Source: Chloroflexi bacterium OHK40 (GTDB lineage Bacteria > Chloroflexota > Chloroflexia > Chloroflexales > Chloroflexaceae). From it: a stretch of 52,645 bases of DNA. Where the stretch lies: the NCBI GenBank assembly GCA_004367505.1, contig SFCB01000215.1, positions 1 to 52,645 on the forward strand, written 5' to 3'. The translations under genes and the position numbers were made by a program. Positions 1-52,645 of the stretch are shown here, piece after piece. Below the pieces are notes generated by a model. The model was not told the DNA's origin, did no database searches, and saw nothing but the letters and a program-made list of their open reading frames with translations. Every line of letters begins with the position of its first letter. Positions within the stretch are counted from its first letter, which is position 1.

Positions 1-81
1 GGCCTGGGGCTGCTGGCCGCCGCATGCCGCAAGCAGCATGGCGAGGGCGCCGGCCAGCACCGTGAGCATCTGACGCTTCAT
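1..81 (-). CDS. Lipoprotein, N-terminal fragment (possible sugar ABC transporter substrate-binding protein)
   Basis: Only the first 27 codons lie in the window; the gene runs off the left edge. They encode a short basic N-terminus (MKRQ), a hydrophobic stretch and the lipobox LAAC followed by GG, a classical type II signal peptide whose Cys20 would be lipidated. An AGGGAG ribosome site sits just upstream of the ATG at 81. The gene is downstream of and codirectional with a ROK kinase and an IclR regulator and close to a GH32 fructosidase, so a sugar-binding protein of an ABC importer is a reasonable guess. That guess rests only on context; the visible residues show a lipoprotein and nothing more. 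Confidence 0.7.
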   Translation of the reverse strand, partial: MKRQMLTVLAGALAMLLAACGGQQPQA

Positions 82-168
82 GGGTCTCCCTATTGCTCTC
101 AGCGACGCCCTTGCTCCGAACCACTTCCGGACCAGGCGCCGCGGCGAACCGTGGTTGAGTTTCGTCTG

Positions 169-180
169 TAAAGCGTTACC
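169..180. promoter_or_regulatory. Possible LacI-type operator
   Basis: GTAA-AGCG-TTAC is a 4+4 inverted repeat with a central CG step, resembling the GTAANCGNTTAC operators of LacI/GalR regulators. It lies about 90 bp upstream of the lipoprotein start. No LacI-type gene is in the window, so this is a weak call. Confidence 0.25.
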
Positions 181-349
181 CTCAGCTACGGGCGCTGCAC
201 CGCGGCACACACGGCCGATTAGCTGACATTTTTGCTGCTTGTTACGCTGGGATTAGCCTGGATTGTACCACAGGCTCCCATCACGCGCAACGTTTCGGGT
301 GGCGCTCTGGCGCTGTTTTCAGGTGTCCTGACCTGGAAGGCGGGCAGGT

Positions 350-1318
350 TCAGGCCGGTGGTCCCCACGGCTCCATGCGGATCAGGGCGGCACAGAGGGC
401 CGCGACGTCGCCGATCTGCTCGCCGAGGGCGGCCGGCACGATCCGGGCGCGGGCCGCCACGTGCGGCAGGGCCTCGGCGTCGAGGGCGCGGCGCGCGCCG
501 GGGATGAGCAGATCGCCCAGGCGCACCCCGAGCGCCCCGAGCACCACCAGGTCGGGCGCAAACAGATCGCAGAGCAGGGCGATCCCTTCGCCCAGGCGCC
601 AGGCGCTCTCATCGAACACGGCCAGGGCCTCGGTGTCGCCCGCGCGGGCCAGGCTGGCGAGTTCGGGCAGGGGAAGCCGCGCGAAGCGGGCCGGGTAGCG
701 CTCGGCGGCGAGGGCGGCCATGCCGGTACCGCTGCAGAAGCTCTCCCAGGCGCCGCGTTTTCCGAAGACGAGGGGGCCATCGGAGGCCAGGCGCCAGTGG
801 CCGGCCTCGGCCGATCGCCCGCTGCGGTGGTGCAGCACGTGGCCCCCACTGATGATCCCGGCGCCGATGCCCGTCCCCATGGTCAGAAAGATCAGGTCGT
901 TCACATAGGTGCCGGAGCCGAGCCGGCCCGCGCCGAAGCGCCACTCGGCGATCGCGCCGGCTCGGGCATCGTGCTCGATAAAGACGGGAGCCTGGAGCTG
1001 CGCTTCGAGCAGATCCCGGAGTGGCACGTGATGCCAGCCCGGCAGGTGGGGCGGGCCAAGGATCAGCCCCGCTTCGCCGTCCATCGGGCCGCCGATGGAG
1101 ACGCCCACCGCTTCCGGGTGCAGGCCGCCGGCGTCTTCCAGCAGGGCGCGGGCCTCGGCCACGATCCGCGCGATCATGCCTTCCGGCCCGAGCTCTAGCG
1201 GTGAGGCCATGGCTCGGCGCGCGAGCACCCGGCCCTCCCGATCGCCGAGGAGCACTGCCGTCTTTGTGCCGCCGATATCCAGGCCGAGGATCAGGCCAGC
1301 TTGAGGGAAGGTTGGCAT
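350..1318 (-). CDS. ROK-family sugar kinase (glucokinase/fructokinase-like)
   Basis: 322 aa. The N-terminus has the ROK/ASKHA phosphate loop LGLDIGGTKTA (residues 11-21). GVSIGGPMDG (72-81) and EHDARAGA (115-122, catalytic-type Asp117) follow, then the adenosine loop LTMGTGIGAGI (145-155). The usual ROK zinc motif (CxCGxxGCxE after the conserved GH) is not conserved: after EAGHW (His174) the equivalent stretch has one Cys only. The ATG at 1318 is chosen because GGAG lies 8 bases upstream and the ROK domain begins at once; a longer reading frame to 1429 would overlap iclR. With iclR upstream and GH32 nearby, phosphorylation of fructose or glucose released from fructans or sucrose is likely. 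There is no N-terminal HTH, so it is a kinase rather than a NagC-type repressor. Exact substrate unknown. Confidence 0.88.
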   Translation of the reverse strand: MPTFPQAGLILGLDIGGTKTAVLLGDREGRVLARRAMASPLELGPEGMIARIVAEARALLEDAGGLHPEAVGVSIGGPMDGEAGLILGPPHLPGWHHVPLRDLLEAQLQAPVFIEHDARAGAIAEWRFGAGRLGSGTYVNDLIFLTMGTGIGAGIISGGHVLHHRSGRSAEAGHWRLASDGPLVFGKRGAWESFCSGTGMAALAAERYPARFARLPLPELASLARAGDTEALAVFDESAWRLGEGIALLCDLFAPDLVVLGALGVRLGDLLIPGARRALDAEALPHVAARARIVPAALGEQIGDVAALCAALIRMEPWGPPA

Positions 1319-1409
1319 TGCTACGCTCCAGAGCTCTAGGAGCCAGCGCTCCACGCAAACGGGATCAGGGGCACTCACCAGGCCCCGCGTCCACGCGAGC
1401 GTTGGGCAG

Positions 1410-2177
1410 CTACCTGGCGGCCCCGCCATACCCCAGTTGCGCGCTACAGATCGCGGCGGCCTGGCGCACCAGGGGGCCGAACGCCAGCGCGCGCTCGGCG
1501 CTCAGGCGTGTGGCCGGACCGGAGATACTGAGCGCCGCTACACAGGCGCCACTGTGGTCGAAGATCGGCGCCGCGACGCAGCGCACGCCCAGCTCGTGCT
1601 CCTCGTTGTCCAGGGCGAAGCCGCGCTGGCGCGTCTCCTCCAGTTCGCGCCGGAGTTGCTCGGGCGTGGTGATGGTATGCGTGGTATGGGGCTCCAGCCT
1701 GGTGGCCGCGAGGTAGGCCTCCAGCTGGCCAGCGGGCAGGGACGCCAGGATGGCTTTGCCCCCGCCGGTGCAGTAGAGCGGCGCGTGCTGGCCCACCTCG
1801 GTGAACATGCGCACCGTTTGCTGGCTCACCACCTGCTCCACGTAGACAACCGCGCTACCACGCCGGAGCAGCAGGTTGCTCGTCTCGCCGGTGGCGGCGG
1901 TGAGCTCGCGCAGGGCCTCGCGCCCGATCCGCCGCAGGTCGAAGCGCTGGTTGTTGGCGGCGCGGGCCGCCACCTCCAGGAGGCGTGGCCCGGGGCCGTA
2001 GTGGCGCGTGGCTTTGTTCTGTACGGCGTAGCCACGGGCGAGGAGTGTGCCGAGCAGACGATGAACGGTGCCGAGAGGGAGGCCCACTCGTTCGCAGACT
2101 TCCGAGAGGCTCACTTCGTCGTCGCTGCTGGCGATCACCTCCAGCACGTCGAGGGTGCGCTCAACCGATTGAACCAT
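1410..2177 (-). CDS. IclR-family transcriptional regulator
   Basis: 255 aa. An N-terminal winged helix (VQSVERTLDVLEVIA, then the recognition region LPLGTVHRLLGTLLARGY, about residues 2-60) is followed by an IclR effector domain with the typical ELGVRCVAAPIFD and ALSISGPATRL blocks. The start at 2177 is preferred to an upstream ATG at 2222, because the proposed promoter (TTGACG-N17-GTATAG, 2250-2222) would start transcription near 2215, inside the longer frame. It is followed in the same direction by the ROK kinase and then the lipoprotein, and is divergent from GH32. It most likely controls this sugar locus and itself. Effector unknown. Confidence 0.9.
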   Translation of the reverse strand: MVQSVERTLDVLEVIASSDDEVSLSEVCERVGLPLGTVHRLLGTLLARGYAVQNKATRHYGPGPRLLEVAARAANNQRFDLRRIGREALRELTAATGETSNLLLRRGSAVVYVEQVVSQQTVRMFTEVGQHAPLYCTGGGKAILASLPAGQLEAYLAATRLEPHTTHTITTPEQLRRELEETRQRGFALDNEEHELGVRCVAAPIFDHSGACVAALSISGPATRLSAERALAFGPLVRQAAAICSAQLGYGGAAR

Positions 2178-2180
2178 GCG

Positions 2181-2199
2181 GATTCCAGAATGCGAAATC
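2181..2199. promoter_or_regulatory. Possible IclR autoregulatory operator
   Basis: GATTCCAGAATGCGAAATC is an imperfect 19-bp inverted repeat (outer GATT/AATC arms). It lies between the predicted iclR transcription start and its ATG, a typical place for autorepression. Inferred by eye. Confidence 0.3.
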
Positions 2200-2221
2200 G
2201 ACTTCCATCGGGGTGTGTGCA

Positions 2222-2250
2222 CTATACCGCTGCCGCCGGGGGGGCGTCAA
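2222..2250 (-). promoter_or_regulatory. Sigma-70-like promoter of iclR
   Basis: Reading leftward: TTGACG (2250-2245), 17-bp spacer, GTATAG (2227-2222). The predicted transcript starts near 2215, giving a leader of about 38 nt before the ATG at 2177. Confidence 0.5.
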
Positions 2251-2433
2251 TGGTGTGCACCGCCCGGATCAGGGCTAGCGCGCCAGCAGCGCCTGCGCGC
2301 GTCCCCCATCACGCCCGGCGACGGACACTGCGGGCTCGGGGGCCGCGAAGCCGGCCTGCGCCGGCTGCCAACGGGGGCGCGGGATGGGCGGTTCGTGCCG
2401 GATGGTTCGCCGAGGCTGGTTGGGCGTCTGGTC

Positions 2434-2462
2434 TTGACAGCCGCGCCGGTGCGGCATACGCT
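2434..2462 (+). promoter_or_regulatory. Possible promoter of the GH32 gene
   Basis: TTGACA (2434-2439), 17-bp spacer, then a poor -10 TACGCT (2457-2462), 40 bp upstream of the GH32 ATG. The -35 is perfect and the -10 weak, as expected of an activator-dependent promoter. Confidence 0.4.
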
Positions 2463-2502
2463 GGTGCTGTTCGTCTCGTAGCGATAGAAAGCTCATGCCC
2501 CG

Positions 2503-3942
2503 ATGCCGTATGCTCCCTACGCCCCCACACGCCCCCGACTGCACTTCACGCCGCTCGAAGGATGGCTGAACGATCCTAACGGCCTGGTCTTTCTCGACGG
2601 CGAGTACCACCTCTTTTACCAGCACTACCCCCACGCCCTTGTCTGGGGTCCGATGCACTGGGGCCATGCCGTGAGCTGCGACCTGGTGCACTGGGAGCAC
2701 CTGCCGATCGCCCTCTCCCCCGACGAGTTGGGCACAATCTACTCGGGCAGCGCCGTTGTGGATGGTGCCAACAGCGCCGGCTTCGGCGACGGGGCACTCG
2801 TGGCGATCTTCACTCACCACCGGCCTGGGGACGAAGTCCAGAGTCTGGCCTTTAGCACTGATAAGGGTCGCACCTGGGCGCTGGATGCGGCGAACCCGGT
2901 GCTGGTTCCACCCACGCCGCTCGCTGACTTCCGCGATCCCCGTGTGCTCTGGTTCGAGGGCCCGGGTGGTGGCCACTGGGTGATGGCCCTCGCCGCCGGA
3001 CAGGAGATTCGCTTCTACACGTCGCCCGATCTGCGGCGCTGGTCGTGGGCCAGCAGCTTCGGCGCGGGCCACGGCAGCCACGCCGGTACCTGGGAGTGCC
3101 CCGAACTGCTCTTCCTGCCCGTCGATGGTGGGCCGGAGCACCGCTGGGTGCTCGCTGTCAGTGTTACCAGGGGGGCTCCCGCGGGTAGCTCGGGGCTACA
3201 GTATTTCGTCGGCGATTTCGACGGCGAGCGCTTTTCGAGCTCTGAGCCACCCGCTACCGTGCGTTGGGCTGACGCCGGCGCCGACTTTTACGCTGCCCAG
3301 GCATGGCAGCACGCGCCTGGCGGGCGGAAGATCTGGCTGGCCTGGATGAACAACTGGGCGTATGCCCGGGAGACCCCGGCGAGCACCTGGCGCGGGATGA
3401 TGAGCGTGCCGCGCGAGCTGGCGCTCACGCGCGATGCAGCGGGCCTCCACCTTGTTCAGCGCCTCCCCGCCGAGCTCACGGCCACCTGGCCTACCCCACG
3501 GCGCCTCGGCGGCCTGATCGTCGCGCCTGGCGTTCGCCCGCTCGCCGAACCCGGTGGCGAGACCTTGCTGATCGAGGCGACCCTCGGGCTGGACGACTCG
3601 ACCGCGCGGCGGCTCGGGCTCCACGTGTGCGCTGGCCCGGATGGGGCGGTGACCGTGGGCTACGACCAGACGGCGGGGACGCTGTTCGTCGAGTGCCCGC
3701 AGCGGTGGCGACCGATGGCGCCCGAAGCGCTGGCCCAGCAGGTCCCGTTGCGCCCGGAGGAAGGCCTGCTGCGGCTCCAGGTACTAGTGGACACCGCCTC
3801 CGTCGAGGTCTTTGCCGGCGATGGGCGCGTTGTGCTGACCAACCAGGTCTTCCCCCACCCTGGCCATGGTGGCCTGGCGCTGTTTGCGGAGGGCGGCAAT
3901 GCCGCCTTCCCCGACATCGCCGTGTGGGTGCCGGGGGCGTGA
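2503..3942 (+). CDS. Glycoside hydrolase family 32 (fructan beta-fructosidase / levanase / sucrase)
   Basis: 479 aa. The GH32 signature blocks are all present in order: WLNDPNG (residues 21-27, nucleophile Asp24), FRDP (143-146, transition-state stabiliser Asp145) and WECPE (197-201, acid/base Glu198). A C-terminal beta-sandwich contains the VDTASVEVFAGDGRVVLTNQ block typical of the family. There is no signal peptide, so the enzyme should act in the cytoplasm on imported sucrose or fructo-oligosaccharides, releasing fructose. It is divergent from the IclR regulator and ROK kinase, which could phosphorylate the product. The start is the first in-frame ATG before the conserved RLHFTP block; the ribosome site is weak. 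GH32 activity is confident; sucrase versus levanase versus inulinase cannot be told from sequence alone. Confidence 0.92.
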   Translation: MPYAPYAPTRPRLHFTPLEGWLNDPNGLVFLDGEYHLFYQHYPHALVWGPMHWGHAVSCDLVHWEHLPIALSPDELGTIYSGSAVVDGANSAGFGDGALVAIFTHHRPGDEVQSLAFSTDKGRTWALDAANPVLVPPTPLADFRDPRVLWFEGPGGGHWVMALAAGQEIRFYTSPDLRRWSWASSFGAGHGSHAGTWECPELLFLPVDGGPEHRWVLAVSVTRGAPAGSSGLQYFVGDFDGERFSSSEPPATVRWADAGADFYAAQAWQHAPGGRKIWLAWMNNWAYARETPASTWRGMMSVPRELALTRDAAGLHLVQRLPAELTATWPTPRRLGGLIVAPGVRPLAEPGGETLLIEATLGLDDSTARRLGLHVCAGPDGAVTVGYDQTAGTLFVECPQRWRPMAPEALAQQVPLRPEEGLLRLQVLVDTASVEVFAGDGRVVLTNQVFPHPGHGGLALFAEGGNAAFPDIAVWVPGA

Positions 3943-3990
3943 TCGGGCGCCCCACCGCTGGTGATTGACATCACGGAACGAGGACGCAGA

Positions 3991-4656
3991 TCACCTGCTT
4001 CCTCCCTCGTTGCGGTTGCCATCACTGCTCGGAGCGGCGAACTCGGTCAGAATATCGCTCACAGTCGCGTCCATGGAGGTGCCCGTCACAGTGCGCCAGG
4101 CCCGATTGCGGGCGGCGAGCACGGGCCGGCCGATGGTACTGGTGAGCGCCCAGATGACGACCCATGCCGCGCCGACGACGAGGAAGGCCGGCCACCAGCC
4201 CACCCGGAAACTGAAGGCGGTGGCGCCGGCGGCGATCACGGTGCTCCAGATGCCGAGCACCCGATGGACAAATTCGCCGAGGTAGGGGATGAGCACCAGG
4301 AAGCCGAAGACGTAGGGCGCGGCGCTCAGGCCAACCAGGCGCAGCACGAGCGTAAAAGGCGGGTCGGTCGGGAAGACGAGCCGGCCAACGAGCCAGATCG
4401 CCAGCGCCCAGAAGGCGAGGCTGATCGTAAAGACGATACCGTTGAGCAGCAGACTCAGGGCGAAGCGGGCGGGCCGCACCCGGTTGACGAAGAGGATGAC
4501 GCTCTGGCCGATCAGCAGGCCGACACCACCCAGGATGGCGATGGCAAGCACCACCCGGCCCGACTCCGGGTATTGCTCTACCACCTGCGCCACGCGCGGG
4601 TCGAGGGCCATCGCGCTGGTAATCCCGCGCCAGATGTAGCTCAGAAACTCCAGCAT
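3991..4656 (-). CDS. Yip1-like integral membrane protein
   Basis: 221 aa with about five hydrophobic segments (roughly residues 30-55, 65-95, 105-130, 135-160, 165-190). The overall pattern resembles bacterial Yip1-domain proteins, but no catalytic motif is visible. The ATG at 4656 is set by a strong GGAGGA ribosome site; the longer frame to 4818 would overlap the upstream gene. It begins about 20 bp after the stop of the 596-aa gene on the same strand, so the two are almost certainly cotranscribed and may form a membrane-associated complex. Function unknown. Confidence 0.7.
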   Translation of the reverse strand: MLEFLSYIWRGITSAMALDPRVAQVVEQYPESGRVVLAIAILGGVGLLIGQSVILFVNRVRPARFALSLLLNGIVFTISLAFWALAIWLVGRLVFPTDPPFTLVLRLVGLSAAPYVFGFLVLIPYLGEFVHRVLGIWSTVIAAGATAFSFRVGWWPAFLVVGAAWVVIWALTSTIGRPVLAARNRAWRTVTGTSMDATVSDILTEFAAPSSDGNRNEGGSR

Positions 4657-4676
4657 CCGCTCCTCCCTCTTGTGGC

Positions 4677-6467
4677 TCACACATTCGGCACAAACGGCGC
4701 GATGCTCGGGTCGTCGCCACCAACCTGGAAGGTGCGCAGCACCCAGGCTGAGGCGCCGTGCTCGAAGAACACCTCGGCGATAGCCCGCGCGGCCACTGGC
4801 GGGAGCATGGTTCGCCAACTCTGAGCCGCCCGCCCGAGTGTGCCTAGCAGGCCATCGTACTCGCCACCGCCGAGCACGGCCACGCCGTACTCCCAGTCGG
4901 CGCGGGCCGAGCCCCAGGGTACCAGCACGGCCCGTAGCTCATCCCAGATCGCCCGCAGGTCGGCCAGGCGCTGCTCCTGTCCCGGCACGGCGAGAAGCTG
5001 CTCGGCAATCCCGCCCCGGCCGCTGAGGGTGCGGCTCACAGTGCTGATGGCGGTGTAGAGCGCCTGGGCTGAGTCCTGGGCGCAGTTGTTCAGCGCGCCC
5101 ACCCGGGTGCCCCCGCGCCCGTCGGCGATCCGGTAGCGGGCCGTCATCACCTCGAGCTGGGCGATGATCGTGTCCAGGGCCGAGACCTCGCGCCGGCCGA
5201 GGAGGAAGGGCCTGGTGATCGAATCGAGGCGGATGAGGATATCCTGGATGGGCCGCGCGCCCGCCCAGCCGTACTGCCGATCGCCGCTATAGCGGCTATA
5301 GTGGAGCGCGCCAGCCGTCAGGCCATCGGCGTTGTGCGCGTAGACCTGGTGGTACACGATATCGAAGGCGAGCTCATCGGCCAGGGGTTCGCGCACCACG
5401 CGGGCCTCGCCGAAGGCGAAGTGGCCCCAGTAGAGCGGCGTGCGGGCCGCGGGCTCGGCGTTGTCGCCGCCGATGCCGCCGTAGAGGTGAATGAGCAAGG
5501 CCCGCTCGCCCTCACGCCAGGACTCCCGGGCGGTGTGGGGGGTGACGCCATCGCCGCAGAGCAAGGCGGTGGTGGCATGCCCTTTTGTCGCGAAGGCGCG
5601 CCACTGCCTGGGCTTCAGGTAGGCCATACATTCCTCGGTGCGGTCGCAGTAGAGTTGCGGCTCCAGGCGCAGCAGGGCCCTTGGGGCGAGGGCGCGGACC
5701 ACAAAGCGGCCAGCGGCGTCGAGCGCGCCGTAGATGTACCAGCCCTCCGGGTTGCAGGGCGAGCGCTCGATGCCGGCCGCGGTGCTATTGCGGGTGCCGT
5801 TGCCGTCGGGGACGACTTCGGGCAGCTGCACCTGCTCCTCGGGGCCGCTAAACGCTCTGGCGTCCCGGTCGTAATGGCGCACCAGGTAGCCATCCTCGGT
5901 GCCGCTCGGGCCAAGGAAAGTGACGAGGCCGTAGAAGCGTCCGGTGATCTCAGCCGGCATCCGCGTGATCGAGAGCACGGGCGGGCCACCGTCTGGCGGC
6001 GCCTGCTCGACGGCCATCTCGCCCTGCAGGCGCACACAGAGATCGTCGTGGGCGTGGGCGCCAGCAAGGGCCTCAAGCGGGTTCACGTGCTCGCGGCCGT
6101 CCAGGCGCTCGCCGAGCACCGTGCCCTCGGCCAGCGCCTCGCGGGCGTTCTCGTCCAGGTGAACCGAGCGCGTAGCGCCCCAGAGGCGCGCGTTGAGGTC
6201 GAGGGTTGGCGCCCAGCGCAGGCGGACCTGCGTGCCCACGAGGCTGGCGTACTCGGCAGGTGCGTGGTGCAGCTCCAGCCAGGCGCCAAGCACGGACTCC
6301 CGCTCGCCGGGCTGGGGGAGGATGAGCCGGCCGATCCAGGCGCCGATGGGCCGGTAGCGGGCCGGGTCGGGGGTGAGGCCAATCGGGTAGTATTCAGGCC
6401 GGTTGGTTGCTGCGGCTCGGTAGCGCTCGTAGTTCGACATCACGCGCTCGGTGCTTGCGCCCTTCAT
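4677..6467 (-). CDS. Uncharacterised protein resembling the soluble region of cyanobacterial Abi/CAAX-associated proteins
   Basis: 596 aa with no signal peptide and no clear membrane segment. Recognisable blocks include GRLILPQPGERESVLGAW, GRFYGLVTFLGPSG, EGWYIYGALDAAGRF, LIHLYGGIGGDN, GHFAFGEARVV and FDIVYHQVYAHNADGL. From memory, similar blocks occur in cyanobacterial proteins annotated as predicted Abi (CAAX) family proteases, which additionally carry membrane helices; no CAAX glutamate motif is seen here, so protease activity should not be assumed. The start at 6467 is set by the strong GAGGAGGC site; the longer frame to 6572 has no such site. It is followed after 20 bp by a Yip1-like membrane protein that could supply the membrane part. 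Function unknown. Confidence 0.7.
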   Translation of the reverse strand: MKGASTERVMSNYERYRAAATNRPEYYPIGLTPDPARYRPIGAWIGRLILPQPGERESVLGAWLELHHAPAEYASLVGTQVRLRWAPTLDLNARLWGATRSVHLDENAREALAEGTVLGERLDGREHVNPLEALAGAHAHDDLCVRLQGEMAVEQAPPDGGPPVLSITRMPAEITGRFYGLVTFLGPSGTEDGYLVRHYDRDARAFSGPEEQVQLPEVVPDGNGTRNSTAAGIERSPCNPEGWYIYGALDAAGRFVVRALAPRALLRLEPQLYCDRTEECMAYLKPRQWRAFATKGHATTALLCGDGVTPHTARESWREGERALLIHLYGGIGGDNAEPAARTPLYWGHFAFGEARVVREPLADELAFDIVYHQVYAHNADGLTAGALHYSRYSGDRQYGWAGARPIQDILIRLDSITRPFLLGRREVSALDTIIAQLEVMTARYRIADGRGGTRVGALNNCAQDSAQALYTAISTVSRTLSGRGGIAEQLLAVPGQEQRLADLRAIWDELRAVLVPWGSARADWEYGVAVLGGGEYDGLLGTLGRAAQSWRTMLPPVAARAIAEVFFEHGASAWVLRTFQVGGDDPSIAPFVPNV

Positions 6468-7106
6468 AGCGCCTCCTCGTGTAGGTGGTACCGATCGTAT
6501 GGGGGCCTGCGCCGTCTGGAGTGCCGGCGGAACGGGCGGTAGCGCTCGCGGGGGCGCCAGAGCCGCATGCACACCGCCGGGTCACGGTGCCCAGATCCTG
6601 GCCCCAGTGTAGCCCGGTGGTGGCGAGAAGAACCTACCCAAATGATCAGGTATGGACAGAGGCGGTGGATCGCCGCGCGCGGGGGAGCGGCTTGGCCTCG
6701 CTGAGCAGCGCCCCTGGCTAGGCGCCAGAAGGGAGGAGTTGTTCTGCCAACCGGAACGTCACGCCTGCATCGTGACGAGCGCGCCTACGCGCATTCCATC
6801 CACCGGGCGCTTGTACGATCCTCCAATGAGGTTGATCCATAGTTGACAGAACCTCTAATGACACAGCGATGGACTATCGTCTATAATGGTTCCCAGCCCC
6901 TCGTGCTCACCCATCGCTTGCTCAAGCGGGAAGGCAGCTAACTGCTGGCCCTGTTCACGGGCATTACAGTGCTCCTTCGGTAGCTCGTCGACACAGCATG
7001 CCGTGTTCCTGCACGTGCGACCGAAAGGCGGTTATGGTTCCATATAGCGTGCGGACGGCTGCGGTATCGTGCTTCAGGCTCACAACCAGGACCAAAGGAG
7101 GTCGTG
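6468..7106. other. Intergenic region between divergent genes
   Basis: 639 bp with no convincing gene: short reading frames here (for example 6485-6721 and 6652-6846) lack ribosome sites and protein-like composition. It is less GC-rich than its neighbours around 6830-6900 and holds a good rightward promoter (6858-6887). The remaining 200 bp upstream of the serine hydrolase would be an unusually long leader; I found no known riboswitch in it. Confidence 0.5.
6858..6887 (+). promoter_or_regulatory. Sigma-70-like promoter
   Basis: ATGACA (6858-6863), 18-bp spacer, perfect TATAAT (6882-6887). The next rightward gene starts at 7107, implying a leader of about 210 nt or an unannotated small transcript. 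Confidence 0.55.
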
Positions 7107-8306
7107 ATGGAACGCGGAGTCGCGGTGCGGGAGACAGTCAAGGATGCCGTAGACACGATCCTCGCCTACACCGTCGGGCGGGCGGGTGGTGCCCCGGGCG
7201 TAGTGGCGATGGCGACGGACCGCTCAGGCAACTTCTACGAGGGTGCGGCCGGGGTTCGCGAGCTCGGCAAACCCCAGCCGATGACCACCGACTCGGTGAT
7301 GGCGATCTTCTCAACCACCAAGGCGATCACCGGCGTCGCACTGATGCAGCTCGTCGAGGAGGGCAAAGTCAGCCTCGACGACCCGGCAGGCCGCTACGTG
7401 CCGGAGATCGACGAGATCATGGTGCTCGACGGGTTCGATGCCGAGGGTCAGCCCCGGCTGCGCGCCCCGCGATCCGCGATCACCCTGAACCAGCTGATGC
7501 TCCACACGGCGGGGTTCAGCTACGAGTTCTTCAGCCACGACGATCTCAAGTATCGCACCGCCAGAGGCATCCCCTCGATCGTCTCCAGCACCTTTGCCTC
7601 CATCCGCACCGTACTGCTCCACGATCCCGGCGAGCGTTGGACCTACGGCGTCAACATCGACTGGATAGGCAAGGTGATCGAAGCGGTGCGGGGCAAGCGG
7701 ATCGGTGAGGTCTTCCGGGAACGGATCTTCGACCCGCTGGAGATGGTGGATATCGGCTTCGAGCTGACCCCTGCCATGGCGGAGCGCCGGGTGACCATCC
7801 ACAGCCGCGCGCAGGACGGTAAGCTCACGCCGTTGCCGGAGCTCACACTGCCCCAGCCGCCAGAGATGGAATTAGGCGGCGGTGGTCTCTATGCCACCGT
7901 GGGCGAGTACATGAAGTTCATCCGCATGCTGCTCAACGACGGCGCTGGCCCCAATGGCCGCGTGCTCAAGCCCGAGACTGTCGAGCGGATGGCGCGGAAC
8001 GGCCTGGGCCATCTGACGAGCGGCGGCTGGGAAACATCGATCCCCTCGCTCGCTAACTCCGGCGAATTCTACCCCGGCATCCGCAAGACGTGGGCGTACA
8101 CCTTCCAGGTGAACGAGGAGGAGACCCCCACGGGCCGCCCGGCGGGCACACTGATGTGGGCGGGGCTCGCCAACCTCTTCTACTGGATCGACCGCAAGCA
8201 TGGCATCGGTGGATTCTGGGGCTCGCAGATCCTGCCCTTCCAGGACGTGGCCTCGTACCCGGGCTTTATCGACTTCGAGGCCGCCATCTACCGCGAACTG
8301 GTGTGA
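7107..8306 (+). CDS. Serine hydrolase of the beta-lactamase class C / EstB esterase fold
   Basis: 399 aa. The SxxK motif is FSTTK (Ser69, Lys72) and a candidate general-base Tyr180 lies in TYGVN. LMLHTAGFSYEF and the C-terminal GGGGLYATVGEYMKF block are typical of the Beta-lactamase (PF00144) esterase/penicillin-binding group. There is no signal peptide, so a cytoplasmic esterase or amidase is more likely than a secreted beta-lactamase. The ATG at 7107 is chosen over the adjacent GTG at 7104 because the AAAGGAGG site (7094-7101) is then properly spaced. It appears to be a single gene, with hairpins after it at 8314 and 8392. Substrate unknown. Confidence 0.85.
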   Translation: MERGVAVRETVKDAVDTILAYTVGRAGGAPGVVAMATDRSGNFYEGAAGVRELGKPQPMTTDSVMAIFSTTKAITGVALMQLVEEGKVSLDDPAGRYVPEIDEIMVLDGFDAEGQPRLRAPRSAITLNQLMLHTAGFSYEFFSHDDLKYRTARGIPSIVSSTFASIRTVLLHDPGERWTYGVNIDWIGKVIEAVRGKRIGEVFRERIFDPLEMVDIGFELTPAMAERRVTIHSRAQDGKLTPLPELTLPQPPEMELGGGGLYATVGEYMKFIRMLLNDGAGPNGRVLKPETVERMARNGLGHLTSGGWETSIPSLANSGEFYPGIRKTWAYTFQVNEEETPTGRPAGTLMWAGLANLFYWIDRKHGIGGFWGSQILPFQDVASYPGFIDFEAAIYRELV

Positions 8307-8313
8307 TTCATCA

Positions 8314-8334
8314 ACCTTGCAGATCTGGCAAGGT
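8314..8334. terminator. Hairpin after the serine hydrolase gene
   Basis: ACCTTGC and GCAAGGT form a perfect 7-bp stem with a 7-nt loop, starting 8 bp after the stop codon at 8306. There is no T-run, so it may be a factor-dependent terminator or 3' stabiliser. Confidence 0.4.
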
Positions 8335-8391
8335 CTGAGTCTGGAAACGCTCATGTCAAACCCTGTTTGATCAGGTGCACGACATTGGGTT

Positions 8392-8416
8392 GCGGAGGGG
8401 CCGTAGGCCCCTCCGC
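8392..8416. terminator. Strong GC hairpin between convergent genes
   Basis: GCGGAGGGGCC, loop GTA, GGCCCCTCCGC: a perfect 11-bp stem. It lies in the 348-bp convergent gap 8307-8654, which otherwise shows nothing recognisable. It probably serves as a bidirectional terminator, or is a dispersed repeat. Confidence 0.5.
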
Positions 8417-8654
8417 GCCTCCCCACCAATGCACGGTATCTAGGTCGCGGCGCTCCAGCCCTTCGCAGGCGGCGCAACCTGTTCGACACGCGACTGAGAT
8501 GCGGATACAGGCGGTGTGATGATCGGGCGGGTGCGCTGGCGGCTCTGGAGGCTTTGCCGGAACGCTTTCGGGGCGAGGGGGGCGTGGCTATGCGCCCTGC
8601 GGCGCGTCAAGCGCGCCCGGGGCCAACGACCCTGTGTGGAAGGGCGCTGGCCGA

Positions 8655-10379
8655 TCACATCGAGAGCGAGCCCTTGCGGAAGTCGCTGCGGGCCAGGCGG
8701 GCGTTGATGAGCACGGGCCGCCCGGCGCGGGCGATGGCGCGGGCCTCGGCGAGGGTCTCGTCGATCAGTTCGGGGTCGTCGAGGTGGAGCCCGGCGGCGC
8801 CGAGCCCCTCGGCGGCGCGGTGGTAGTCGCTGGGCGCCAGGGTTGTACCAACGTCGTCGCCGAGGAGCTCGATCTGGTCGCGGGCGATCTGGCCCCAGCC
8901 GCCGTCGTTGCCTACCACGGCGATCAGCGGCAGCCCGTGGCGCACGAAGGTGTCGAACTCGGCCAGGCTGTAGCCCAGGGCGCCGTCGCCGAAGAGCGCC
9001 CAGACCTCCAGTTCGGGCCGCGCGAGGCTGGCGCCAAGGGCGAACCCGGCCCCCACGCCCAGCGTCCCGAATGGCCCCGGGTCGAGCCAGCGCAGGGGCC
9101 CCCGTGGGCTCACGGTGTAGGCGGCGGTGGCCACGAAGTCTCCGCCGTCGCCCACCAGGAGCGCCTCGTCGGGCAGGGCCGCGTCGATCGCCTGGCAGAG
9201 CCGCAGCGGGTTGATCAGCGCGGTGCGCTCCTCGGCCTGGACGGCGATCGCGGCCTCGCGGGCGTCGTCGCGGGCGCGGAGCCGGGCCAGCCAGGTTGCC
9301 CAGCGGCCCGGGGCAGGCGCGGAGGCGGCCAGGTCGCGCAGGGCGCGCCCCGGGTCGCCCAGGAGTGGGATCTGCGGGCGCCGGTTGCGGTACAGGTCGG
9401 CGCGGCTGCGGTTCACGGCGATGTAGGTGGCGTCGCGGGCGATGTGGCGCCCGTAGTCCAGCCGGAAGTCGCAGGGCACCCCGGCGAGCAGCACCAGGTC
9501 GGCCTCGCGCATGGCGGCGCGGCGCTCGTGGCGGAGCAGTAGGGGGTGGCGGCGGCCAAGCAGGCCCCGGGCGCCGCCAGAGAGGTACGTCGGCACGCCG
9601 AGGCGGGCCACGGCCCGCGCGAGCTCGGCCGCCGCACTCGCCTCGAGCAGGGCCTGCGCGCCAACCAGGAGCAGCGGCCGTTCGGCCCGCGCCAGCGCCG
9701 CCGCCGCTCGGGCCAGAGCCTGTGGGTCAACAGTGGGTGGCTCAACGGTGGCAGGCGGCCCCGCCACCACCCGATCGGCACCGCCAAAGACGCGGGCGGC
9801 GTGTAGCCGCAGGTAAGCTCGGGTGGCGCCCGCCGCCAGCCCCCGCCCCCTGGCAGCGCCCAGGTACAGCTCCCGGACGGTCGCCTCGCTGTAGAGCAGG
9901 TCGATCGGGCACTCCAGAAAGACCGGCCCGGGCACCCCCGCCTGGGCCTCGCGGAAGGCCCGCTCGAGTAGTGGGATCAGCTCGGCCACCCGTCGCGCCG
10001 TTGCCGCCCACTTCACGTGCGGGCGCAGCAGCGCCATCTGGTCGATGTCCTGCAGGCTGCCGCGGCCCTTGAGCAGGGTGGCCGCCGCGCCACCCAGCAG
10101 CACCACCGGGGACTGGGCCACCTGGGCGTTCTTCACCGCAGTGATCGTGTTCGTCAGCCCCGGGCCCGCCGTGACGGCGGCCACCCCCGGGCGGCCGGTG
10201 AGGCGCGCCACGGCATCGGCCGCGAAGACGGCCGTCGCCTCATGGCGCGTATCTACCACCCGGATGCCCCGCGCCTTGCAGCCCACGAGGATGGGGGAGA
10301 TATGGCCCCCGCAGAGCGTGAAGAGTTGCTCGACTCCCTGCGCGGACAGGACACTCGCGATCTGCTCGCCGCCGTGCAT
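8655..10379 (-). CDS. Thiamine-diphosphate enzyme, acetolactate synthase-like (ILVBL/HACL2-type)
   Basis: 574 aa with the three-domain layout of ThDP-dependent decarboxylases/synthases. The N-terminal pyrimidine domain holds the activating Glu47 in [27 protein letters not shown] (residues 20-31), [18 protein letters not shown] and the LLKGRGSLQ block match animal ILVBL/HACL2, a 2-hydroxyacyl-CoA lyase, better than true acetolactate synthases. The ThDP/Mg motif GDGALGYS...GNDGGW is near the C-terminus. A GGAGG site precedes the ATG by about 4 bases. No regulatory small subunit (ilvN) is adjacent, which also argues against branched-chain amino-acid synthesis. A 2-hydroxyacyl-CoA or related C-C lyase is the most likely role; substrate unproven. 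Confidence 0.85.
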
Positions 10380-10418
10380 ACTGCCTCCGCTGGATGGACG
10401 GGCCGGGCCTCCGCGCGT

Positions 10419-10427
10419 ATCATAGCA
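10419..10427 (-). promoter_or_regulatory. Extended -10 promoter of the ThDP enzyme gene
   Basis: Reading leftward, TGC-TATGAT forms an extended -10 element about 40 bp upstream of the ATG at 10379. No good -35 is present, as is common with extended -10 promoters. Confidence 0.4.
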
Positions 10428-10560
10428 GATCGGAGGGGATTGCCCCGGCCCGCCCTGTGGCCGCCTTCAGGGGCGGACAAGCCCCGTATTCGATTGGCGG
10501 TTTGCCGAAACCTGCCGGACGGCGTCCCCCCGATCCCGCGCTGCGAGCGAGGGCCAGGGC

Positions 10561-10735
10561 CTGCCCGCGCGAAAGCGGGGGCCTGCCCGCGCGAAAGCGG
10601 GGGGCTGGGTTCCCGCGTGTGCGGGAATGACACCCCGGCGCGCGTGGGTCACGCCCGCGCAGGCGGGCGTCCAGGGCGGGAGGCCCGGGGGCCTGCCCGC
10701 GCGAAAGCGGGGGGCTGCCCGCGCGAAAGCGGGGG
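10561..10735. repeat. Cluster of six short GC-rich hairpin repeats
   Basis: Four near-identical copies of CTGCCCGCGCGAAAGCGGGG occur as two adjacent pairs (10561-10580 and 10583-10602; 10693-10712 and 10715-10734). Between the pairs are two variants built the same way, TTCCCGCGTGTGCGGGAA (about 10610-10627) and an ACGCCCGCGCAGGCGGGCGT hairpin (10651-10670). Each copy folds on itself. They fill most of the 505-bp gap 10380-10884 between divergent genes. They resemble REP-type dispersed hairpins. The rest of the gap shows only the extended -10 at 10419-10427. Confidence 0.8.
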
Positions 10736-10884
10736 TGCGGGCCAGCAGCTTGTCCCAACACCGTGAACTGCGATTCCAACCAGACGTTCTGTCCGCCCTT
10801 AAACTGTGGCCGCCTGGGGATGCAGCCCGTTGCCTTCTCTGGCCTGTGTCTCGCCATCGGGGCCCGTCAGTTCAGGAGATCGGC

Positions 10885-11364
10885 GTGAGCAAGCTCAACT
10901 CCCAGCGCTTCCTTGAGCGCCACGGGATAGCCTACGAGACGCGCACCTATACCTACGATCCCGAGCATCCGCCCGATGCGACTGCGGTGGCGGAGCAGAT
11001 CGGCCTGCCGCCGGGGCAAGTCTTCAAGACTCTGGTGATCGGCGGTGCCGCCCATGGCCGGCCGCTCCTGGCGATGCTCCCCGCCGACCGGCAGCTCGAT
11101 CTGAAGCGGCTCGCGGTGGCCGCCGGCCAGAAGCGCCTTGAGCTCCTGCCCCGCGCCGAGACGGAGCGCCTCACCGGCCTGAAGGTGGGCGGGATCGGGG
11201 CGCTGGCCCTCGTCGCTAAAGGCTGGCAGTGCTACCTCGACCGCGCGGCCGACCAGTACGCGACGATCTATGTGAATGCCGGGCAGCGCGGCGTGATGCT
11301 CGGCGTGCCCGTGGCCGGGCTACAGAGGGTGCTCGGGGCCATCCTGGTGGACGTGAGCGGCTAA
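10885..11364 (+). CDS. ybaK: YbaK/EbsC-type Cys-tRNA(Pro)/Cys-tRNA(Cys) deacylase
   Basis: 159 aa, the normal length of the family. It contains the YbaK/prolyl-tRNA editing fold with the catalytic-type lysine in QVFKTLVIGG, LAMLPADRQLDLKRLA, VGGIGALA and a C-terminal VMLGVPVAGLQRVLGA block. These proteins hydrolyse Cys mischarged on tRNA(Pro) in the cytoplasm. The start is the GTG at 10885, with AGGAG 6 bases upstream; upstream in-frame sequence crosses the hairpin repeats and is not coding. It stands alone, convergent with a histidine kinase 24 bp away. Confidence 0.9.
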   Translation: MSKLNSQRFLERHGIAYETRTYTYDPEHPPDATAVAEQIGLPPGQVFKTLVIGGAAHGRPLLAMLPADRQLDLKRLAVAAGQKRLELLPRAETERLTGLKVGGIGALALVAKGWQCYLDRAADQYATIYVNAGQRGVMLGVPVAGLQRVLGAILVDVSG

Positions 11365-11388
11365 GCATGGCCCCACCTGTGTGGTGGT

Positions 11389-14226
11389 TTACTCTGCGCG
11401 CCGGGAGTGGGCATCGAGCACCATGCGCACGTGTCGAGTGAGCATCGAGGGGGTAAAAGGCTTCTGGAGCGGCTGGCTGAGTACGCTGGGGGGCAGGTCG
11501 CTGGCCGTCGCCTGATCCGTGTAGCCCGACATCAGGAGCACGGCGGTTTCCGGACGCTGAGCGAGCAACTGGCTGGCGAGCAGATCGCCGGAGAGTTGCG
11601 GCATCACGATGTCGCTCAGGAGCAGATGGATGGGCCCATGAAAGCTCCGGGCCAGCGCGAGCGCCTGCATGCCATCGCTCGCAGCCAGAACGGTATAGCC
11701 CAGGGTGCCGAGAGTGCGCACCACGAGCGCCCGGATCGCCGCATCATCCTCGGCCACGAGCACAGTCTCCCAGCCCGTCGGGTCCGCTGTGGCGTGTGCT
11801 ACGGGCATCGGGGCGAGCTGCTGATCGGAAACGATCGGCAGCGAGATCGTCACCGAGGTGCCACGGCCGGGTTCGCTACTCAGCGCGATCTGGCCACCGT
11901 GCTGCACAATGATGCCGTAGGAGGTGGCGAGCCCCAGCCCCGTTCCCTTGCCGGGCGCCTTGGTGGTGAAGAAGGGCTCGAAGGCCCGCGCCTGCACCTC
12001 TGGCGGCATCCCGTGGCCAGTATCGTGCACGGTGAGCACCACCGACGCCGGTGCCTCCGCCTCGTCCGCGCGGGTTATAGTCTCGATGGTGATCCGGCCG
12101 CCCCGGGGCATGGCATCCCGGGCGTTGATCACCAGGTTCACCAACACCTGCTCGATCTGGCTGGCGTCTGCGCGCACAATGGACTGCCGGGCCAATGGCC
12201 GGATCACCAGTTCGATATGCTCACCGATCAGGCGGCGCAGCATGCGATGGACATCCATCACCAGGGTGTTGAGATCGAGCAGCTCCGGCGCCATACTCTG
12301 CTTGCGGGCGAAGGTGAGTAGCTGGCGAGTGAGGTTGCTCGCTTGTGTCGCCGCCCGTTCGATCTCGCGCAGATCATGCTGGACCGGGTGGTCGGGCGCG
12401 AGGCTGCCTGCGGCGAAGCTGGCGTAGCCGCTGATGACCGTGAGCATGTTGTTGAAGTCGTGGGCCACCCCGCCGGCGAGTTGGCCAACGCTCTCCAGCC
12501 GCTGGGCGTGAATCAGCTGGGCTTCCAGTGCCTTCCGATCGGTCAGGTCGCTGGCAACGCGCACGCTACCCATCCGCTCACCGTGATTGTTGGTGATCGG
12601 CGAGTCATTCACCAGCACCGGCAGATGGGCGCCATCCCGCCGGCGCAGCTGCAACTCCACAGGGCCAGCAGCGCCCAGGCGTGGCTGCTGCACAATCGTG
12701 TTAGGATCAAGGGGCGTCGATTCGGTCGGGGCCAGCTCCTCGAGCAGGCGACCGATGGCCTCACCGGAGCTCCAGCCGAGCAGGCGCTCAGCGGCGCGGT
12801 TCCAGTAGGTGACCCGCCCCTCCTGGCTGGTGGCGATCACCGCCTGGCCGACCACGTCGAGCAGGTGGGCCTGAAAGCGTACAGCCCCATCAGCGCGGGC
12901 CCAATCTAGCGCGGCGGCGATCAGGTTGGCGGCGGCCTGCAGGAAGAGGCTGTCGTCATCGGTGAAGCGATGATGCCGGGTGGTATGGACATTCAGCACC
13001 CCGAGCGGCTCCGTTGCGCCGCGTACAGCGACACTCAAGCTACTCACAACCCCGTGGGCGATAAGCAGCGTCGATGGACTGAAGCGTTCGTCGCGCGCCA
13101 GGTGTTCGACCTTCACAGGGCCGTCGCTGAGTAATGTATACCCGGAAAGTGAGTTCCGGCCACTCTCAACGAGCGTCGATCCCACGGCGCCCGGGGCCCA
13201 GCCCACCCCGGCCCGCAGCAGCAGCGCGTCGCCGCCCGGAAGCAGTTGCTTGAAGGCGCAGAGATCGACCGCCAGGGTGCGGGCCACCTCTTCCACCACC
13301 AGTTGCGGAAAGACCGTGGGGTTGCGCTCGCCCAGGGCCCGCTGACCGAGCCGCGCTATCACCTCCTGCTGGCGCGCCTTTGTGGCCAGGGCCTGCTCAA
13401 TCTCCTTCTGCTCGCTGATCTCGGTGTAGAGGATCACTGCCCCCGGCGCGCCATTGCTCATCGCGGTGACCGCCATCGTGTACCAGTGGTGGCCGTTCAC
13501 CGAGGTGCAGGGGTATTCGAGGTGAAAGGCCGGCAGCGTGCCGGCGAGCACCTGCTCCACGCCCGTGAGTGCCTGTTGCGCCCAGACGTTCCCGGCCATG
13601 GCGGCCCGCCGACACTCAGCGAGGTAGTTGGCCCCGACCCCGATAGCATCCGGATTGGCGCCATGCTCGCGGCCAAACTGCTCCCAGGACTCGTTGACCG
13701 CGATGATTGTGCCGTGGCTGTCGATTGCCACCAGGTGCTGGGAGAGTGAGCGTAGCACGCCGCGCAACAATGCCGTGTGATGGCGGGCGGCCTCCTCGGC
13801 GGCGCGCCGCTCGCTGAGCGTGTGAAAGTGGTGGCGCGCCAGCGCCTCGATCCGCGCCGTCAGTTCGGCGGGTGCGAGCGGCAGGTGAAGGATCTCGTCG
13901 AAGCCCGCCCGTGCCCATTTCGGGAAGCGCGCGCCGGGGGAGAGGAGCAAGACGATCGGAGGCGGGCCCAACCCCGTCCGCAGGCGCAGCTCGCGCAGCT
14001 CGTGAGCGTAGGTCCGCGCAGCCAGGGTATCGGTGATTACCAGGCTCACCTGCTGCCAGCGAGCGCTATGAATCCCCTCGCCGGCCAGGCCGATCACCTG
14101 AAAGCCCAGCGACTCGATCACGGTCGCGAGCTGTGCATCGGCGTCACTGCGCATGAGTAACAGGCCGGCGGTGTGCCCGGCCCCGGGGGGAGGGCGGGCC
14201 GGCGGCGGGCCGTGAGGCACGCTCAT
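11389..14226 (-). CDS. Hybrid sensor histidine kinase (pseudo-receiver-PAS-GAF-PAS-HisKA-HATPase-REC)
   Basis: 945 aa, no membrane segments, so a cytoplasmic sensor. Order: a degenerate receiver (about 20-130; Asp66 kept in LVITD, but the conserved Lys before Pro116 is Leu); a PAS (about 150-275); a GAF (about 285-445); a second PAS (about 450-570, [15 protein letters not shown]); HisKA with GGVAHDFNN (His about 589); HATPase with [10 protein letters not shown] and [13 protein letters not shown]; and a C-terminal receiver (from about 815; phosphoacceptor Asp in LLLSDIVMP near 872, Lys in LQKPF). The start is the ATG at 14226 with GGAAG upstream; the frame extends to 14619 but that stretch is not protein-like and would cover the divergent promoter region. 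With no output domain it probably works by phosphorelay. Signal unknown. Confidence 0.9.
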
Positions 14227-14576
14227 TCGATTGCTTCCGTCGATGCTCCCGAGCCCGAGGGGGAGCGGACACGTCTTGCCAGGCTCAGGAACACGTTCAC
14301 TGCGGTGTGCGGGTACGGCGGCGAGCGGCCCCACGGGCCGTACACGGGGCAAAAACAACCGGTCATCACCCGGTCCCACGCCCCGCGTTTTCCACAGCAC
14401 ATGTTCCGTACTATTGTACTCCATGTCCTCTGATACCACTGGTGCCTGTGCGTATTGGAAGCACAGCGAAACCAGGCACCGAGAATCAGTCAGCGCCGTG
14501 TGGCAACCCGGGGCTGACGGCGCCACGCAGCGCGGAGTTTCTTTGAGGGCGAAAGTGGGGGCGGTTGCGCCGGGGC

Positions 14577-14605
14577 TTGACACCCGCCTTCCCCTGGAAT
14601 ATAAT
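14577..14605 (+). promoter_or_regulatory. Consensus sigma-70 promoter of the tetR operon
   Basis: Perfect TTGACA (14577-14582), exactly 17 bp, perfect TATAAT (14600-14605). Transcription should start near 14612, about 20 nt before the tetR ATG. It would be very strong if not repressed. Confidence 0.85.
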
Positions 14606-14620
14606 GAATGTACGTTCATT
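14603..14620. promoter_or_regulatory. TetR-type operator overlapping the -10
   Basis: AATGAATGTACGTTCATT is an 18-bp inverted repeat (AATGAA/TTCATT arms, central GTAC, one mismatched pair). It overlaps the end of the -10 and the start site, the expected place for autorepression by the TetR protein encoded next. Confidence 0.7.
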
Positions 14621-14632
14621 CAAAGGAAGTCC

Positions 14633-15220
14633 ATGTCTCCCCGAACCGCCGAGCAAAATCAGGCCTTGCGGGAAGAGAGCCGGGCGCGGATCATCGCGGC
14701 GGCGCTCCGGCTCTTTGGCACCCACGGCTACGAGCGCACCACCGTGCGCATGATCGCTGAGGAGGCCGGCGTGGCCCAGGGGCTGATGTACCAGCACTTT
14801 GCCGGGAAGGAAGAGTTGCTGCGGGCCATCTTTCAGCAGAGCATCCAGGATGTGTATACCTCCTTTGCCGAGGCCGATGCCGGCGACCCTGGCGAGCCGC
14901 CGGTGGCCCGGATCATCCGCGCCGCCTTCGCCGTGCTCCAGCGCCGGCTCGACTTCTGGCGCCTCTCGTACGGCGTACGCATGCAGCAGTCAGTGCTCGA
15001 GGCGCTCGGAGGTGCGGTGCCCGACTGGTCACAGACCATTCGCGCAACGCTGGAGCGAGCTCTGCGGGCTGCCGGCGCTCCCCGGCCAGAGGTGGAGGCG
15101 GCCATCCTCTTCGCCACGATCGACGGCGTGGCACAGCACTATGTGCTCGACCCTGCACACTACCCGCTCGATGCGGTAGTCGAGGCTCTCGTGGAGCGGT
15201 ATAGCGCGCCGGGGGCCTGA
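14633..15220 (+). CDS. TetR-family transcriptional repressor
   Basis: 195 aa. The N-terminal TetR HTH spans about residues 13-60: RARIIAAALRLFGTHGYERTTV, then the recognition helix AGVAQGLMYQHFAGKEELL. The C-terminal part is a helical ligand-binding domain. The ATG at 14633 has AAAGGAAG 5 bases upstream and sits just after a consensus promoter whose -10 is overlapped by a palindrome, so self-repression is likely. The dehalogenase-like hydrolase begins 45 bp downstream and is probably cotranscribed, suggesting the ligand is a substrate or analogue of that enzyme. Confidence 0.92.
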   Translation: MSPRTAEQNQALREESRARIIAAALRLFGTHGYERTTVRMIAEEAGVAQGLMYQHFAGKEELLRAIFQQSIQDVYTSFAEADAGDPGEPPVARIIRAAFAVLQRRLDFWRLSYGVRMQQSVLEALGGAVPDWSQTIRATLERALRAAGAPRPEVEAAILFATIDGVAQHYVLDPAHYPLDAVVEALVERYSAPGA

Positions 15221-15265
15221 TCGGCGCGCCACCGATCGCGCCCTGGCATCACACTGGAGGCTTGC

Positions 15266-16138
15266 ATGCAACCGCCCTGGCTTGACCGCGCGGCTTACCC
15301 GTTTGTGTCGCACGCGCTGGATGTCGATGGCGGCGCGATGCATTACATCGACGAAGGCGTGGGCGAACCGATCCTGTTTGTGCACGGTACGCCCACCTGG
15401 TCGTTCCTCTACCGGCACCTCATCCAGGCCCTCCGGACGGAGTACCGCTGCATCGCGCCGGACCACATCGGTTTCGGGCTCTCCGCCAAGCCGCCCGGCT
15501 GGGGTTATCGCTTCGCCGACCACGGGGCCAACCTGGCTACCCTGATCGAGCGCCTGGGGCTGGGGCGCTTCACCCTGGTGGCCCATGATCTGGGAGGTCC
15601 GATCGCGCTAAGCTACGCGCTCGATCATCCGGAGCAGGTGGCCCGGCTGGTGCTCTTCAATACCTTCATGTGGCCGCTCGAAGGGGCCTTTGCGGTGCCG
15701 GCAGTGGGGAAACTCTTCGGCGGGCCGATCGGGCGCTTCCTCTACCTGCGGCTCAACGCTTCGGCCCGCGCGCTCCTTCCCATGGTCTACGGTGATCGTC
15801 GTAAGCTCACGCCACAGATCCACCGGCAGTATCTTGCGCCCTTTCCGCGCCCCGCCGACCGCCACGGCATGTACGCCTTCGCCCAGCAGATGGCCGCCGG
15901 CGCCCCCTGGTGCGCCGGGCTCTGGGAGCGCCGCGCGGCCCTTACCAGGATCCCCACCCGGCTGATCTGGGGCATGCGGGACCCGGCGTTCGGCCCGGCC
16001 TACCTGGACCGCTGGCGCGAGTTGCTGCCGGAGGCCGAGGTGCTGGAGCTCCCCGGCGCGGGCCACCTGGTTCAGGAGGAGGCGCCCACGGAGGCGCTCA
16101 GCGTGCTGCGACACTTTCTGGCGGCTGTGCCCGTCTGA
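15266..16138 (+). CDS. Alpha/beta hydrolase of the haloalkane dehalogenase type
   Basis: 290 aa, the length of haloalkane dehalogenases. HGTPTWSFLYR (residues 40-50) contains the oxyanion-hole region and a halide-binding-type Trp45. The nucleophile is an aspartate, Asp108 in VAHDLGG, not the serine of esterases. Asp239 (GMRDP) and His267 (GAGHLVQEE) complete a plausible triad. Such enzymes hydrolyse carbon-halogen bonds in the cytoplasm. GGAGG precedes the ATG by about 6 bases. It follows tetR in a probable operon. Some family members with this active site have other substrates, so dehalogenase activity is likely but not certain. Confidence 0.85.
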   Translation: MQPPWLDRAAYPFVSHALDVDGGAMHYIDEGVGEPILFVHGTPTWSFLYRHLIQALRTEYRCIAPDHIGFGLSAKPPGWGYRFADHGANLATLIERLGLGRFTLVAHDLGGPIALSYALDHPEQVARLVLFNTFMWPLEGAFAVPAVGKLFGGPIGRFLYLRLNASARALLPMVYGDRRKLTPQIHRQYLAPFPRPADRHGMYAFAQQMAAGAPWCAGLWERRAALTRIPTRLIWGMRDPAFGPAYLDRWRELLPEAEVLELPGAGHLVQEEAPTEALSVLRHFLAAVPV

Positions 16139-16176
16139 CGTGGAAGCGGGGGCGGGCCATCCATCCCCGCCTCCAT

Positions 16177-17013
16177 TCAGCGCCGTAGCAGAGGCAGGGC
16201 GCTGCTCGAACCCCCGACGATCAGGCGTAGCGTGAGGGTCCGGGTGTAGCCGCCGCCACTGGCCGTGAGCGGCACACTGTAGACCACGCCGGGCTGTAGT
16301 GGCCCTGGGGGGTGCTGATCGGTCATTGTCACCGTGGCCTGCCCCGGGGCTGTCAGGCTCGCTGGCGTGAGGCTAACGCCTGGCAGGGGCGCCGGGCCGC
16401 TCACGGTGCCGAGCTCCAGGGTGACGGGCCCGCTGAAGCCGCCGATCTCGACGGTGAAGCTGGCGGCAGTGCCGGGTTCCACCTGCTGGGAGGCGCGGGT
16501 GCTCCGCAGCGAGAGCACCGGCTGCGGCTCGGGGGCCAGGCCGGTGCGCCCGTAGTTGCCGCGACCGGTGCCCCAGAGCACGCGCGCTCCCGCGCTGCCC
16601 GGCAGATCGTAGGCCACGGCCCCGCTATGGCTCGTACCCACAACCACCTCCAGGTCGGCGTCGGCGTCGAGGTTGGCGATGGTTGGCGCGCCAAGGCCAC
16701 CGTTCCAGTTCGCGCCCGCCCCCGGGGCCGGCAGGTTCACGGCGTAGAGCTGATGGCCCTGCCAGTCGAGCACGTGGAGCTGGCCTACGAGGCCGGAGCC
16801 TTTCTGAGGCCAGGAGGTGAAGAGCACTTCGGCCTTGCCGTCGCTGTCGAGGTCGGCAACCACGGGCTCGGAGGCGAAGCGGATGCCCGAGCCGGGGACA
16901 TCGAAGGGCCAGGCGCCGCGCCGGCTCTTGTCGAGCCAGTAGGCGTGAAGGCGCCCATCGTAGGACGGGTAGAGGATCTCTTGCTCCCCGTCGCCGTCGA
17001 GGTCAGCCACCAC
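16177..17013 (-). CDS. FG-GAP/VCBS repeat protein, C-terminal part (separated by a frameshift)
   Basis: 278 codons in one frame, from a GTG at 17013 to the stop at 16177. It carries three further FG-GAP units (VVADLDGDGEQEI, VVADLDSDGKAEV, TIANLDADADLEV) and a C-terminal Ig-like domain of about 110 residues (SFTVEIGGFSGPVTLEL onward) ending SSSALPLLRR. It is the continuation of 17037-18110. Adding one base to a G5 tract (17057-17061, C5 in the coding strand) joins the frames and restores a conventional join (PDYNLIESAVVNAVVADLDGDG). There is no ribosome site for separate translation, so this half is probably either silent or part of one protein if the frameshift is a sequencing error. Confidence 0.75.
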   Translation of the reverse strand: MVADLDGDGEQEILYPSYDGRLHAYWLDKSRRGAWPFDVPGSGIRFASEPVVADLDSDGKAEVLFTSWPQKGSGLVGQLHVLDWQGHQLYAVNLPAPGAGANWNGGLGAPTIANLDADADLEVVVGTSHSGAVAYDLPGSAGARVLWGTGRGNYGRTGLAPEPQPVLSLRSTRASQQVEPGTAASFTVEIGGFSGPVTLELGTVSGPAPLPGVSLTPASLTAPGQATVTMTDQHPPGPLQPGVVYSVPLTASGGGYTRTLTLRLIVGGSSSALPLLRR

Positions 17014-17036
17014 GGCATTGACAACGGCTGACTCGA

Positions 17037-18110
17037 TCAGGTTGTAGTCTGGGTGAGGGGGCCACTGCCGGGGGCGGGTGCGGGCAGGCTGGTCCAGTCG
17101 TAGCCGCTCCCGGCCCAGCGGGTGCGGTCGGCCTTGAGCACCCAGGGGAGGTAGTAGAGATCGCCGTCGGGGTCGCCGATCGCGCAGTTGTAGACATCGC
17201 CGGGGACGATCAATTCGAGACTGCCATCGCCGTCGAGGTCGGCGATGGCGGGGGCGGCGTTGGCGAAGTTTGGGCGGTGCTCGCTGCCACAGTTGGCGTA
17301 GCCGCGCAGATCGACCGCGTGATCGACGTGTACCCCCACCTGGCTCCAGACCTTACCGGGGCCGTAGATCGGGCTGGCAGGCAGCTGGTCGCCGTCGGGG
17401 TCCAGGGCGGTGATGTAGTGCGTGTCGGTGGGGACGAACAGCTCCTTGCGGCCGTCGCCGTCCATGTCGGCGATGGCGAGGTTCTCGTTATACATCCCCC
17501 AGCCGTAGCCGGCCTCGCCATCGCGCCGGGCCGGCCAGCCCGGACGCTGGGCGCCAGTGTGCTCATAGACATGGACCTGGCGCGTCGCGCGGCCTGCGGC
17601 GAGCCCGACGATCAGTTCCTTGTCGCCGTCCTGCTCCAGGTCGTCGATGGCGAGGGTGCGGATCTCGCCGGTGCCGAAGGGGTTGCGGCTCCAGAGGGCC
17701 GTGCCGACCGCCGAGTAGACGGTGAGCTGGTCGCCACCACGGCCCACGGCGATCTCGAGGGTCCCGTTGCCATCCAGGTCGGCCACGGCGATAGCGGGCC
17801 AGATGCGCTGTCCGGCGGGCGCGCTCCAGCGCACGCTCCCGTCGGCGCCGTTGAGGGCGAAGAGGTCGTAGCCGCCCCAGATCACCTCAGCGGAACCGTC
17901 GCCGTCGAGGTCGGCCACGGCTGGCGAGGCGTACCAGCCCGTCTCGCAGTAGTGAGGCGGGGTGGCGCAGCCGCCATACTGCCATTTGAGCGTCGGGGCG
18001 GCCACGGTGGTCAGGGCGGTGGGGCTGGCGGGCGCGGCCTGGACCGGGGGCAGCGCTGCGCTGAGCGCAAGGGCAACGAGTGCGAGGATCTGCGGGGGGC
18101 GTGTACGCAC
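17037..18110 (-). CDS. Secreted FG-GAP/VCBS repeat protein, N-terminal part (separated by a frameshift)
   Basis: 357 aa from a GTG at 18110, chosen because AGGAGGT lies 7 bases upstream. A typical signal peptide follows (VRTRPP, hydrophobic ILALVALALSAALP, cleavage near VQA-APA). The remainder is beta-propeller-like FG-GAP repeats with calcium-binding DLDGDG loops (AVADLDGDGSAEV, AVADLDGNGTLEI, AIADMDGDGRKEL, AIADLDGDGSLEL). These secreted or surface propellers usually mediate binding or adhesion. The frame ends prematurely at 17037 after QTTT; the rest of the domain continues in 16177-17013. Reading frame to 18323 is open but has no start signal. Confidence 0.8.
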   Translation of the reverse strand: MRTRPPQILALVALALSAALPPVQAAPASPTALTTVAAPTLKWQYGGCATPPHYCETGWYASPAVADLDGDGSAEVIWGGYDLFALNGADGSVRWSAPAGQRIWPAIAVADLDGNGTLEIAVGRGGDQLTVYSAVGTALWSRNPFGTGEIRTLAIDDLEQDGDKELIVGLAAGRATRQVHVYEHTGAQRPGWPARRDGEAGYGWGMYNENLAIADMDGDGRKELFVPTDTHYITALDPDGDQLPASPIYGPGKVWSQVGVHVDHAVDLRGYANCGSEHRPNFANAAPAIADLDGDGSLELIVPGDVYNCAIGDPDGDLYYLPWVLKADRTRWAGSGYDWTSLPAPAPGSGPLTQTTT

Positions 18111-18356
18111 GACCTGACCTCCTGTGCCGGGTTGCTTGCAGACAGGCCATATGATCAAGGCGGGCGCCAGCCGGGGCAATGGCCCTTCTGTCCCCTCCGA
18201 GTCCTGAACGTACGTAAGGATATGCAAACGCCACGCCCCGAACCCGGCGGCCCCCCACGTGAGGCCGGAGGCTGCGAGATGGCCGTGGGGCCATCCGGGC
18301 GCAACTCGTGCTATGATGCCCACGCCCGATCCACGCGCCGCCTACAGGGAACGCCA

Positions 18357-19526
18357 ATGCAGCCTCTGACCCGCCTCGCATCCGCGTTGTTGATCCTGGG
18401 CCTGGCCGCCTGTAGTGGGCCGACGGCGGAGGTACCGGGTCCAACGCCGATCATGACACCTGGCGTGGCGCTCCAGCGGGACAGCCCCATGCCCCCGGCC
18501 CCATCTCCCCTCGCAACCGCCACGGTCGAAGCGGCGCCCAGTGCCACGGCGGCACCCCCATCGCCCACGGCGGCGCCCAGTGCCACGGCGGCACCCCCAT
18601 CGCCCACGGCGGAGCCCTACCCGGATCTGGCCCAGTACACCATCGAGGGGCTACGGGCCCGCAGCTACGGCGAGGGCACGATCGAGATCGTGCGGGTGCT
18701 GGAGGAGCGGGCCGAGTTTACCCGCTACCTGATCGCCTACCCGAGCGACGGCCTGCGCATCACCGGGATGCTCAACCGTCCCCGGGGCGACGGCCCCTTC
18801 CCGGTGGTGATCCTCAACCACGGCTACTACCCGCTCGATGCCTACGTTACGGGCAACGGCACGCAGCGCGCCGCCGACTACCTCGCCGCGCGGGGCTTCC
18901 TCACCCTCTCACCGGACTTCCGCAGCCACGCCGGCTCCGACGACGCCCCCAATGTCTTCCGCGCGGGCCATGTGATCGATACGCTGAACCTCATCCCCCT
19001 GGCGCAGGCGCTCCCCGAGGCCCTTCCCGGGAAGGTGCTGATGTGGGGCCACAGCAACGGCGGCGCGATCACGGCCAAGGCGATCGCCGTGAGCGATGAG
19101 ATCGCCGCAGCCCTGATCTACGCCCCGGCCTCTTCCAACATCGTTGAAGATTACCAGTTCCGCGTCGAGCGCTGGGCCCGCCGCGCCGGACAGCCCCCCG
19201 GTCGCCGACAGGGCGTGATCGACCGCCTGGAGATTGAGTTCCCCGTCACGCCTGACCAGGCGCCCGACCTCTACGCGCGCCTCTCGCCGCTCGGTGCCGC
19301 CCAGTACGTGAGCGCTCGCGTGCTGATCATCTGGGGCGACCAGGACGAGACGGTGCCGCGTAAGTGGCCCGAGGATCTCTACCGTGCCCTGCGCGATGCC
19401 GGGAAGGACGTAGCCTTTGAGGTCTTCCCCGGCCAGCCCCACTCCTTCGACGCTGAGGGCAATGCCCGCTACCTGCCCATGATGGAGGCGTTCTTCCGGG
19501 AGACCCTGGGGGGGACGTCGCGCTAG
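18357..19526 (+). CDS. Lipoprotein alpha/beta hydrolase (S9 prolyl-oligopeptidase-like)
   Basis: 389 aa. Signal peptide with lipobox LAAC (lipidated Cys19), then a Pro/Ala/Thr/Ser-rich spacer (about 21-88) containing two identical 13-residue repeats, then an alpha/beta hydrolase domain. Catalytic candidates: Ser233 in GHSNGG, Asp330 or Asp328 in WGDQDETVP, His362 in GQPHSF. The spacer would hold the enzyme away from the membrane on the outer face. GGGA precedes the ATG. tatD starts 1 bp after the stop, so the two are cotranscribed. A peptidase or esterase is likely; substrate unknown. Confidence 0.85.
   Translation: MQPLTRLASALLILGLAACSGPTAEVPGPTPIMTPGVALQRDSPMPPAPSPLATATVEAAPSATAAPPSPTAAPSATAAPPSPTAEPYPDLAQYTIEGLRARSYGEGTIEIVRVLEERAEFTRYLIAYPSDGLRITGMLNRPRGDGPFPVVILNHGYYPLDAYVTGNGTQRAADYLAARGFLTLSPDFRSHAGSDDAPNVFRAGHVIDTLNLIPLAQALPEALPGKVLMWGHSNGGAITAKAIAVSDEIAAALIYAPASSNIVEDYQFRVERWARRAGQPPGRRQGVIDRLEIEFPVTPDQAPDLYARLSPLGAAQYVSARVLIIWGDQDETVPRKWPEDLYRALRDAGKDVAFEVFPGQPHSFDAEGNARYLPMMEAFFRETLGGTSR
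18532..18609. repeat. Two-copy 39-bp tandem repeat inside the lipoprotein linker
   Basis: Two essentially identical 39-bp units encode the 13-residue motif APSATAAPPSPTA twice. Such in-frame linker repeats can change copy number by slippage without breaking the gene. Confidence 0.75.
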
Positions 19527-19527
19527 C

Positions 19528-20295
19528 ATGCTCCTCGATGCCCACACCCACCTCGACCACTACCAGCCTGACGAGTTGGATGCGGCCCTCAGCGAGATCG
19601 CCGCGCTCCAGATGCTCACGGTGGCGGTGGCGATGGACCCTGCGAGCTACACGCGCACCCGGGCCATCGCCACACGAAGCCCGCTCATCGTGCCGTGCTT
19701 TGGCATTCACCCCTGGGAGGCCCATCGCTACGCGCACGACCTCACCGCGCTGCGGCCCCTCGTCGCCGCCAGCCCGATGCTTGGTGAGGTTGGGCTTGAC
19801 TACGTCTGGGATGAGCACCCCGCCCACTACCCGGCGCAGCGCGCGGTGCTCGCCGCCCTCCTCGAGCAGGCCGCCGCCGAGGACAAAGTTGTGAACCTGC
19901 ACACCAAAGGCGCCGAGCACGACGTGCTCGCCATGCTTCAGCGCTTCGGGGTCCGGCGGGCGATCGTACACTGGTACTCCGGCCCGCGCGACGCATTCGA
20001 GGCCCTGGTTGCCCACGGGTGCTTCTTCACCTTCGGAGTCGAGACACCGGCGAGCCCCGCGATCCAGGAGTTGGCGCGCGATGTGCCGCTCGACCGCCTG
20101 CTCAGCGAGACCGACGGGCCGGGCGGGCTGCGCTGGCTCACTGGCGAAGTGGGCATGCCCCGCCACGTGCTCGATGTGCTCCGCACCCTCGCCGACCTGC
20201 GCGGGCTCAGCGTGGCGGCGATCACGGCGGCGATCGCGGCCAACTGGCGGCGGCTCTGCGCCGGTGACGCCCGGCTCGCGCCCTGGGTGGGTTAG
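19528..20295 (+). CDS. TatD-family metal-dependent hydrolase
   Basis: 255 aa, normal length. Metal ligands are recognisable in order: HTH (His6, His8), GEVGLDY (Glu87), NLHTKG (His125), VHWYSG (His148) and ETDGPG (Asp196), plus CFGIHPWEA. TatD proteins are cytoplasmic TIM-barrel phosphoesterases, often DNases. The ATG begins 1 bp after the stop of the lipoprotein gene, implying translational coupling. Some residues differ from E. coli TatD (PWEA instead of PH), so it belongs to a divergent subgroup whose substrate is uncertain. Confidence 0.88.
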   Translation: MLLDAHTHLDHYQPDELDAALSEIAALQMLTVAVAMDPASYTRTRAIATRSPLIVPCFGIHPWEAHRYAHDLTALRPLVAASPMLGEVGLDYVWDEHPAHYPAQRAVLAALLEQAAAEDKVVNLHTKGAEHDVLAMLQRFGVRRAIVHWYSGPRDAFEALVAHGCFFTFGVETPASPAIQELARDVPLDRLLSETDGPGGLRWLTGEVGMPRHVLDVLRTLADLRGLSVAAITAAIAANWRRLCAGDARLAPWVG

Positions 20296-20429
20296 CCCGG
20301 GGTTTCGGATGCCCCGGTGGGCCAGCAGGACGCTCCCCTCGCAACCTAACGTCGTGGAGCCGATCAAACAGGGTGAATGGGCTAGTAGTCCGATACCGAA
20401 ACGTTGACGGATGCGGCGGGAGAGGGCGT

Positions 20430-20448
20430 GGGAGGGCAAAGCCCTCCC
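20430..20448. terminator. Terminator hairpin between tatD and uraH
   Basis: GGGAGGGC, loop AAA, GCCCTCCC: a perfect 8-bp stem between convergent genes. No strong T-run; probably a bidirectional terminator. Confidence 0.55.
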
Positions 20449-20482
20449 CGCAAGAAATGATCCATACCATGTTGCTCGACCA

Positions 20483-20836
20483 CTAGCTTCCCCGGTAGGT
20501 GCTGTACGCCCAGGGGGAGACCAGCAGTGGCACGTGGTAGTGGGCGGTCGGGTCGGCGATGGCGAAGCGTACCGGCACCAGATCGAGGAAGGGCGGTTCG
20601 GGCAGGGCCACAGCGCGGGCCGCGAAGTACGCGCCCACGTGGAAGCGCAGTTCGTAGTGGCCCGGCAGGAGCGCCGTGCCCGCGAGCAGTGGCCCATTGC
20701 CGCGCCCGTCGGCGTTGGTGACGATCGCGGCCACGCGCTTCCAGCGTGGGCCTGACTGCCGGTAGAGCTCGACGGTCATGCCGGCGGCGGGGGTGCCACC
20801 GTGGATGTCGAGCACGTGGGTGGTGAGCCGTCCCAT
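20483..20836 (-). CDS. uraH: 5-hydroxyisourate hydrolase (transthyretin-like)
   Basis: 117 aa, full length. It has the HIUase signatures: THVLDIHGGTPA near the N-terminus (His7), NADGRGNGPL (Arg45), HYHVPLLVSPWAYSTYRGS at the end (His99/His101 and the diagnostic C-terminal YRGS). It converts 5-hydroxyisourate, the product of uricase, to OHCU. It is the last gene of a leftward run uraD-kinase-GNAT-uraH, 21 bp after the GNAT stop. No signal peptide. Confidence 0.95.
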   Translation of the reverse strand: MGRLTTHVLDIHGGTPAAGMTVELYRQSGPRWKRVAAIVTNADGRGNGPLLAGTALLPGHYELRFHVGAYFAARAVALPEPPFLDLVPVRFAIADPTAHYHVPLLVSPWAYSTYRGS

Positions 20837-20857
20837 GGTGGGCTCCCGTGGCGCGTG

Positions 20858-21616
20858 TCAGCCGGTGGCCAGTTGCCGCTCGCGGTACCAGTACTGGTAG
20901 CGGGTGGTAAAGCCCAGCCGCTCGTAGAGGCGTAAGGCGGGCGCGTTGGCGCTGAAGACCTGCAGATAGGCGCGGTTCGCACCACGGGCCTGCGCCCACG
21001 CCGCCAGATCGCCCAGGGCGACCGCCGCCAGCCCGCGCCCGCGGAAGGCGGGGCGGGTGGCCACGCTGAAGATCCCGAGCCAGCCGCGCTCTACCACGCC
21101 GAGCGCCACCGCGGCCAGTGCGCCATCGACCGCCACGGCGGCGAATCCGGCCGGCGGGCCGATGCGCTGGAGCATCTCGCGGCGGGCGGCGATCTTGACC
21201 GGGCTTGTCTCGCCCTCGCCCTCCACGTAGGCGGCGAGCCAGGCCTCGTCGAACTGCTCGGTCACCCGGGCCATCCCGACCGCTGCCTTGAGCATTGGGT
21301 CGAGGTAGCCCGTCTGCACGAGGGTTGGCGCGCTCGCGCTGTAGCCGCGCGCGGCAAGTTCGGCATCCAGGCTGGCCGGCTGGCTGGCCGGGCAGAGCTG
21401 AAAGCGGGCCAGGGCGCCGCGCCGCCCGTAGAAGGCCTCGGCCTCCGCAAGCCTGGCCTCCAGGCTCAGCACGCCGCCCTCGCGAGCTGCCAGGACGGAG
21501 TTGGCGCGTCGCGTCACCCCCAGATTGAAGCGTAGCCGCCAGCCGTCGAGCTCCTGGCTCACGGCGGCGGGAACGGCGTTGGCGGCGAGTTCCTCGATCA
21601 GTGTGATCTCGTCCAT
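20858..21616 (-). CDS. GNAT-family N-acetyltransferase
   Basis: 252 aa. The C-terminal half has the acetyl-CoA-binding GNAT motif A (FSVATRPAFRGRGLAAVAL) and motif B (ALRLYERLGFTTRYQYWYR). The N-terminal half (about 1-120) is a less conserved GNAT-like lobe, with GWRLRFNLGVTRRANSV typical of this two-domain subgroup. It lies between the protein kinase and uraH with gaps of 48 and 21 bp, so it is probably in the same transcript. Whether it modifies a purine intermediate, a protein or an antibiotic cannot be told. Confidence 0.85.
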   Translation of the reverse strand: MDEITLIEELAANAVPAAVSQELDGWRLRFNLGVTRRANSVLAAREGGVLSLEARLAEAEAFYGRRGALARFQLCPASQPASLDAELAARGYSASAPTLVQTGYLDPMLKAAVGMARVTEQFDEAWLAAYVEGEGETSPVKIAARREMLQRIGPPAGFAAVAVDGALAAVALGVVERGWLGIFSVATRPAFRGRGLAAVALGDLAAWAQARGANRAYLQVFSANAPALRLYERLGFTTRYQYWYRERQLATG

Positions 21617-21664
21617 CTCAGTCTCTTGGTCGCGATCGGTGGCGCGTGGGCGCCAGGCCGCCCG

Positions 21665-22690
21665 CTACGGCACCAGCGTCACCTCCAGCTCGTAGGCCCC
21701 CGTGGCCGGGTCGCTTGTGTCGCCCACCTGGATGGTGTACCGTCCGCCCTGGCGCAGCACCTGAGCGCCGAGGTTGCCACAGCCGAGGCACTGCTCCGCC
21801 ACGATGCCGCCGTTCCCATCGAGCAGCCGCAGCTCGATCTGCTCCATCCCGGCATCGTAGCGTATCGTGGTGACGAACATTTGCGCGCCGGGGCTAGCCT
21901 CGAAGCTGTAGCGCTGCACGGCGCCGGGCTTGCTGATCTGGCCCGCGCCCGTGGCCGGCTGGTCCATACCGACTTGGAAGGGCAGTGCGACATCGAAGGC
22001 CTCGGGCGGTGGGACCGCGCTCACCCGCACCTCGTAGGCCCCCGTGGGCGGGTCGCTGTCGTCGCCCACCTCAAGGGTGTAAGGCCCGCCCTGCCGGAGC
22101 GTTTGTACGCCGAGGTTGCCGCAGCCAAGGCAGGTGCTGGCCACCTCATCGCCATTGGCGTCCAGCAGCCGCAGCTCGATCTGCTCCATCCCGGGGTCAT
22201 AGGCAGCCGTCTGTACGAAGATCTGGTCGTTCGCGGCGGCATCGAAGGTGTAGCGCTGCTTGGCGCCGGGCAGGCTGATCAGGCCGGCGCCGGGGGCCGG
22301 GCTGCCCGCGCTGATGCGCGCGTCGAGGGCGATCGGGAAGCTGGCTGATTCGGGGACAAGGTTGAGGCGGAGCTCGTAGACCCCCGTGGCCGGGTCGGTG
22401 TCGTCGCCCACGATCAGGGTATAGGTCCCGCCCTGCCGGAGCGTCTGCACGCCGAGGTTGCCGCAGCCAAGGCAGGTGCTGGCCACCTCATCGCCATTGG
22501 CGTCCAGCAGCCGCAGTTCGATCTGCTCCATTCCGGGGTCGTAGGCGGCGGTTTGCACGAAGATCTGAGCGTTCGCGGCGGCATCGAAGCGGTAGGCCAC
22601 CTGCTGTCCTGGCGCGTCGATCGCGCCCTCCAGGCGCAGCACCTCCTCGCGTACCGCAATCGGCGTGGCCTCGCGGAGGTCGGCGGTGGG
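21665..22690. repeat. Three 342-bp direct repeats inside the kinase gene
   Basis: The repeats are 342 bp apart (for example the CLGCGNLG codons near 21770, 22112 and 22454, leftward strand). The two inner units share long identical blocks, pointing to recent duplication or gene conversion. Confidence 0.8.
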
Positions 22691-23833
22691 CGCGCTGGGC
22701 GCGGTGGGGCTCAGCCCGGGGCGGATGTCGCCCAGGCCGGAGCTCACCCTGTCACCCAGCAGCATCCAGGCGCCGGCACTTGCGAGCAGCACGAGCAGGG
22801 CGGCCATGCCGAGACAGGTGAGGGCCAGAGGTGGGCCACGGCGCTCAGGCCCGGGTACGGCGCGCGGGATGGCCAGGGGCTCCTGGCGTGGCGGCTCAGG
22901 AGGGGCGGGCGGCGGGTCGGCACGCCTGGGCGCAACCTCGGGCGTGGGCGGATGGCGGGCGACCACGGTGGGGCCGGTGGCAGCCTGTACGGCGGGCGCG
23001 TTGGCGGCGGCCAGCTGCAGGGCGCGGCGCATTGCCTGCGCGCTGCCGAAGCGCTCTCCGGTGCGCAGGGCCATGGCCTGAGTGAGGACGGCGCTCACGG
23101 GTGGGGAGATAGCGGGGTTCAGCGCGTCGGCGGGGCGCAGCGGGTCGGGCAGGCCATTAAGGCGCGCCTGCGCCCGGGTGAGCGTATCGGCGGGGGGCTG
23201 GCCGGTGGCCAGGTGGTAGAGTGAGGCGCCGAGGCTATAGAGATCGGAACCGGGGCCCGTGCCGGTGCCCTGGATCTGCTCCAGCGGGGCGTACTGTGGC
23301 GTGTAGCCAAAGAGGCTGGGGCTCTCGCTGCTCGCCCGGGTGGGCAGCGCGGCGCTGCCTTTGGCCAGGCCGAAGTCGAGCAGCACGATCTGGCCCTGCG
23401 GGGTGAGCTTCAGATTCTGGGGCTTAATATCCCGGTGAATCACCGGGGGCTGCTGGCGGTGCAGATAGTCGAGGGCGTCGAGCAGTTGGTCGGCCCATGT
23501 AAGCACCTCTGCCAGGGGGAAGGGCGCGCTACGGGCGGCGAGGGCGGCGGCAAGATCGGGCCCGGGGATGAACTCCATCACCAGAAACTGACCCTCAGGC
23601 GTCACAAAGTGGTCGATCACCCGGGGGAGGGAGGGATGGCGCAGGCCAGCAAGGATCTGCGCTTCGCGCTCGAAGGCCCGGCTGAGCATCGTGCCGGAGA
23701 CCATCGTCTGTTTGAGGGCCACCGGGTTGCGCAGGCGCTCATCGATGGCCTGGTAGACCGCGCCCATCCCGCCCTGGCCAATCAGGGCAACCACCCGGTA
23801 GCGGTCATTGAGCAGGGTTTCGGGTTGGAGCAT
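21665..23833 (-). CDS. Membrane Ser/Thr protein kinase with three pre-peptidase-C-like repeats
   Basis: 722 aa. A complete bacterial Hanks-type kinase domain is at the N-terminus: GQGGMG (19-24), Lys41, HRDIKPQN (133-140, catalytic Asp135), DFG (153-155). A Pro/Arg-rich juxtamembrane segment and one transmembrane helix (about 350-370) follow. The outer part is three repeats of exactly 114 residues, each resembling a PPC domain and each carrying CLGCGNLG (Cys pairs near 454/457, 568/571, 682/685). The first two repeats are nearly identical at the DNA level, the third more diverged. The ATG at 23833 is chosen because the kinase domain starts at once; its ribosome site is weak. It sits in the urate-degradation gene run and could sense an extracytoplasmic ligand or redox state. 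Ligand unknown. Confidence 0.92.
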   Translation of the reverse strand: MLQPETLLNDRYRVVALIGQGGMGAVYQAIDERLRNPVALKQTMVSGTMLSRAFEREAQILAGLRHPSLPRVIDHFVTPEGQFLVMEFIPGPDLAAALAARSAPFPLAEVLTWADQLLDALDYLHRQQPPVIHRDIKPQNLKLTPQGQIVLLDFGLAKGSAALPTRASSESPSLFGYTPQYAPLEQIQGTGTGPGSDLYSLGASLYHLATGQPPADTLTRAQARLNGLPDPLRPADALNPAISPPVSAVLTQAMALRTGERFGSAQAMRRALQLAAANAPAVQAATGPTVVARHPPTPEVAPRRADPPPAPPEPPRQEPLAIPRAVPGPERRGPPLALTCLGMAALLVLLASAGAWMLLGDRVSSGLGDIRPGLSPTAPSAPTADLREATPIAVREEVLRLEGAIDAPGQQVAYRFDAAANAQIFVQTAAYDPGMEQIELRLLDANGDEVASTCLGCGNLGVQTLRQGGTYTLIVGDDTDPATGVYELRLNLVPESASFPIALDARISAGSPAPGAGLISLPGAKQRYTFDAAANDQIFVQTAAYDPGMEQIELRLLDANGDEVASTCLGCGNLGVQTLRQGGPYTLEVGDDSDPPTGAYEVRVSAVPPPEAFDVALPFQVGMDQPATGAGQISKPGAVQRYSFEASPGAQMFVTTIRYDAGMEQIELRLLDGNGGIVAEQCLGCGNLGAQVLRQGGRYTIQVGDTSDPATGAYELEVTLVP

Positions 23834-23947
23834 AGCGGTTACGGGCGCGACGACTCGCGCTGCGCCATACAAGCAAGGCGGTTCGCTCGAGCGGGCAGGA
23901 GCCCGGCGCGCTGCGCCACGCCGTGCGCGGGGGATGCCAGCCGCGGC

Positions 23948-24466
23948 TCAAGCGCTGACGACATCCAGCAGGCGCAGCCAGGCGATCCTGGCGATCTCCT
24001 CGAGGGCCGTGCGGATCTCGGCATCGCGGGAGTTGGCCAGGCGCCTGTGGAAGGCGGCGAGGATGGCCTCCTTCTGATGCTCGCGGGCGCAGATCACGAA
24101 GGGGAAGCCAAAGCGGGCGCGGTAGGCCTCGTTGGCGGCGGTGAAGCGGGCAAGCTCCTCGGCGCTGAGGGCGGTAAGGCCGGCGGCTGCTTGCTCGTGG
24201 GCCGACTCGGCGGTGAGCTCACCGGCCAGGGCCACGCGGCCCGCCAGGTCGGGGTGGGCGCGGATGAGGGCGAGTTGCCGCTCCTCACCAGCCGCGTCGA
24301 CGGCGGCTACCATGGCTGCGTGAAGCGCGGCGAGGCTCGCAAAGGGGCGGCGCTCCCAGGCAGCCTCGGCCACCCACGGCGAGCGCTCGAAGACATGGCC
24401 CACGGTGGCTACGAAAGCATCGCGCCCGAGGGCGTTGAGCTGCGTCAGGCTGGTTGGCTCGGGCAT
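23948..24466 (-). CDS. uraD: OHCU decarboxylase (2-oxo-4-hydroxy-4-carboxy-5-ureidoimidazoline decarboxylase)
   Basis: 172 aa, full length. Family markers: LIRAHPDLAG (catalytic-type His71), a central helical region with Glu, and ANEAYRARFGFPFVICAREH (111-130). The enzyme converts OHCU to S-allantoin, the step after uraH. The ATG at 24466 is preferred to 24574, since a TATAAT reading leftward (24503-24498) lies between them. It is the first gene of the leftward run ending in uraH, and divergent from the SHOCT-deaminase operon. Confidence 0.93.
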   Translation of the reverse strand: MPEPTSLTQLNALGRDAFVATVGHVFERSPWVAEAAWERRPFASLAALHAAMVAAVDAAGEERQLALIRAHPDLAGRVALAGELTAESAHEQAAAGLTALSAEELARFTAANEAYRARFGFPFVICAREHQKEAILAAFHRRLANSRDAEIRTALEEIARIAWLRLLDVVSA

Positions 24467-24497
24467 AGAGTTCCCGGGTTCAGGGTATGACGTCGCT

Positions 24498-24503
24498 ATT
24501 ATA
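24498..24503 (-). promoter_or_regulatory. -10 element upstream of uraD
   Basis: Perfect TATAAT reading leftward, 31 bp upstream of the uraD ATG, inside GCTATTATAGC. The -35 position is poor, so an activator may be needed. The divergent region 24467-24841 holds otherwise only the rightward promoter at 24779. Confidence 0.45.
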
Positions 24504-24778
24504 GCCGATCGTCCGGGGCAATGGATGGACCGCGCAACGCGCGCCCGGGGCTGTTGCAACCTCCTGGCCCTCACCCCCGCTGTCGCGGAGGCGGTCCCCC
24601 AATCCCCGCTCCCAGAACGGGTTTAAGGACGGACAGCACGCGGGTTCGTATGGCGATGTGCCGCATCCTGACGGGCTGTGTCCCCCATCTCCTGTACGCG
24701 GGCGAGGGGGCAGGGGGTGAGGGCGTGGAGCGGCGGTTTTCGGACGTTGCTCATGCCCTGTCGGTCGCTCCCGGGGCC

Positions 24779-24808
24779 TTGCGCTGGCTCCTCTCGCGCT
24801 GCTACAAT
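24779..24808 (+). promoter_or_regulatory. Promoter of the SHOCT-deaminase operon
   Basis: TTGCGC (24779-24784), 18-bp spacer, TACAAT (24803-24808), giving a leader of about 27 nt before the ATG at 24842. Confidence 0.45.
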
Positions 24809-24841
24809 CCCGCTACGCACACGTATCGCTACGAGGGCCCT

Positions 24842-25573
24842 ATGAACATGAGCTGGCTAACCGCGAGCCCCTGGCCGATCCTCGGCATGGTCCTGCTGGG
24901 CATCGCGCTACTCATCCTCGCCGCCTGGCGCGCCGAGTGGGGGGCGATGCGCCGCGCCGAGCGGCTCCTCGCCGAGGGGGCGCTTGCCGAGGCGACGGTG
25001 CTCTCCGCCCGTGACAGCGGCTGGCGCACGATGGGTCGGCCCCACATCGCCTATGAGCTGGAGGTGCGGCGGCCGGGCCTGCCCCCTTACCAGGCCTCCA
25101 CACGGCTGATGATCCACCGGCCCTGGAGCGCTGTCCCCTACCCGCCCGGCAGTATTGTGCCGGTGCGGGTGGACCCCGCCCGTCCCGAGCGGGTGGCCTT
25201 CGCCGAGAGTGTGCCGGTGCTTGGCGGGGTCCAGGCCAGCGCCCACGCCCCTACCACCGCCAGCGCCACCGTGTTCGAAGCCGGTACGGCGGGCGCGCGT
25301 GGCGGTAGCCTGTTCGTGATCGATGGCACCTCCTACACCAGCCTGGAGGAGATGCCGCCCGAGGCCCGCGCCACCGCCGCACAGGCCCTCGGCTCCCTCC
25401 GCGATCTCGCCGCTGGCGATGAGCCCCCTGGCTTCGCGGCAAATGGCCCGGACGGCGCGGCAGAGCCAGGGGTGCGCGCGCGGCTGCGGGAGCTCAAGGC
25501 GCTGCTGGACGAGGGCCTGATCAGCGCCGAGGAGTATGCCGCGAAGCGGGCCGCGATACTGGAGGAGCTGTGA
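24842..25573 (+). CDS. Membrane protein with C-terminal SHOCT domain
   Basis: 243 aa. One N-terminal transmembrane helix (about residues 10-28), a beta-rich DUF3592-like central region (EATVLSARDSGWR ... YELEVRRPG ... VPVRVDPARPERV, about 45-125), a linker, and a C-terminal SHOCT motif (LRELKALLDEGLISAEEYAAKRAAIL). GAGGG precedes the ATG. Its stop overlaps the GTG start of the deaminase (GTGA at 25570-25573), so the two are translationally coupled. SHOCT domains are short oligomerisation modules; the protein may tether or regulate the next enzyme. No catalytic residues seen. Confidence 0.8.
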   Translation: MNMSWLTASPWPILGMVLLGIALLILAAWRAEWGAMRRAERLLAEGALAEATVLSARDSGWRTMGRPHIAYELEVRRPGLPPYQASTRLMIHRPWSAVPYPPGSIVPVRVDPARPERVAFAESVPVLGGVQASAHAPTTASATVFEAGTAGARGGSLFVIDGTSYTSLEEMPPEARATAAQALGSLRDLAAGDEPPGFAANGPDGAAEPGVRARLRELKALLDEGLISAEEYAAKRAAILEEL

Positions 25574-26931
25574 GCACACTGCTAATCAGGAATGCTGCCC
25601 TGCTCGTCACCATGGGCGACGATGGCGCCGAGATCGCCGGTGGGGGCCTCTACGCCGAAGACGGCTTCATCACCAGGGTCGGGCCAGGCGCGGCGCTGCC
25701 TAGCACCGCCGACGAGGTGATCGACGCCAGTGGCATGCTGATCATGCCCGGCATGGTCAACACCCATCACCACTTCTGCCAGACCCTCACCCGCTGCATG
25801 GCGCAGGACCAGCACCTTTTCGGATGGCTCACGACCCTCTACCCGATCTGGGCCCACATCACGCCGGAGGCTGTTTATACGGCCACGAAGACGGCCCTGG
25901 CCGAATTGCTCCTCTCCGGCTGCACCACCACGAGCGACCATACTTACCTCTGGCCCAACGGCGCCCGGCTCGACGACCAGATCCGCGCCGCGCAGGAGCT
26001 AGGGGTGCGCTTTCACGCCGCCCGTGGCAGCATGTCGGTGGGCCAGAGCAACGGTGGGCTCCCGCCGGATCACGTGGTGGAGGACGAGGCGCACATCCTG
26101 GCCGATTCGCGCCGGCTGATCGAGCAGTACCACGATCCACGGTCGGGGGCGCTGCTGCGGATCGTGCTGGCGCCCTGCTCGCCTTTCACCGTCTCGCTGG
26201 ACCTGATGCGCGAAAGTATTGCCCTGGCCCGAAGCTACGGCGTGCACGCCCACACTCACCTGGCCGAGACGCTCGACGAGGAGCGCTACTGCCTGGAGCG
26301 CTTCGGCCGGCGGCCGGTGGAGCTGATCGAGGATCTGGGCTGGGTGGGGCCCGACGTCTGGCACGCGCACGTGGTGCACCCCTCGGCCGACGAGGTGGGC
26401 CGGCTGGGGGCTACACGCACCGGGGTGGCCCACTGCCCCTGCTCGAACATGCGTCTGGCCTCGGGGATCGCTCCCGTAGGCGCACTGCGGCGGGCCGGAG
26501 CAAGGGTGGGGCTGGGCGTCGATGGCTCGGCCTCCAACGATGGCTCACACATGCTGGCGGAGGCGCGGCAGGCCATGCTCCTGCAGCGCGTGCTGGGCGG
26601 CCCGGCGGCCATGAGCGCCCGCGAGGCGCTCTGGCTCGCCACGCGGGGCGGCGCCCAGGTGCTCGGCCGCGACGATATCGGCCGGCTAGCCCCGGGCATG
26701 TGCGTGGACGTGCTGGGCTACCGCCTGGACCGGCTGGGCTTCGCCGGGGGGGCCGTGCATGATCCCCTCGCGGCCCTCGTGTTCTGCCATCCGCCCCAGG
26801 TGGATCTGGCTGTGGTGCACGGGCGCACTCTGGTGCGGGGTGGCGAGCTCCTTGGCGTGGATGTGCCCGCACTCGTGGCGCGCCACAACGCGATCGCCCG
26901 CGCGCTGGCACGCGGTGAGCCGGCGCCGTAA
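25570..26931 (+). CDS. Amidohydrolase, probable 8-oxoguanine deaminase
   Basis: 453 aa, amidohydrolase superfamily (ATZ/TRZ group). Metal ligands: NTHHHFCQTL (His66, His68), HAHTHLAE and HAHVVHPS in the middle, and LGVDGSASNDGSHMLAEARQAML near residue 320, a block I associate with 8-oxoguanine deaminases. That reaction yields urate and ammonia. Placement opposite uraD/uraH supports this: urate, oxidised by a uricase, would feed those two enzymes. Hydroxyatrazine or guanine deamination are alternatives. The start is GTG overlapping the stop of the SHOCT gene; no cleavable signal, so cytoplasmic. Confidence 0.85.
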   Translation: MSTLLIRNAALLVTMGDDGAEIAGGGLYAEDGFITRVGPGAALPSTADEVIDASGMLIMPGMVNTHHHFCQTLTRCMAQDQHLFGWLTTLYPIWAHITPEAVYTATKTALAELLLSGCTTTSDHTYLWPNGARLDDQIRAAQELGVRFHAARGSMSVGQSNGGLPPDHVVEDEAHILADSRRLIEQYHDPRSGALLRIVLAPCSPFTVSLDLMRESIALARSYGVHAHTHLAETLDEERYCLERFGRRPVELIEDLGWVGPDVWHAHVVHPSADEVGRLGATRTGVAHCPCSNMRLASGIAPVGALRRAGARVGLGVDGSASNDGSHMLAEARQAMLLQRVLGGPAAMSAREALWLATRGGAQVLGRDDIGRLAPGMCVDVLGYRLDRLGFAGGAVHDPLAALVFCHPPQVDLAVVHGRTLVRGGELLGVDVPALVARHNAIARALARGEPAP

Positions 26932-26937
26932 CCGCTC

Positions 26938-27018
26938 AGGCAAGGTTTCAGGCCGCTCGACAGTTTAGGCGCATCCAGGGCTTGCTGCTGCCGCAGCTCT
27001 GGCCCTGTACCCTTGCCT
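26938..27018. terminator. Nested hairpin between convergent genes
   Basis: Outer arms AGGCAAGG (26938-26945) and CCTTGCCT (27011-27018), inner arms CAGGGC (26976-26981) and GCCCTG (27002-27007). It fills the 86-bp convergent gap and just overlaps the antiporter stop codon; likely a two-way terminator. Confidence 0.45.
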
Positions 27019-28490
27019 TAGCGTGGGCGGAGCAACTGCACTGCGCTCGCCGCCCGGAGCGCATCGAGGGCAGTGACGCTTTCGGGTGTGGCGAGGATCA
27101 GCAGGTGATCCTCGGGCTCGAGCATGGTGGCCCCATCGGGGACGATCGCATCGGCCCCGCGCTGGATCTGCACCACCAGCACTCCCCGTGGTAGCCCGAG
27201 CTCGATGATCGTGCGGCCAACCAGCGGTGATTGGGGCGTCACCACGGCCTCGAACACACGGCTGTTCAGGCGCACCTCGGGCACAAACGTGTGGGCGTCG
27301 GGCGCGTGCGGCCGCTCGTCGTTGACGCCGAGCAGGCGCGCCACCCCCGCGATGGAGATGCCCTGCAGCAGCACGGAGACCAGCACGATAAAGAAGACGA
27401 GGTTGAAGATCCGCCCGGCCTCGGGCACGCCAGCCAGCAGCGGGAAGGTCGCCAGGACGATCGGCACCGCGCCACGCAGCCCCGCCCACGCCACCATCAA
27501 CTGCTCGCGCAGGGGCCGCCGGAACCAGATCAGCGCGACGGCCACGCTCAGCGGCCGGGCTACAAAGGCCAGAAAGAGCGCGAGCAGCAGGCCCGGCCCC
27601 GCAACGGGCAGCAGCTGCGATGGGTAGACCAGCAGGCCGAGGGTGAGGAACATGCCGATCTGCATCAGCCAGGCCACTCCATCGTGGAAGCGCAGCACCG
27701 AGCGTTTGTGCACGATGTTGGCGTTGCCCACTACGATTCCCGCCAGGTAGACGGCCAGAAAGCCGTTGCCGCCCAGCAGTGCCGTGGCGGCGTAGGTAAG
27801 CAGCGTGAACCCGACGGTGAAGACGACATAGAGGCCCTCCTGCTGCAGCCGGATGCGGTTGATCGCCGCGACCATCAATCGGCCGAGCAGCAGCCCCCCG
27901 GCCGCGCCGAGGCCCATCTGCAGGAGAAACGAGGGCACGAGCCCGAGCAGCGAACTGCCTGGCGTCTGGATCAGGCCGATGATGCCGGTCGTGAGAAAGA
28001 CGGCGATCGGATCGTTGCTGCCAGACTCAAGCTCGATCAGCGGCTCCAGGCGGTGTTTCAGGTTCACCCCCCGCATCCGCATCACCGAAAAGACGGCGGC
28101 GGCGTCGGTGGAGGAGACGATCGCGCCGAGCAGCAGGGCCTGGAGCCAGGGCAGGCCGGCGGCCCACGCGGCGAAGGTGCCCACGAGCAGGGTGCTCACC
28201 ACCACGCCCAGGTTGGCCAGCAGCAGGCCCTCGCCGAGCACCGGGCGAATCGTGGGCCAGTCGGTGTCGAGCCCGCCGGAGAAGAGGATGAAGACCAGCG
28301 CCACTACGCCCACCGCCTGGGCAACGGCGTAGTTCTCAAAGAAGATCCCGCCAGGGCCCTCGGAGCCGGCGAGCATGCCGATGGCGAGAAAGAGGATCAG
28401 GGCGGGGACGCCGAAGCGACTGGAAGCGCGCGTAGCGACAGTGCTCAGCACGAGCAGGGTAGCGATCACGAGCAAGCTGAGCTCGACCAT
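27018..28490 (-). CDS. CPA1-type cation/proton antiporter with TrkA-C domain (NhaP2/CvrA-like)
   Basis: 490 aa. About 12 transmembrane helices with conserved antiporter blocks (FLAIGMLAGSEGPGG, FSGGLDTDW, GAIVSSTDAAAVFSV, ESGSNDPIAVFL), including the SSTDAAA and NDP ion-site motifs. A cytoplasmic RCK/TrkA-C domain (about 405-480; VVTPQSPLVGRTI) follows, as in K+/H+ antiporters of the NhaP2 type. GGAG precedes the ATG at 28490 by 6 bases; the frame to 28544 has no such site. Single gene. It should exchange K+ or Na+ for protons across the inner membrane. Confidence 0.9.
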   Translation of the reverse strand: MVELSLLVIATLLVLSTVATRASSRFGVPALILFLAIGMLAGSEGPGGIFFENYAVAQAVGVVALVFILFSGGLDTDWPTIRPVLGEGLLLANLGVVVSTLLVGTFAAWAAGLPWLQALLLGAIVSSTDAAAVFSVMRMRGVNLKHRLEPLIELESGSNDPIAVFLTTGIIGLIQTPGSSLLGLVPSFLLQMGLGAAGGLLLGRLMVAAINRIRLQQEGLYVVFTVGFTLLTYAATALLGGNGFLAVYLAGIVVGNANIVHKRSVLRFHDGVAWLMQIGMFLTLGLLVYPSQLLPVAGPGLLLALFLAFVARPLSVAVALIWFRRPLREQLMVAWAGLRGAVPIVLATFPLLAGVPEAGRIFNLVFFIVLVSVLLQGISIAGVARLLGVNDERPHAPDAHTFVPEVRLNSRVFEAVVTPQSPLVGRTIIELGLPRGVLVVQIQRGADAIVPDGATMLEPEDHLLILATPESVTALDALRAASAVQLLRPR

Positions 28491-28601
28491 CAAGGCTCCT
28501 TCGAACAGTACCAGCAGGCGGAGCGGCCGAATGTTCGGTCGCATACGCGGGGAAGCAGCATGCCACGTCTACGAGGTGTCGAAAGAGCAACCCGGTTCCA
28601 T

Positions 28602-31600
28602 TTAGCGCACCCCTTCAAGCCGGTCCTCGAGGTCGGCGTGGAGCTCACGTAGCCGCTCCAGCGTTGCCTCGTCGGTTTGCCAGAGCCCACGGCTGCTGGC
28701 CTCTAGCAGGCGCGCAACCGCGCCACGGGCCGCCTCGGGGTTGGCTGCCTCAAGGCGCTGGCGCATGGCGTCGTCGAGCACGAAGGTCGCGGCAGCCCGG
28801 TCGTAGACCCAGTTGTCCACCGCGCCGGTGGTGGCGCTCCAGCCGAGCATATAGGTAAAGCGATGGGCGATCTCGGCGGCGCCGTTGTGGCCGTGGCGAA
28901 GCATGCCCTCGTACCATTTGGGGTTGAGGAGCTTGGTGCGGTACTCCACCCGTAGCACCTGCTCCAGGCTCTGTACCTTTGTCTCGGCCGTAAAGCTCTC
29001 CACATAGCTGAGCGCCACCGGCCCGCCGCTGGCCCGCTCGGCGGCGGCCTTGAGCGCGCCGGAGTAGCCGTAGTAGTGCTGCATGTCGGTGAGGCCATAC
29101 TCCACGCTGTCGATCTCCTGGGCCACCCGGCCCACCGTGCCGAGCAGCGCCCGCAGCACCTCGGGCCGGGCCTGCCCACCCTGTTCGCCGCCCGTCGCGA
29201 AGGCGTTGCGCTTGATGAACAGCTCCTCCAGTTCCTGGCGCTCTTGCCAGGCCCCGCCCTCGATCGCCTCGTCCACATCGGTGCCGTAGGTGCCCTCGGC
29301 CTGGGTGAAGATCCGGGCGGTGGCCGCCTCCCAGCCCTGGCCGGCGGCCAGCATGGCCTGTACGTGCTTCCGAATGTAGTTCTGATCCTCCGGCTCGTCG
29401 GCGGACGCGGCCTCCCGTACCAGGCGGTCGAGCAGGTCGATCGTGCCGGCGAAGGTATCGCGGAAGATCCCCGAGGCCGACATCAGCACGTCTACGCGGG
29501 GGCGTCCGAGCTCGGCGAGGGGGATGAGCGCGTAGCGGCCCACTTTGCCCTGACCGTCCTTTACCGGCCGCGCGCCGATCAGGCCGAGCACGACGCCGAT
29601 CGACTCCCCCTTCGTCTTGATTGCGTCGAGGCCCCAGAGCACCTGGGCGATCGTCTCGGGGTAGGCGCCGCGCTCGGCCAGATGGGCCGCCAGCAGGGCC
29701 TCGGCGATCTTCACCCCGCGCTCGAAGGCGCTGTCCGATGGCACCCGGAAGGGATCCAGGCTGTGGATGTTGCGGCCCGTGGGCAACACGGCCAGCCCGT
29801 CGCGGATCAGGTCGCCGCCGGGTGCTGCGGGGATGTAGCCGCCCTCCAGGCCGTGAAGCAGGTGGTCCAGTTCCCGGGTGTTGTCGCGCAGGGCGGCCAG
29901 CATCGCGCGGCCATGGTCGGCGAGTGGGAGTAGATCGGCCTGTGCGGCTTCGAGGTTGAGCCGCGCGGCTACCTGCTCGACGGCCTGGCCCTCCAGGACG
30001 GCCAGGCGCACGAACTCGGCGCAGACGTTCTCCACCCGCTCCCGCAGGCTCAGGGCCTCCGGGTCGCCGGTGCGGGCGGCGGCCAGCAGCGCGCCGTAGG
30101 CGGTGGGGGCCACCGTGGCTCCAGCGTGGCTCACGGGTGGCGCCGGGCGATCGTCGGCGGCCAGGGCCCGCAATACCAGGTCGCCAAGCCCGGAGTTACC
30201 GTCGCGGGGGATCTTGAGCGCCTCGGCGATGAGGGTGAGTTGCTGGTCGGGGGGTGGGGCGCTGCCGAGCACGTGCAGGCTGTCGGTAATCAGGGTGGCT
30301 TCGAGCTCGCGCAGGTAGGCGTAGGCCCGGGAGGCGAAGGCGCCGGGGGGGTCATCGGGACGGGGGGCGAGTTCGGCGTCCAGGTTCAGCAGGGCGATCT
30401 TCTGGCGGATCGCCTCCTCATCCTCTGGCGCGCTGCTTCCCCCGGCCCCACGGTACTCCTCGAGCAGATCCTTGAGGGCCTGGAGCTCTTTGTAGAGTCC
30501 GGCGCGCCCGTAGGGCGGAATGGCGTGGCCGATGATGGTGGCAAAGCCCCGGCGCTTGGCGATATTGGCCTCGGCGGGGTTGTTGATCGGGTAGACGTAA
30601 AAGTTGGGCAGATCGCCCAGGAGCACATCGGGCCAGCAGCGCTCGGTTACGCCCAGCTGCACGCCGGGCATCCATTCGGCGGTCCCGTGCATGCCCAGGT
30701 GTACGATCGCATCGGCGCCGAGCGATTCGGCGATCCACTTGTAGAAGAGGGCGTACTGGTGATGGGGCGTATTCTCCCGGTCGAAGAGCAGCCGCATCGG
30801 GTCGCCGGGCATGCCGATCATCGGCTGCACGCCAATGTAGATATTGCCAAGCTGCATGCCGCCGAGGCGCACCCGGTCGCGGCCAGCCGGGGCGATGTCG
30901 CCGGGGAACTGCCCCCAGCGGGCCAGAATGCGCTCCTGGTCGTGCGGGCGTAGCCAGGCGGCGAAGTGGTCGCGGTCGGCGCTGGGCAGTTCGACCGGGG
31001 GGTGGCCCGGTGGCAGCGCCGTGGGCTCCCCGCGGATGGAGGCCTCCAGGCAGCGCGCCAGCTGGGTCGGGTCTCGCGGGTAGTCGCCCACCTGGTAGCC
31101 AGCCGCCCGGAGCCGGTCGAGCAGGGCGATCAGGCTGGCGGGCACATCGAGCAGGGCGGCGGTGGCGGTGTTGCCCTGGCCGGGGGGGTAGTTGTAGACG
31201 ACAATAGCGAGCTTCCGGGCGTGGTTAGGGGTGCGGCGCAAGCGCGCAAAGCCCCGGGCGAGCCGTCCGAGGCGCGCCAGCCGGTCGGGGGCGGTGGCGA
31301 TCTCCCCGCCACGCATCCCGCCGAGCACCACAGGCGCCACGGCGCCATCCATCTCTGGCAGGGCGTAGAGCATGGTCGCCTGCAACGGGCCGACCCCATG
31401 CTCGCGCCACTGCTCCTCGTCCTGCACGAAGAGCGGTGAGGCCACAATGTAAGGGACATCCAGCCGGGAGAGCAACTCCCGGGCGACGCTGGTGGTGAGG
31501 CCGGCCCTGGTGGAGCCGGCGGGTCCGCCCACGAGTGGGAAGCCCATCGTATTGATCAGCAGGTCAACATCGAGCTTCGTCAGCCACTCTCGCACAACCA

Positions 31601-32474
31601 CGTGACTCTCGATGCCCTGGACGAAGATCGGCAGAACGCGCAGGCCAGCCGCCTCCAGGGCCCGCACCACCTCGTAGTGGTAGGTCGTGCCGCCGATCAG
31701 GTGGCTACGGAAGGAGAGTACGGCCACGGTGCCGAGGGGCTCGGCGGGCCGCACCTGGCCAGCCAGCCTGCGGCCCGCCCTGGCTCGCTCGCGCTCCCAG
31801 GCCAGGTACTCCTCGGGCTTGGCGAAGTAGCGGGGCGCGTCGGGGTGAGCGAGGCCCATCGCGGGCAACTCAACAACGGGGGGCACCTCCAGGCCGGGGT
31901 AGCCGCCATACTCGCGCAGGATCAGCTTGAACATGCTGGCGGTGTTGGCGACGTTGCGGTTGGCCCAGTAGGTGCTCACCATCGTCCAGTTGCGGAAGTC
32001 GGCCAGGCGCTTGCCCGGGAGGAACTTCACCAGCTTCGAGGTGATCTGCTGGAGCTTGACGTAACCGTAGAGGGCATCCTCCTCGCGGCCCCCCACCAGC
32101 AGGCGAGCCACGTTCCGCACCGGTTTGGGCATGCCGCCACCCTTACCGCCCATCGCGTAGCCGCCCACCTTTGTCAGGCGCATCACCTCGGGGAGGCCCT
32201 CAAATGCAAAGACCACTGGCGGGTCGTGGCGCTGGACCATCGGCACCAGCCACTCGGCCGTCTCGGCGAGGGTGATCAGCGAGCTGATCAGGCAGGTGCA
32301 GCGGGCGATGGCCGCCTCGACCTCGCTGGGCCGGCGCTGGATGTCAGCATCCTCGAAGACGTGGAGGCGGAAGGCGGGAACGGCCCGGCGCACCTCGGCT
32401 TCGGCTGCGGCAAAGAGGCCACGGCTGTAGCGCTGCATGCCCAGGACCATCACAAACTCGACTGTGGTAGCCAT
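28602..32474 (-). CDS. bchH: Magnesium chelatase subunit H (BchH/BchS/BchT type)
   Basis: 1290 aa, family length. The N-terminal BchH-specific domain (about 1-165) includes KVGGYAMGGKGGG. Next come GGREEDALYGYVKLQQ, FRNWTMVSTYWANRNVANTASMF and the large CobN/Mg-chelatase domain with HLGMHGTAEWMPG (about 590-605), PINNPAEANIAKRRG and YGYSGALKAAAERA near the end. It is the porphyrin-binding subunit inserting Mg2+ into protoporphyrin IX with BchI and BchD, which are not in the window. The BchH-specific N-terminus argues against cobaltochelatase CobN. Chloroflexi phototrophs carry several BchH paralogues (BchH, BchS, BchT), and which this is cannot be told. The ATG at 32474 fits the promoter at 32539-32511; the frame extends to 32675 without a start signal. 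Confidence 0.92.
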   Translation of the reverse strand: MATTVEFVMVLGMQRYSRGLFAAAEAEVRRAVPAFRLHVFEDADIQRRPSEVEAAIARCTCLISSLITLAETAEWLVPMVQRHDPPVVFAFEGLPEVMRLTKVGGYAMGGKGGGMPKPVRNVARLLVGGREEDALYGYVKLQQITSKLVKFLPGKRLADFRNWTMVSTYWANRNVANTASMFKLILREYGGYPGLEVPPVVELPAMGLAHPDAPRYFAKPEEYLAWERERARAGRRLAGQVRPAEPLGTVAVLSFRSHLIGGTTYHYEVVRALEAAGLRVLPIFVQGIESHVVVREWLTKLDVDLLINTMGFPLVGGPAGSTRAGLTTSVARELLSRLDVPYIVASPLFVQDEEQWREHGVGPLQATMLYALPEMDGAVAPVVLGGMRGGEIATAPDRLARLGRLARGFARLRRTPNHARKLAIVVYNYPPGQGNTATAALLDVPASLIALLDRLRAAGYQVGDYPRDPTQLARCLEASIRGEPTALPPGHPPVELPSADRDHFAAWLRPHDQERILARWGQFPGDIAPAGRDRVRLGGMQLGNIYIGVQPMIGMPGDPMRLLFDRENTPHHQYALFYKWIAESLGADAIVHLGMHGTAEWMPGVQLGVTERCWPDVLLGDLPNFYVYPINNPAEANIAKRRGFATIIGHAIPPYGRAGLYKELQALKDLLEEYRGAGGSSAPEDEEAIRQKIALLNLDAELAPRPDDPPGAFASRAYAYLRELEATLITDSLHVLGSAPPPDQQLTLIAEALKIPRDGNSGLGDLVLRALAADDRPAPPVSHAGATVAPTAYGALLAAARTGDPEALSLRERVENVCAEFVRLAVLEGQAVEQVAARLNLEAAQADLLPLADHGRAMLAALRDNTRELDHLLHGLEGGYIPAAPGGDLIRDGLAVLPTGRNIHSLDPFRVPSDSAFERGVKIAEALLAAHLAERGAYPETIAQVLWGLDAIKTKGESIGVVLGLIGARPVKDGQGKVGRYALIPLAELGRPRVDVLMSASGIFRDTFAGTIDLLDRLVREAASADEPEDQNYIRKHVQAMLAAGQGWEAATARIFTQAEGTYGTDVDEAIEGGAWQERQELEELFIKRNAFATGGEQGGQARPEVLRALLGTVGRVAQEIDSVEYGLTDMQHYYGYSGALKAAAERASGGPVALSYVESFTAETKVQSLEQVLRVEYRTKLLNPKWYEGMLRHGHNGAAEIAHRFTYMLGWSATTGAVDNWVYDRAAATFVLDDAMRQRLEAANPEAARGAVARLLEASSRGLWQTDEATLERLRELHADLEDRLEGVR

Positions 32475-32510
32475 ACGTCCCCCGTTGGCAGGCGCTCGTG
32501 GATGGCCTCT

Positions 32511-32539
32511 ATTATCGCCAACTTGCGCGCGATGTACAA
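32511..32539 (-). promoter_or_regulatory. Promoter of bchH
   Basis: Reading leftward: TTGTAC (32539-32534), exactly 17 bp, GATAAT (32516-32511). The transcript would start near 32504 with a leader of about 30 nt. Confidence 0.55.
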
Positions 32540-32558
32540 TCTTTGCATCCAATGTACA
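32533..32558. promoter_or_regulatory. Paired TGTACA palindromes overlapping the bchH -35
   Basis: Two perfect TGTACA palindromes (32533-32538 and 32553-32558) have centres exactly 20 bp apart, two helical turns. The first overlaps the -35. This is a good layout for a repressor or activator binding as a dimer of dimers. The regulator is unknown. Confidence 0.5.
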
Positions 32559-32611
32559 CGGCGTGTGCGGGGGCACAGAACGGGAGCTCGGGGGGTCGGC
32601 ATCGTCGCAAC

Positions 32612-32655
32612 AGGGGATCGCGACTACGGCGCCGGTGCCATAGCCGCGATCCCCT
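32612..32655. terminator. Stem-loop between the MscS-like gene and bchH
   Basis: AGGGGATCGCG (32612-32622) and CGCGATCCCCT (32645-32655) form a perfect 11-bp stem with a 22-nt loop. It lies after the MscS-like stop and upstream of the bchH promoter, so it probably terminates the former. Confidence 0.5.
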
Positions 32656-32683
32656 GGGTCGCGCCAGACGGTCACGCTAGCGC

Positions 32684-34459
32684 TTAATCCCCCGGTTGGG
32701 CACGGGGCGCCGCCCCGCCCTGGGAGCCCTGCAAGCGCTGCTCGGCACCGAGGGCACGCGTGTTTGCCTGGCGGTTCCGGATAGCCTCGAAGAAGCGCTC
32801 AGCCTCGCGACCGGCCACCTCGCGCGCGCCGAGGCCGAAGGCGAGGGCGAACGCCACGGCGATGGCGCCGAGCGTGAGCCCGAAGGCCAGATTGATGATC
32901 TCGTTGGCGAGGCCCATCTGACGTAGTGCCATGGCGCCAGCGAGGGCGATCACGGCCACGCGGGCTGTGAGGGCGAGCAGACCCGCCTGGCTCACACCAC
33001 TACGCACGATCGCTCTGGCTGCGGCATTCGCGAGGAAGAGGCCGACTGCAAAGATCGCCAGGCCAAGCAGGATATGCCCGATCAGCGTGGTGAACTCAAC
33101 CACCAGCGCCGTGAGTGTCACGAAGCCCAGCAAATTGAGCGCAGCGATCGTGGCAAAGAGCATTACCCCAACCATAACGAAGGCGCCCACCCAGTCCGAG
33201 GGCGTGCTGCGGGCCGCTGCCTGAGCCGCCTGGCGTGCCTCGGGGGTGGTGGCTTCGACGCGCGCCATCTGCGCGGCCCGCGCCGCCTGCTCAATCTCCG
33301 GCGCCTGGGTGAGGCCCAGGCGATTGAACAGCCGGTCAAATCCCAGCCCTCGCACGAGGTTCGTTACCAGCCCCGCGAGCAGCCGCCCCACGAAGAAGGC
33401 GATCGTCAGCACTAGCGCGGCGGCGAAGAGGTTGGGCAGCGCCGTAAGAAAGCTGTTCAACATCTGGCTGGCCGGCGCGGTGATGGCCTCGATCTGGAGG
33501 GCATTGAGGCCGGCGATCAGCACCGGCACCAGCATGAGCACATAGACGATCAGCCCGAGCAGGCCCGAGAGTTGCTGCGAGCCCAGCGCGCCGCTGAGGC
33601 CCACCCGCGCGCCGAGCCGGTCGGCGCCGGCCGCAGCCGCAAGATTCGTCACAATACGCTGCACTACCCGCGCCACGAACCAGCCCACCAGCACAATCAC
33701 GGTGGCGGCCAGCAGGTTCGGGAGATAGGCGAAGAGCTCATTGAGCAGGGCCTGCACCGGCTCTAGCAACCCCTGGAGATCAAGGGTGTCGAGGATGGCC
33801 GGGAGGAAGAGCAGGAAAACCAGCCAGTACACCGCACTGGCCAGGGTGTCGGAGAGCAGCCCCCGCTGCACAACGCGCTCCACGCTGCCTGGCGCTGTGG
33901 TGCCACTGTACCCACCGATGGTATTGCCAGTGCTCGGGTCGCGCTGCAGCATGTCCGCCAGTTCACGGGCACTGCTCTGGCCAGGGGCCGTATCGGTGCG
34001 CACCTGCTCACCGATACGCTGGTCGATCCGCGCGGCCTTCAAGGCTCGCGAGACAATCAGGCGCAGGCCGGTCGCGATGAGCCAGGCAATCCCCAGCAAA
34101 ATCAGCGCGCCGAACATATTCGGCAGAAAGGCGAAGAACTGGTCAAGCATGCTGTTCAGTGGTGTGGTGATTACCGTCAGGCTCAGCGCCTGGAAGAAGG
34201 CAATCAGTACAAAAACCATGATCAGCCAGAACACCGCCGAGGCAACCCAGCGCTCGGTTTGCAGGCTGCGGGAGGCGCCGTCGCCGCTGATAGCCCCCGC
34301 CAACCGGTCGTCGAGCCGCGTGCGGCTGAGGATGGCCCGCACCGCTGCGGAGATGATCAGCGCTACCAGCCAACCAACTATCAGGATGGCGAGGGCTGTG
34401 AGGACGTTTGGCACCCATGTGCGTACGATCGTGGCGATCTGGTCGAATGTTCCTTGCAT
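32684..34459 (-). CDS. Conserved-TM-helix (MscS/CmpX-like) membrane protein
   Basis: 591 aa with about twelve transmembrane helices arranged as repeated units of a long helix followed by an amphipathic segment (VPNVLTALAILIVGWLVALII, LPNMFGALILLGIAWLIATGL, LPNLLAATVIVLVGWFVARVV, LPNLFAAALVLTIAFFVGRLL). This is the TM_helix (PF05552) pattern of mechanosensitive-channel-like proteins. The beta domain and vestibule of true MscS are absent, so channel function is uncertain. The first ATG is used; its ribosome site is poor. It is divergent from the mutase gene, and a hairpin separates it from bchH. Confidence 0.82.
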   Translation of the reverse strand: MQGTFDQIATIVRTWVPNVLTALAILIVGWLVALIISAAVRAILSRTRLDDRLAGAISGDGASRSLQTERWVASAVFWLIMVFVLIAFFQALSLTVITTPLNSMLDQFFAFLPNMFGALILLGIAWLIATGLRLIVSRALKAARIDQRIGEQVRTDTAPGQSSARELADMLQRDPSTGNTIGGYSGTTAPGSVERVVQRGLLSDTLASAVYWLVFLLFLPAILDTLDLQGLLEPVQALLNELFAYLPNLLAATVIVLVGWFVARVVQRIVTNLAAAAGADRLGARVGLSGALGSQQLSGLLGLIVYVLMLVPVLIAGLNALQIEAITAPASQMLNSFLTALPNLFAAALVLTIAFFVGRLLAGLVTNLVRGLGFDRLFNRLGLTQAPEIEQAARAAQMARVEATTPEARQAAQAAARSTPSDWVGAFVMVGVMLFATIAALNLLGFVTLTALVVEFTTLIGHILLGLAIFAVGLFLANAAARAIVRSGVSQAGLLALTARVAVIALAGAMALRQMGLANEIINLAFGLTLGAIAVAFALAFGLGAREVAGREAERFFEAIRNRQANTRALGAEQRLQGSQGGAAPRAQPGD

Positions 34460-34521
34460 GGCTTATCGCTTTCTTTACCGCCCCGATTTGAGGCGCTACG
34501 TGCAGCAATACTTCTCTTTTC

Positions 34522-34541
34522 GCAAGTGGTATGCCACCTGC
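34522..34541. promoter_or_regulatory. Near-palindrome upstream of the mutase gene
   Basis: GCAAGTGGTATGCCACCTGC is a 20-bp near-perfect inverted repeat in the 138-bp divergent gap, covering roughly the -35 position of the mutase promoter. A regulator site is plausible. Confidence 0.4.
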
Positions 34542-34559
34542 GTCTGTGACGCGGAGGCG

Positions 34560-34565
34560 TATAAT
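34560..34565 (+). promoter_or_regulatory. -10 element of the mutase gene
   Basis: Perfect TATAAT, 32 bp upstream of the ATG at 34598. The -35 position matches poorly, consistent with control through the overlapping palindrome. Confidence 0.45.
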
Positions 34566-34597
34566 GCAAGCAGACACACGCAGCCAGGAGATCCGCC

Positions 34598-36178
34598 ATG
34601 ACGAGCAGCAGCGCCGAGCGTACCACTGACTCGGGCCTCACGATAGCGCCCGTGTACCGCGCGGCCGACGCCGGCCCTCCCCAGCCCGACCCGGGGCAGT
34701 ATCCCTTCACCCGGGGGATTTACCCCACCATGTATCGTGGCCGCCTCTGGACGATGCGCCAGTACGCCGGATTCGCCAGCGCCCGCGAGAGCAATCAGCG
34801 CTATCGCTATTTGCTCCAGGCAGGCCAGACGGGTCTTTCGGTGGCCTTTGATCTACCTACCCAGCTCGGGCTCGACTCCGACGATCCTCGGGCCGAGGGC
34901 GAGGTGGGCAAGGTGGGCGTGGCGATCGATAGCCTCCGCGATATGCAGACGCTCCTCGACGGCATCCCCCTGGATCAGGTGACGACCTCGATGACGATCA
35001 ATGCCCCGGCGAGTGTGCTGCTGCTGCTCTATGAGCTGGTGGCCGAGAGCCAGGGCGTGAGCCCCGATAAGATCGGCGGCACCATTCAGAACGATATCCT
35101 CAAGGAGTACGCGGCCCGTGGCACCTTCATCTTCCCGCCTCGCCCCTCCATGCGCCTGATCACCGATACCTTCGCCTACTGCCAGGAGCGCATCCCCAAC
35201 TGGAATACGATCAGTATCAGCGGGTACCACATCCGCGAGGCCGGGGCTACGGCGGTGCAGGAGATCGCCTTTACCCTCGCCGACGGGATCGCCTATGTGG
35301 ACGCGGCGGTGCGGGCCGGGCTCGATGTGGACGCTTTCGCGCCCCGGCTCTCCTTTTTCTTTGTGGCCAACCCCAACTTTCTGGAGGAGGTGGCCAAGTT
35401 TCGCGCTGCCCGCCGGCTCTGGGCCACGATTATGAAGGAGCGCTTCGGCGCTACTAAACCTGCCAGCATGATGCTGCGCTTCCACACCCAGACATCGGGT
35501 GCCTCGCTCACTGCCCAGCAGCCGCTCAATAATGTGGTGCGCACGACGATCGAGGCCCTGGCGGCAGTGCTCGGCGGCACCCAGAGCCTGCACACGAACG
35601 CTTACGACGAGGCCCTTGGCCTGCCAACGCAGGAGTCAGCGACCCTGGCCCTGCGTACGCAGCAGATCATCGGCTTCGAGAGTGGCGTGGCCGATACCGC
35701 CGACCCGCTCGCCGGGTCCTATGTGGTGGAGGCGCTTACGAATGAGCTTGAGCGCCGTGCCCGCGATCTGATCGCCGAGATCGACGCGATGGGTGGGGCA
35801 GTGGCCGCCGTCGAAAACGGCTGGGTCCAGGAGCAGATCGCCGACTCGGCTTATGCCTTCCAGCAGGCCATCGAGTCGGGTGAGCGGATCGTCGTTGGCG
35901 TGAACCGCTTCGCCGAGGCTGGTACGGCGCCGCCGCCGATCTTCAAGCCCAACGAGGCTGTGGCCCGCGAGCAGGCCGAGGCGCTGGCCCGCCTTCGCGC
36001 CGAGCGCGATGGTGCGGCGGTGCAGGCGGCGCTGGCCACGTTGCGCGAGGCCGCCACGGGTACGGCCAATGTGCTGCCCCCCATGCGCGAGGCTCTGCGC
36101 CGCTACGCTACGATCGGCGAGGTGTGTGGGGTGCTTCGCGAGGTGTGGGGCGAGTACCGGCCTGAGGTGCGCCTCTAG
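34598..36178 (+). CDS. Methylmalonyl-CoA mutase large (alpha/catalytic) subunit
   Basis: 526 aa. Only the TIM-barrel substrate domain is present: [16 protein letters not shown] (Tyr46 equivalent to the active-site Tyr), [29 protein letters not shown] (His211) and the [18 protein letters not shown] block. The C-terminal cobalamin-binding domain of fused mutases (DxHxxG) is missing, so a separate small subunit must exist elsewhere. It interconverts methylmalonyl-CoA and succinyl-CoA, a step of propionyl-CoA metabolism and the 3-hydroxypropionate bi-cycle of Chloroflexus relatives. No meaB or epimerase gene is adjacent. Isobutyryl-CoA or ethylmalonyl-CoA mutase are closely related alternatives. 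Confidence 0.9.
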
Positions 36179-36192
36179 CGCAAGGCCCAGCA

Positions 36193-36232
36193 CTGGAGCG
36201 CTGCGAGTTGATGGGGTTCTGATGCGCTCCAG
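36193..36232. terminator. Hairpin between convergent genes
   Basis: CTGGAGCG (36193-36200) and CGCTCCAG (36225-36232) form a perfect 8-bp stem with a 24-nt loop, 15 bp after the mutase stop. Confidence 0.4.
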
Positions 36233-36323
36233 CCTGCTATAGCCCGCTCCGGGGCACCCCTGCCCGGCGGCCTCATCGGCTGGCGGGCCGACCCGTGGCG
36301 CCTGCCGGCGGCGCGTTGCGGGC

Positions 36324-37238
36324 TCAGACTCGCGGCTCGTCGTCGCCGGGGGGCTGGCTGGTGGCCGCGTCGCCGCGACCCAGCAGGGCGGCCACGCTCT
36401 CGGCGGTGAGTTGGAGCGCCACGCGGCCCTCGGTGATAATCCGATCCATCACGGTGGGGTCCCGCTGCTCAACGGGCAGGGCGCTCACGAAGTGTTGCAG
36501 CACCTCGCTGCGCGCGGCAATCAGGTCGTCCCAGCTGGCTTGCGGGTTGCTGCGACGCAGGTCGGCCAGGTGCAGTTCGGCGAACTCGCGCAGCCTGGGG
36601 GCGGTGTCGTCGGTGAGTTGGGCCGCGGCGCCGGCGAGGTAGTAGGTAGGGGCGGTGGCGCCGGGGGCAGTGTCGGCCGGCACCAGGTGGCCGACCACCA
36701 CCTCGCCCACGGCGAGACGCCTGGAGGCTCCGTAGTCGGCCACCGCGAAGCTCGCCTCGGTGAGCAGATCGCGCAGTGTTACGCCCTGGCCCTTACGCAC
36801 GGCATCGACGACATACGCCCGCAAGCGCACGTCGCGCCACTGGTCGAGCAGCCGGCGCTCGTAAGGGTCGGCCATAACCGCATCCGGGTTGGCGGCGAGT
36901 TCCTCCACGAGGGTCTGGCCCTCGGGGCCGCGCACATCGAAGGCGAACCAGGTCAGAAAGCGCTCGGCGCCCCGGTCCTCCAGGCTATCGAGCTCGCCGA
37001 GTTGTTCGGCGGGGTACTTGCCCTGCCAGAAGCGCTCGAAGGCCTCGGGGAGTTGCTCGGCGCGGCTCTGGGCGGCGGTGATAATTTTGGGCAGCAGCGT
37101 ATCCTGGGCCTGGCGCAGGAGCAATTGCTCCGAGCGGGCCGCCTCCTCAAGCCGCAGGTGGCAGTCCTTGTACTTCTTGCCGGAGCCGCAATGGCACGGG
37201 TCGTTGCGGCCGAGTTTCTTCGAGGGGGGAGCTTTCAT
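36324..37238 (-). CDS. SEC-C motif protein
   Basis: 304 aa. The N-terminus carries a SEC-C zinc motif, GRNDPCHCGSGKKYKDCH (residues 10-27, ligands Cys15, Cys17, Cys26, His27), like the SecA C-terminus. The rest is Glu/Arg-rich and helical, with no catalytic motif that I recognise. It starts 27 bp after the stop of the GT2 gene on the same strand and is probably cotranscribed. Function unknown; SEC-C tails usually bind proteins such as SecB or ribosomes. Confidence 0.82.
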   Translation of the reverse strand: MKAPPSKKLGRNDPCHCGSGKKYKDCHLRLEEAARSEQLLLRQAQDTLLPKIITAAQSRAEQLPEAFERFWQGKYPAEQLGELDSLEDRGAERFLTWFAFDVRGPEGQTLVEELAANPDAVMADPYERRLLDQWRDVRLRAYVVDAVRKGQGVTLRDLLTEASFAVADYGASRRLAVGEVVVGHLVPADTAPGATAPTYYLAGAAAQLTDDTAPRLREFAELHLADLRRSNPQASWDDLIAARSEVLQHFVSALPVEQRDPTVMDRIITEGRVALQLTAESVAALLGRGDAATSQPPGDDEPRV

Positions 37239-37265
37239 GGGGGTGATGATGTCCTGGTCCAGCCC

Positions 37266-37988
37266 TCACCGCGCCACTTCTTCGGCCGGGGTGGGTTGCG
37301 CGTGCGCGTGGCGCGGCCGGACAACGCGGCGGCGGAAGAGAAACCAGAGGTTGTGGAAGCCATCGCGCCAGGTGTAGAGCTTCGTCTCGCCGATGCGCTC
37401 GTAGTAGTCGATGTGAAACTCACCGAAGCGCAGGCCGGGCGCCTGGAGCGCCTCGATCTTGATCTCCTCGGAGAAGGCCATCCCTGGCTGGGAGGGGCGG
37501 ATGGCGCGCAAACACTCGCGGCGGAACACCCACATGCCCGACTGGGAGTCGGCGATCCAGCGCAGATAAAGGGCGCGGAAGGCGTAGGTGAGCACCTTAT
37601 TGCCGAGCACATTGCGCCCGCGCATGGCGCGCTTGTCGCGCAGGGGGAAGCGCGAAGCGGAGACGAAGTCGAGCCGCTGCTCAATCAGGTGATCGACGAT
37701 CGGGGCGATCGCCTGGGAGGGATAGGTGCCGTCGCCGTCCACGGTGGCGATGATATCCCCGGTGGCGGCGGGGAGACCGGCCTGGTAGGCGTTCCCATAG
37801 CCCTTGCGGCCCTCGAAGATCACGCGGGCGCCGAGCTCCTCGGCAACGCGGGCCGTCGCGTCGGTGGAGTTGTTGTCTACCACTACGACTTCGTCGACGT
37901 AGGGCGGCATGGCCTCCAGGACGTGCCGCAAGCCGTGCTCTTCGTTGAAGCAGGGGATCACGACGGAGATCCGCAGGTCTCGATACAC
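37266..37988 (-). CDS. Glycosyltransferase family 2 (polyprenyl-phosphate sugar synthase-like)
   Basis: 240 aa. The GT-A nucleotide-sugar fold is clear: ISVVIPCFNEEHGL at the start, VVVDNNSTDAT, then the metal-binding VDGDGTYP. It lacks the C-terminal membrane helices of ArnC-like enzymes and is closest to DPM1-type synthases that load a sugar onto polyprenyl phosphate. The start is GTG at 37988 with a strong GGAAGGAGGG site. It is divergent from a GT39-like membrane transferase, which would use polyprenyl-phosphate sugars, so the two may work together. Sugar unknown. Confidence 0.88.
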   Translation of the reverse strand: MYRDLRISVVIPCFNEEHGLRHVLEAMPPYVDEVVVVDNNSTDATARVAEELGARVIFEGRKGYGNAYQAGLPAATGDIIATVDGDGTYPSQAIAPIVDHLIEQRLDFVSASRFPLRDKRAMRGRNVLGNKVLTYAFRALYLRWIADSQSGMWVFRRECLRAIRPSQPGMAFSEEIKIEALQAPGLRFGEFHIDYYERIGETKLYTWRDGFHNLWFLFRRRVVRPRHAHAQPTPAEEVAR

Positions 37989-38083
37989 CCTTACCCTCCT
38001 TCCGGGCCGCAGCGTGGCGGCCGGTTGTATGGCGGCGATTGTACCACGGGTTCCCGTTGGACGCTGCTGCCGCTGTGCAGTGC

Positions 38084-38089
38084 TATAAT
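38084..38089 (+). promoter_or_regulatory. -10 element implying a leaderless transcript
   Basis: Perfect TATAAT ending 9 bp before the ATG at 38099. Transcription would start at 38096-38099, so the mRNA would have almost no leader; no ribosome site is present. The -35 is weak. Confidence 0.5.
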
Positions 38090-38098
38090 CCCCGCCGT

Positions 38099-40075
38099 AT
38101 GCGCCCGCTTCACACACCGCTGCCGCTGGCCCTGTTGCTGCTCCTGGCCGGGATCTTCCTGCTCAGCACGGGGGGCCACACCTATGCCTCCGATGAGGAG
38201 CAGATGCTCGCCGTGGCGGAGGGCCTGGCGACCGGGCGTGGGTTCAACCTGGCTGGCCTCGGGCAGCCGCCGCGCTACTCGAATTATGGCCCCGGCCAGC
38301 CTATCGTAGCGCTCCCGCTCTACGTCGCTGGCCGCGCGCTCGCCGCCGCCTTTCCTCCGGAGGGCGCCGCCCTGCTCATCCGCGCCGCCGTCTCCTGGCT
38401 CAACCCACTCGTCACCGCCGCCACCGGGAGCCTCATTGCGCTGGCGGCGCTGCGGCTGGGCTACACGCGCCGGGCCGCCGCCGCAACGGCGCTCATCTAT
38501 GGGCTCGCTACCTTCGCCTGGCCCCACAGCAAGACCTTTTTCGCCGAGCCGCTGGCGGCTATGCTCACCTTCGCGAGCGTGGTGGTCGTTCTGGGGGTGT
38601 CGCGCTTCGATTCGCCCCGCACGCTCATGGCCCTGTTCGGCTCCGGATTGCTCGCCGCGCTGGCCTGCGCCGTGAAACTCCAGGCTGGCCTGGCCCTGCC
38701 CTTCCTCGGCCTGTGGGTGCTCTGGCGGGCTGCTGGGCGGCCCGGGATGCTGGGACGGCTCGCGCCTGCATTCGCCTGGGGCCTCGGCGCGCTGCTCGGC
38801 CTCGGGCTCCTTGGCGCCTACCAGTGGGCGCTCTTCGGGAGCCCCCTGCGCAGTGGTTACGGCGGCGCTGGTGGCGTCTTCGCCGGTAGCCTGGCCGAGG
38901 GGCTCTACGGCCTGACACTCAGCCCCGGCAAGGGCCTGATCTGGTACGCGCCGCCCCTGGCGCTCCTCCCGGCTGGTCTGGCGCTGCTCGGGCGCCGCGA
39001 TCGGGGTGTGGCCCTGCTCTGCGGATCGCTTGCTAGTGCCACTGTGCTGCTCTACACCCGCGTCATCTTCTGGCACGGCGATGGCGCCTGGGGACCCCGC
39101 TACCTGAACATGGCCCTGCCCTTGATGGTTTTGCCCCTCGTGGCGCTGATCGACGCTGGCCTGGCGCCACGGCCTGGCGCCGGCCGCGCGGCGGCCCGGC
39201 TGGCGCTGACGCTCACGCTGCTGCTTGCCATCCCGGTGCAACTCGGCGGCGTGTTGATCAATCTCAACGCGTACCTCGGCGTCCAGCGTGATGCTGGCCG
39301 GCGCTATTTTGAGCCGTCGCAGTCGCCGATTGTCGGCCACCTGCGGCTTGCCTGGCGCCAGTTCGCCCACAGTTACGCCCTGCGTGTGGCCCCCGGCACT
39401 CTGGCGCTTGCCCAGGGTTTTAGCTACAGCGAGGGCGATCGCGCGAGCGCCGACCCGCAGCAGGCCCAGTTGCCCCGCTGGACGGAGCCCCGGGCGCGGC
39501 TCGATCTGCGCCCGCCGCCGGGCGCGCGCTCGCTGTGGGTTGCGCTACGCCTCAGCGGCTGCCTCCCCGCCCCCCTGCCGCCGGCAGAGGTGGCGCTCAC
39601 GCGCGGGGCCGGGCAACTCACGCGCGAGGCCCCGTGCCCGCCCCGGGCCTACCGGTTGCTGCTGCCACCCGAGCGGGCCACGCTCACGCTCAGTAGCCCG
39701 GGCTGGCAGCCAGCAGAGGCCGGGATCGCCCGCGATGGACCCCTCGGGCTCTACCTGACCGAAGCGCGAGCCTGGACCGATGAGGCGCCGCTCACGCTCG
39801 TCGGGCGGCTGGTCCCCATTCCCCCTGCACCAGCGGGGCCCGTAGCCCTACGCCAGTGGTCGAGCGACTACCGCTACGGCCACTGGGATCTCTGGGCCTG
39901 GTACCTGGCCCACAGCGGTCTGCCCGCCGCTCCCTCCTGGACGCTGGCGCTCGGCTGGGCCGGGGTGGGCCTGGCGCTGGCGCTGACGGGGGGGCTGGCA
40001 GTGCGGGGCCACCTCCACCACGCCGACGCCGTGGCGGCGGACGCCGAGCACCCGCTTGAACAGGGTTCGATATGA
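38099..40075 (+). CDS. Polytopic membrane glycosyltransferase (GT39/ArnT-like)
   Basis: 658 aa. About ten transmembrane helices fill the first 420 residues. The early luminal loop TYASDEEQML contains acidic residues as in GT-C enzymes, and WHGDGAWGPRYLNMALP matches a block common in prokaryotic GT39-like proteins. The last 230 residues form a soluble, probably extracytoplasmic domain, with one helix near the C-terminus (about 625-645). The ATG at 38099 has no ribosome site; a TATAAT just upstream suggests leaderless translation. It overlaps the next GT2 gene by ATGA. Probable transfer of a lipid-linked sugar to a cell-surface acceptor; donor and acceptor unknown. Confidence 0.82.
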   Translation: MRPLHTPLPLALLLLLAGIFLLSTGGHTYASDEEQMLAVAEGLATGRGFNLAGLGQPPRYSNYGPGQPIVALPLYVAGRALAAAFPPEGAALLIRAAVSWLNPLVTAATGSLIALAALRLGYTRRAAAATALIYGLATFAWPHSKTFFAEPLAAMLTFASVVVVLGVSRFDSPRTLMALFGSGLLAALACAVKLQAGLALPFLGLWVLWRAAGRPGMLGRLAPAFAWGLGALLGLGLLGAYQWALFGSPLRSGYGGAGGVFAGSLAEGLYGLTLSPGKGLIWYAPPLALLPAGLALLGRRDRGVALLCGSLASATVLLYTRVIFWHGDGAWGPRYLNMALPLMVLPLVALIDAGLAPRPGAGRAAARLALTLTLLLAIPVQLGGVLINLNAYLGVQRDAGRRYFEPSQSPIVGHLRLAWRQFAHSYALRVAPGTLALAQGFSYSEGDRASADPQQAQLPRWTEPRARLDLRPPPGARSLWVALRLSGCLPAPLPPAEVALTRGAGQLTREAPCPPRAYRLLLPPERATLTLSSPGWQPAEAGIARDGPLGLYLTEARAWTDEAPLTLVGRLVPIPPAPAGPVALRQWSSDYRYGHWDLWAWYLAHSGLPAAPSWTLALGWAGVGLALALTGGLAVRGHLHHADAVAADAEHPLEQGSI

Positions 40076-41067
40076 CACCCGCCATCTCGCTCGTCTGCAC
40101 CGTGCGCGACGAGGCCGACAATATCGCCGCGCTGCTCGAGTCGATGCTGGCCCAGACGCGCCCGCCCGACGAGATTGTGGTGAACGACTGTATGAGCCGC
40201 GACGCCACGCCGGCGATTGTAGGGGCCTACGCCGCGCGCGATCCGCGCATTCGCCTGGTAGCAGGCGGCCAGAACATCTCCTCGGGCCGCAACAACGCCG
40301 TGCGCGCGGCGCGCGGCCAGATCATCGCCTGCACCGATGCGGGCCTCACCCTTGAACCCGGCTGGCTGGCCGCAATCGTCGCGCCGATCGAAGCGGGCAA
40401 TGCCGACCTGGTGGGTGGATTCTTCACGCCCGCGCCGCAGAGCCTCTTTGAGCTAACGCTCGGCGCCGTCAACTACCCGGAGGCGCGCGACGTCGATCCG
40501 GCGCGCTTTCTGCCCTTCGGCAAGTCGATGGCCTTCCGCCGTGAGCTCTGGGAGCGGGTGGGCGGCTTTCCCGAGTGGCTGAGCCACTGTGAAGATCTGG
40601 TGTTCGACCTGGCGGCGGAGCGGCTGGGCTATCGCCGGGCATTCGCCCCCGGGGCGGTAGTGCGGTTTCGCCCCCGGAGCTCGCTCCGCGCCTTTGCGCG
40701 GCAGTACTACCTCTACGCTCGTGGCGACGGCCTGGCGGGCCTCTGGCCGCGCCGGCATGCTGCCCGCTACGCGGCCTACGCGGCACTGCTCGGGCTCCTG
40801 GCTGGCGCGGCGCGCTGGCCCTGGGCACGGCTGCCCGCCAGCGCGCTGATCGGCCTGGGAGCCGCCGCCTACACCCGCGCGCCCTACCGCCGGCTCTGGC
40901 CCCGCCTGCGCGGGCGGCCCGCCGCCGAGCGCCTGGCCGCCCTGGGCCTCGTGCCGCTCATCCGGCTCGTCGGCGATGTGGCCAAGATGATCGGGTATCC
41001 CGTTGGGGTTGCCAGGCGCGCGCGCATGCGCGGCCGCTCGGTGCATCCTGGTGGGTCGCCACGGTGA
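40072..41067 (+). CDS. Glycosyltransferase family 2, membrane-associated
   Basis: 331 aa. N-terminal GT-A domain: ISLVCTVRDEADNI, PDEIVVNDCMSRDATP, SSGRNNAVRAARG and the DxD-equivalent CTDAG. The acceptor/base region is GGFPEWLSHCEDLVFDL, with ED in the usual place. One or two hydrophobic helices near residues 230-265 probably anchor it. The start overlaps the stop of the membrane transferase (ATGA), so the two are translationally coupled and should act in one surface-glycan pathway. Product unknown. Confidence 0.87.
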   Translation: MTPAISLVCTVRDEADNIAALLESMLAQTRPPDEIVVNDCMSRDATPAIVGAYAARDPRIRLVAGGQNISSGRNNAVRAARGQIIACTDAGLTLEPGWLAAIVAPIEAGNADLVGGFFTPAPQSLFELTLGAVNYPEARDVDPARFLPFGKSMAFRRELWERVGGFPEWLSHCEDLVFDLAAERLGYRRAFAPGAVVRFRPRSSLRAFARQYYLYARGDGLAGLWPRRHAARYAAYAALLGLLAGAARWPWARLPASALIGLGAAAYTRAPYRRLWPRLRGRPAAERLAALGLVPLIRLVGDVAKMIGYPVGVARRARMRGRSVHPGGSPR

Positions 41068-41194
41068 TGTCGCTGGATCGCGATCCCGCTGCGACGCCCC
41101 ATCGGGGCGGCTTTCCCCCCGCACGATCAGTGTGCTCGCCCACTCACTGAGGTTGCCGCAGAAGGTCCGCCCCGCGCCACGCTCGATCCGCCCT

Positions 41195-41830
41195 TTACAG
41201 CCCGGCCAGGATCGCCCGCGCATGCGTGATCTCGTCCTGGTTCACGGTGTGGCCCATGCCCGGGTAGAGCTTCGCCGTCACCGTGGCGCCCATGCGGCGC
41301 AGCACGTCCTCGGTCTCAAGCACGCGCTCTCTGGGGATGTGGCTGTCCACGTCGCTGCAGCCGAGAAAGACAGGCGTGCCCGCCAGGGAGCCCGGGTAAT
41401 CCCGTGGGGTGCCTGGCGGACCGATCAGGCCGCCGCTCAGGGCTATGAGCCCGCCGTAGCGACGGGCATTCCGCGCTACGAACTCTGAGGCCAGGCAGGC
41501 CCCCTGGGAGAAGCCTAACAGCGCGATCCGCTCGGCGGGCACGCCCGTGGCCTCCACCTGGGCCACCAGGTCGCCGAGCGCGCCCAGGGCTGAGGAGAGG
41601 TACGGCTCGTTCTGCGCGATGGGCACCAGAAAGCTGTAGGGGTACCACGAGCCCGTCCGGGCCTGCGGCGCCAGGAAGGCCAGCCCGGCCATCTCGAGCT
41701 CGGGCGCCAGCGTTAGAATGCTCTCGGCCGAGGCCCCCCGCCCGTGGATCATCAGCACCACGCCACGAGCCTGGTCCAATGGTACACCCGCTGCCACCAC
41801 GGGGCCGCCCCGGTGGATCGCGTCATTCAT
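41195..41830 (-). CDS. Phospholipase/carboxylesterase-family alpha/beta hydrolase
   Basis: 211 aa, the usual length. VVLMIHGRGASAESI forms the oxyanion region; nucleophile Ser108 in GFSQGA, Asp160 or Asp162 in GCSDVDSHIP and His194 in GMGHTVN complete the triad. No signal peptide, so a cytoplasmic esterase or thioesterase. GGAG lies 8 bases upstream of the ATG at 41830; the frame to 42220 extends into the divergent promoter region and is not protein-like. Single gene. Confidence 0.88.
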   Translation of the reverse strand: MNDAIHRGGPVVAAGVPLDQARGVVLMIHGRGASAESILTLAPELEMAGLAFLAPQARTGSWYPYSFLVPIAQNEPYLSSALGALGDLVAQVEATGVPAERIALLGFSQGACLASEFVARNARRYGGLIALSGGLIGPPGTPRDYPGSLAGTPVFLGCSDVDSHIPRERVLETEDVLRRMGATVTAKLYPGMGHTVNQDEITHARAILAGL

Positions 41831-42094
41831 CCTCTCTGCTCCTCGCTGATCGCGCTGCACGCTCGTTCCACCGAACCCATTGTACGCCAGACTGTCGCGC
41901 CTGCCCACCCGGGGAGCGCGCTGGCGAGCGCAGTCGCCCCGAAACCTTTGCCGGTTGCCGGGAGCGCGCGCCTCTCGCCCACCCTGGCTTGATGCAAGCA
42001 GGAGGCCTGCGCTCCCAGGCCGCACCGGGAAACCACCATCCGGCGTGGGCTGCTCATGCCGCCGAGGGGGCAGCGTCCGTCCCGGCTCTTTGCT

Positions 42095-42112
42095 TATATG
42101 TCTGGACATATA
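42095..42112. promoter_or_regulatory. Palindromic operator overlapping the -35
   Basis: TATATGTCTGGACATATA: perfect 8-bp arms around a 2-bp centre. It covers the -35 of the promoter at 42103-42131, so bound protein would repress it. Confidence 0.55.
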
Positions 42113-42131
42113 GACAATAGAAATGTATAAT
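42103..42131 (+). promoter_or_regulatory. Sigma-70-like promoter upstream of the SpoIIAA-like gene
   Basis: TGGACA (42103-42108), 17-bp spacer, perfect TATAAT (42126-42131). Confidence 0.6.
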
Positions 42132-42337
42132 GGGCACACCGATAGCCAGAGCGCCCCATTCGCAATGGAACCCGGCCATCGTTCGGTCGCACGCGCCAGG
42201 ACGCAGCGTGCTACCCACACGAATGCCGTACGAGCAACACGGGTTCCATGACCCCACCCGGAGCCGTGGGCGCCTGGCGCTCAGGAACAACGCTCGCTCC
42301 TCGCCACCCCGTGGCGCCGCGCAGGGAAGGATCGCCG

Positions 42338-42961
42338 ATGCCGTACCAGATCGCCCGCCACAGCGACGATCTGCTCTGGGTCGTGATGGAGGGCCAGCTT
42401 GCCCTTGAGCACGCCGAACGCTACTTCTGCGAGCTCTGGGAACTGCTCGATGGCTGCCCGAGCCCGACCGACCTGCTCGTCGATGGGCGTAGCCTGGTGA
42501 GCGCCAGCCCGGCCGCGCGGCGCCGCACCGAGCAGGTAGCCCACCACCCCCACCTCGGGCACCTCGCCTTCGTTGTGAGCGAGCACCACCTGCTGCTCTT
42601 CGCGCCCTTCGTCAAGCTCGTCAGCGGGATCGGCCTCTTCGGCAACGAACACGATGCCCTCGCCTACTTGCGAACCGCCCGTAGCCTGCCCACGATCCGC
42701 GACGCGGGCCTGCCCACGTTGCCACCTCCACCGACGCCACGTACCACGCCCGCCCCAGAGCGCGCAACCGCGCCGCCCGCCCAATCCAACGGGCCGCCCC
42801 GGCCGCTCCCTCCGCCGCGCACGCCCGTCGCCAGTGGCCCGTCTACCCGGCGCCCGGCACCCGATCCGTCGGTGCGCGTGCTCCACACCCTCACCGATAT
42901 CGTTGATGGGTGGACCAGCAGCCTCCTCGGCGTCAGCCGGCGAACCGAGCGCGACAAATAG
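42338..42961 (+). CDS. SpoIIAA/STAS-like protein with proline-rich tail
   Basis: 207 aa. The first 120 residues (IARHSDDLLWVVMEGQLALEHAERYF ... TDLLVDGRSLVSASPAARRR ... FVVSEHHLLLFAPFVKL) have the alternating strand/helix pattern of SpoIIAA-like/STAS proteins; the regulatory serine of anti-anti-sigma factors is not clearly identifiable. A Pro/Thr/Ala-rich linker (about 130-185) and a short C-terminal helix follow. AGGGAAGG sits 7 bases upstream of the ATG at 42338. It is codirectional with the response regulator 209 bp downstream. A signalling or scaffolding role is likely. Confidence 0.75.
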   Translation: MPYQIARHSDDLLWVVMEGQLALEHAERYFCELWELLDGCPSPTDLLVDGRSLVSASPAARRRTEQVAHHPHLGHLAFVVSEHHLLLFAPFVKLVSGIGLFGNEHDALAYLRTARSLPTIRDAGLPTLPPPPTPRTTPAPERATAPPAQSNGPPRPLPPPRTPVASGPSTRRPAPDPSVRVLHTLTDIVDGWTSSLLGVSRRTERDK

Positions 42962-43170
42962 CCGGAGCTGCTTCGGGGCAACAGCGATCATCCCGCTTCG
43001 ATCCGGCACCCTGTGGCGAGCACGGCTATGGCCGTACGCCGGCTTTCTCCCATGGCGTCGTAGTACTATTGGCCTGGATCAATCAGGATCGGTTCCCGCT
43101 TGTGAAGAGGCATTTATCCTCGCTATGATCTCTCGCCAGAACTGAGCCTTCGTGCTGGCGCGGGTGAAGC

Positions 43171-43953
43171 ATGGACCATGGGCGGATCTTACTGGTCGAG
43201 GATGAGCCGATCACGCGGGTGATGCTGGAGGCGCGGCTGCGAGCGGCTGGGCACCGGGTGGTGGCAGTCGATAGTGGCGAGGCGGCCCTGGCGCAGCTCG
43301 ACGCCGGTTCGATCGACCTGTTGATCACCGACCTGCACCTCGGCATGCTTGATGGCGTTGCGCTGATGGCCCACGCCCGCGATCTGGACCCCGAGCTTCC
43401 GCTGATCGTGCTTACCGGCGTCGCGACACTGGACTCCGCCATTGCTGCGGTGGAGCACGGCGCCAGCGCCTATATTCGCAAGCCGGTGGCGCCTGGTGCG
43501 CTTGAGAGCCGCGTGACTGCCGTGCTCGCGCGCCGCCAGCGCCAGCAGGAACAGTCGGCTACCCTGCGCCGGCTCGGATCCGCCCTGTTACAGCTCGCCG
43601 AGCCGCCCAGGCCGGGCTATACTGGCGCATCCCCGGTCCCGCCGATCATCCGGATGGGAATGCTACAGGTCGATCCGCGCAGCCGCCAGGCCTCGTTGAG
43701 CGGGCAGGCGCTCACCCTCTCGCAAGGTGAGTTTATGCTCCTGCTCTATCTTGCTGAGCGCGGCAACGAAGTGGTCTCCGCTGAGCGGATCGCCCTCGAT
43801 GTGCTCAATTACCACTGTAGCGCGGACGAAGCCCGCGAGCTCGTGAAGGCCCGGGTGCATCGGTTGCGCCAGAAGCTGGAGCCCGATCCGCGCTCCCCGC
43901 GTTTCCTCATCAGCGTGCGCGGCGCCGGCTACATGCTTACCGGCGGTGAGTAG
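43171..43953 (+). CDS. OmpR/PhoB-family response regulator
   Basis: 260 aa. Receiver domain: LLVEDE (acidic pair near 10-12), phosphoacceptor Asp54 in LLITDLHLG, Thr82 in VLTG, Lys104 in IRKPV. A linker (about 120-150) leads to a C-terminal winged helix with LTLSQGEFMLLLYLAERGNEVVS and ARVHRLRQKLEPDPRSPRFLISVRGAGYML. No sensor kinase is next to it; partners could be the PAS kinase at 50949-52424 or the hybrid kinase at 11389. It may regulate the palindrome-controlled promoter just downstream, but that is a guess. Confidence 0.93.
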   Translation: MDHGRILLVEDEPITRVMLEARLRAAGHRVVAVDSGEAALAQLDAGSIDLLITDLHLGMLDGVALMAHARDLDPELPLIVLTGVATLDSAIAAVEHGASAYIRKPVAPGALESRVTAVLARRQRQQEQSATLRRLGSALLQLAEPPRPGYTGASPVPPIIRMGMLQVDPRSRQASLSGQALTLSQGEFMLLLYLAERGNEVVSAERIALDVLNYHCSADEARELVKARVHRLRQKLEPDPRSPRFLISVRGAGYMLTGGE

Positions 43954-43977
43954 CCAGCGCGCGATCGAGCTTACGAA

Positions 43978-43993
43978 CTTGTCAATTGACAAG
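43978..43993. promoter_or_regulatory. Perfect 16-bp palindrome overlapping the -35
   Basis: CTTGTCAATTGACAAG is perfectly self-complementary and contains the TTGACA of the promoter at 43986-44015. Strong candidate operator. Confidence 0.65.
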
Positions 43994-44015
43994 CAGTCGG
44001 CGGGTGTGCTATAAC
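43986..44015 (+). promoter_or_regulatory. Sigma-70 promoter upstream of the acyl-CoA dehydrogenase
   Basis: Perfect TTGACA (43986-43991), 18-bp spacer, TATAAC (44010-44015). Predicted start near 44022, 310 nt upstream of the gene. Confidence 0.65.
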
Positions 44016-44019
44016 CATG

Positions 44020-44036
44020 ATAACGCACCGCGTTAT
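44020..44036. promoter_or_regulatory. Inverted repeat at the predicted transcription start
   Basis: ATAACGC-ACC-GCGTTAT: perfect 7-bp arms directly after the -10. It could be a second operator or a 5'-end hairpin of the transcript. Confidence 0.45.
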
Positions 44037-44084
44037 GGCCCTCTCTCCCCTTCCTTGTGCGAACGGGTGCTGTGACACATGTCG

Positions 44085-44204
44085 CGCGATGCGCGGCTGA
44101 TTCGCTATCCTTCGGGGAAGGCGGCGCGGAGCGAGCAGTACCGTGCGGTGTGGCGCTACCGTGTGAGGCGGCCACCCCATTCAGACACCGCACGCGGTGT
44201 TTTC
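44085..44204 (+). terminator. Terminator-like hairpin in the leader of the acyl-CoA dehydrogenase gene
   Basis: The hairpin itself is at 44185-44200: ACACCGC, AC, GCGGTGT, followed at once by TTTT-rich sequence (to 44212). It lies 134 bp before the gene and about 165 nt after the predicted start, so it could attenuate the operon or end a small RNA. The rest of the 380-bp gap 43954-44333 shows no gene. Confidence 0.4.
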
Positions 44205-44333
44205 TGGCTTTCTGTTGCACCAGGCTCAATCCGCCTATCACGGCGACGGGCCACCCGCACGGCGGAGCGATGATGGTCCGCCGGCCGGCGACAGCGGCGT
44301 CGCCGGCGGCACTCCAGTTGAGAGGAGACCGCA

Positions 44334-45659
44334 ATGGCCCCCGTCACCCTTCCTTTCGCCGGCCTCGCCCGCCTCTTCCAGCAGGTCAATCTTCCCGAGA
44401 TGGTGCGCTCGCTCGGCGGCGTGAGCCCTCAGGAGGTGGGCCTGCTGCTCAAGAGCATCGCCAGCAAGCGCCGGCCGAAGGCCGTGCCACCGATCAACGG
44501 CGACTTCTACGATATCGGCGATACCCTCGCCCCCGACGAGCGGGCGATCCAGCTCCTCGTTCGCGATTACATGGAGCAGCGCGTACGCCCCGTCATCGCG
44601 GGCTACTGGGAGCGCGGCGAGTTCCCCCACGAGCTGGTGCCATCCTTCGCCGCGATGATCGCCGCTACCTTCGGCACGCGCCCCTATACGATCGACTCGC
44701 TCGGGCCTGTGCTGACCGGCATCGCCGCGATGGAGATGGCCCGGGTGGACCCATCGATCTACACCTTCTTCGGGGTCCAGTGGGGCCTTGCGATGGGTTC
44801 GATCTACCTCTTCGGGAGCGAGGAGCAGCGCCAGCGCTGGCTGCCCGCCATGCAGCGCTTTGAACTGATTGGCTCCTGGTCGCTCACCGAGCCCGAGGTG
44901 GGCTCGGCCACCGCCGCCGGCCTCACCACTACCGCTCGCCGCGACGAGCAGGGCTGGGTGCTCAACGGGGTCAAAAAGTGGAGTGGCAACGCGCCCTTCG
45001 CCGATGTGCACGTCGTCTTCGCTCGCGACGTGAGCGATCAGCAGGTAAAGGCGTTTGTGGTCGAGCGGGGCACCCCTGGCCTGCGCGTCGAGAAGTTGAC
45101 CGGGAAGCTCGCCCTCCGCGTCGTGCAGAATGCCACCGTCACGCTCGAGCATGTGCGCGTGCCCGAGGCCAACCGGCTCCCCGGTGTAGGCTCCTTCCGC
45201 GACGTGGCCCGGCAGCTCACGCTGGCCCGTGGTGTGGTGGCCTGGGCGATGACTGGCACGGCCATGGGCGCCTATGAGCGTACCCTCGCCTACGCCAACC
45301 AGCGCGTGCAGTTCGGCCGCCCGATCACCGGCTTCCAGCTTGTGCAGCAAGGCCTCGTGCAGATGCTCGGCAACGTGACCGCGATGCAGACCCTCTGCCT
45401 GCGGATGAGCCAGCTCTACGCCCGCGATGGAAAGATCAGCCACGAACGGGCCTCTCTGGCCAAGGCCTTCTGTGGCGAGCGCATGCGCGAGACGGTGGCG
45501 ATCGGTCGGGGGCTGCTCGGCGGCAACGGCATCCTGCTGGAGCACGAGGTTGGGCGCTATTTTGCCGACGCCGAGGCTCTCTACTCCTACGAAGGCACCC
45601 ACGAGATGAACACGCTGATCGTCGGTCGCGCGATCACCGGCGTGAGCGCCTTTCTGTAG
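44334..45659 (+). CDS. Acyl-CoA dehydrogenase (glutaryl-CoA dehydrogenase-like group)
   Basis: 441 aa. After an atypical N-terminal extension of about 60 residues comes the three-domain ACAD fold: helical domain, FAD beta-domain with WSLTEPEVGSATA, and a C-terminal helical domain with QFGRPITGFQLVQ and the catalytic-type Glu420 in YEGTHEMN. The YEGTH placement and FGRPI block resemble glutaryl-CoA dehydrogenases. It would oxidise an acyl-CoA in the cytoplasm, passing electrons to ETF. GGAGA precedes the ATG by 6 bases. The promoter about 320 bp upstream is overlapped by a perfect palindrome. A terminator hairpin follows. Substrate not determined. Confidence 0.9.
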   Translation: MAPVTLPFAGLARLFQQVNLPEMVRSLGGVSPQEVGLLLKSIASKRRPKAVPPINGDFYDIGDTLAPDERAIQLLVRDYMEQRVRPVIAGYWERGEFPHELVPSFAAMIAATFGTRPYTIDSLGPVLTGIAAMEMARVDPSIYTFFGVQWGLAMGSIYLFGSEEQRQRWLPAMQRFELIGSWSLTEPEVGSATAAGLTTTARRDEQGWVLNGVKKWSGNAPFADVHVVFARDVSDQQVKAFVVERGTPGLRVEKLTGKLALRVVQNATVTLEHVRVPEANRLPGVGSFRDVARQLTLARGVVAWAMTGTAMGAYERTLAYANQRVQFGRPITGFQLVQQGLVQMLGNVTAMQTLCLRMSQLYARDGKISHERASLAKAFCGERMRETVAIGRGLLGGNGILLEHEVGRYFADAEALYSYEGTHEMNTLIVGRAITGVSAFL

Positions 45660-45705
45660 GAGGTCCTTCCAGGCGCGGCCCGACGCTCAGGACGCGGAAA
45701 GACAG

Positions 45706-45743
45706 CAACGGACGCAGGCGACGATTGACGCCTGCGTCTGTTG
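45706..45743 (+). terminator. Terminator hairpin after the acyl-CoA dehydrogenase gene
   Basis: CAACGGACGCAGGCG and CGCCTGCGTCTGTTG pair over 15 bp with one mismatch and an 8-nt loop, 47 bp after the stop. Strong stem, short T content afterwards. Confidence 0.7.
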
Positions 45744-45941
45744 TATGCCGCGCCGGCAACTCCTAGCTTGCCCGGCGTGAAGCCCCGGCGCGCCAGTTGT
45801 CGCGCCGCCGATACGGCGCGCCGCTACACTCCCCGTGCTGGCCCCTGCTCGGCGGCGCCTGGCCCCGCGCGGTCGCCTGCTACGCGCCGATCGCCACCCG
45901 CGCCCGACGCACCGAAGCCACGCATCTCCAGAGAGGTCACC

Positions 45942-46694
45942 ATGGCAATGCACCCCCTCGACCTCGCCCTGATCGCCGGTGGCGGCCTCCTCGGCCTTCT
46001 GGCGCTGGTGGCTTCGGCGCTGGCCTGGCGCAGCGAGAGTAGCTTGCTCGCCATCCGCGAGACCCCGACCTCCACCGTTGCCGATGCCATCGAGCGTCAC
46101 CGCTGGGCGATCCACGGCCTCACGCGCTCCGGGCACTGTGTTGAGATCGTAGGCACGATCGAGTGCGACTCGCCCCTCCGGGCGCCCTATAGCGAGCAAC
46201 CGTGCGTCGCCTACGCCTACAGCGTCAACGAGGAGGCCGAGCGCCGGGTTGGCGGGTACGGCGCCCGGCGCGGGCATGAACTAGAGACCAGTTCGTTCGA
46301 TGCCCACGACCGGCGCGTGCCGCGCTTCTACCTGCGCGACGACACTGGCCGCATCGCCGTGGATACAGCGGGCGCCACCTTCGACCTGCGCGAGTCGGTG
46401 GCGCGCTATGAGGCCTACACCGGCATCTGGGGCAGCGAGCGCGAGATCTGGCGCGAAGAGCGCGTGTTGCCCCTGGGGGAGCGGGCCTACGTGCTCGGCT
46501 ACCTCGTCGATGGGGGCGGCGAGCCCGTGATCGCTCGCCACCCACGTGCCCCCGGGCGCCGCTTCCTGATCAGCTACCGCGATGAGCGCTCACTGGCCGC
46601 CGCGATCCGCCGTCGGGCCTATATGCTCTACCTCGCTGGCGGCCTCAGTCTGGGCGGCTCGCTTGTGCTGCTCGTCGCCGCGGCCCTCTTTTGA
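45942..46694 (+). CDS. GIDE-domain membrane protein
   Basis: 250 aa. A transmembrane helix at each end (about 8-28 and 226-246) encloses a soluble domain with CDSPLRAPYSEQPCVAYAYSV and ILREERVLPLGERAYVLGYL-like blocks, the pattern of the GIDE domain of MULAN-type E3 ligases. No RING finger is present, so the E3-ligase label often attached to this family should not be taken as its function. Two-helix topology puts the central domain on one side of the membrane. GAGAGGTCA precedes the ATG at 45942. Role in bacteria unknown. Confidence 0.8.
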   Translation: MAMHPLDLALIAGGGLLGLLALVASALAWRSESSLLAIRETPTSTVADAIERHRWAIHGLTRSGHCVEIVGTIECDSPLRAPYSEQPCVAYAYSVNEEAERRVGGYGARRGHELETSSFDAHDRRVPRFYLRDDTGRIAVDTAGATFDLRESVARYEAYTGIWGSEREIWREERVLPLGERAYVLGYLVDGGGEPVIARHPRAPGRRFLISYRDERSLAAAIRRRAYMLYLAGGLSLGGSLVLLVAAALF

Positions 46695-46805
46695 TCAAGG
46701 ACCAACGGGCACTTCTCGTAGCTGTGCAAAGGGTGTATCATTGAGTCGTTAAAAAAAGATAAATGGCCTGACCCCGTTCCCCACCATCCCAGAGAGGTCA
46801 GCCCG

Positions 46806-47258
46806 ATGATCGCCCAGAACCACTCCACGACCCTGTTCGAGCCCGCTGGCCCGCCGCCCGCCGATACCCCCACCGCGTCGTTGGATCTGTGCCCCATCCC
46901 CGCTGCGCCGCTCGGCGTCAAGCCGTCGCTGGCCAGCCACCGTGACGGCCTGCCGCTGCGAGCGGCGGTGCCGCGTGGGCCGGCCGCAGCGGTGTTGCGC
47001 GGCATTGGCCAGGCCCACCCGCTCTCCTTCGTGATGCTCCTGGCGGCCCCGCTGCTGCTCTGCGCCGTGGCCTTTGCCGCGCATGCTGCCGGGATCTACA
47101 CCAGCACGGGCCGGCTCGCTGCGGGTTACGCGCTCGCCGCCGCGTCGCTCGCCGTCGTCGTCACCCTTCTCATCGGCGCGGGCCTACTGATCCAGACCAT
47201 TCGCAGCCTGGTGCGCCGCCTGGAACAGACAATCGACGAGCGCCTCGCTTCGCGTTAA
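46806..47258 (+). CDS. Small two-helix membrane protein, unknown
   Basis: 150 aa. A Pro/Ala-rich cytoplasmic N-terminus (about 1-70), two transmembrane helices (about 74-95 and 103-128) and a basic/acidic amphipathic tail (SLVRRLEQTIDERLASR). I recognise no family. The upstream 12-mer CCAGAGAGGTCA is identical to that before the GIDE gene. The 111-bp gap to the GIDE gene includes an A7 tract. Confidence 0.65.
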   Translation: MIAQNHSTTLFEPAGPPPADTPTASLDLCPIPAAPLGVKPSLASHRDGLPLRAAVPRGPAAAVLRGIGQAHPLSFVMLLAAPLLLCAVAFAAHAAGIYTSTGRLAAGYALAAASLAVVVTLLIGAGLLIQTIRSLVRRLEQTIDERLASR

Positions 47259-47472
47259 GGGCGCTCCCTAGACCTTACCCTCGTCACGACACCGCTCCAC
47301 GGCGAGCTGGCATCCTACGCCCGGCTCCGCCGCCGGCGCTTACCTCCGCCGCCCGCCGCGCCCATGGCTCCCCGCCGCGACGTGTGCGCGAACGTTGCCA
47401 GCAACGCCGCCAGGCACAACCGTGCCGAGGCGCTGGCCAACCCGGCTCTTCGGCGTCGCGGAGACCTCCCCA

Positions 47473-48678
47473 ATGACCTTATTGCGCATCGCCCATGTGA
47501 GCCCCACGCTGGTACCCGCCGGTGCCGGTGCCGCCTGCCTGCACTACGCCCGTGAGCTCGCCCGTCGCGGCCATAAGCCGGCGATCCTCACCGCTGCCGT
47601 CCCCGGCGCGCCCGCCTTTGAGGAGACCGATGGCTACACCGTTCGGCGCCTCCGGACGCTCCCACGGGTAGGGAGCGCGCCGCTGCTCCCCGGCCTTGTG
47701 GCCGCGCTGCGCGGCTACGATCTGGTCCACCTGCACTACCCGGCCATCGCCAGCGCCGAGTTGCTGCGGATTGTCACGGCGCTGCGCGACACGCCAATTG
47801 TCGTCTCACTCCACAGCGATCTACCGGGAGGAGGGGGCGTGCCCGCGACGCTCACGCTCCTCAGGCGCCTCGCAACCGCCCTCCAGGACCGCGAGGCGCC
47901 GCTGGTGTGCGCCATCGCCCCGGAGCATGGCGTCGCCAGCCGCCTGCGATGCGAGCCTGGCCGCGTCCCGTTGCTGATGGCCGAGCTCCCGAACGGCGTC
48001 GATTGTCGCGCCTTTGCGCCGGGACCGCCCGACCCTGCGCTGCGGTCCCGGTTCGGCATCCCCGCTACGGCGCCGCTGACCCTTGGCGTCGTCGGGCCGG
48101 AGCATGTGCGCGACCCACAGGGATTCGAGGTGCTCCTGGCAGCCTTCAGCCGCCTGCCACGTGAGCATCGCCTGCTGGTGATCGGCGTGGGCGCTCAGCC
48201 TGGAGCCGGCGCGGCCGCAGTCGCCCGGATCGACCTGGGCGACCGGATCGTCTGTGCTGGTGAGGTGGATCAGCACGCGCTGCCGGCTTACTACCGCACG
48301 GCGCAGCTCTCCGCCTTCCCCGCGCGGCTGCAAGGCCCCCTGGCGAGCGCGCTGGTCGAGTCGCTGGCGTGCGCGACACCAGTGGTGGCGAGCGGCATAC
48401 CGGGCGTCCGTGCGCTGGTCGAGCAGACCAGAGGCGGGCTGATCGTGCAGCCGGACAACGCCATGGCCCTGGCCGAGGCGATCGGCTGGCTGAGCGCCGA
48501 CGAAGCGCTGCGGCGCGCGATGGGCCGGGTAGGGCGCCGGCGGGTGCTGGCCCGCTACGCCTGGGAAGCGGTGGGCGCGCGTCTGGAGGAGCTGTACCTT
48601 GATGCACTGAACCCGCAGCTGGCAGGCGGGGGCTCCAACCCTCCACAGACAGCTCGCCACTGGCGCGAACGGCGCTAA
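47473..48678 (+). CDS. Glycosyltransferase family 4 (GT-B fold)
   Basis: 401 aa. N-terminal lobe: RIAHVSPTLVPAGAGAACLHYARELARRGH, then LVHLHYPAIASAE; C-terminal lobe: LTLGVVGPEHVRDPQGFEVLLAAF and ALVESLACATPVVASGIPGVRALVEQTRGGLIVQPDN. The second Glu of the EX7E motif is present (VESLA), but the first is replaced near LQGPLAS, which is unusual. It would transfer a sugar from a nucleotide donor to a surface glycan or lipid. The ATG at 47473 has GGAGA 9 bases upstream; the frame upstream lacks a start signal. The end overlaps the convergent peptidase by 4 bp. Confidence 0.87.
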   Translation: MTLLRIAHVSPTLVPAGAGAACLHYARELARRGHKPAILTAAVPGAPAFEETDGYTVRRLRTLPRVGSAPLLPGLVAALRGYDLVHLHYPAIASAELLRIVTALRDTPIVVSLHSDLPGGGGVPATLTLLRRLATALQDREAPLVCAIAPEHGVASRLRCEPGRVPLLMAELPNGVDCRAFAPGPPDPALRSRFGIPATAPLTLGVVGPEHVRDPQGFEVLLAAFSRLPREHRLLVIGVGAQPGAGAAAVARIDLGDRIVCAGEVDQHALPAYYRTAQLSAFPARLQGPLASALVESLACATPVVASGIPGVRALVEQTRGGLIVQPDNAMALAEAIGWLSADEALRRAMGRVGRRRVLARYAWEAVGARLEELYLDALNPQLAGGGSNPPQTARHWRERR

Positions 48679-50636
48679 GCCAGGTCGATCAGCCCGAGCC
48701 GCGCCAGCAGGCGAAAGTGAGCAAGCAGGGCCTCGGGGGCTCGGACATCGGTCTCAAGCTCAACGAGGTCGAGGATCGCGCCGAGGGTGCGGGTGCCATC
48801 CGCCCAGAAAAGCGCCACATCGGCGGAGATCGTGTCGAGCTCGCGGGCCGGAGCGAACGCGGCGAGGAGCGCCTCGCGCTCATCGAGGGGCAGGCGGTTG
48901 AGGTGAGGCTGAAGGCTGAGGGGGCCGCGGTAGCGCCGGCGTGGTACAAGTGCGGCCTCCTCTGGCGCGAGTGCCGGTCGCTCGGCGGGGTGCCAGGGAC
49001 CGAGCAGATCGCGGGCCTGAGCCCAGAGCAGTTCGGCCTGGGTGGTGGCGGCCCGGCGGTGCGGCTCGGGATCGAATTCCGGGTCGAGGCGGCGCAGGCT
49101 GGCGAGGGCCGCGCCGTGGCGCTCCACGCGGAAGGCGACGCGCTCCTCCCAGGGCGCGCCGTGGGGCCGGGCGCCGCCAAGGGCATCGGTGACGGCGCTC
49201 TGGAGCTCGCGGGCCAGGCGGACCACAAAGCGGCTGTTCAGCTCGCCGGCGAGCCAGGCCGCCTCACGGGGGCCACCGTTCGCCACGATCCAGAGATAGG
49301 TGGCGGCGATCGTCATATTGCGCTGCAGGGTCGCTGGGGAAACCATCTCCAGCGTATCGGCGGTGGTATGGTAGAAGCGGTCGGGCCACTCGATGAGCAT
49401 CGGGGCGGGGATGCCCACGCTCGGGTCGCCGAGAATGTAGTGGTCGCTGCCGTTGGAGAAGGGGCCGCTGGCCAGGCGGTACAGCGGTGGCTCGGAGCGC
49501 CCGCGAAAGCTGTAGGCCTCCCCGTGGAGGGTATCGCGGGCGGCCTCAAGGAGATCGCCCACGAAGCTGGGCAGGGCGTGGGTAGTGTGCACCGCGACGT
49601 TCACACTGCCGGTTCGGGCCTGATCCGCGCCAACCATGTCGAGATTGAGGGCGGCCACGGTGCGGGGGATGCGCTGTTCGTGCCGGGAGAGGTAGAGGTA
49701 GGTCCCGGTCATCTCGGGCCCCCAGAGCACACGGATAGTCCGGCGGGGGCGCGGGAGACGCCCCTCGGCGACGAGGCAACTCAGGGCGCGGGCCACCTCC
49801 ATGGCCGCCGCAGCGCCGCTGGCGTTATCGTTCGCGAAGGGGGCCGGGTGGCAGAGGTGGGCGAGCAGCAGAACCTCCTCGGCCGACTCCCCGGGGATGC
49901 GCGCGCTCACGGTCTCGATGGCGCCATCGCGGAATGAACTGCGCACGCGGGCGCGCAGCCGCAGGGTGCGACCATCGGCGTGGGCGCGCTCGTAGCGACG
50001 GCGCAGCTCGGCGCCCGCGCGGGGGCTGAGAGCGAAGCCAAAGGCGCGCGTCTCGCCGCCCCACCACCACCAGGAGGCGTACTGGATGGCGTCGGGGAGA
50101 TCGCCGGGGGGGCAGAGCTCCGGGACGGTGCGCATGCCATCGAAGATCAGACCCACCGCCCCGTGCCGCTCGATCGCGAGGCGGTGGACGCTCATCGGCA
50201 TGCTGCGGGTGAGCACGATCTTGCCGCGCACATCGAGGCCCGCGTAGTCCTCCGGGCGCTCACCTCCGTGGACAACTACAAGCTCAAACTCGCCATCGAC
50301 GCTGGCGCTGCGCGGCATGAGCGAGAGCGGCACGGCGCGATAGTCGGCCAGACGCAGGGCGCTCCCGTTGGGAAGCAGCAAGTCGAGCCAGCCTTCGGCG
50401 CAACTCCACTCCTGGAAGAGGGGTTCGCCCCAGGCCAGCAGGCCCTCGCGGGTAGGAAAGGACTCGAGCTCGGCCTCAAGGCCCCCATCCAGCAGGGTGG
50501 TGTGGAGCCAGTGGGCAGCCTCGCGGTACATCGGGCTGGCCTGGATGCGGTGCCACTGACTGATGCGGGCAACCAGCGCCCGGGCCGCCTCGCCGGAGAG
50601 CTCGCGGCCGAGCGTGGACTGAAGTTCGCGCAGCAT
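48675..50636 (-). CDS. M28-like zinc aminopeptidase (DUF4910 type) with PA insert
   Basis: 653 aa. Di-zinc ligands of M28 peptidases are present: His260/His263 in HLCHP, Asp270 in NDNASG, Glu308 in WGPEMTG, Asp333 in NLDMVG, and a His in DRFYHTTADT (near 440). Residues about 105-175 form a PA-type insert (YAGLDVRGKIVL). The last 200 residues look like a winged-helix-type C-terminal domain, as in DUF4910 proteins. No signal peptide, so cytoplasmic. GAGGAGA precedes the ATG. Expected to cleave N-terminal residues from peptides. Convergent overlap with the GT4 gene. Confidence 0.87.
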   Translation of the reverse strand: MLRELQSTLGRELSGEAARALVARISQWHRIQASPMYREAAHWLHTTLLDGGLEAELESFPTREGLLAWGEPLFQEWSCAEGWLDLLLPNGSALRLADYRAVPLSLMPRSASVDGEFELVVVHGGERPEDYAGLDVRGKIVLTRSMPMSVHRLAIERHGAVGLIFDGMRTVPELCPPGDLPDAIQYASWWWWGGETRAFGFALSPRAGAELRRRYERAHADGRTLRLRARVRSSFRDGAIETVSARIPGESAEEVLLLAHLCHPAPFANDNASGAAAAMEVARALSCLVAEGRLPRPRRTIRVLWGPEMTGTYLYLSRHEQRIPRTVAALNLDMVGADQARTGSVNVAVHTTHALPSFVGDLLEAARDTLHGEAYSFRGRSEPPLYRLASGPFSNGSDHYILGDPSVGIPAPMLIEWPDRFYHTTADTLEMVSPATLQRNMTIAATYLWIVANGGPREAAWLAGELNSRFVVRLARELQSAVTDALGGARPHGAPWEERVAFRVERHGAALASLRRLDPEFDPEPHRRAATTQAELLWAQARDLLGPWHPAERPALAPEEAALVPRRRYRGPLSLQPHLNRLPLDEREALLAAFAPARELDTISADVALFWADGTRTLGAILDLVELETDVRAPEALLAHFRLLARLGLIDLA

Positions 50637-50751
50637 GGGTCTCCTCTTGACACTCGCGCTGGTGAGGGTGTATTTTAGTTTCAGCTAAAGAAGAAGTTAT
50701 CATCGCCGCTGTGAGTGTTGATCCACGGCGAAGTTTCATTGAAGGGTCGCT

Positions 50752-50940
50752 ATGCGCACCACACTCCGCGAGAAGCTGCTGCTCTGGGTGGTCGGGCTTT
50801 CGCTCGCCGCAAACGTCGAGCTATTGCTCCGCAGCCAGATCAGCCCATTGTCGGCGCAGGGGCTGGTGCTACTCGGGGCCACGGTGCTCGCCCTCGCCCT
50901 GATTGGCCGGCTCCTGCTGGGTGGCGGGCGGCGCCCCTAG
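50752..50940 (+). CDS. Small hydrophobic protein
   Basis: 62 aa: a basic start (MRTTLREK), two hydrophobic helices (about 9-25 and 33-56) and a GGGRRP tail, consistent with positive-inside insertion. AAGGGTC precedes the ATG. It lies between the divergent peptidase and the convergent histidine kinase. No family recognised; it could be a chance frame, but composition and ribosome site favour a real gene. Confidence 0.5.
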   Translation: MRTTLREKLLLWVVGLSLAANVELLLRSQISPLSAQGLVLLGATVLALALIGRLLLGGGRRP

Positions 50941-50948
50941 CCGACCAG

Positions 50949-52424
50949 TTATCCCGACGCGACTCCAATAGCTAGCCCCACCGCCTTCGGCTCAGGCAGC
51001 ACCATTGGCAGGCGCACGGTGAAGGTAGAGCCGGCGCCCGGCGTGCTCAGCACCTCGATGGTACCGCCCAGCAGTTCACAGTAGCGCCGGGTGAGTGCGA
51101 GGCCCAGGCCGGTGCCGCCATAGCGCCGCGAGGGCGAGTCGTCCGCCTGCACAAAGAGCTCGAAGATCCACTCCACCTGCTCGGGCGGAACACCAATCCC
51201 GGTATCGCGCACGGCGAAGACCACCTGGCCCGGGTGACCAGGGCGTGGCGGCGGCTCTGCGCTAACCTCCAGCGTTACGGTACCGGATTCGGTGAACTTG
51301 CAGGCGTTTCCGAGCAGGCTGACGAGGATCTGGCGCAGCTTGCCGCGATCGCTGCGCAGGCCGAGGGGCTGGCCGCCGTAGGCGACGATCAGGCGGTTGC
51401 TATTGCGGAGGGCCTCGGGCGCAATGGCTGCCTCAACCTCATCGAGGAGGGGGGCGAGCGGAAAGCGCGTGAGGTTCAGCTCCACACGGCCCGCCTCAAC
51501 CCTGGCGATCTCCAGGAGATCGTCCACGAGGCCGAGCAGGTGGCGTCCAGAGGCATGGATGCGCGCGATGTCGGCGGCGGCGGCCTGGGGGGTGAGCTCG
51601 GTGCCAGCCTCGATCAGCAGCTCGCTGTAGCCAATAATGGCGTTGAGCGGGGTGCGCAGCTCATGGCCCATGTTGGCGAGGAAGGTACTCTTGGCGCGGC
51701 TGGCGGCCTCGGCGGCGTGGAGAGCGCGCTGCAGTTCGGCCTCCACCTGCTTGCGGCGGGTAGCATCGCGCACGATCACCACGTAGAGCCGGCGGTGCTC
51801 AAGCAGCAGCTGGCCCGAGGTGAGGTCCATGGGAAAGAGCGTGCCGTCCTTGCGGCGTCCGGCCACCTCGTCCCCGATACTGATCAGCTTGTACTGGCGG
51901 TGAAGTGGGTCGGGGATGAGCGTGGCGACAGGCTGGCCGACGATCTCGGCGGTGGTATAGCCGAAGATCCGCTCGGCGGCCGGGTTGAAGGTGGTGATCG
52001 TGTCGTGCTCGTCGATGATCATGATCCCATCGACGGCGTGCTCGACCACCGCCTGGCGGTAGATTCCGGCCATGGCGGTGTCGGCAGCCACGGCGGCGAG
52101 GGTCGTGGCGATGGCGCCAAGCTCGTCGGCGGTGGTGGGGGCCGGAGCGATCCGGGCATCGCCGCCAGCGAGCCGGGCGGTGGTGCCCGCGAGCGCATCT
52201 ACGGCGCCGATGAGCTGGACCCTGAGGGCTGCGAGCGCATAGGCGGCGGGGAGGGTGGCGAGCAGGACGAGGAGCGCTAGGAGCGGCAGGCCGGCGGCCA
52301 GCAGGGCGAGGGCGAGGGCAGCGAGCGGCAGCAGCACGACAAGGGTGGCGAGGTCGAACTTGCGCGAGAGGGGCAGGCGCCCGAGGTGCGCGACGAGTGG
52401 TGCGATGAGCTTGTCAGAGTGCAC
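50949..52424 (-). CDS. Membrane PAS sensor histidine kinase
   Basis: 491 aa. Two N-terminal transmembrane helices (about 24-45 and 46-66) with almost no loop, a HAMP-like segment (70-120), a PAS domain (about 122-230; IMIIDEHDTITTFNPAAERIFGY), HisKA (FLANMGHELRTPLNAIIGYSELL, His254) and HATPase (NACKFTESG, DTGIGVPPEQ, RYGGTGLGLALTR). Sensing probably occurs in the cytoplasm through PAS or in the membrane. The start is the GTG at 52424 because AGGAGG lies 9-10 bases upstream and an extended -10 sits at 52502-52494; upstream ATGs at 52484 and 52568 lack ribosome sites. No response regulator is adjacent. Confidence 0.9.
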   Translation of the reverse strand: MHSDKLIAPLVAHLGRLPLSRKFDLATLVVLLPLAALALALLAAGLPLLALLVLLATLPAAYALAALRVQLIGAVDALAGTTARLAGGDARIAPAPTTADELGAIATTLAAVAADTAMAGIYRQAVVEHAVDGIMIIDEHDTITTFNPAAERIFGYTTAEIVGQPVATLIPDPLHRQYKLISIGDEVAGRRKDGTLFPMDLTSGQLLLEHRRLYVVIVRDATRRKQVEAELQRALHAAEAASRAKSTFLANMGHELRTPLNAIIGYSELLIEAGTELTPQAAAADIARIHASGRHLLGLVDDLLEIARVEAGRVELNLTRFPLAPLLDEVEAAIAPEALRNSNRLIVAYGGQPLGLRSDRGKLRQILVSLLGNACKFTESGTVTLEVSAEPPPRPGHPGQVVFAVRDTGIGVPPEQVEWIFELFVQADDSPSRRYGGTGLGLALTRRYCELLGGTIEVLSTPGAGSTFTVRLPMVLPEPKAVGLAIGVASG

Positions 52425-52493
52425 CGCGCGATCTCCTCCTGAAATGGGTAGCGGCCGTGGCGCGGCGTGTGGGGCCGAGGCCATACCAGGGCA

Positions 52494-52502
52494 AGTATAG
52501 CA
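52494..52502 (-). promoter_or_regulatory. Extended -10 promoter of the PAS kinase gene
   Basis: Reading leftward, TGC-TATACT, giving a start near 52487 and a leader of about 63 nt to the GTG at 52424. No -35 seen. Confidence 0.45.
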
Positions 52503-52570
52503 TGTCGGTGAAGGGGGCGCAGGAGGAAGGGGAGAGTGGACAGGGGGCCTAGCACCAATACCTTTCAAAT

Positions 52571-52643
52571 AAGCGGCACGGTGGCTTCTGTGGCATACTT
52601 TCGAGCGCCAACCCAGAAAGTCTGACCACAGGAGCCACCGCTT
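52571..52643. repeat. Long imperfect inverted repeat at the window edge (possible IS terminus)
   Basis: The left arm 52571-52602 (AAGCGG ... TGGCTTCTGTGG ... ACTTTC) pairs with the right arm 52616-52643 (GAAAGT ... CCACAGGAGCCA ... CCGCTT) with a few mismatches and a 4-base offset, around a 13-nt loop. AGGAG (52630-52634) followed after 7 bases by TTG (52642) could begin a gene beyond the window. It may be the end of an insertion sequence or an isolated hairpin element. Confidence 0.5.
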
Positions 52644-52645
52644 GA

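Follow-up and report, generated by a model that had tools for sequence, protein, structure and literature searches.

The DNA upstream of bchH in a green filamentous bacterium likely resembles a landing site for CarH, and the bchH promoter analyzed here is probably a working CarH operator, from which CarH would repress transcription in the dark and be released by light. CarH senses light by means of vitamin B12 and is known mainly from the control of carotenoid genes, and bchH acts at the first committed step of bacteriochlorophyll synthesis. The putative operator consists of three 11-bp units (minus strand, 32541-32573) ending just before the -35 hexamer, in the window, i.e. the whole stretch of 52,645 nucleotides of Chloroflexi bacterium OHK40 that was analyzed. 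CarH is a MerR-type repressor in which adenosylcobalamin (AdoCbl) serves to sense light. In the proposed mechanism AdoCbl would be cleaved on illumination, the CarH tetramer would fall apart and bchH would be transcribed. We infer the binding of CarH at bchH, the repression and the role of light and AdoCbl as signals from what was observed, namely the array, its partial conservation, one sole CarH homologue in which the photoreceptor residues are present, and related repeats at two further genes, as the same 22-bp pair before carH and with two units before crtB. To our knowledge, it is not settled how pigment synthesis is switched in green filamentous anoxygenic phototrophs. With a named regulator, a recognition rule and a short list of targets, the proposal is directly testable.

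The bchH gene, encoding magnesium chelatase subunit H, occupies 28602-32474 on the minus strand with its ATG at 32474-32472 and matches TIGR02025 with 1391 bits (cut-off 829); its orthologues in family members share 66-80% identity. A mechanosensitive channel gene (32684-34459) lies upstream in the same direction, and therefore the promoter faces bchH alone. Between the two genes, at 32611-32656, two 23-nt inverted arms are 87% complementary with zero loop, where no terminator-like match was called, and the gene next but one from bchH (34598-36178) encodes a methylmalonyl-CoA mutase N-terminal domain, a B12 enzyme family. On the minus strand of 32440-32700 the only promoter-like match is TGTACA-16-GATAAT, which ends at 32511. 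Its -10 hexamer GATAAT (32511-32516, minus strand) was found by both promoter scan and alignment, and reading the hexamers as TTGTAC-17-GATAAT is equally possible. The sequence-only reading had reported two identical TGTACA palindromes 20 bp apart over this promoter, which was borne out: the copies at 32533-32538 and 32553-32558 are 20 bp apart from start to start, lie 59-84 bp upstream of bchH and are the sole two in the window, and the inner one is the first hexamer (-35) of the called promoter. Their number is ordinary because 2.5 are expected in the window; a pair with a gap of 10-18 bp appeared in 0 of 100 shuffles.

Read on the minus strand, the order before bchH is CCCCCGCACAC GCCGTGTACAT TGGATGCAAAG A TTGTAC A...GATAAT. 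Unit 1 (CCCCCGCACAC, 32563-32573) is a pseudo-repeat of the form CnnACA, unit 2 (GCCGTGTACAT, 32552-32562) is a full TnnACA repeat in 11-bp register with its neighbors and holds the outer TGTACA, and unit 3 (TGGATGCAAAG, 32541-32551) is a TnnAAA pseudo-repeat. The array thus reads CGCACA / TGTACA / TGCAAA in exact 11-bp steps, with one full repeat and two pseudo-repeats. The -35 region TTGTACA (32533-32539, minus strand) contains the inner TGTACA and lies 2 bp off this register. The TGTACA pair is made of one full repeat unit (outer copy) and the -35 region (inner copy). Judging from the aligned sequences, conservation applies to an array of TnnACA units phased at 11 bp, of which only the outer copy is a part. 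CarH operators of Thermus thermophilus, Bacillus megaterium and Myxococcales are described, in the accessible parts of the sources, as tandem 11-bp repeats nnnnTnnACAn with pseudo-repeats tolerated, placed at or beside the -35 (PMC9304148, PMC8156234). The window array likewise comprises tandem 11-bp TnnACA repeats with pseudo-repeats, and it abuts its promoter: the units end at 32541 and the -35 starts at 32538 or 32539.

Scored as three successive TnnACA units, the 150 bp before bchH reach 10 of 12 points under a rule that was chosen after the array had been seen. This score occurred in none of 1960 overlapping genomic tiles on one strand (3/1960 on either strand) and in 4 of 5000 shuffles (12/5000 on either strand). 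When periods of 7-16 were compared on the window array, 11 scored best, with 9 and 10 one point less. In the same genome the rule gives 12 for an array before a short-chain dehydrogenase (SDR) gene, 9 for carH, 8 for a pufC-like gene and 7 for crtB, against a background of 27/1960 tiles that reach at least 9 on either strand; most relatives whose bchH is preceded by a close 22-bp pair also score 9. Therefore, the rule backs the window as well as the SDR array, and the other targets rest on the pair and its conservation. That it fails to single out carH, pufC and crtB speaks against the CarH reading, as does the deviation of units 1 (CGCACA) and 3 (TGCAAA) in the window.

An alignment of ten bchH promoters from eight distinct genomes showed which of these positions are kept. 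GCAC of unit 1 is invariant; 22 bp on, in unit 3, which aligns with TGCACA or TGCAAA beside the -35 of the relatives, TG is invariant and CA nearly so, and the -35 and -10 follow. In the -35 the TTG is invariant and the full TTGTACA was found only in the own genome and in G030/W4_035, while in the -10 ATA-TA of GATAAT and the adjoining bases are invariant. This pattern defines the conserved element as TGCACA-N16-TGCA(C/A)A placed against the -35. None of the other aligned relatives carries TGTACA at the outer position, where one of six columns (T) is invariant. Accordingly, the suggestion that TGTACA with a 14-bp gap is the recognition unit did not hold. Most relatives with the site keep units 1 and 3 and vary the middle one, unlike the CarH systems described. 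In the parts of PMC9304148 available, one dimer of the Thermus protein (CarHTt) contacts repeats 1 and 3, which could explain why these two units are conserved and unit 2 is variable.

We scored 25 bchH upstream regions, the own one included, for TGCACA-N16-TGCACA (the 22-bp pair). On the bchH strand, 8/25 regions hold it exactly or with a single mismatch (4/4 in group g5, 2/5 in g6, 1/1 in g7 and 1/1 in g12), and three more, among them the window, have it with two mismatches. In three regions (g10) the best pair is on the opposite strand, and in the remaining 11/25, including 3/3 of g4 and 3/5 of g6, it is absent within two mismatches. The Chloroploca-like genomes (g4) keep the promoter with one half-site by the -35, and in Viridilinea an 11-bp pair takes the place of the 22-bp one (TGCACATGGGATGCAA). 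In Chloroflexus, as judged by eye, the upstream TGCACA also lies within a hairpin resembling a terminator. Three named genomes of the Roseiflexus group gave TCCACA/TGCACA, TCCACA/TCCACA and TTCACA/TGTACA as TnnACA-N16-TnnACA, matches that carry little weight.

These gaps raise the question whether the window array matches by chance or is what remains of a decayed site, with a promoter that is constitutive or controlled elsewhere. Two of its three units deviate, 11 of the 25 regions lack the pair, and the two mismatches of the window's own pair (CGCACA, TGCAAA) are a level seen in 16/1094 tiles of 150 bp. Against this stand the rarity of the three-unit score and the alignment of the site with the pair of sister genera at nearly equal distance to the -35. 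We consider such an origin unlikely.

The TGTACA copies may also belong to a genome-specific element read by another regulator, either a tandem 20-bp repeat (16 nt, with plus-strand ATGTACA ends) or an inverted TGTACA-N14-TGTACA pair. The two copies can be extended into a direct repeat of 16 nt (75% identity) with a period of 20 bp, which amounts to roughly two turns of the helix, and into an inverted repeat of 11 nt (82%). However, the outer TGTACA occurs in no aligned relative, in which the invariant parts are GCAC (unit 1) and TG (unit 3), and TGTACA-N14-TGTACA is found at one place in the whole 6.93-Mb genome. The genome search that had been proposed for this pair near other pigment genes therefore returned the bchH site alone and no enrichment, and we dropped the pair as a regulon motif. 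With gaps of 5-25 bp there are 10 TGTACA pairs genome-wide, five of which (C65 three times, C99 twice) are one 28-bp repeat, a dispersed small repeat with the sequence TGTACAGCCCCAGTGGGGCGTCTGTACA that has a shorter form at C61 (L025-L030 for C65, C99 and C61). Four single pairs are left, so that a lone pair is by itself unremarkable. Among those elsewhere, both inspected by eye, one N7 pair lies inside a long coding frame and the other N7 pair near frames that resemble transposase and toxin-antitoxin genes, and neither was retained as a candidate. Taken together, we regard a 20-bp element of this kind as quite improbable.

The putative CarH operator has a probable cognate protein in the same genome. 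MerR_1 (PF13411, 11 matches) and B12-binding (PF02310, 10 matches) share one frame at a single place in the genome. The protein encoded there (P0001, 315 aa) scores above the cut-offs of three Pfam families (MerR_1, B12-binding_2 and B12-binding), and its match among solved structures is CarH 5c8d (E=7.8e-36), which we take to be Thermus CarH. The W-x9-EH and ExHxxG motifs are present in 29/29 orthologues of P0001. The carH gene lies upstream of crtB (phytoene-synthase family, Pfam SQS_PSY) on the same strand, and both this neighborhood and the MerR and B12-binding architecture with W-x9-EH are shared with known CarH systems. What differs is the target, here bchH and perhaps pufC, in a phototroph. 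Many family genomes also encode a second protein with a CarH-like B12-binding part but no MerR domain, mostly in frames of about 690-930 aa, and the matches of P0001 to it start at about residues 93-109.

A match to P0001 with at least 70% identity was found in 32 family genomes, 30 of which were taken as loci, and one of these was dropped (17 bp upstream). Around a TTGAC -35, all 29 remaining carH promoters carry an exact TGTGCA-N16-TGTGCA, within 350 bp in 28 loci and at 380 bp in G028. The reverse complement of this pair is TGCACA-N16-TGCACA, i.e. the bchH element. A more distant CarH homologue (G007, 53%) has the first half of the promoter pair only. In the Roseiflexus group, TGTGCA-N16-TGTGCG was seen by eye in 6/6 regions upstream of the carH copy closest to P0001, and the regions upstream of the second carH copy lack it. 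The 18-kb carH locus holds TGTACA at two positions (L023, 9650 and 15603), both in open frames and unpaired.

The phased repeats may be real and belong to a different regulator that has carH, crtB and bchH as its targets. The genome has 11 MerR_1 matches, and the tie between CarH and the motif is drawn from sequence. Nevertheless, the 22-bp pair is strictest at the promoter of carH itself (29/29) and fits the published CarH unit in length and sequence, which makes a different regulator very unlikely. A LitR-type MerR regulator might instead act on TGTACA-N14-TGTACA in the manner of Pseudomonas PmlR2, whose system resembles the one proposed for bchH in its TGTACA half-sites, one of them over a -35, and in a regulator of the MerR-B12 family. 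According to the available portion of PMC9758184, PmlR2 and PplR1 bind T(G/A)TACA-N12-TGTA(C/T)A, with one PmlR2 site over the -35. The gap at bchH is 14 and not 12 bp, so that the site differs from the published one, and the pair is not conserved. Besides, the only exact TGTACA-N12-TGTACA of the genome (C33:4756-4779, L024) lies, as judged by eye, between SDR-like and TetR-like genes and away from pigment genes, and the sole MerR-B12 protein found carries the W-x9-EH of CarH. LitR-type control is thus the least credible of the alternatives weighed and hardly to be expected. Control by PpsR was rejected: as the sequence-only reading had correctly noted, the bchH promoter looks regulated and the spacing is unlike the PpsR site (TGT-N12-ACA has 0 matches in the 3026-bp bchH locus, 0.21 expected), and its suggestion of another regulator agrees with PpsR-CrtJ (TIGR02040) exceeding the cut-off in 0/37 genomes including the own one, all 37 of which gave weak matches (maximum about 58 bits, cut-off 275).

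The exact 28-bp motif TGCACA-N16-TGCACA occurs at two places in the own genome (G000), four in G029 and three in G032. In G000 these are carH and the perfect array of three 11-bp units before the SDR gene; in G032 they are bchH, carH and one more (C106). Two of the G029 places and one of those in G032 lie at no recognizable target. With at most one mismatch the motif has 18 (G000), 21 (G029) and 11 (G032) places genome-wide, and read backwards 4, 4 and 5. We also counted the distances between TGCACA copies (7-36 bp, n=145) in eight fully listed genomes, which include two pairs of close sisters and are thus not independent. The distances pile up at 11 bp (13), 22 bp (16) and 33 bp (19), and other distances average about 1.9 when not divisible by three and about 6.9 when divisible by three (33 left out). 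The latter excess is as codon structure would give, and the 33-bp peak is partly such a codon effect.

Repeats of TGCAC at 11 bp are found at six places in the own genome (one for the pattern read backwards), three of which (C33, C130 and C145) are away from recognizable pigment genes. They include sites before crtB and the pufC-like gene, each with two units, and the three units before the SDR gene. Among the loci listed, two-unit repeats at crtB are present in g1, g5 and G030 (g12) and in none of g4, G029, G028, G012, G001 and G016. Upstream of the pufC-like gene, which is so called for its reaction-centre cytochrome domain (Pfam CytoC_RC, scanned for G000 only), TGCAC(C/T)TTTTTTGCACA was found in three genera (G000, G030 and G003), at G000:C203:23806-23822 (L203) and in L186 and L188. 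The enrichment test near pigment genes failed for the TGTACA pair; the phased motif does come back at the carH promoter and, with two units, before crtB and the pufC-like gene. In other genomes an 11-bp repeat precedes a glutathione peroxidase gene, and 22-bp pairs lie upstream of folE and of a DUF92 operon. Such wider targets beyond bchH and carH are less certain.

A tentative extension, which we hold to be possible and rather doubtful, is that CarH of the Chloroflexaceae might serve as a light-and-B12 switch for the whole of phototrophy beyond carotenoids, directly repressing bchH, pufC, crtB, photo-oxidative defence genes and carH itself. For the main proposal too, published expression data from mats are mixed evidence on a light-released repressor: they partly fit bchH and speak against pufC. 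In the accessible text of PMC8004040, the puf (pufLMC) and chlorosome genes in a C. aggregans mat peak at night. The maxima of its bch genes differ by group and fall at midday, in the afternoon, at 18:00 or at 05:00; those of its three bchH paralogues, any of which may correspond to the bchH of the window, fall at midday or in the afternoon. This source also cites Yellowstone mats, where the majority of bacteriochlorophyll transcripts from such bacteria have their maximum at night, and C. aurantiacus, in which bacteriochlorophyll is made in the light whether oxygen is present or not and is suppressed in the dark with oxygen (both cited in PMC8004040). CrtJ/PpsR with AerR in purple bacteria is comparable in controlling photosynthesis genes with a B12-binding, light-responsive partner, as far as the consulted part of PMC9144470 describes it, but with CarH the sensor and the DNA-binding protein would be one chain. 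If the extension is true, one protein does the job that PpsR/CrtJ and AerR share in purple bacteria. If CarH control of bchH is true, such bacteria can tie the making of their main photosynthetic pigment directly to both light and B12, B12 status is linked to a competing tetrapyrrole pathway, and light controls bacteriochlorophyll through B12 by way of two different proteins, CrtJ-AerR in one case and CarH in the other. Among the papers listed in the literature searched, which mostly comprised work outside subscription journals, no title or beginning of an abstract made this link between CarH and bacteriochlorophyll in such bacteria.

Two of the additional sites were located more closely. The perfect three-fold 11-bp repeat of the own genome, TGCACAAACAT TGCACAGGTAT TGCACA (G000:C268:48765-48792; L127, 1501-1528), stands directly before the SDR gene, which is divergent from a PAS/STAS gene and lies about 11 kb from carH; by eye, an SDR gene with a preceding 11-bp repeat is also present in G003 (C121) and G019 (C9). 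In G003:C62 (L155, 3227-3254) an intergenic TGCACA-N16-TGCACA lies about 310 bp upstream of folE (GTP cyclohydrolase I), and this site is present also in G018:C105.
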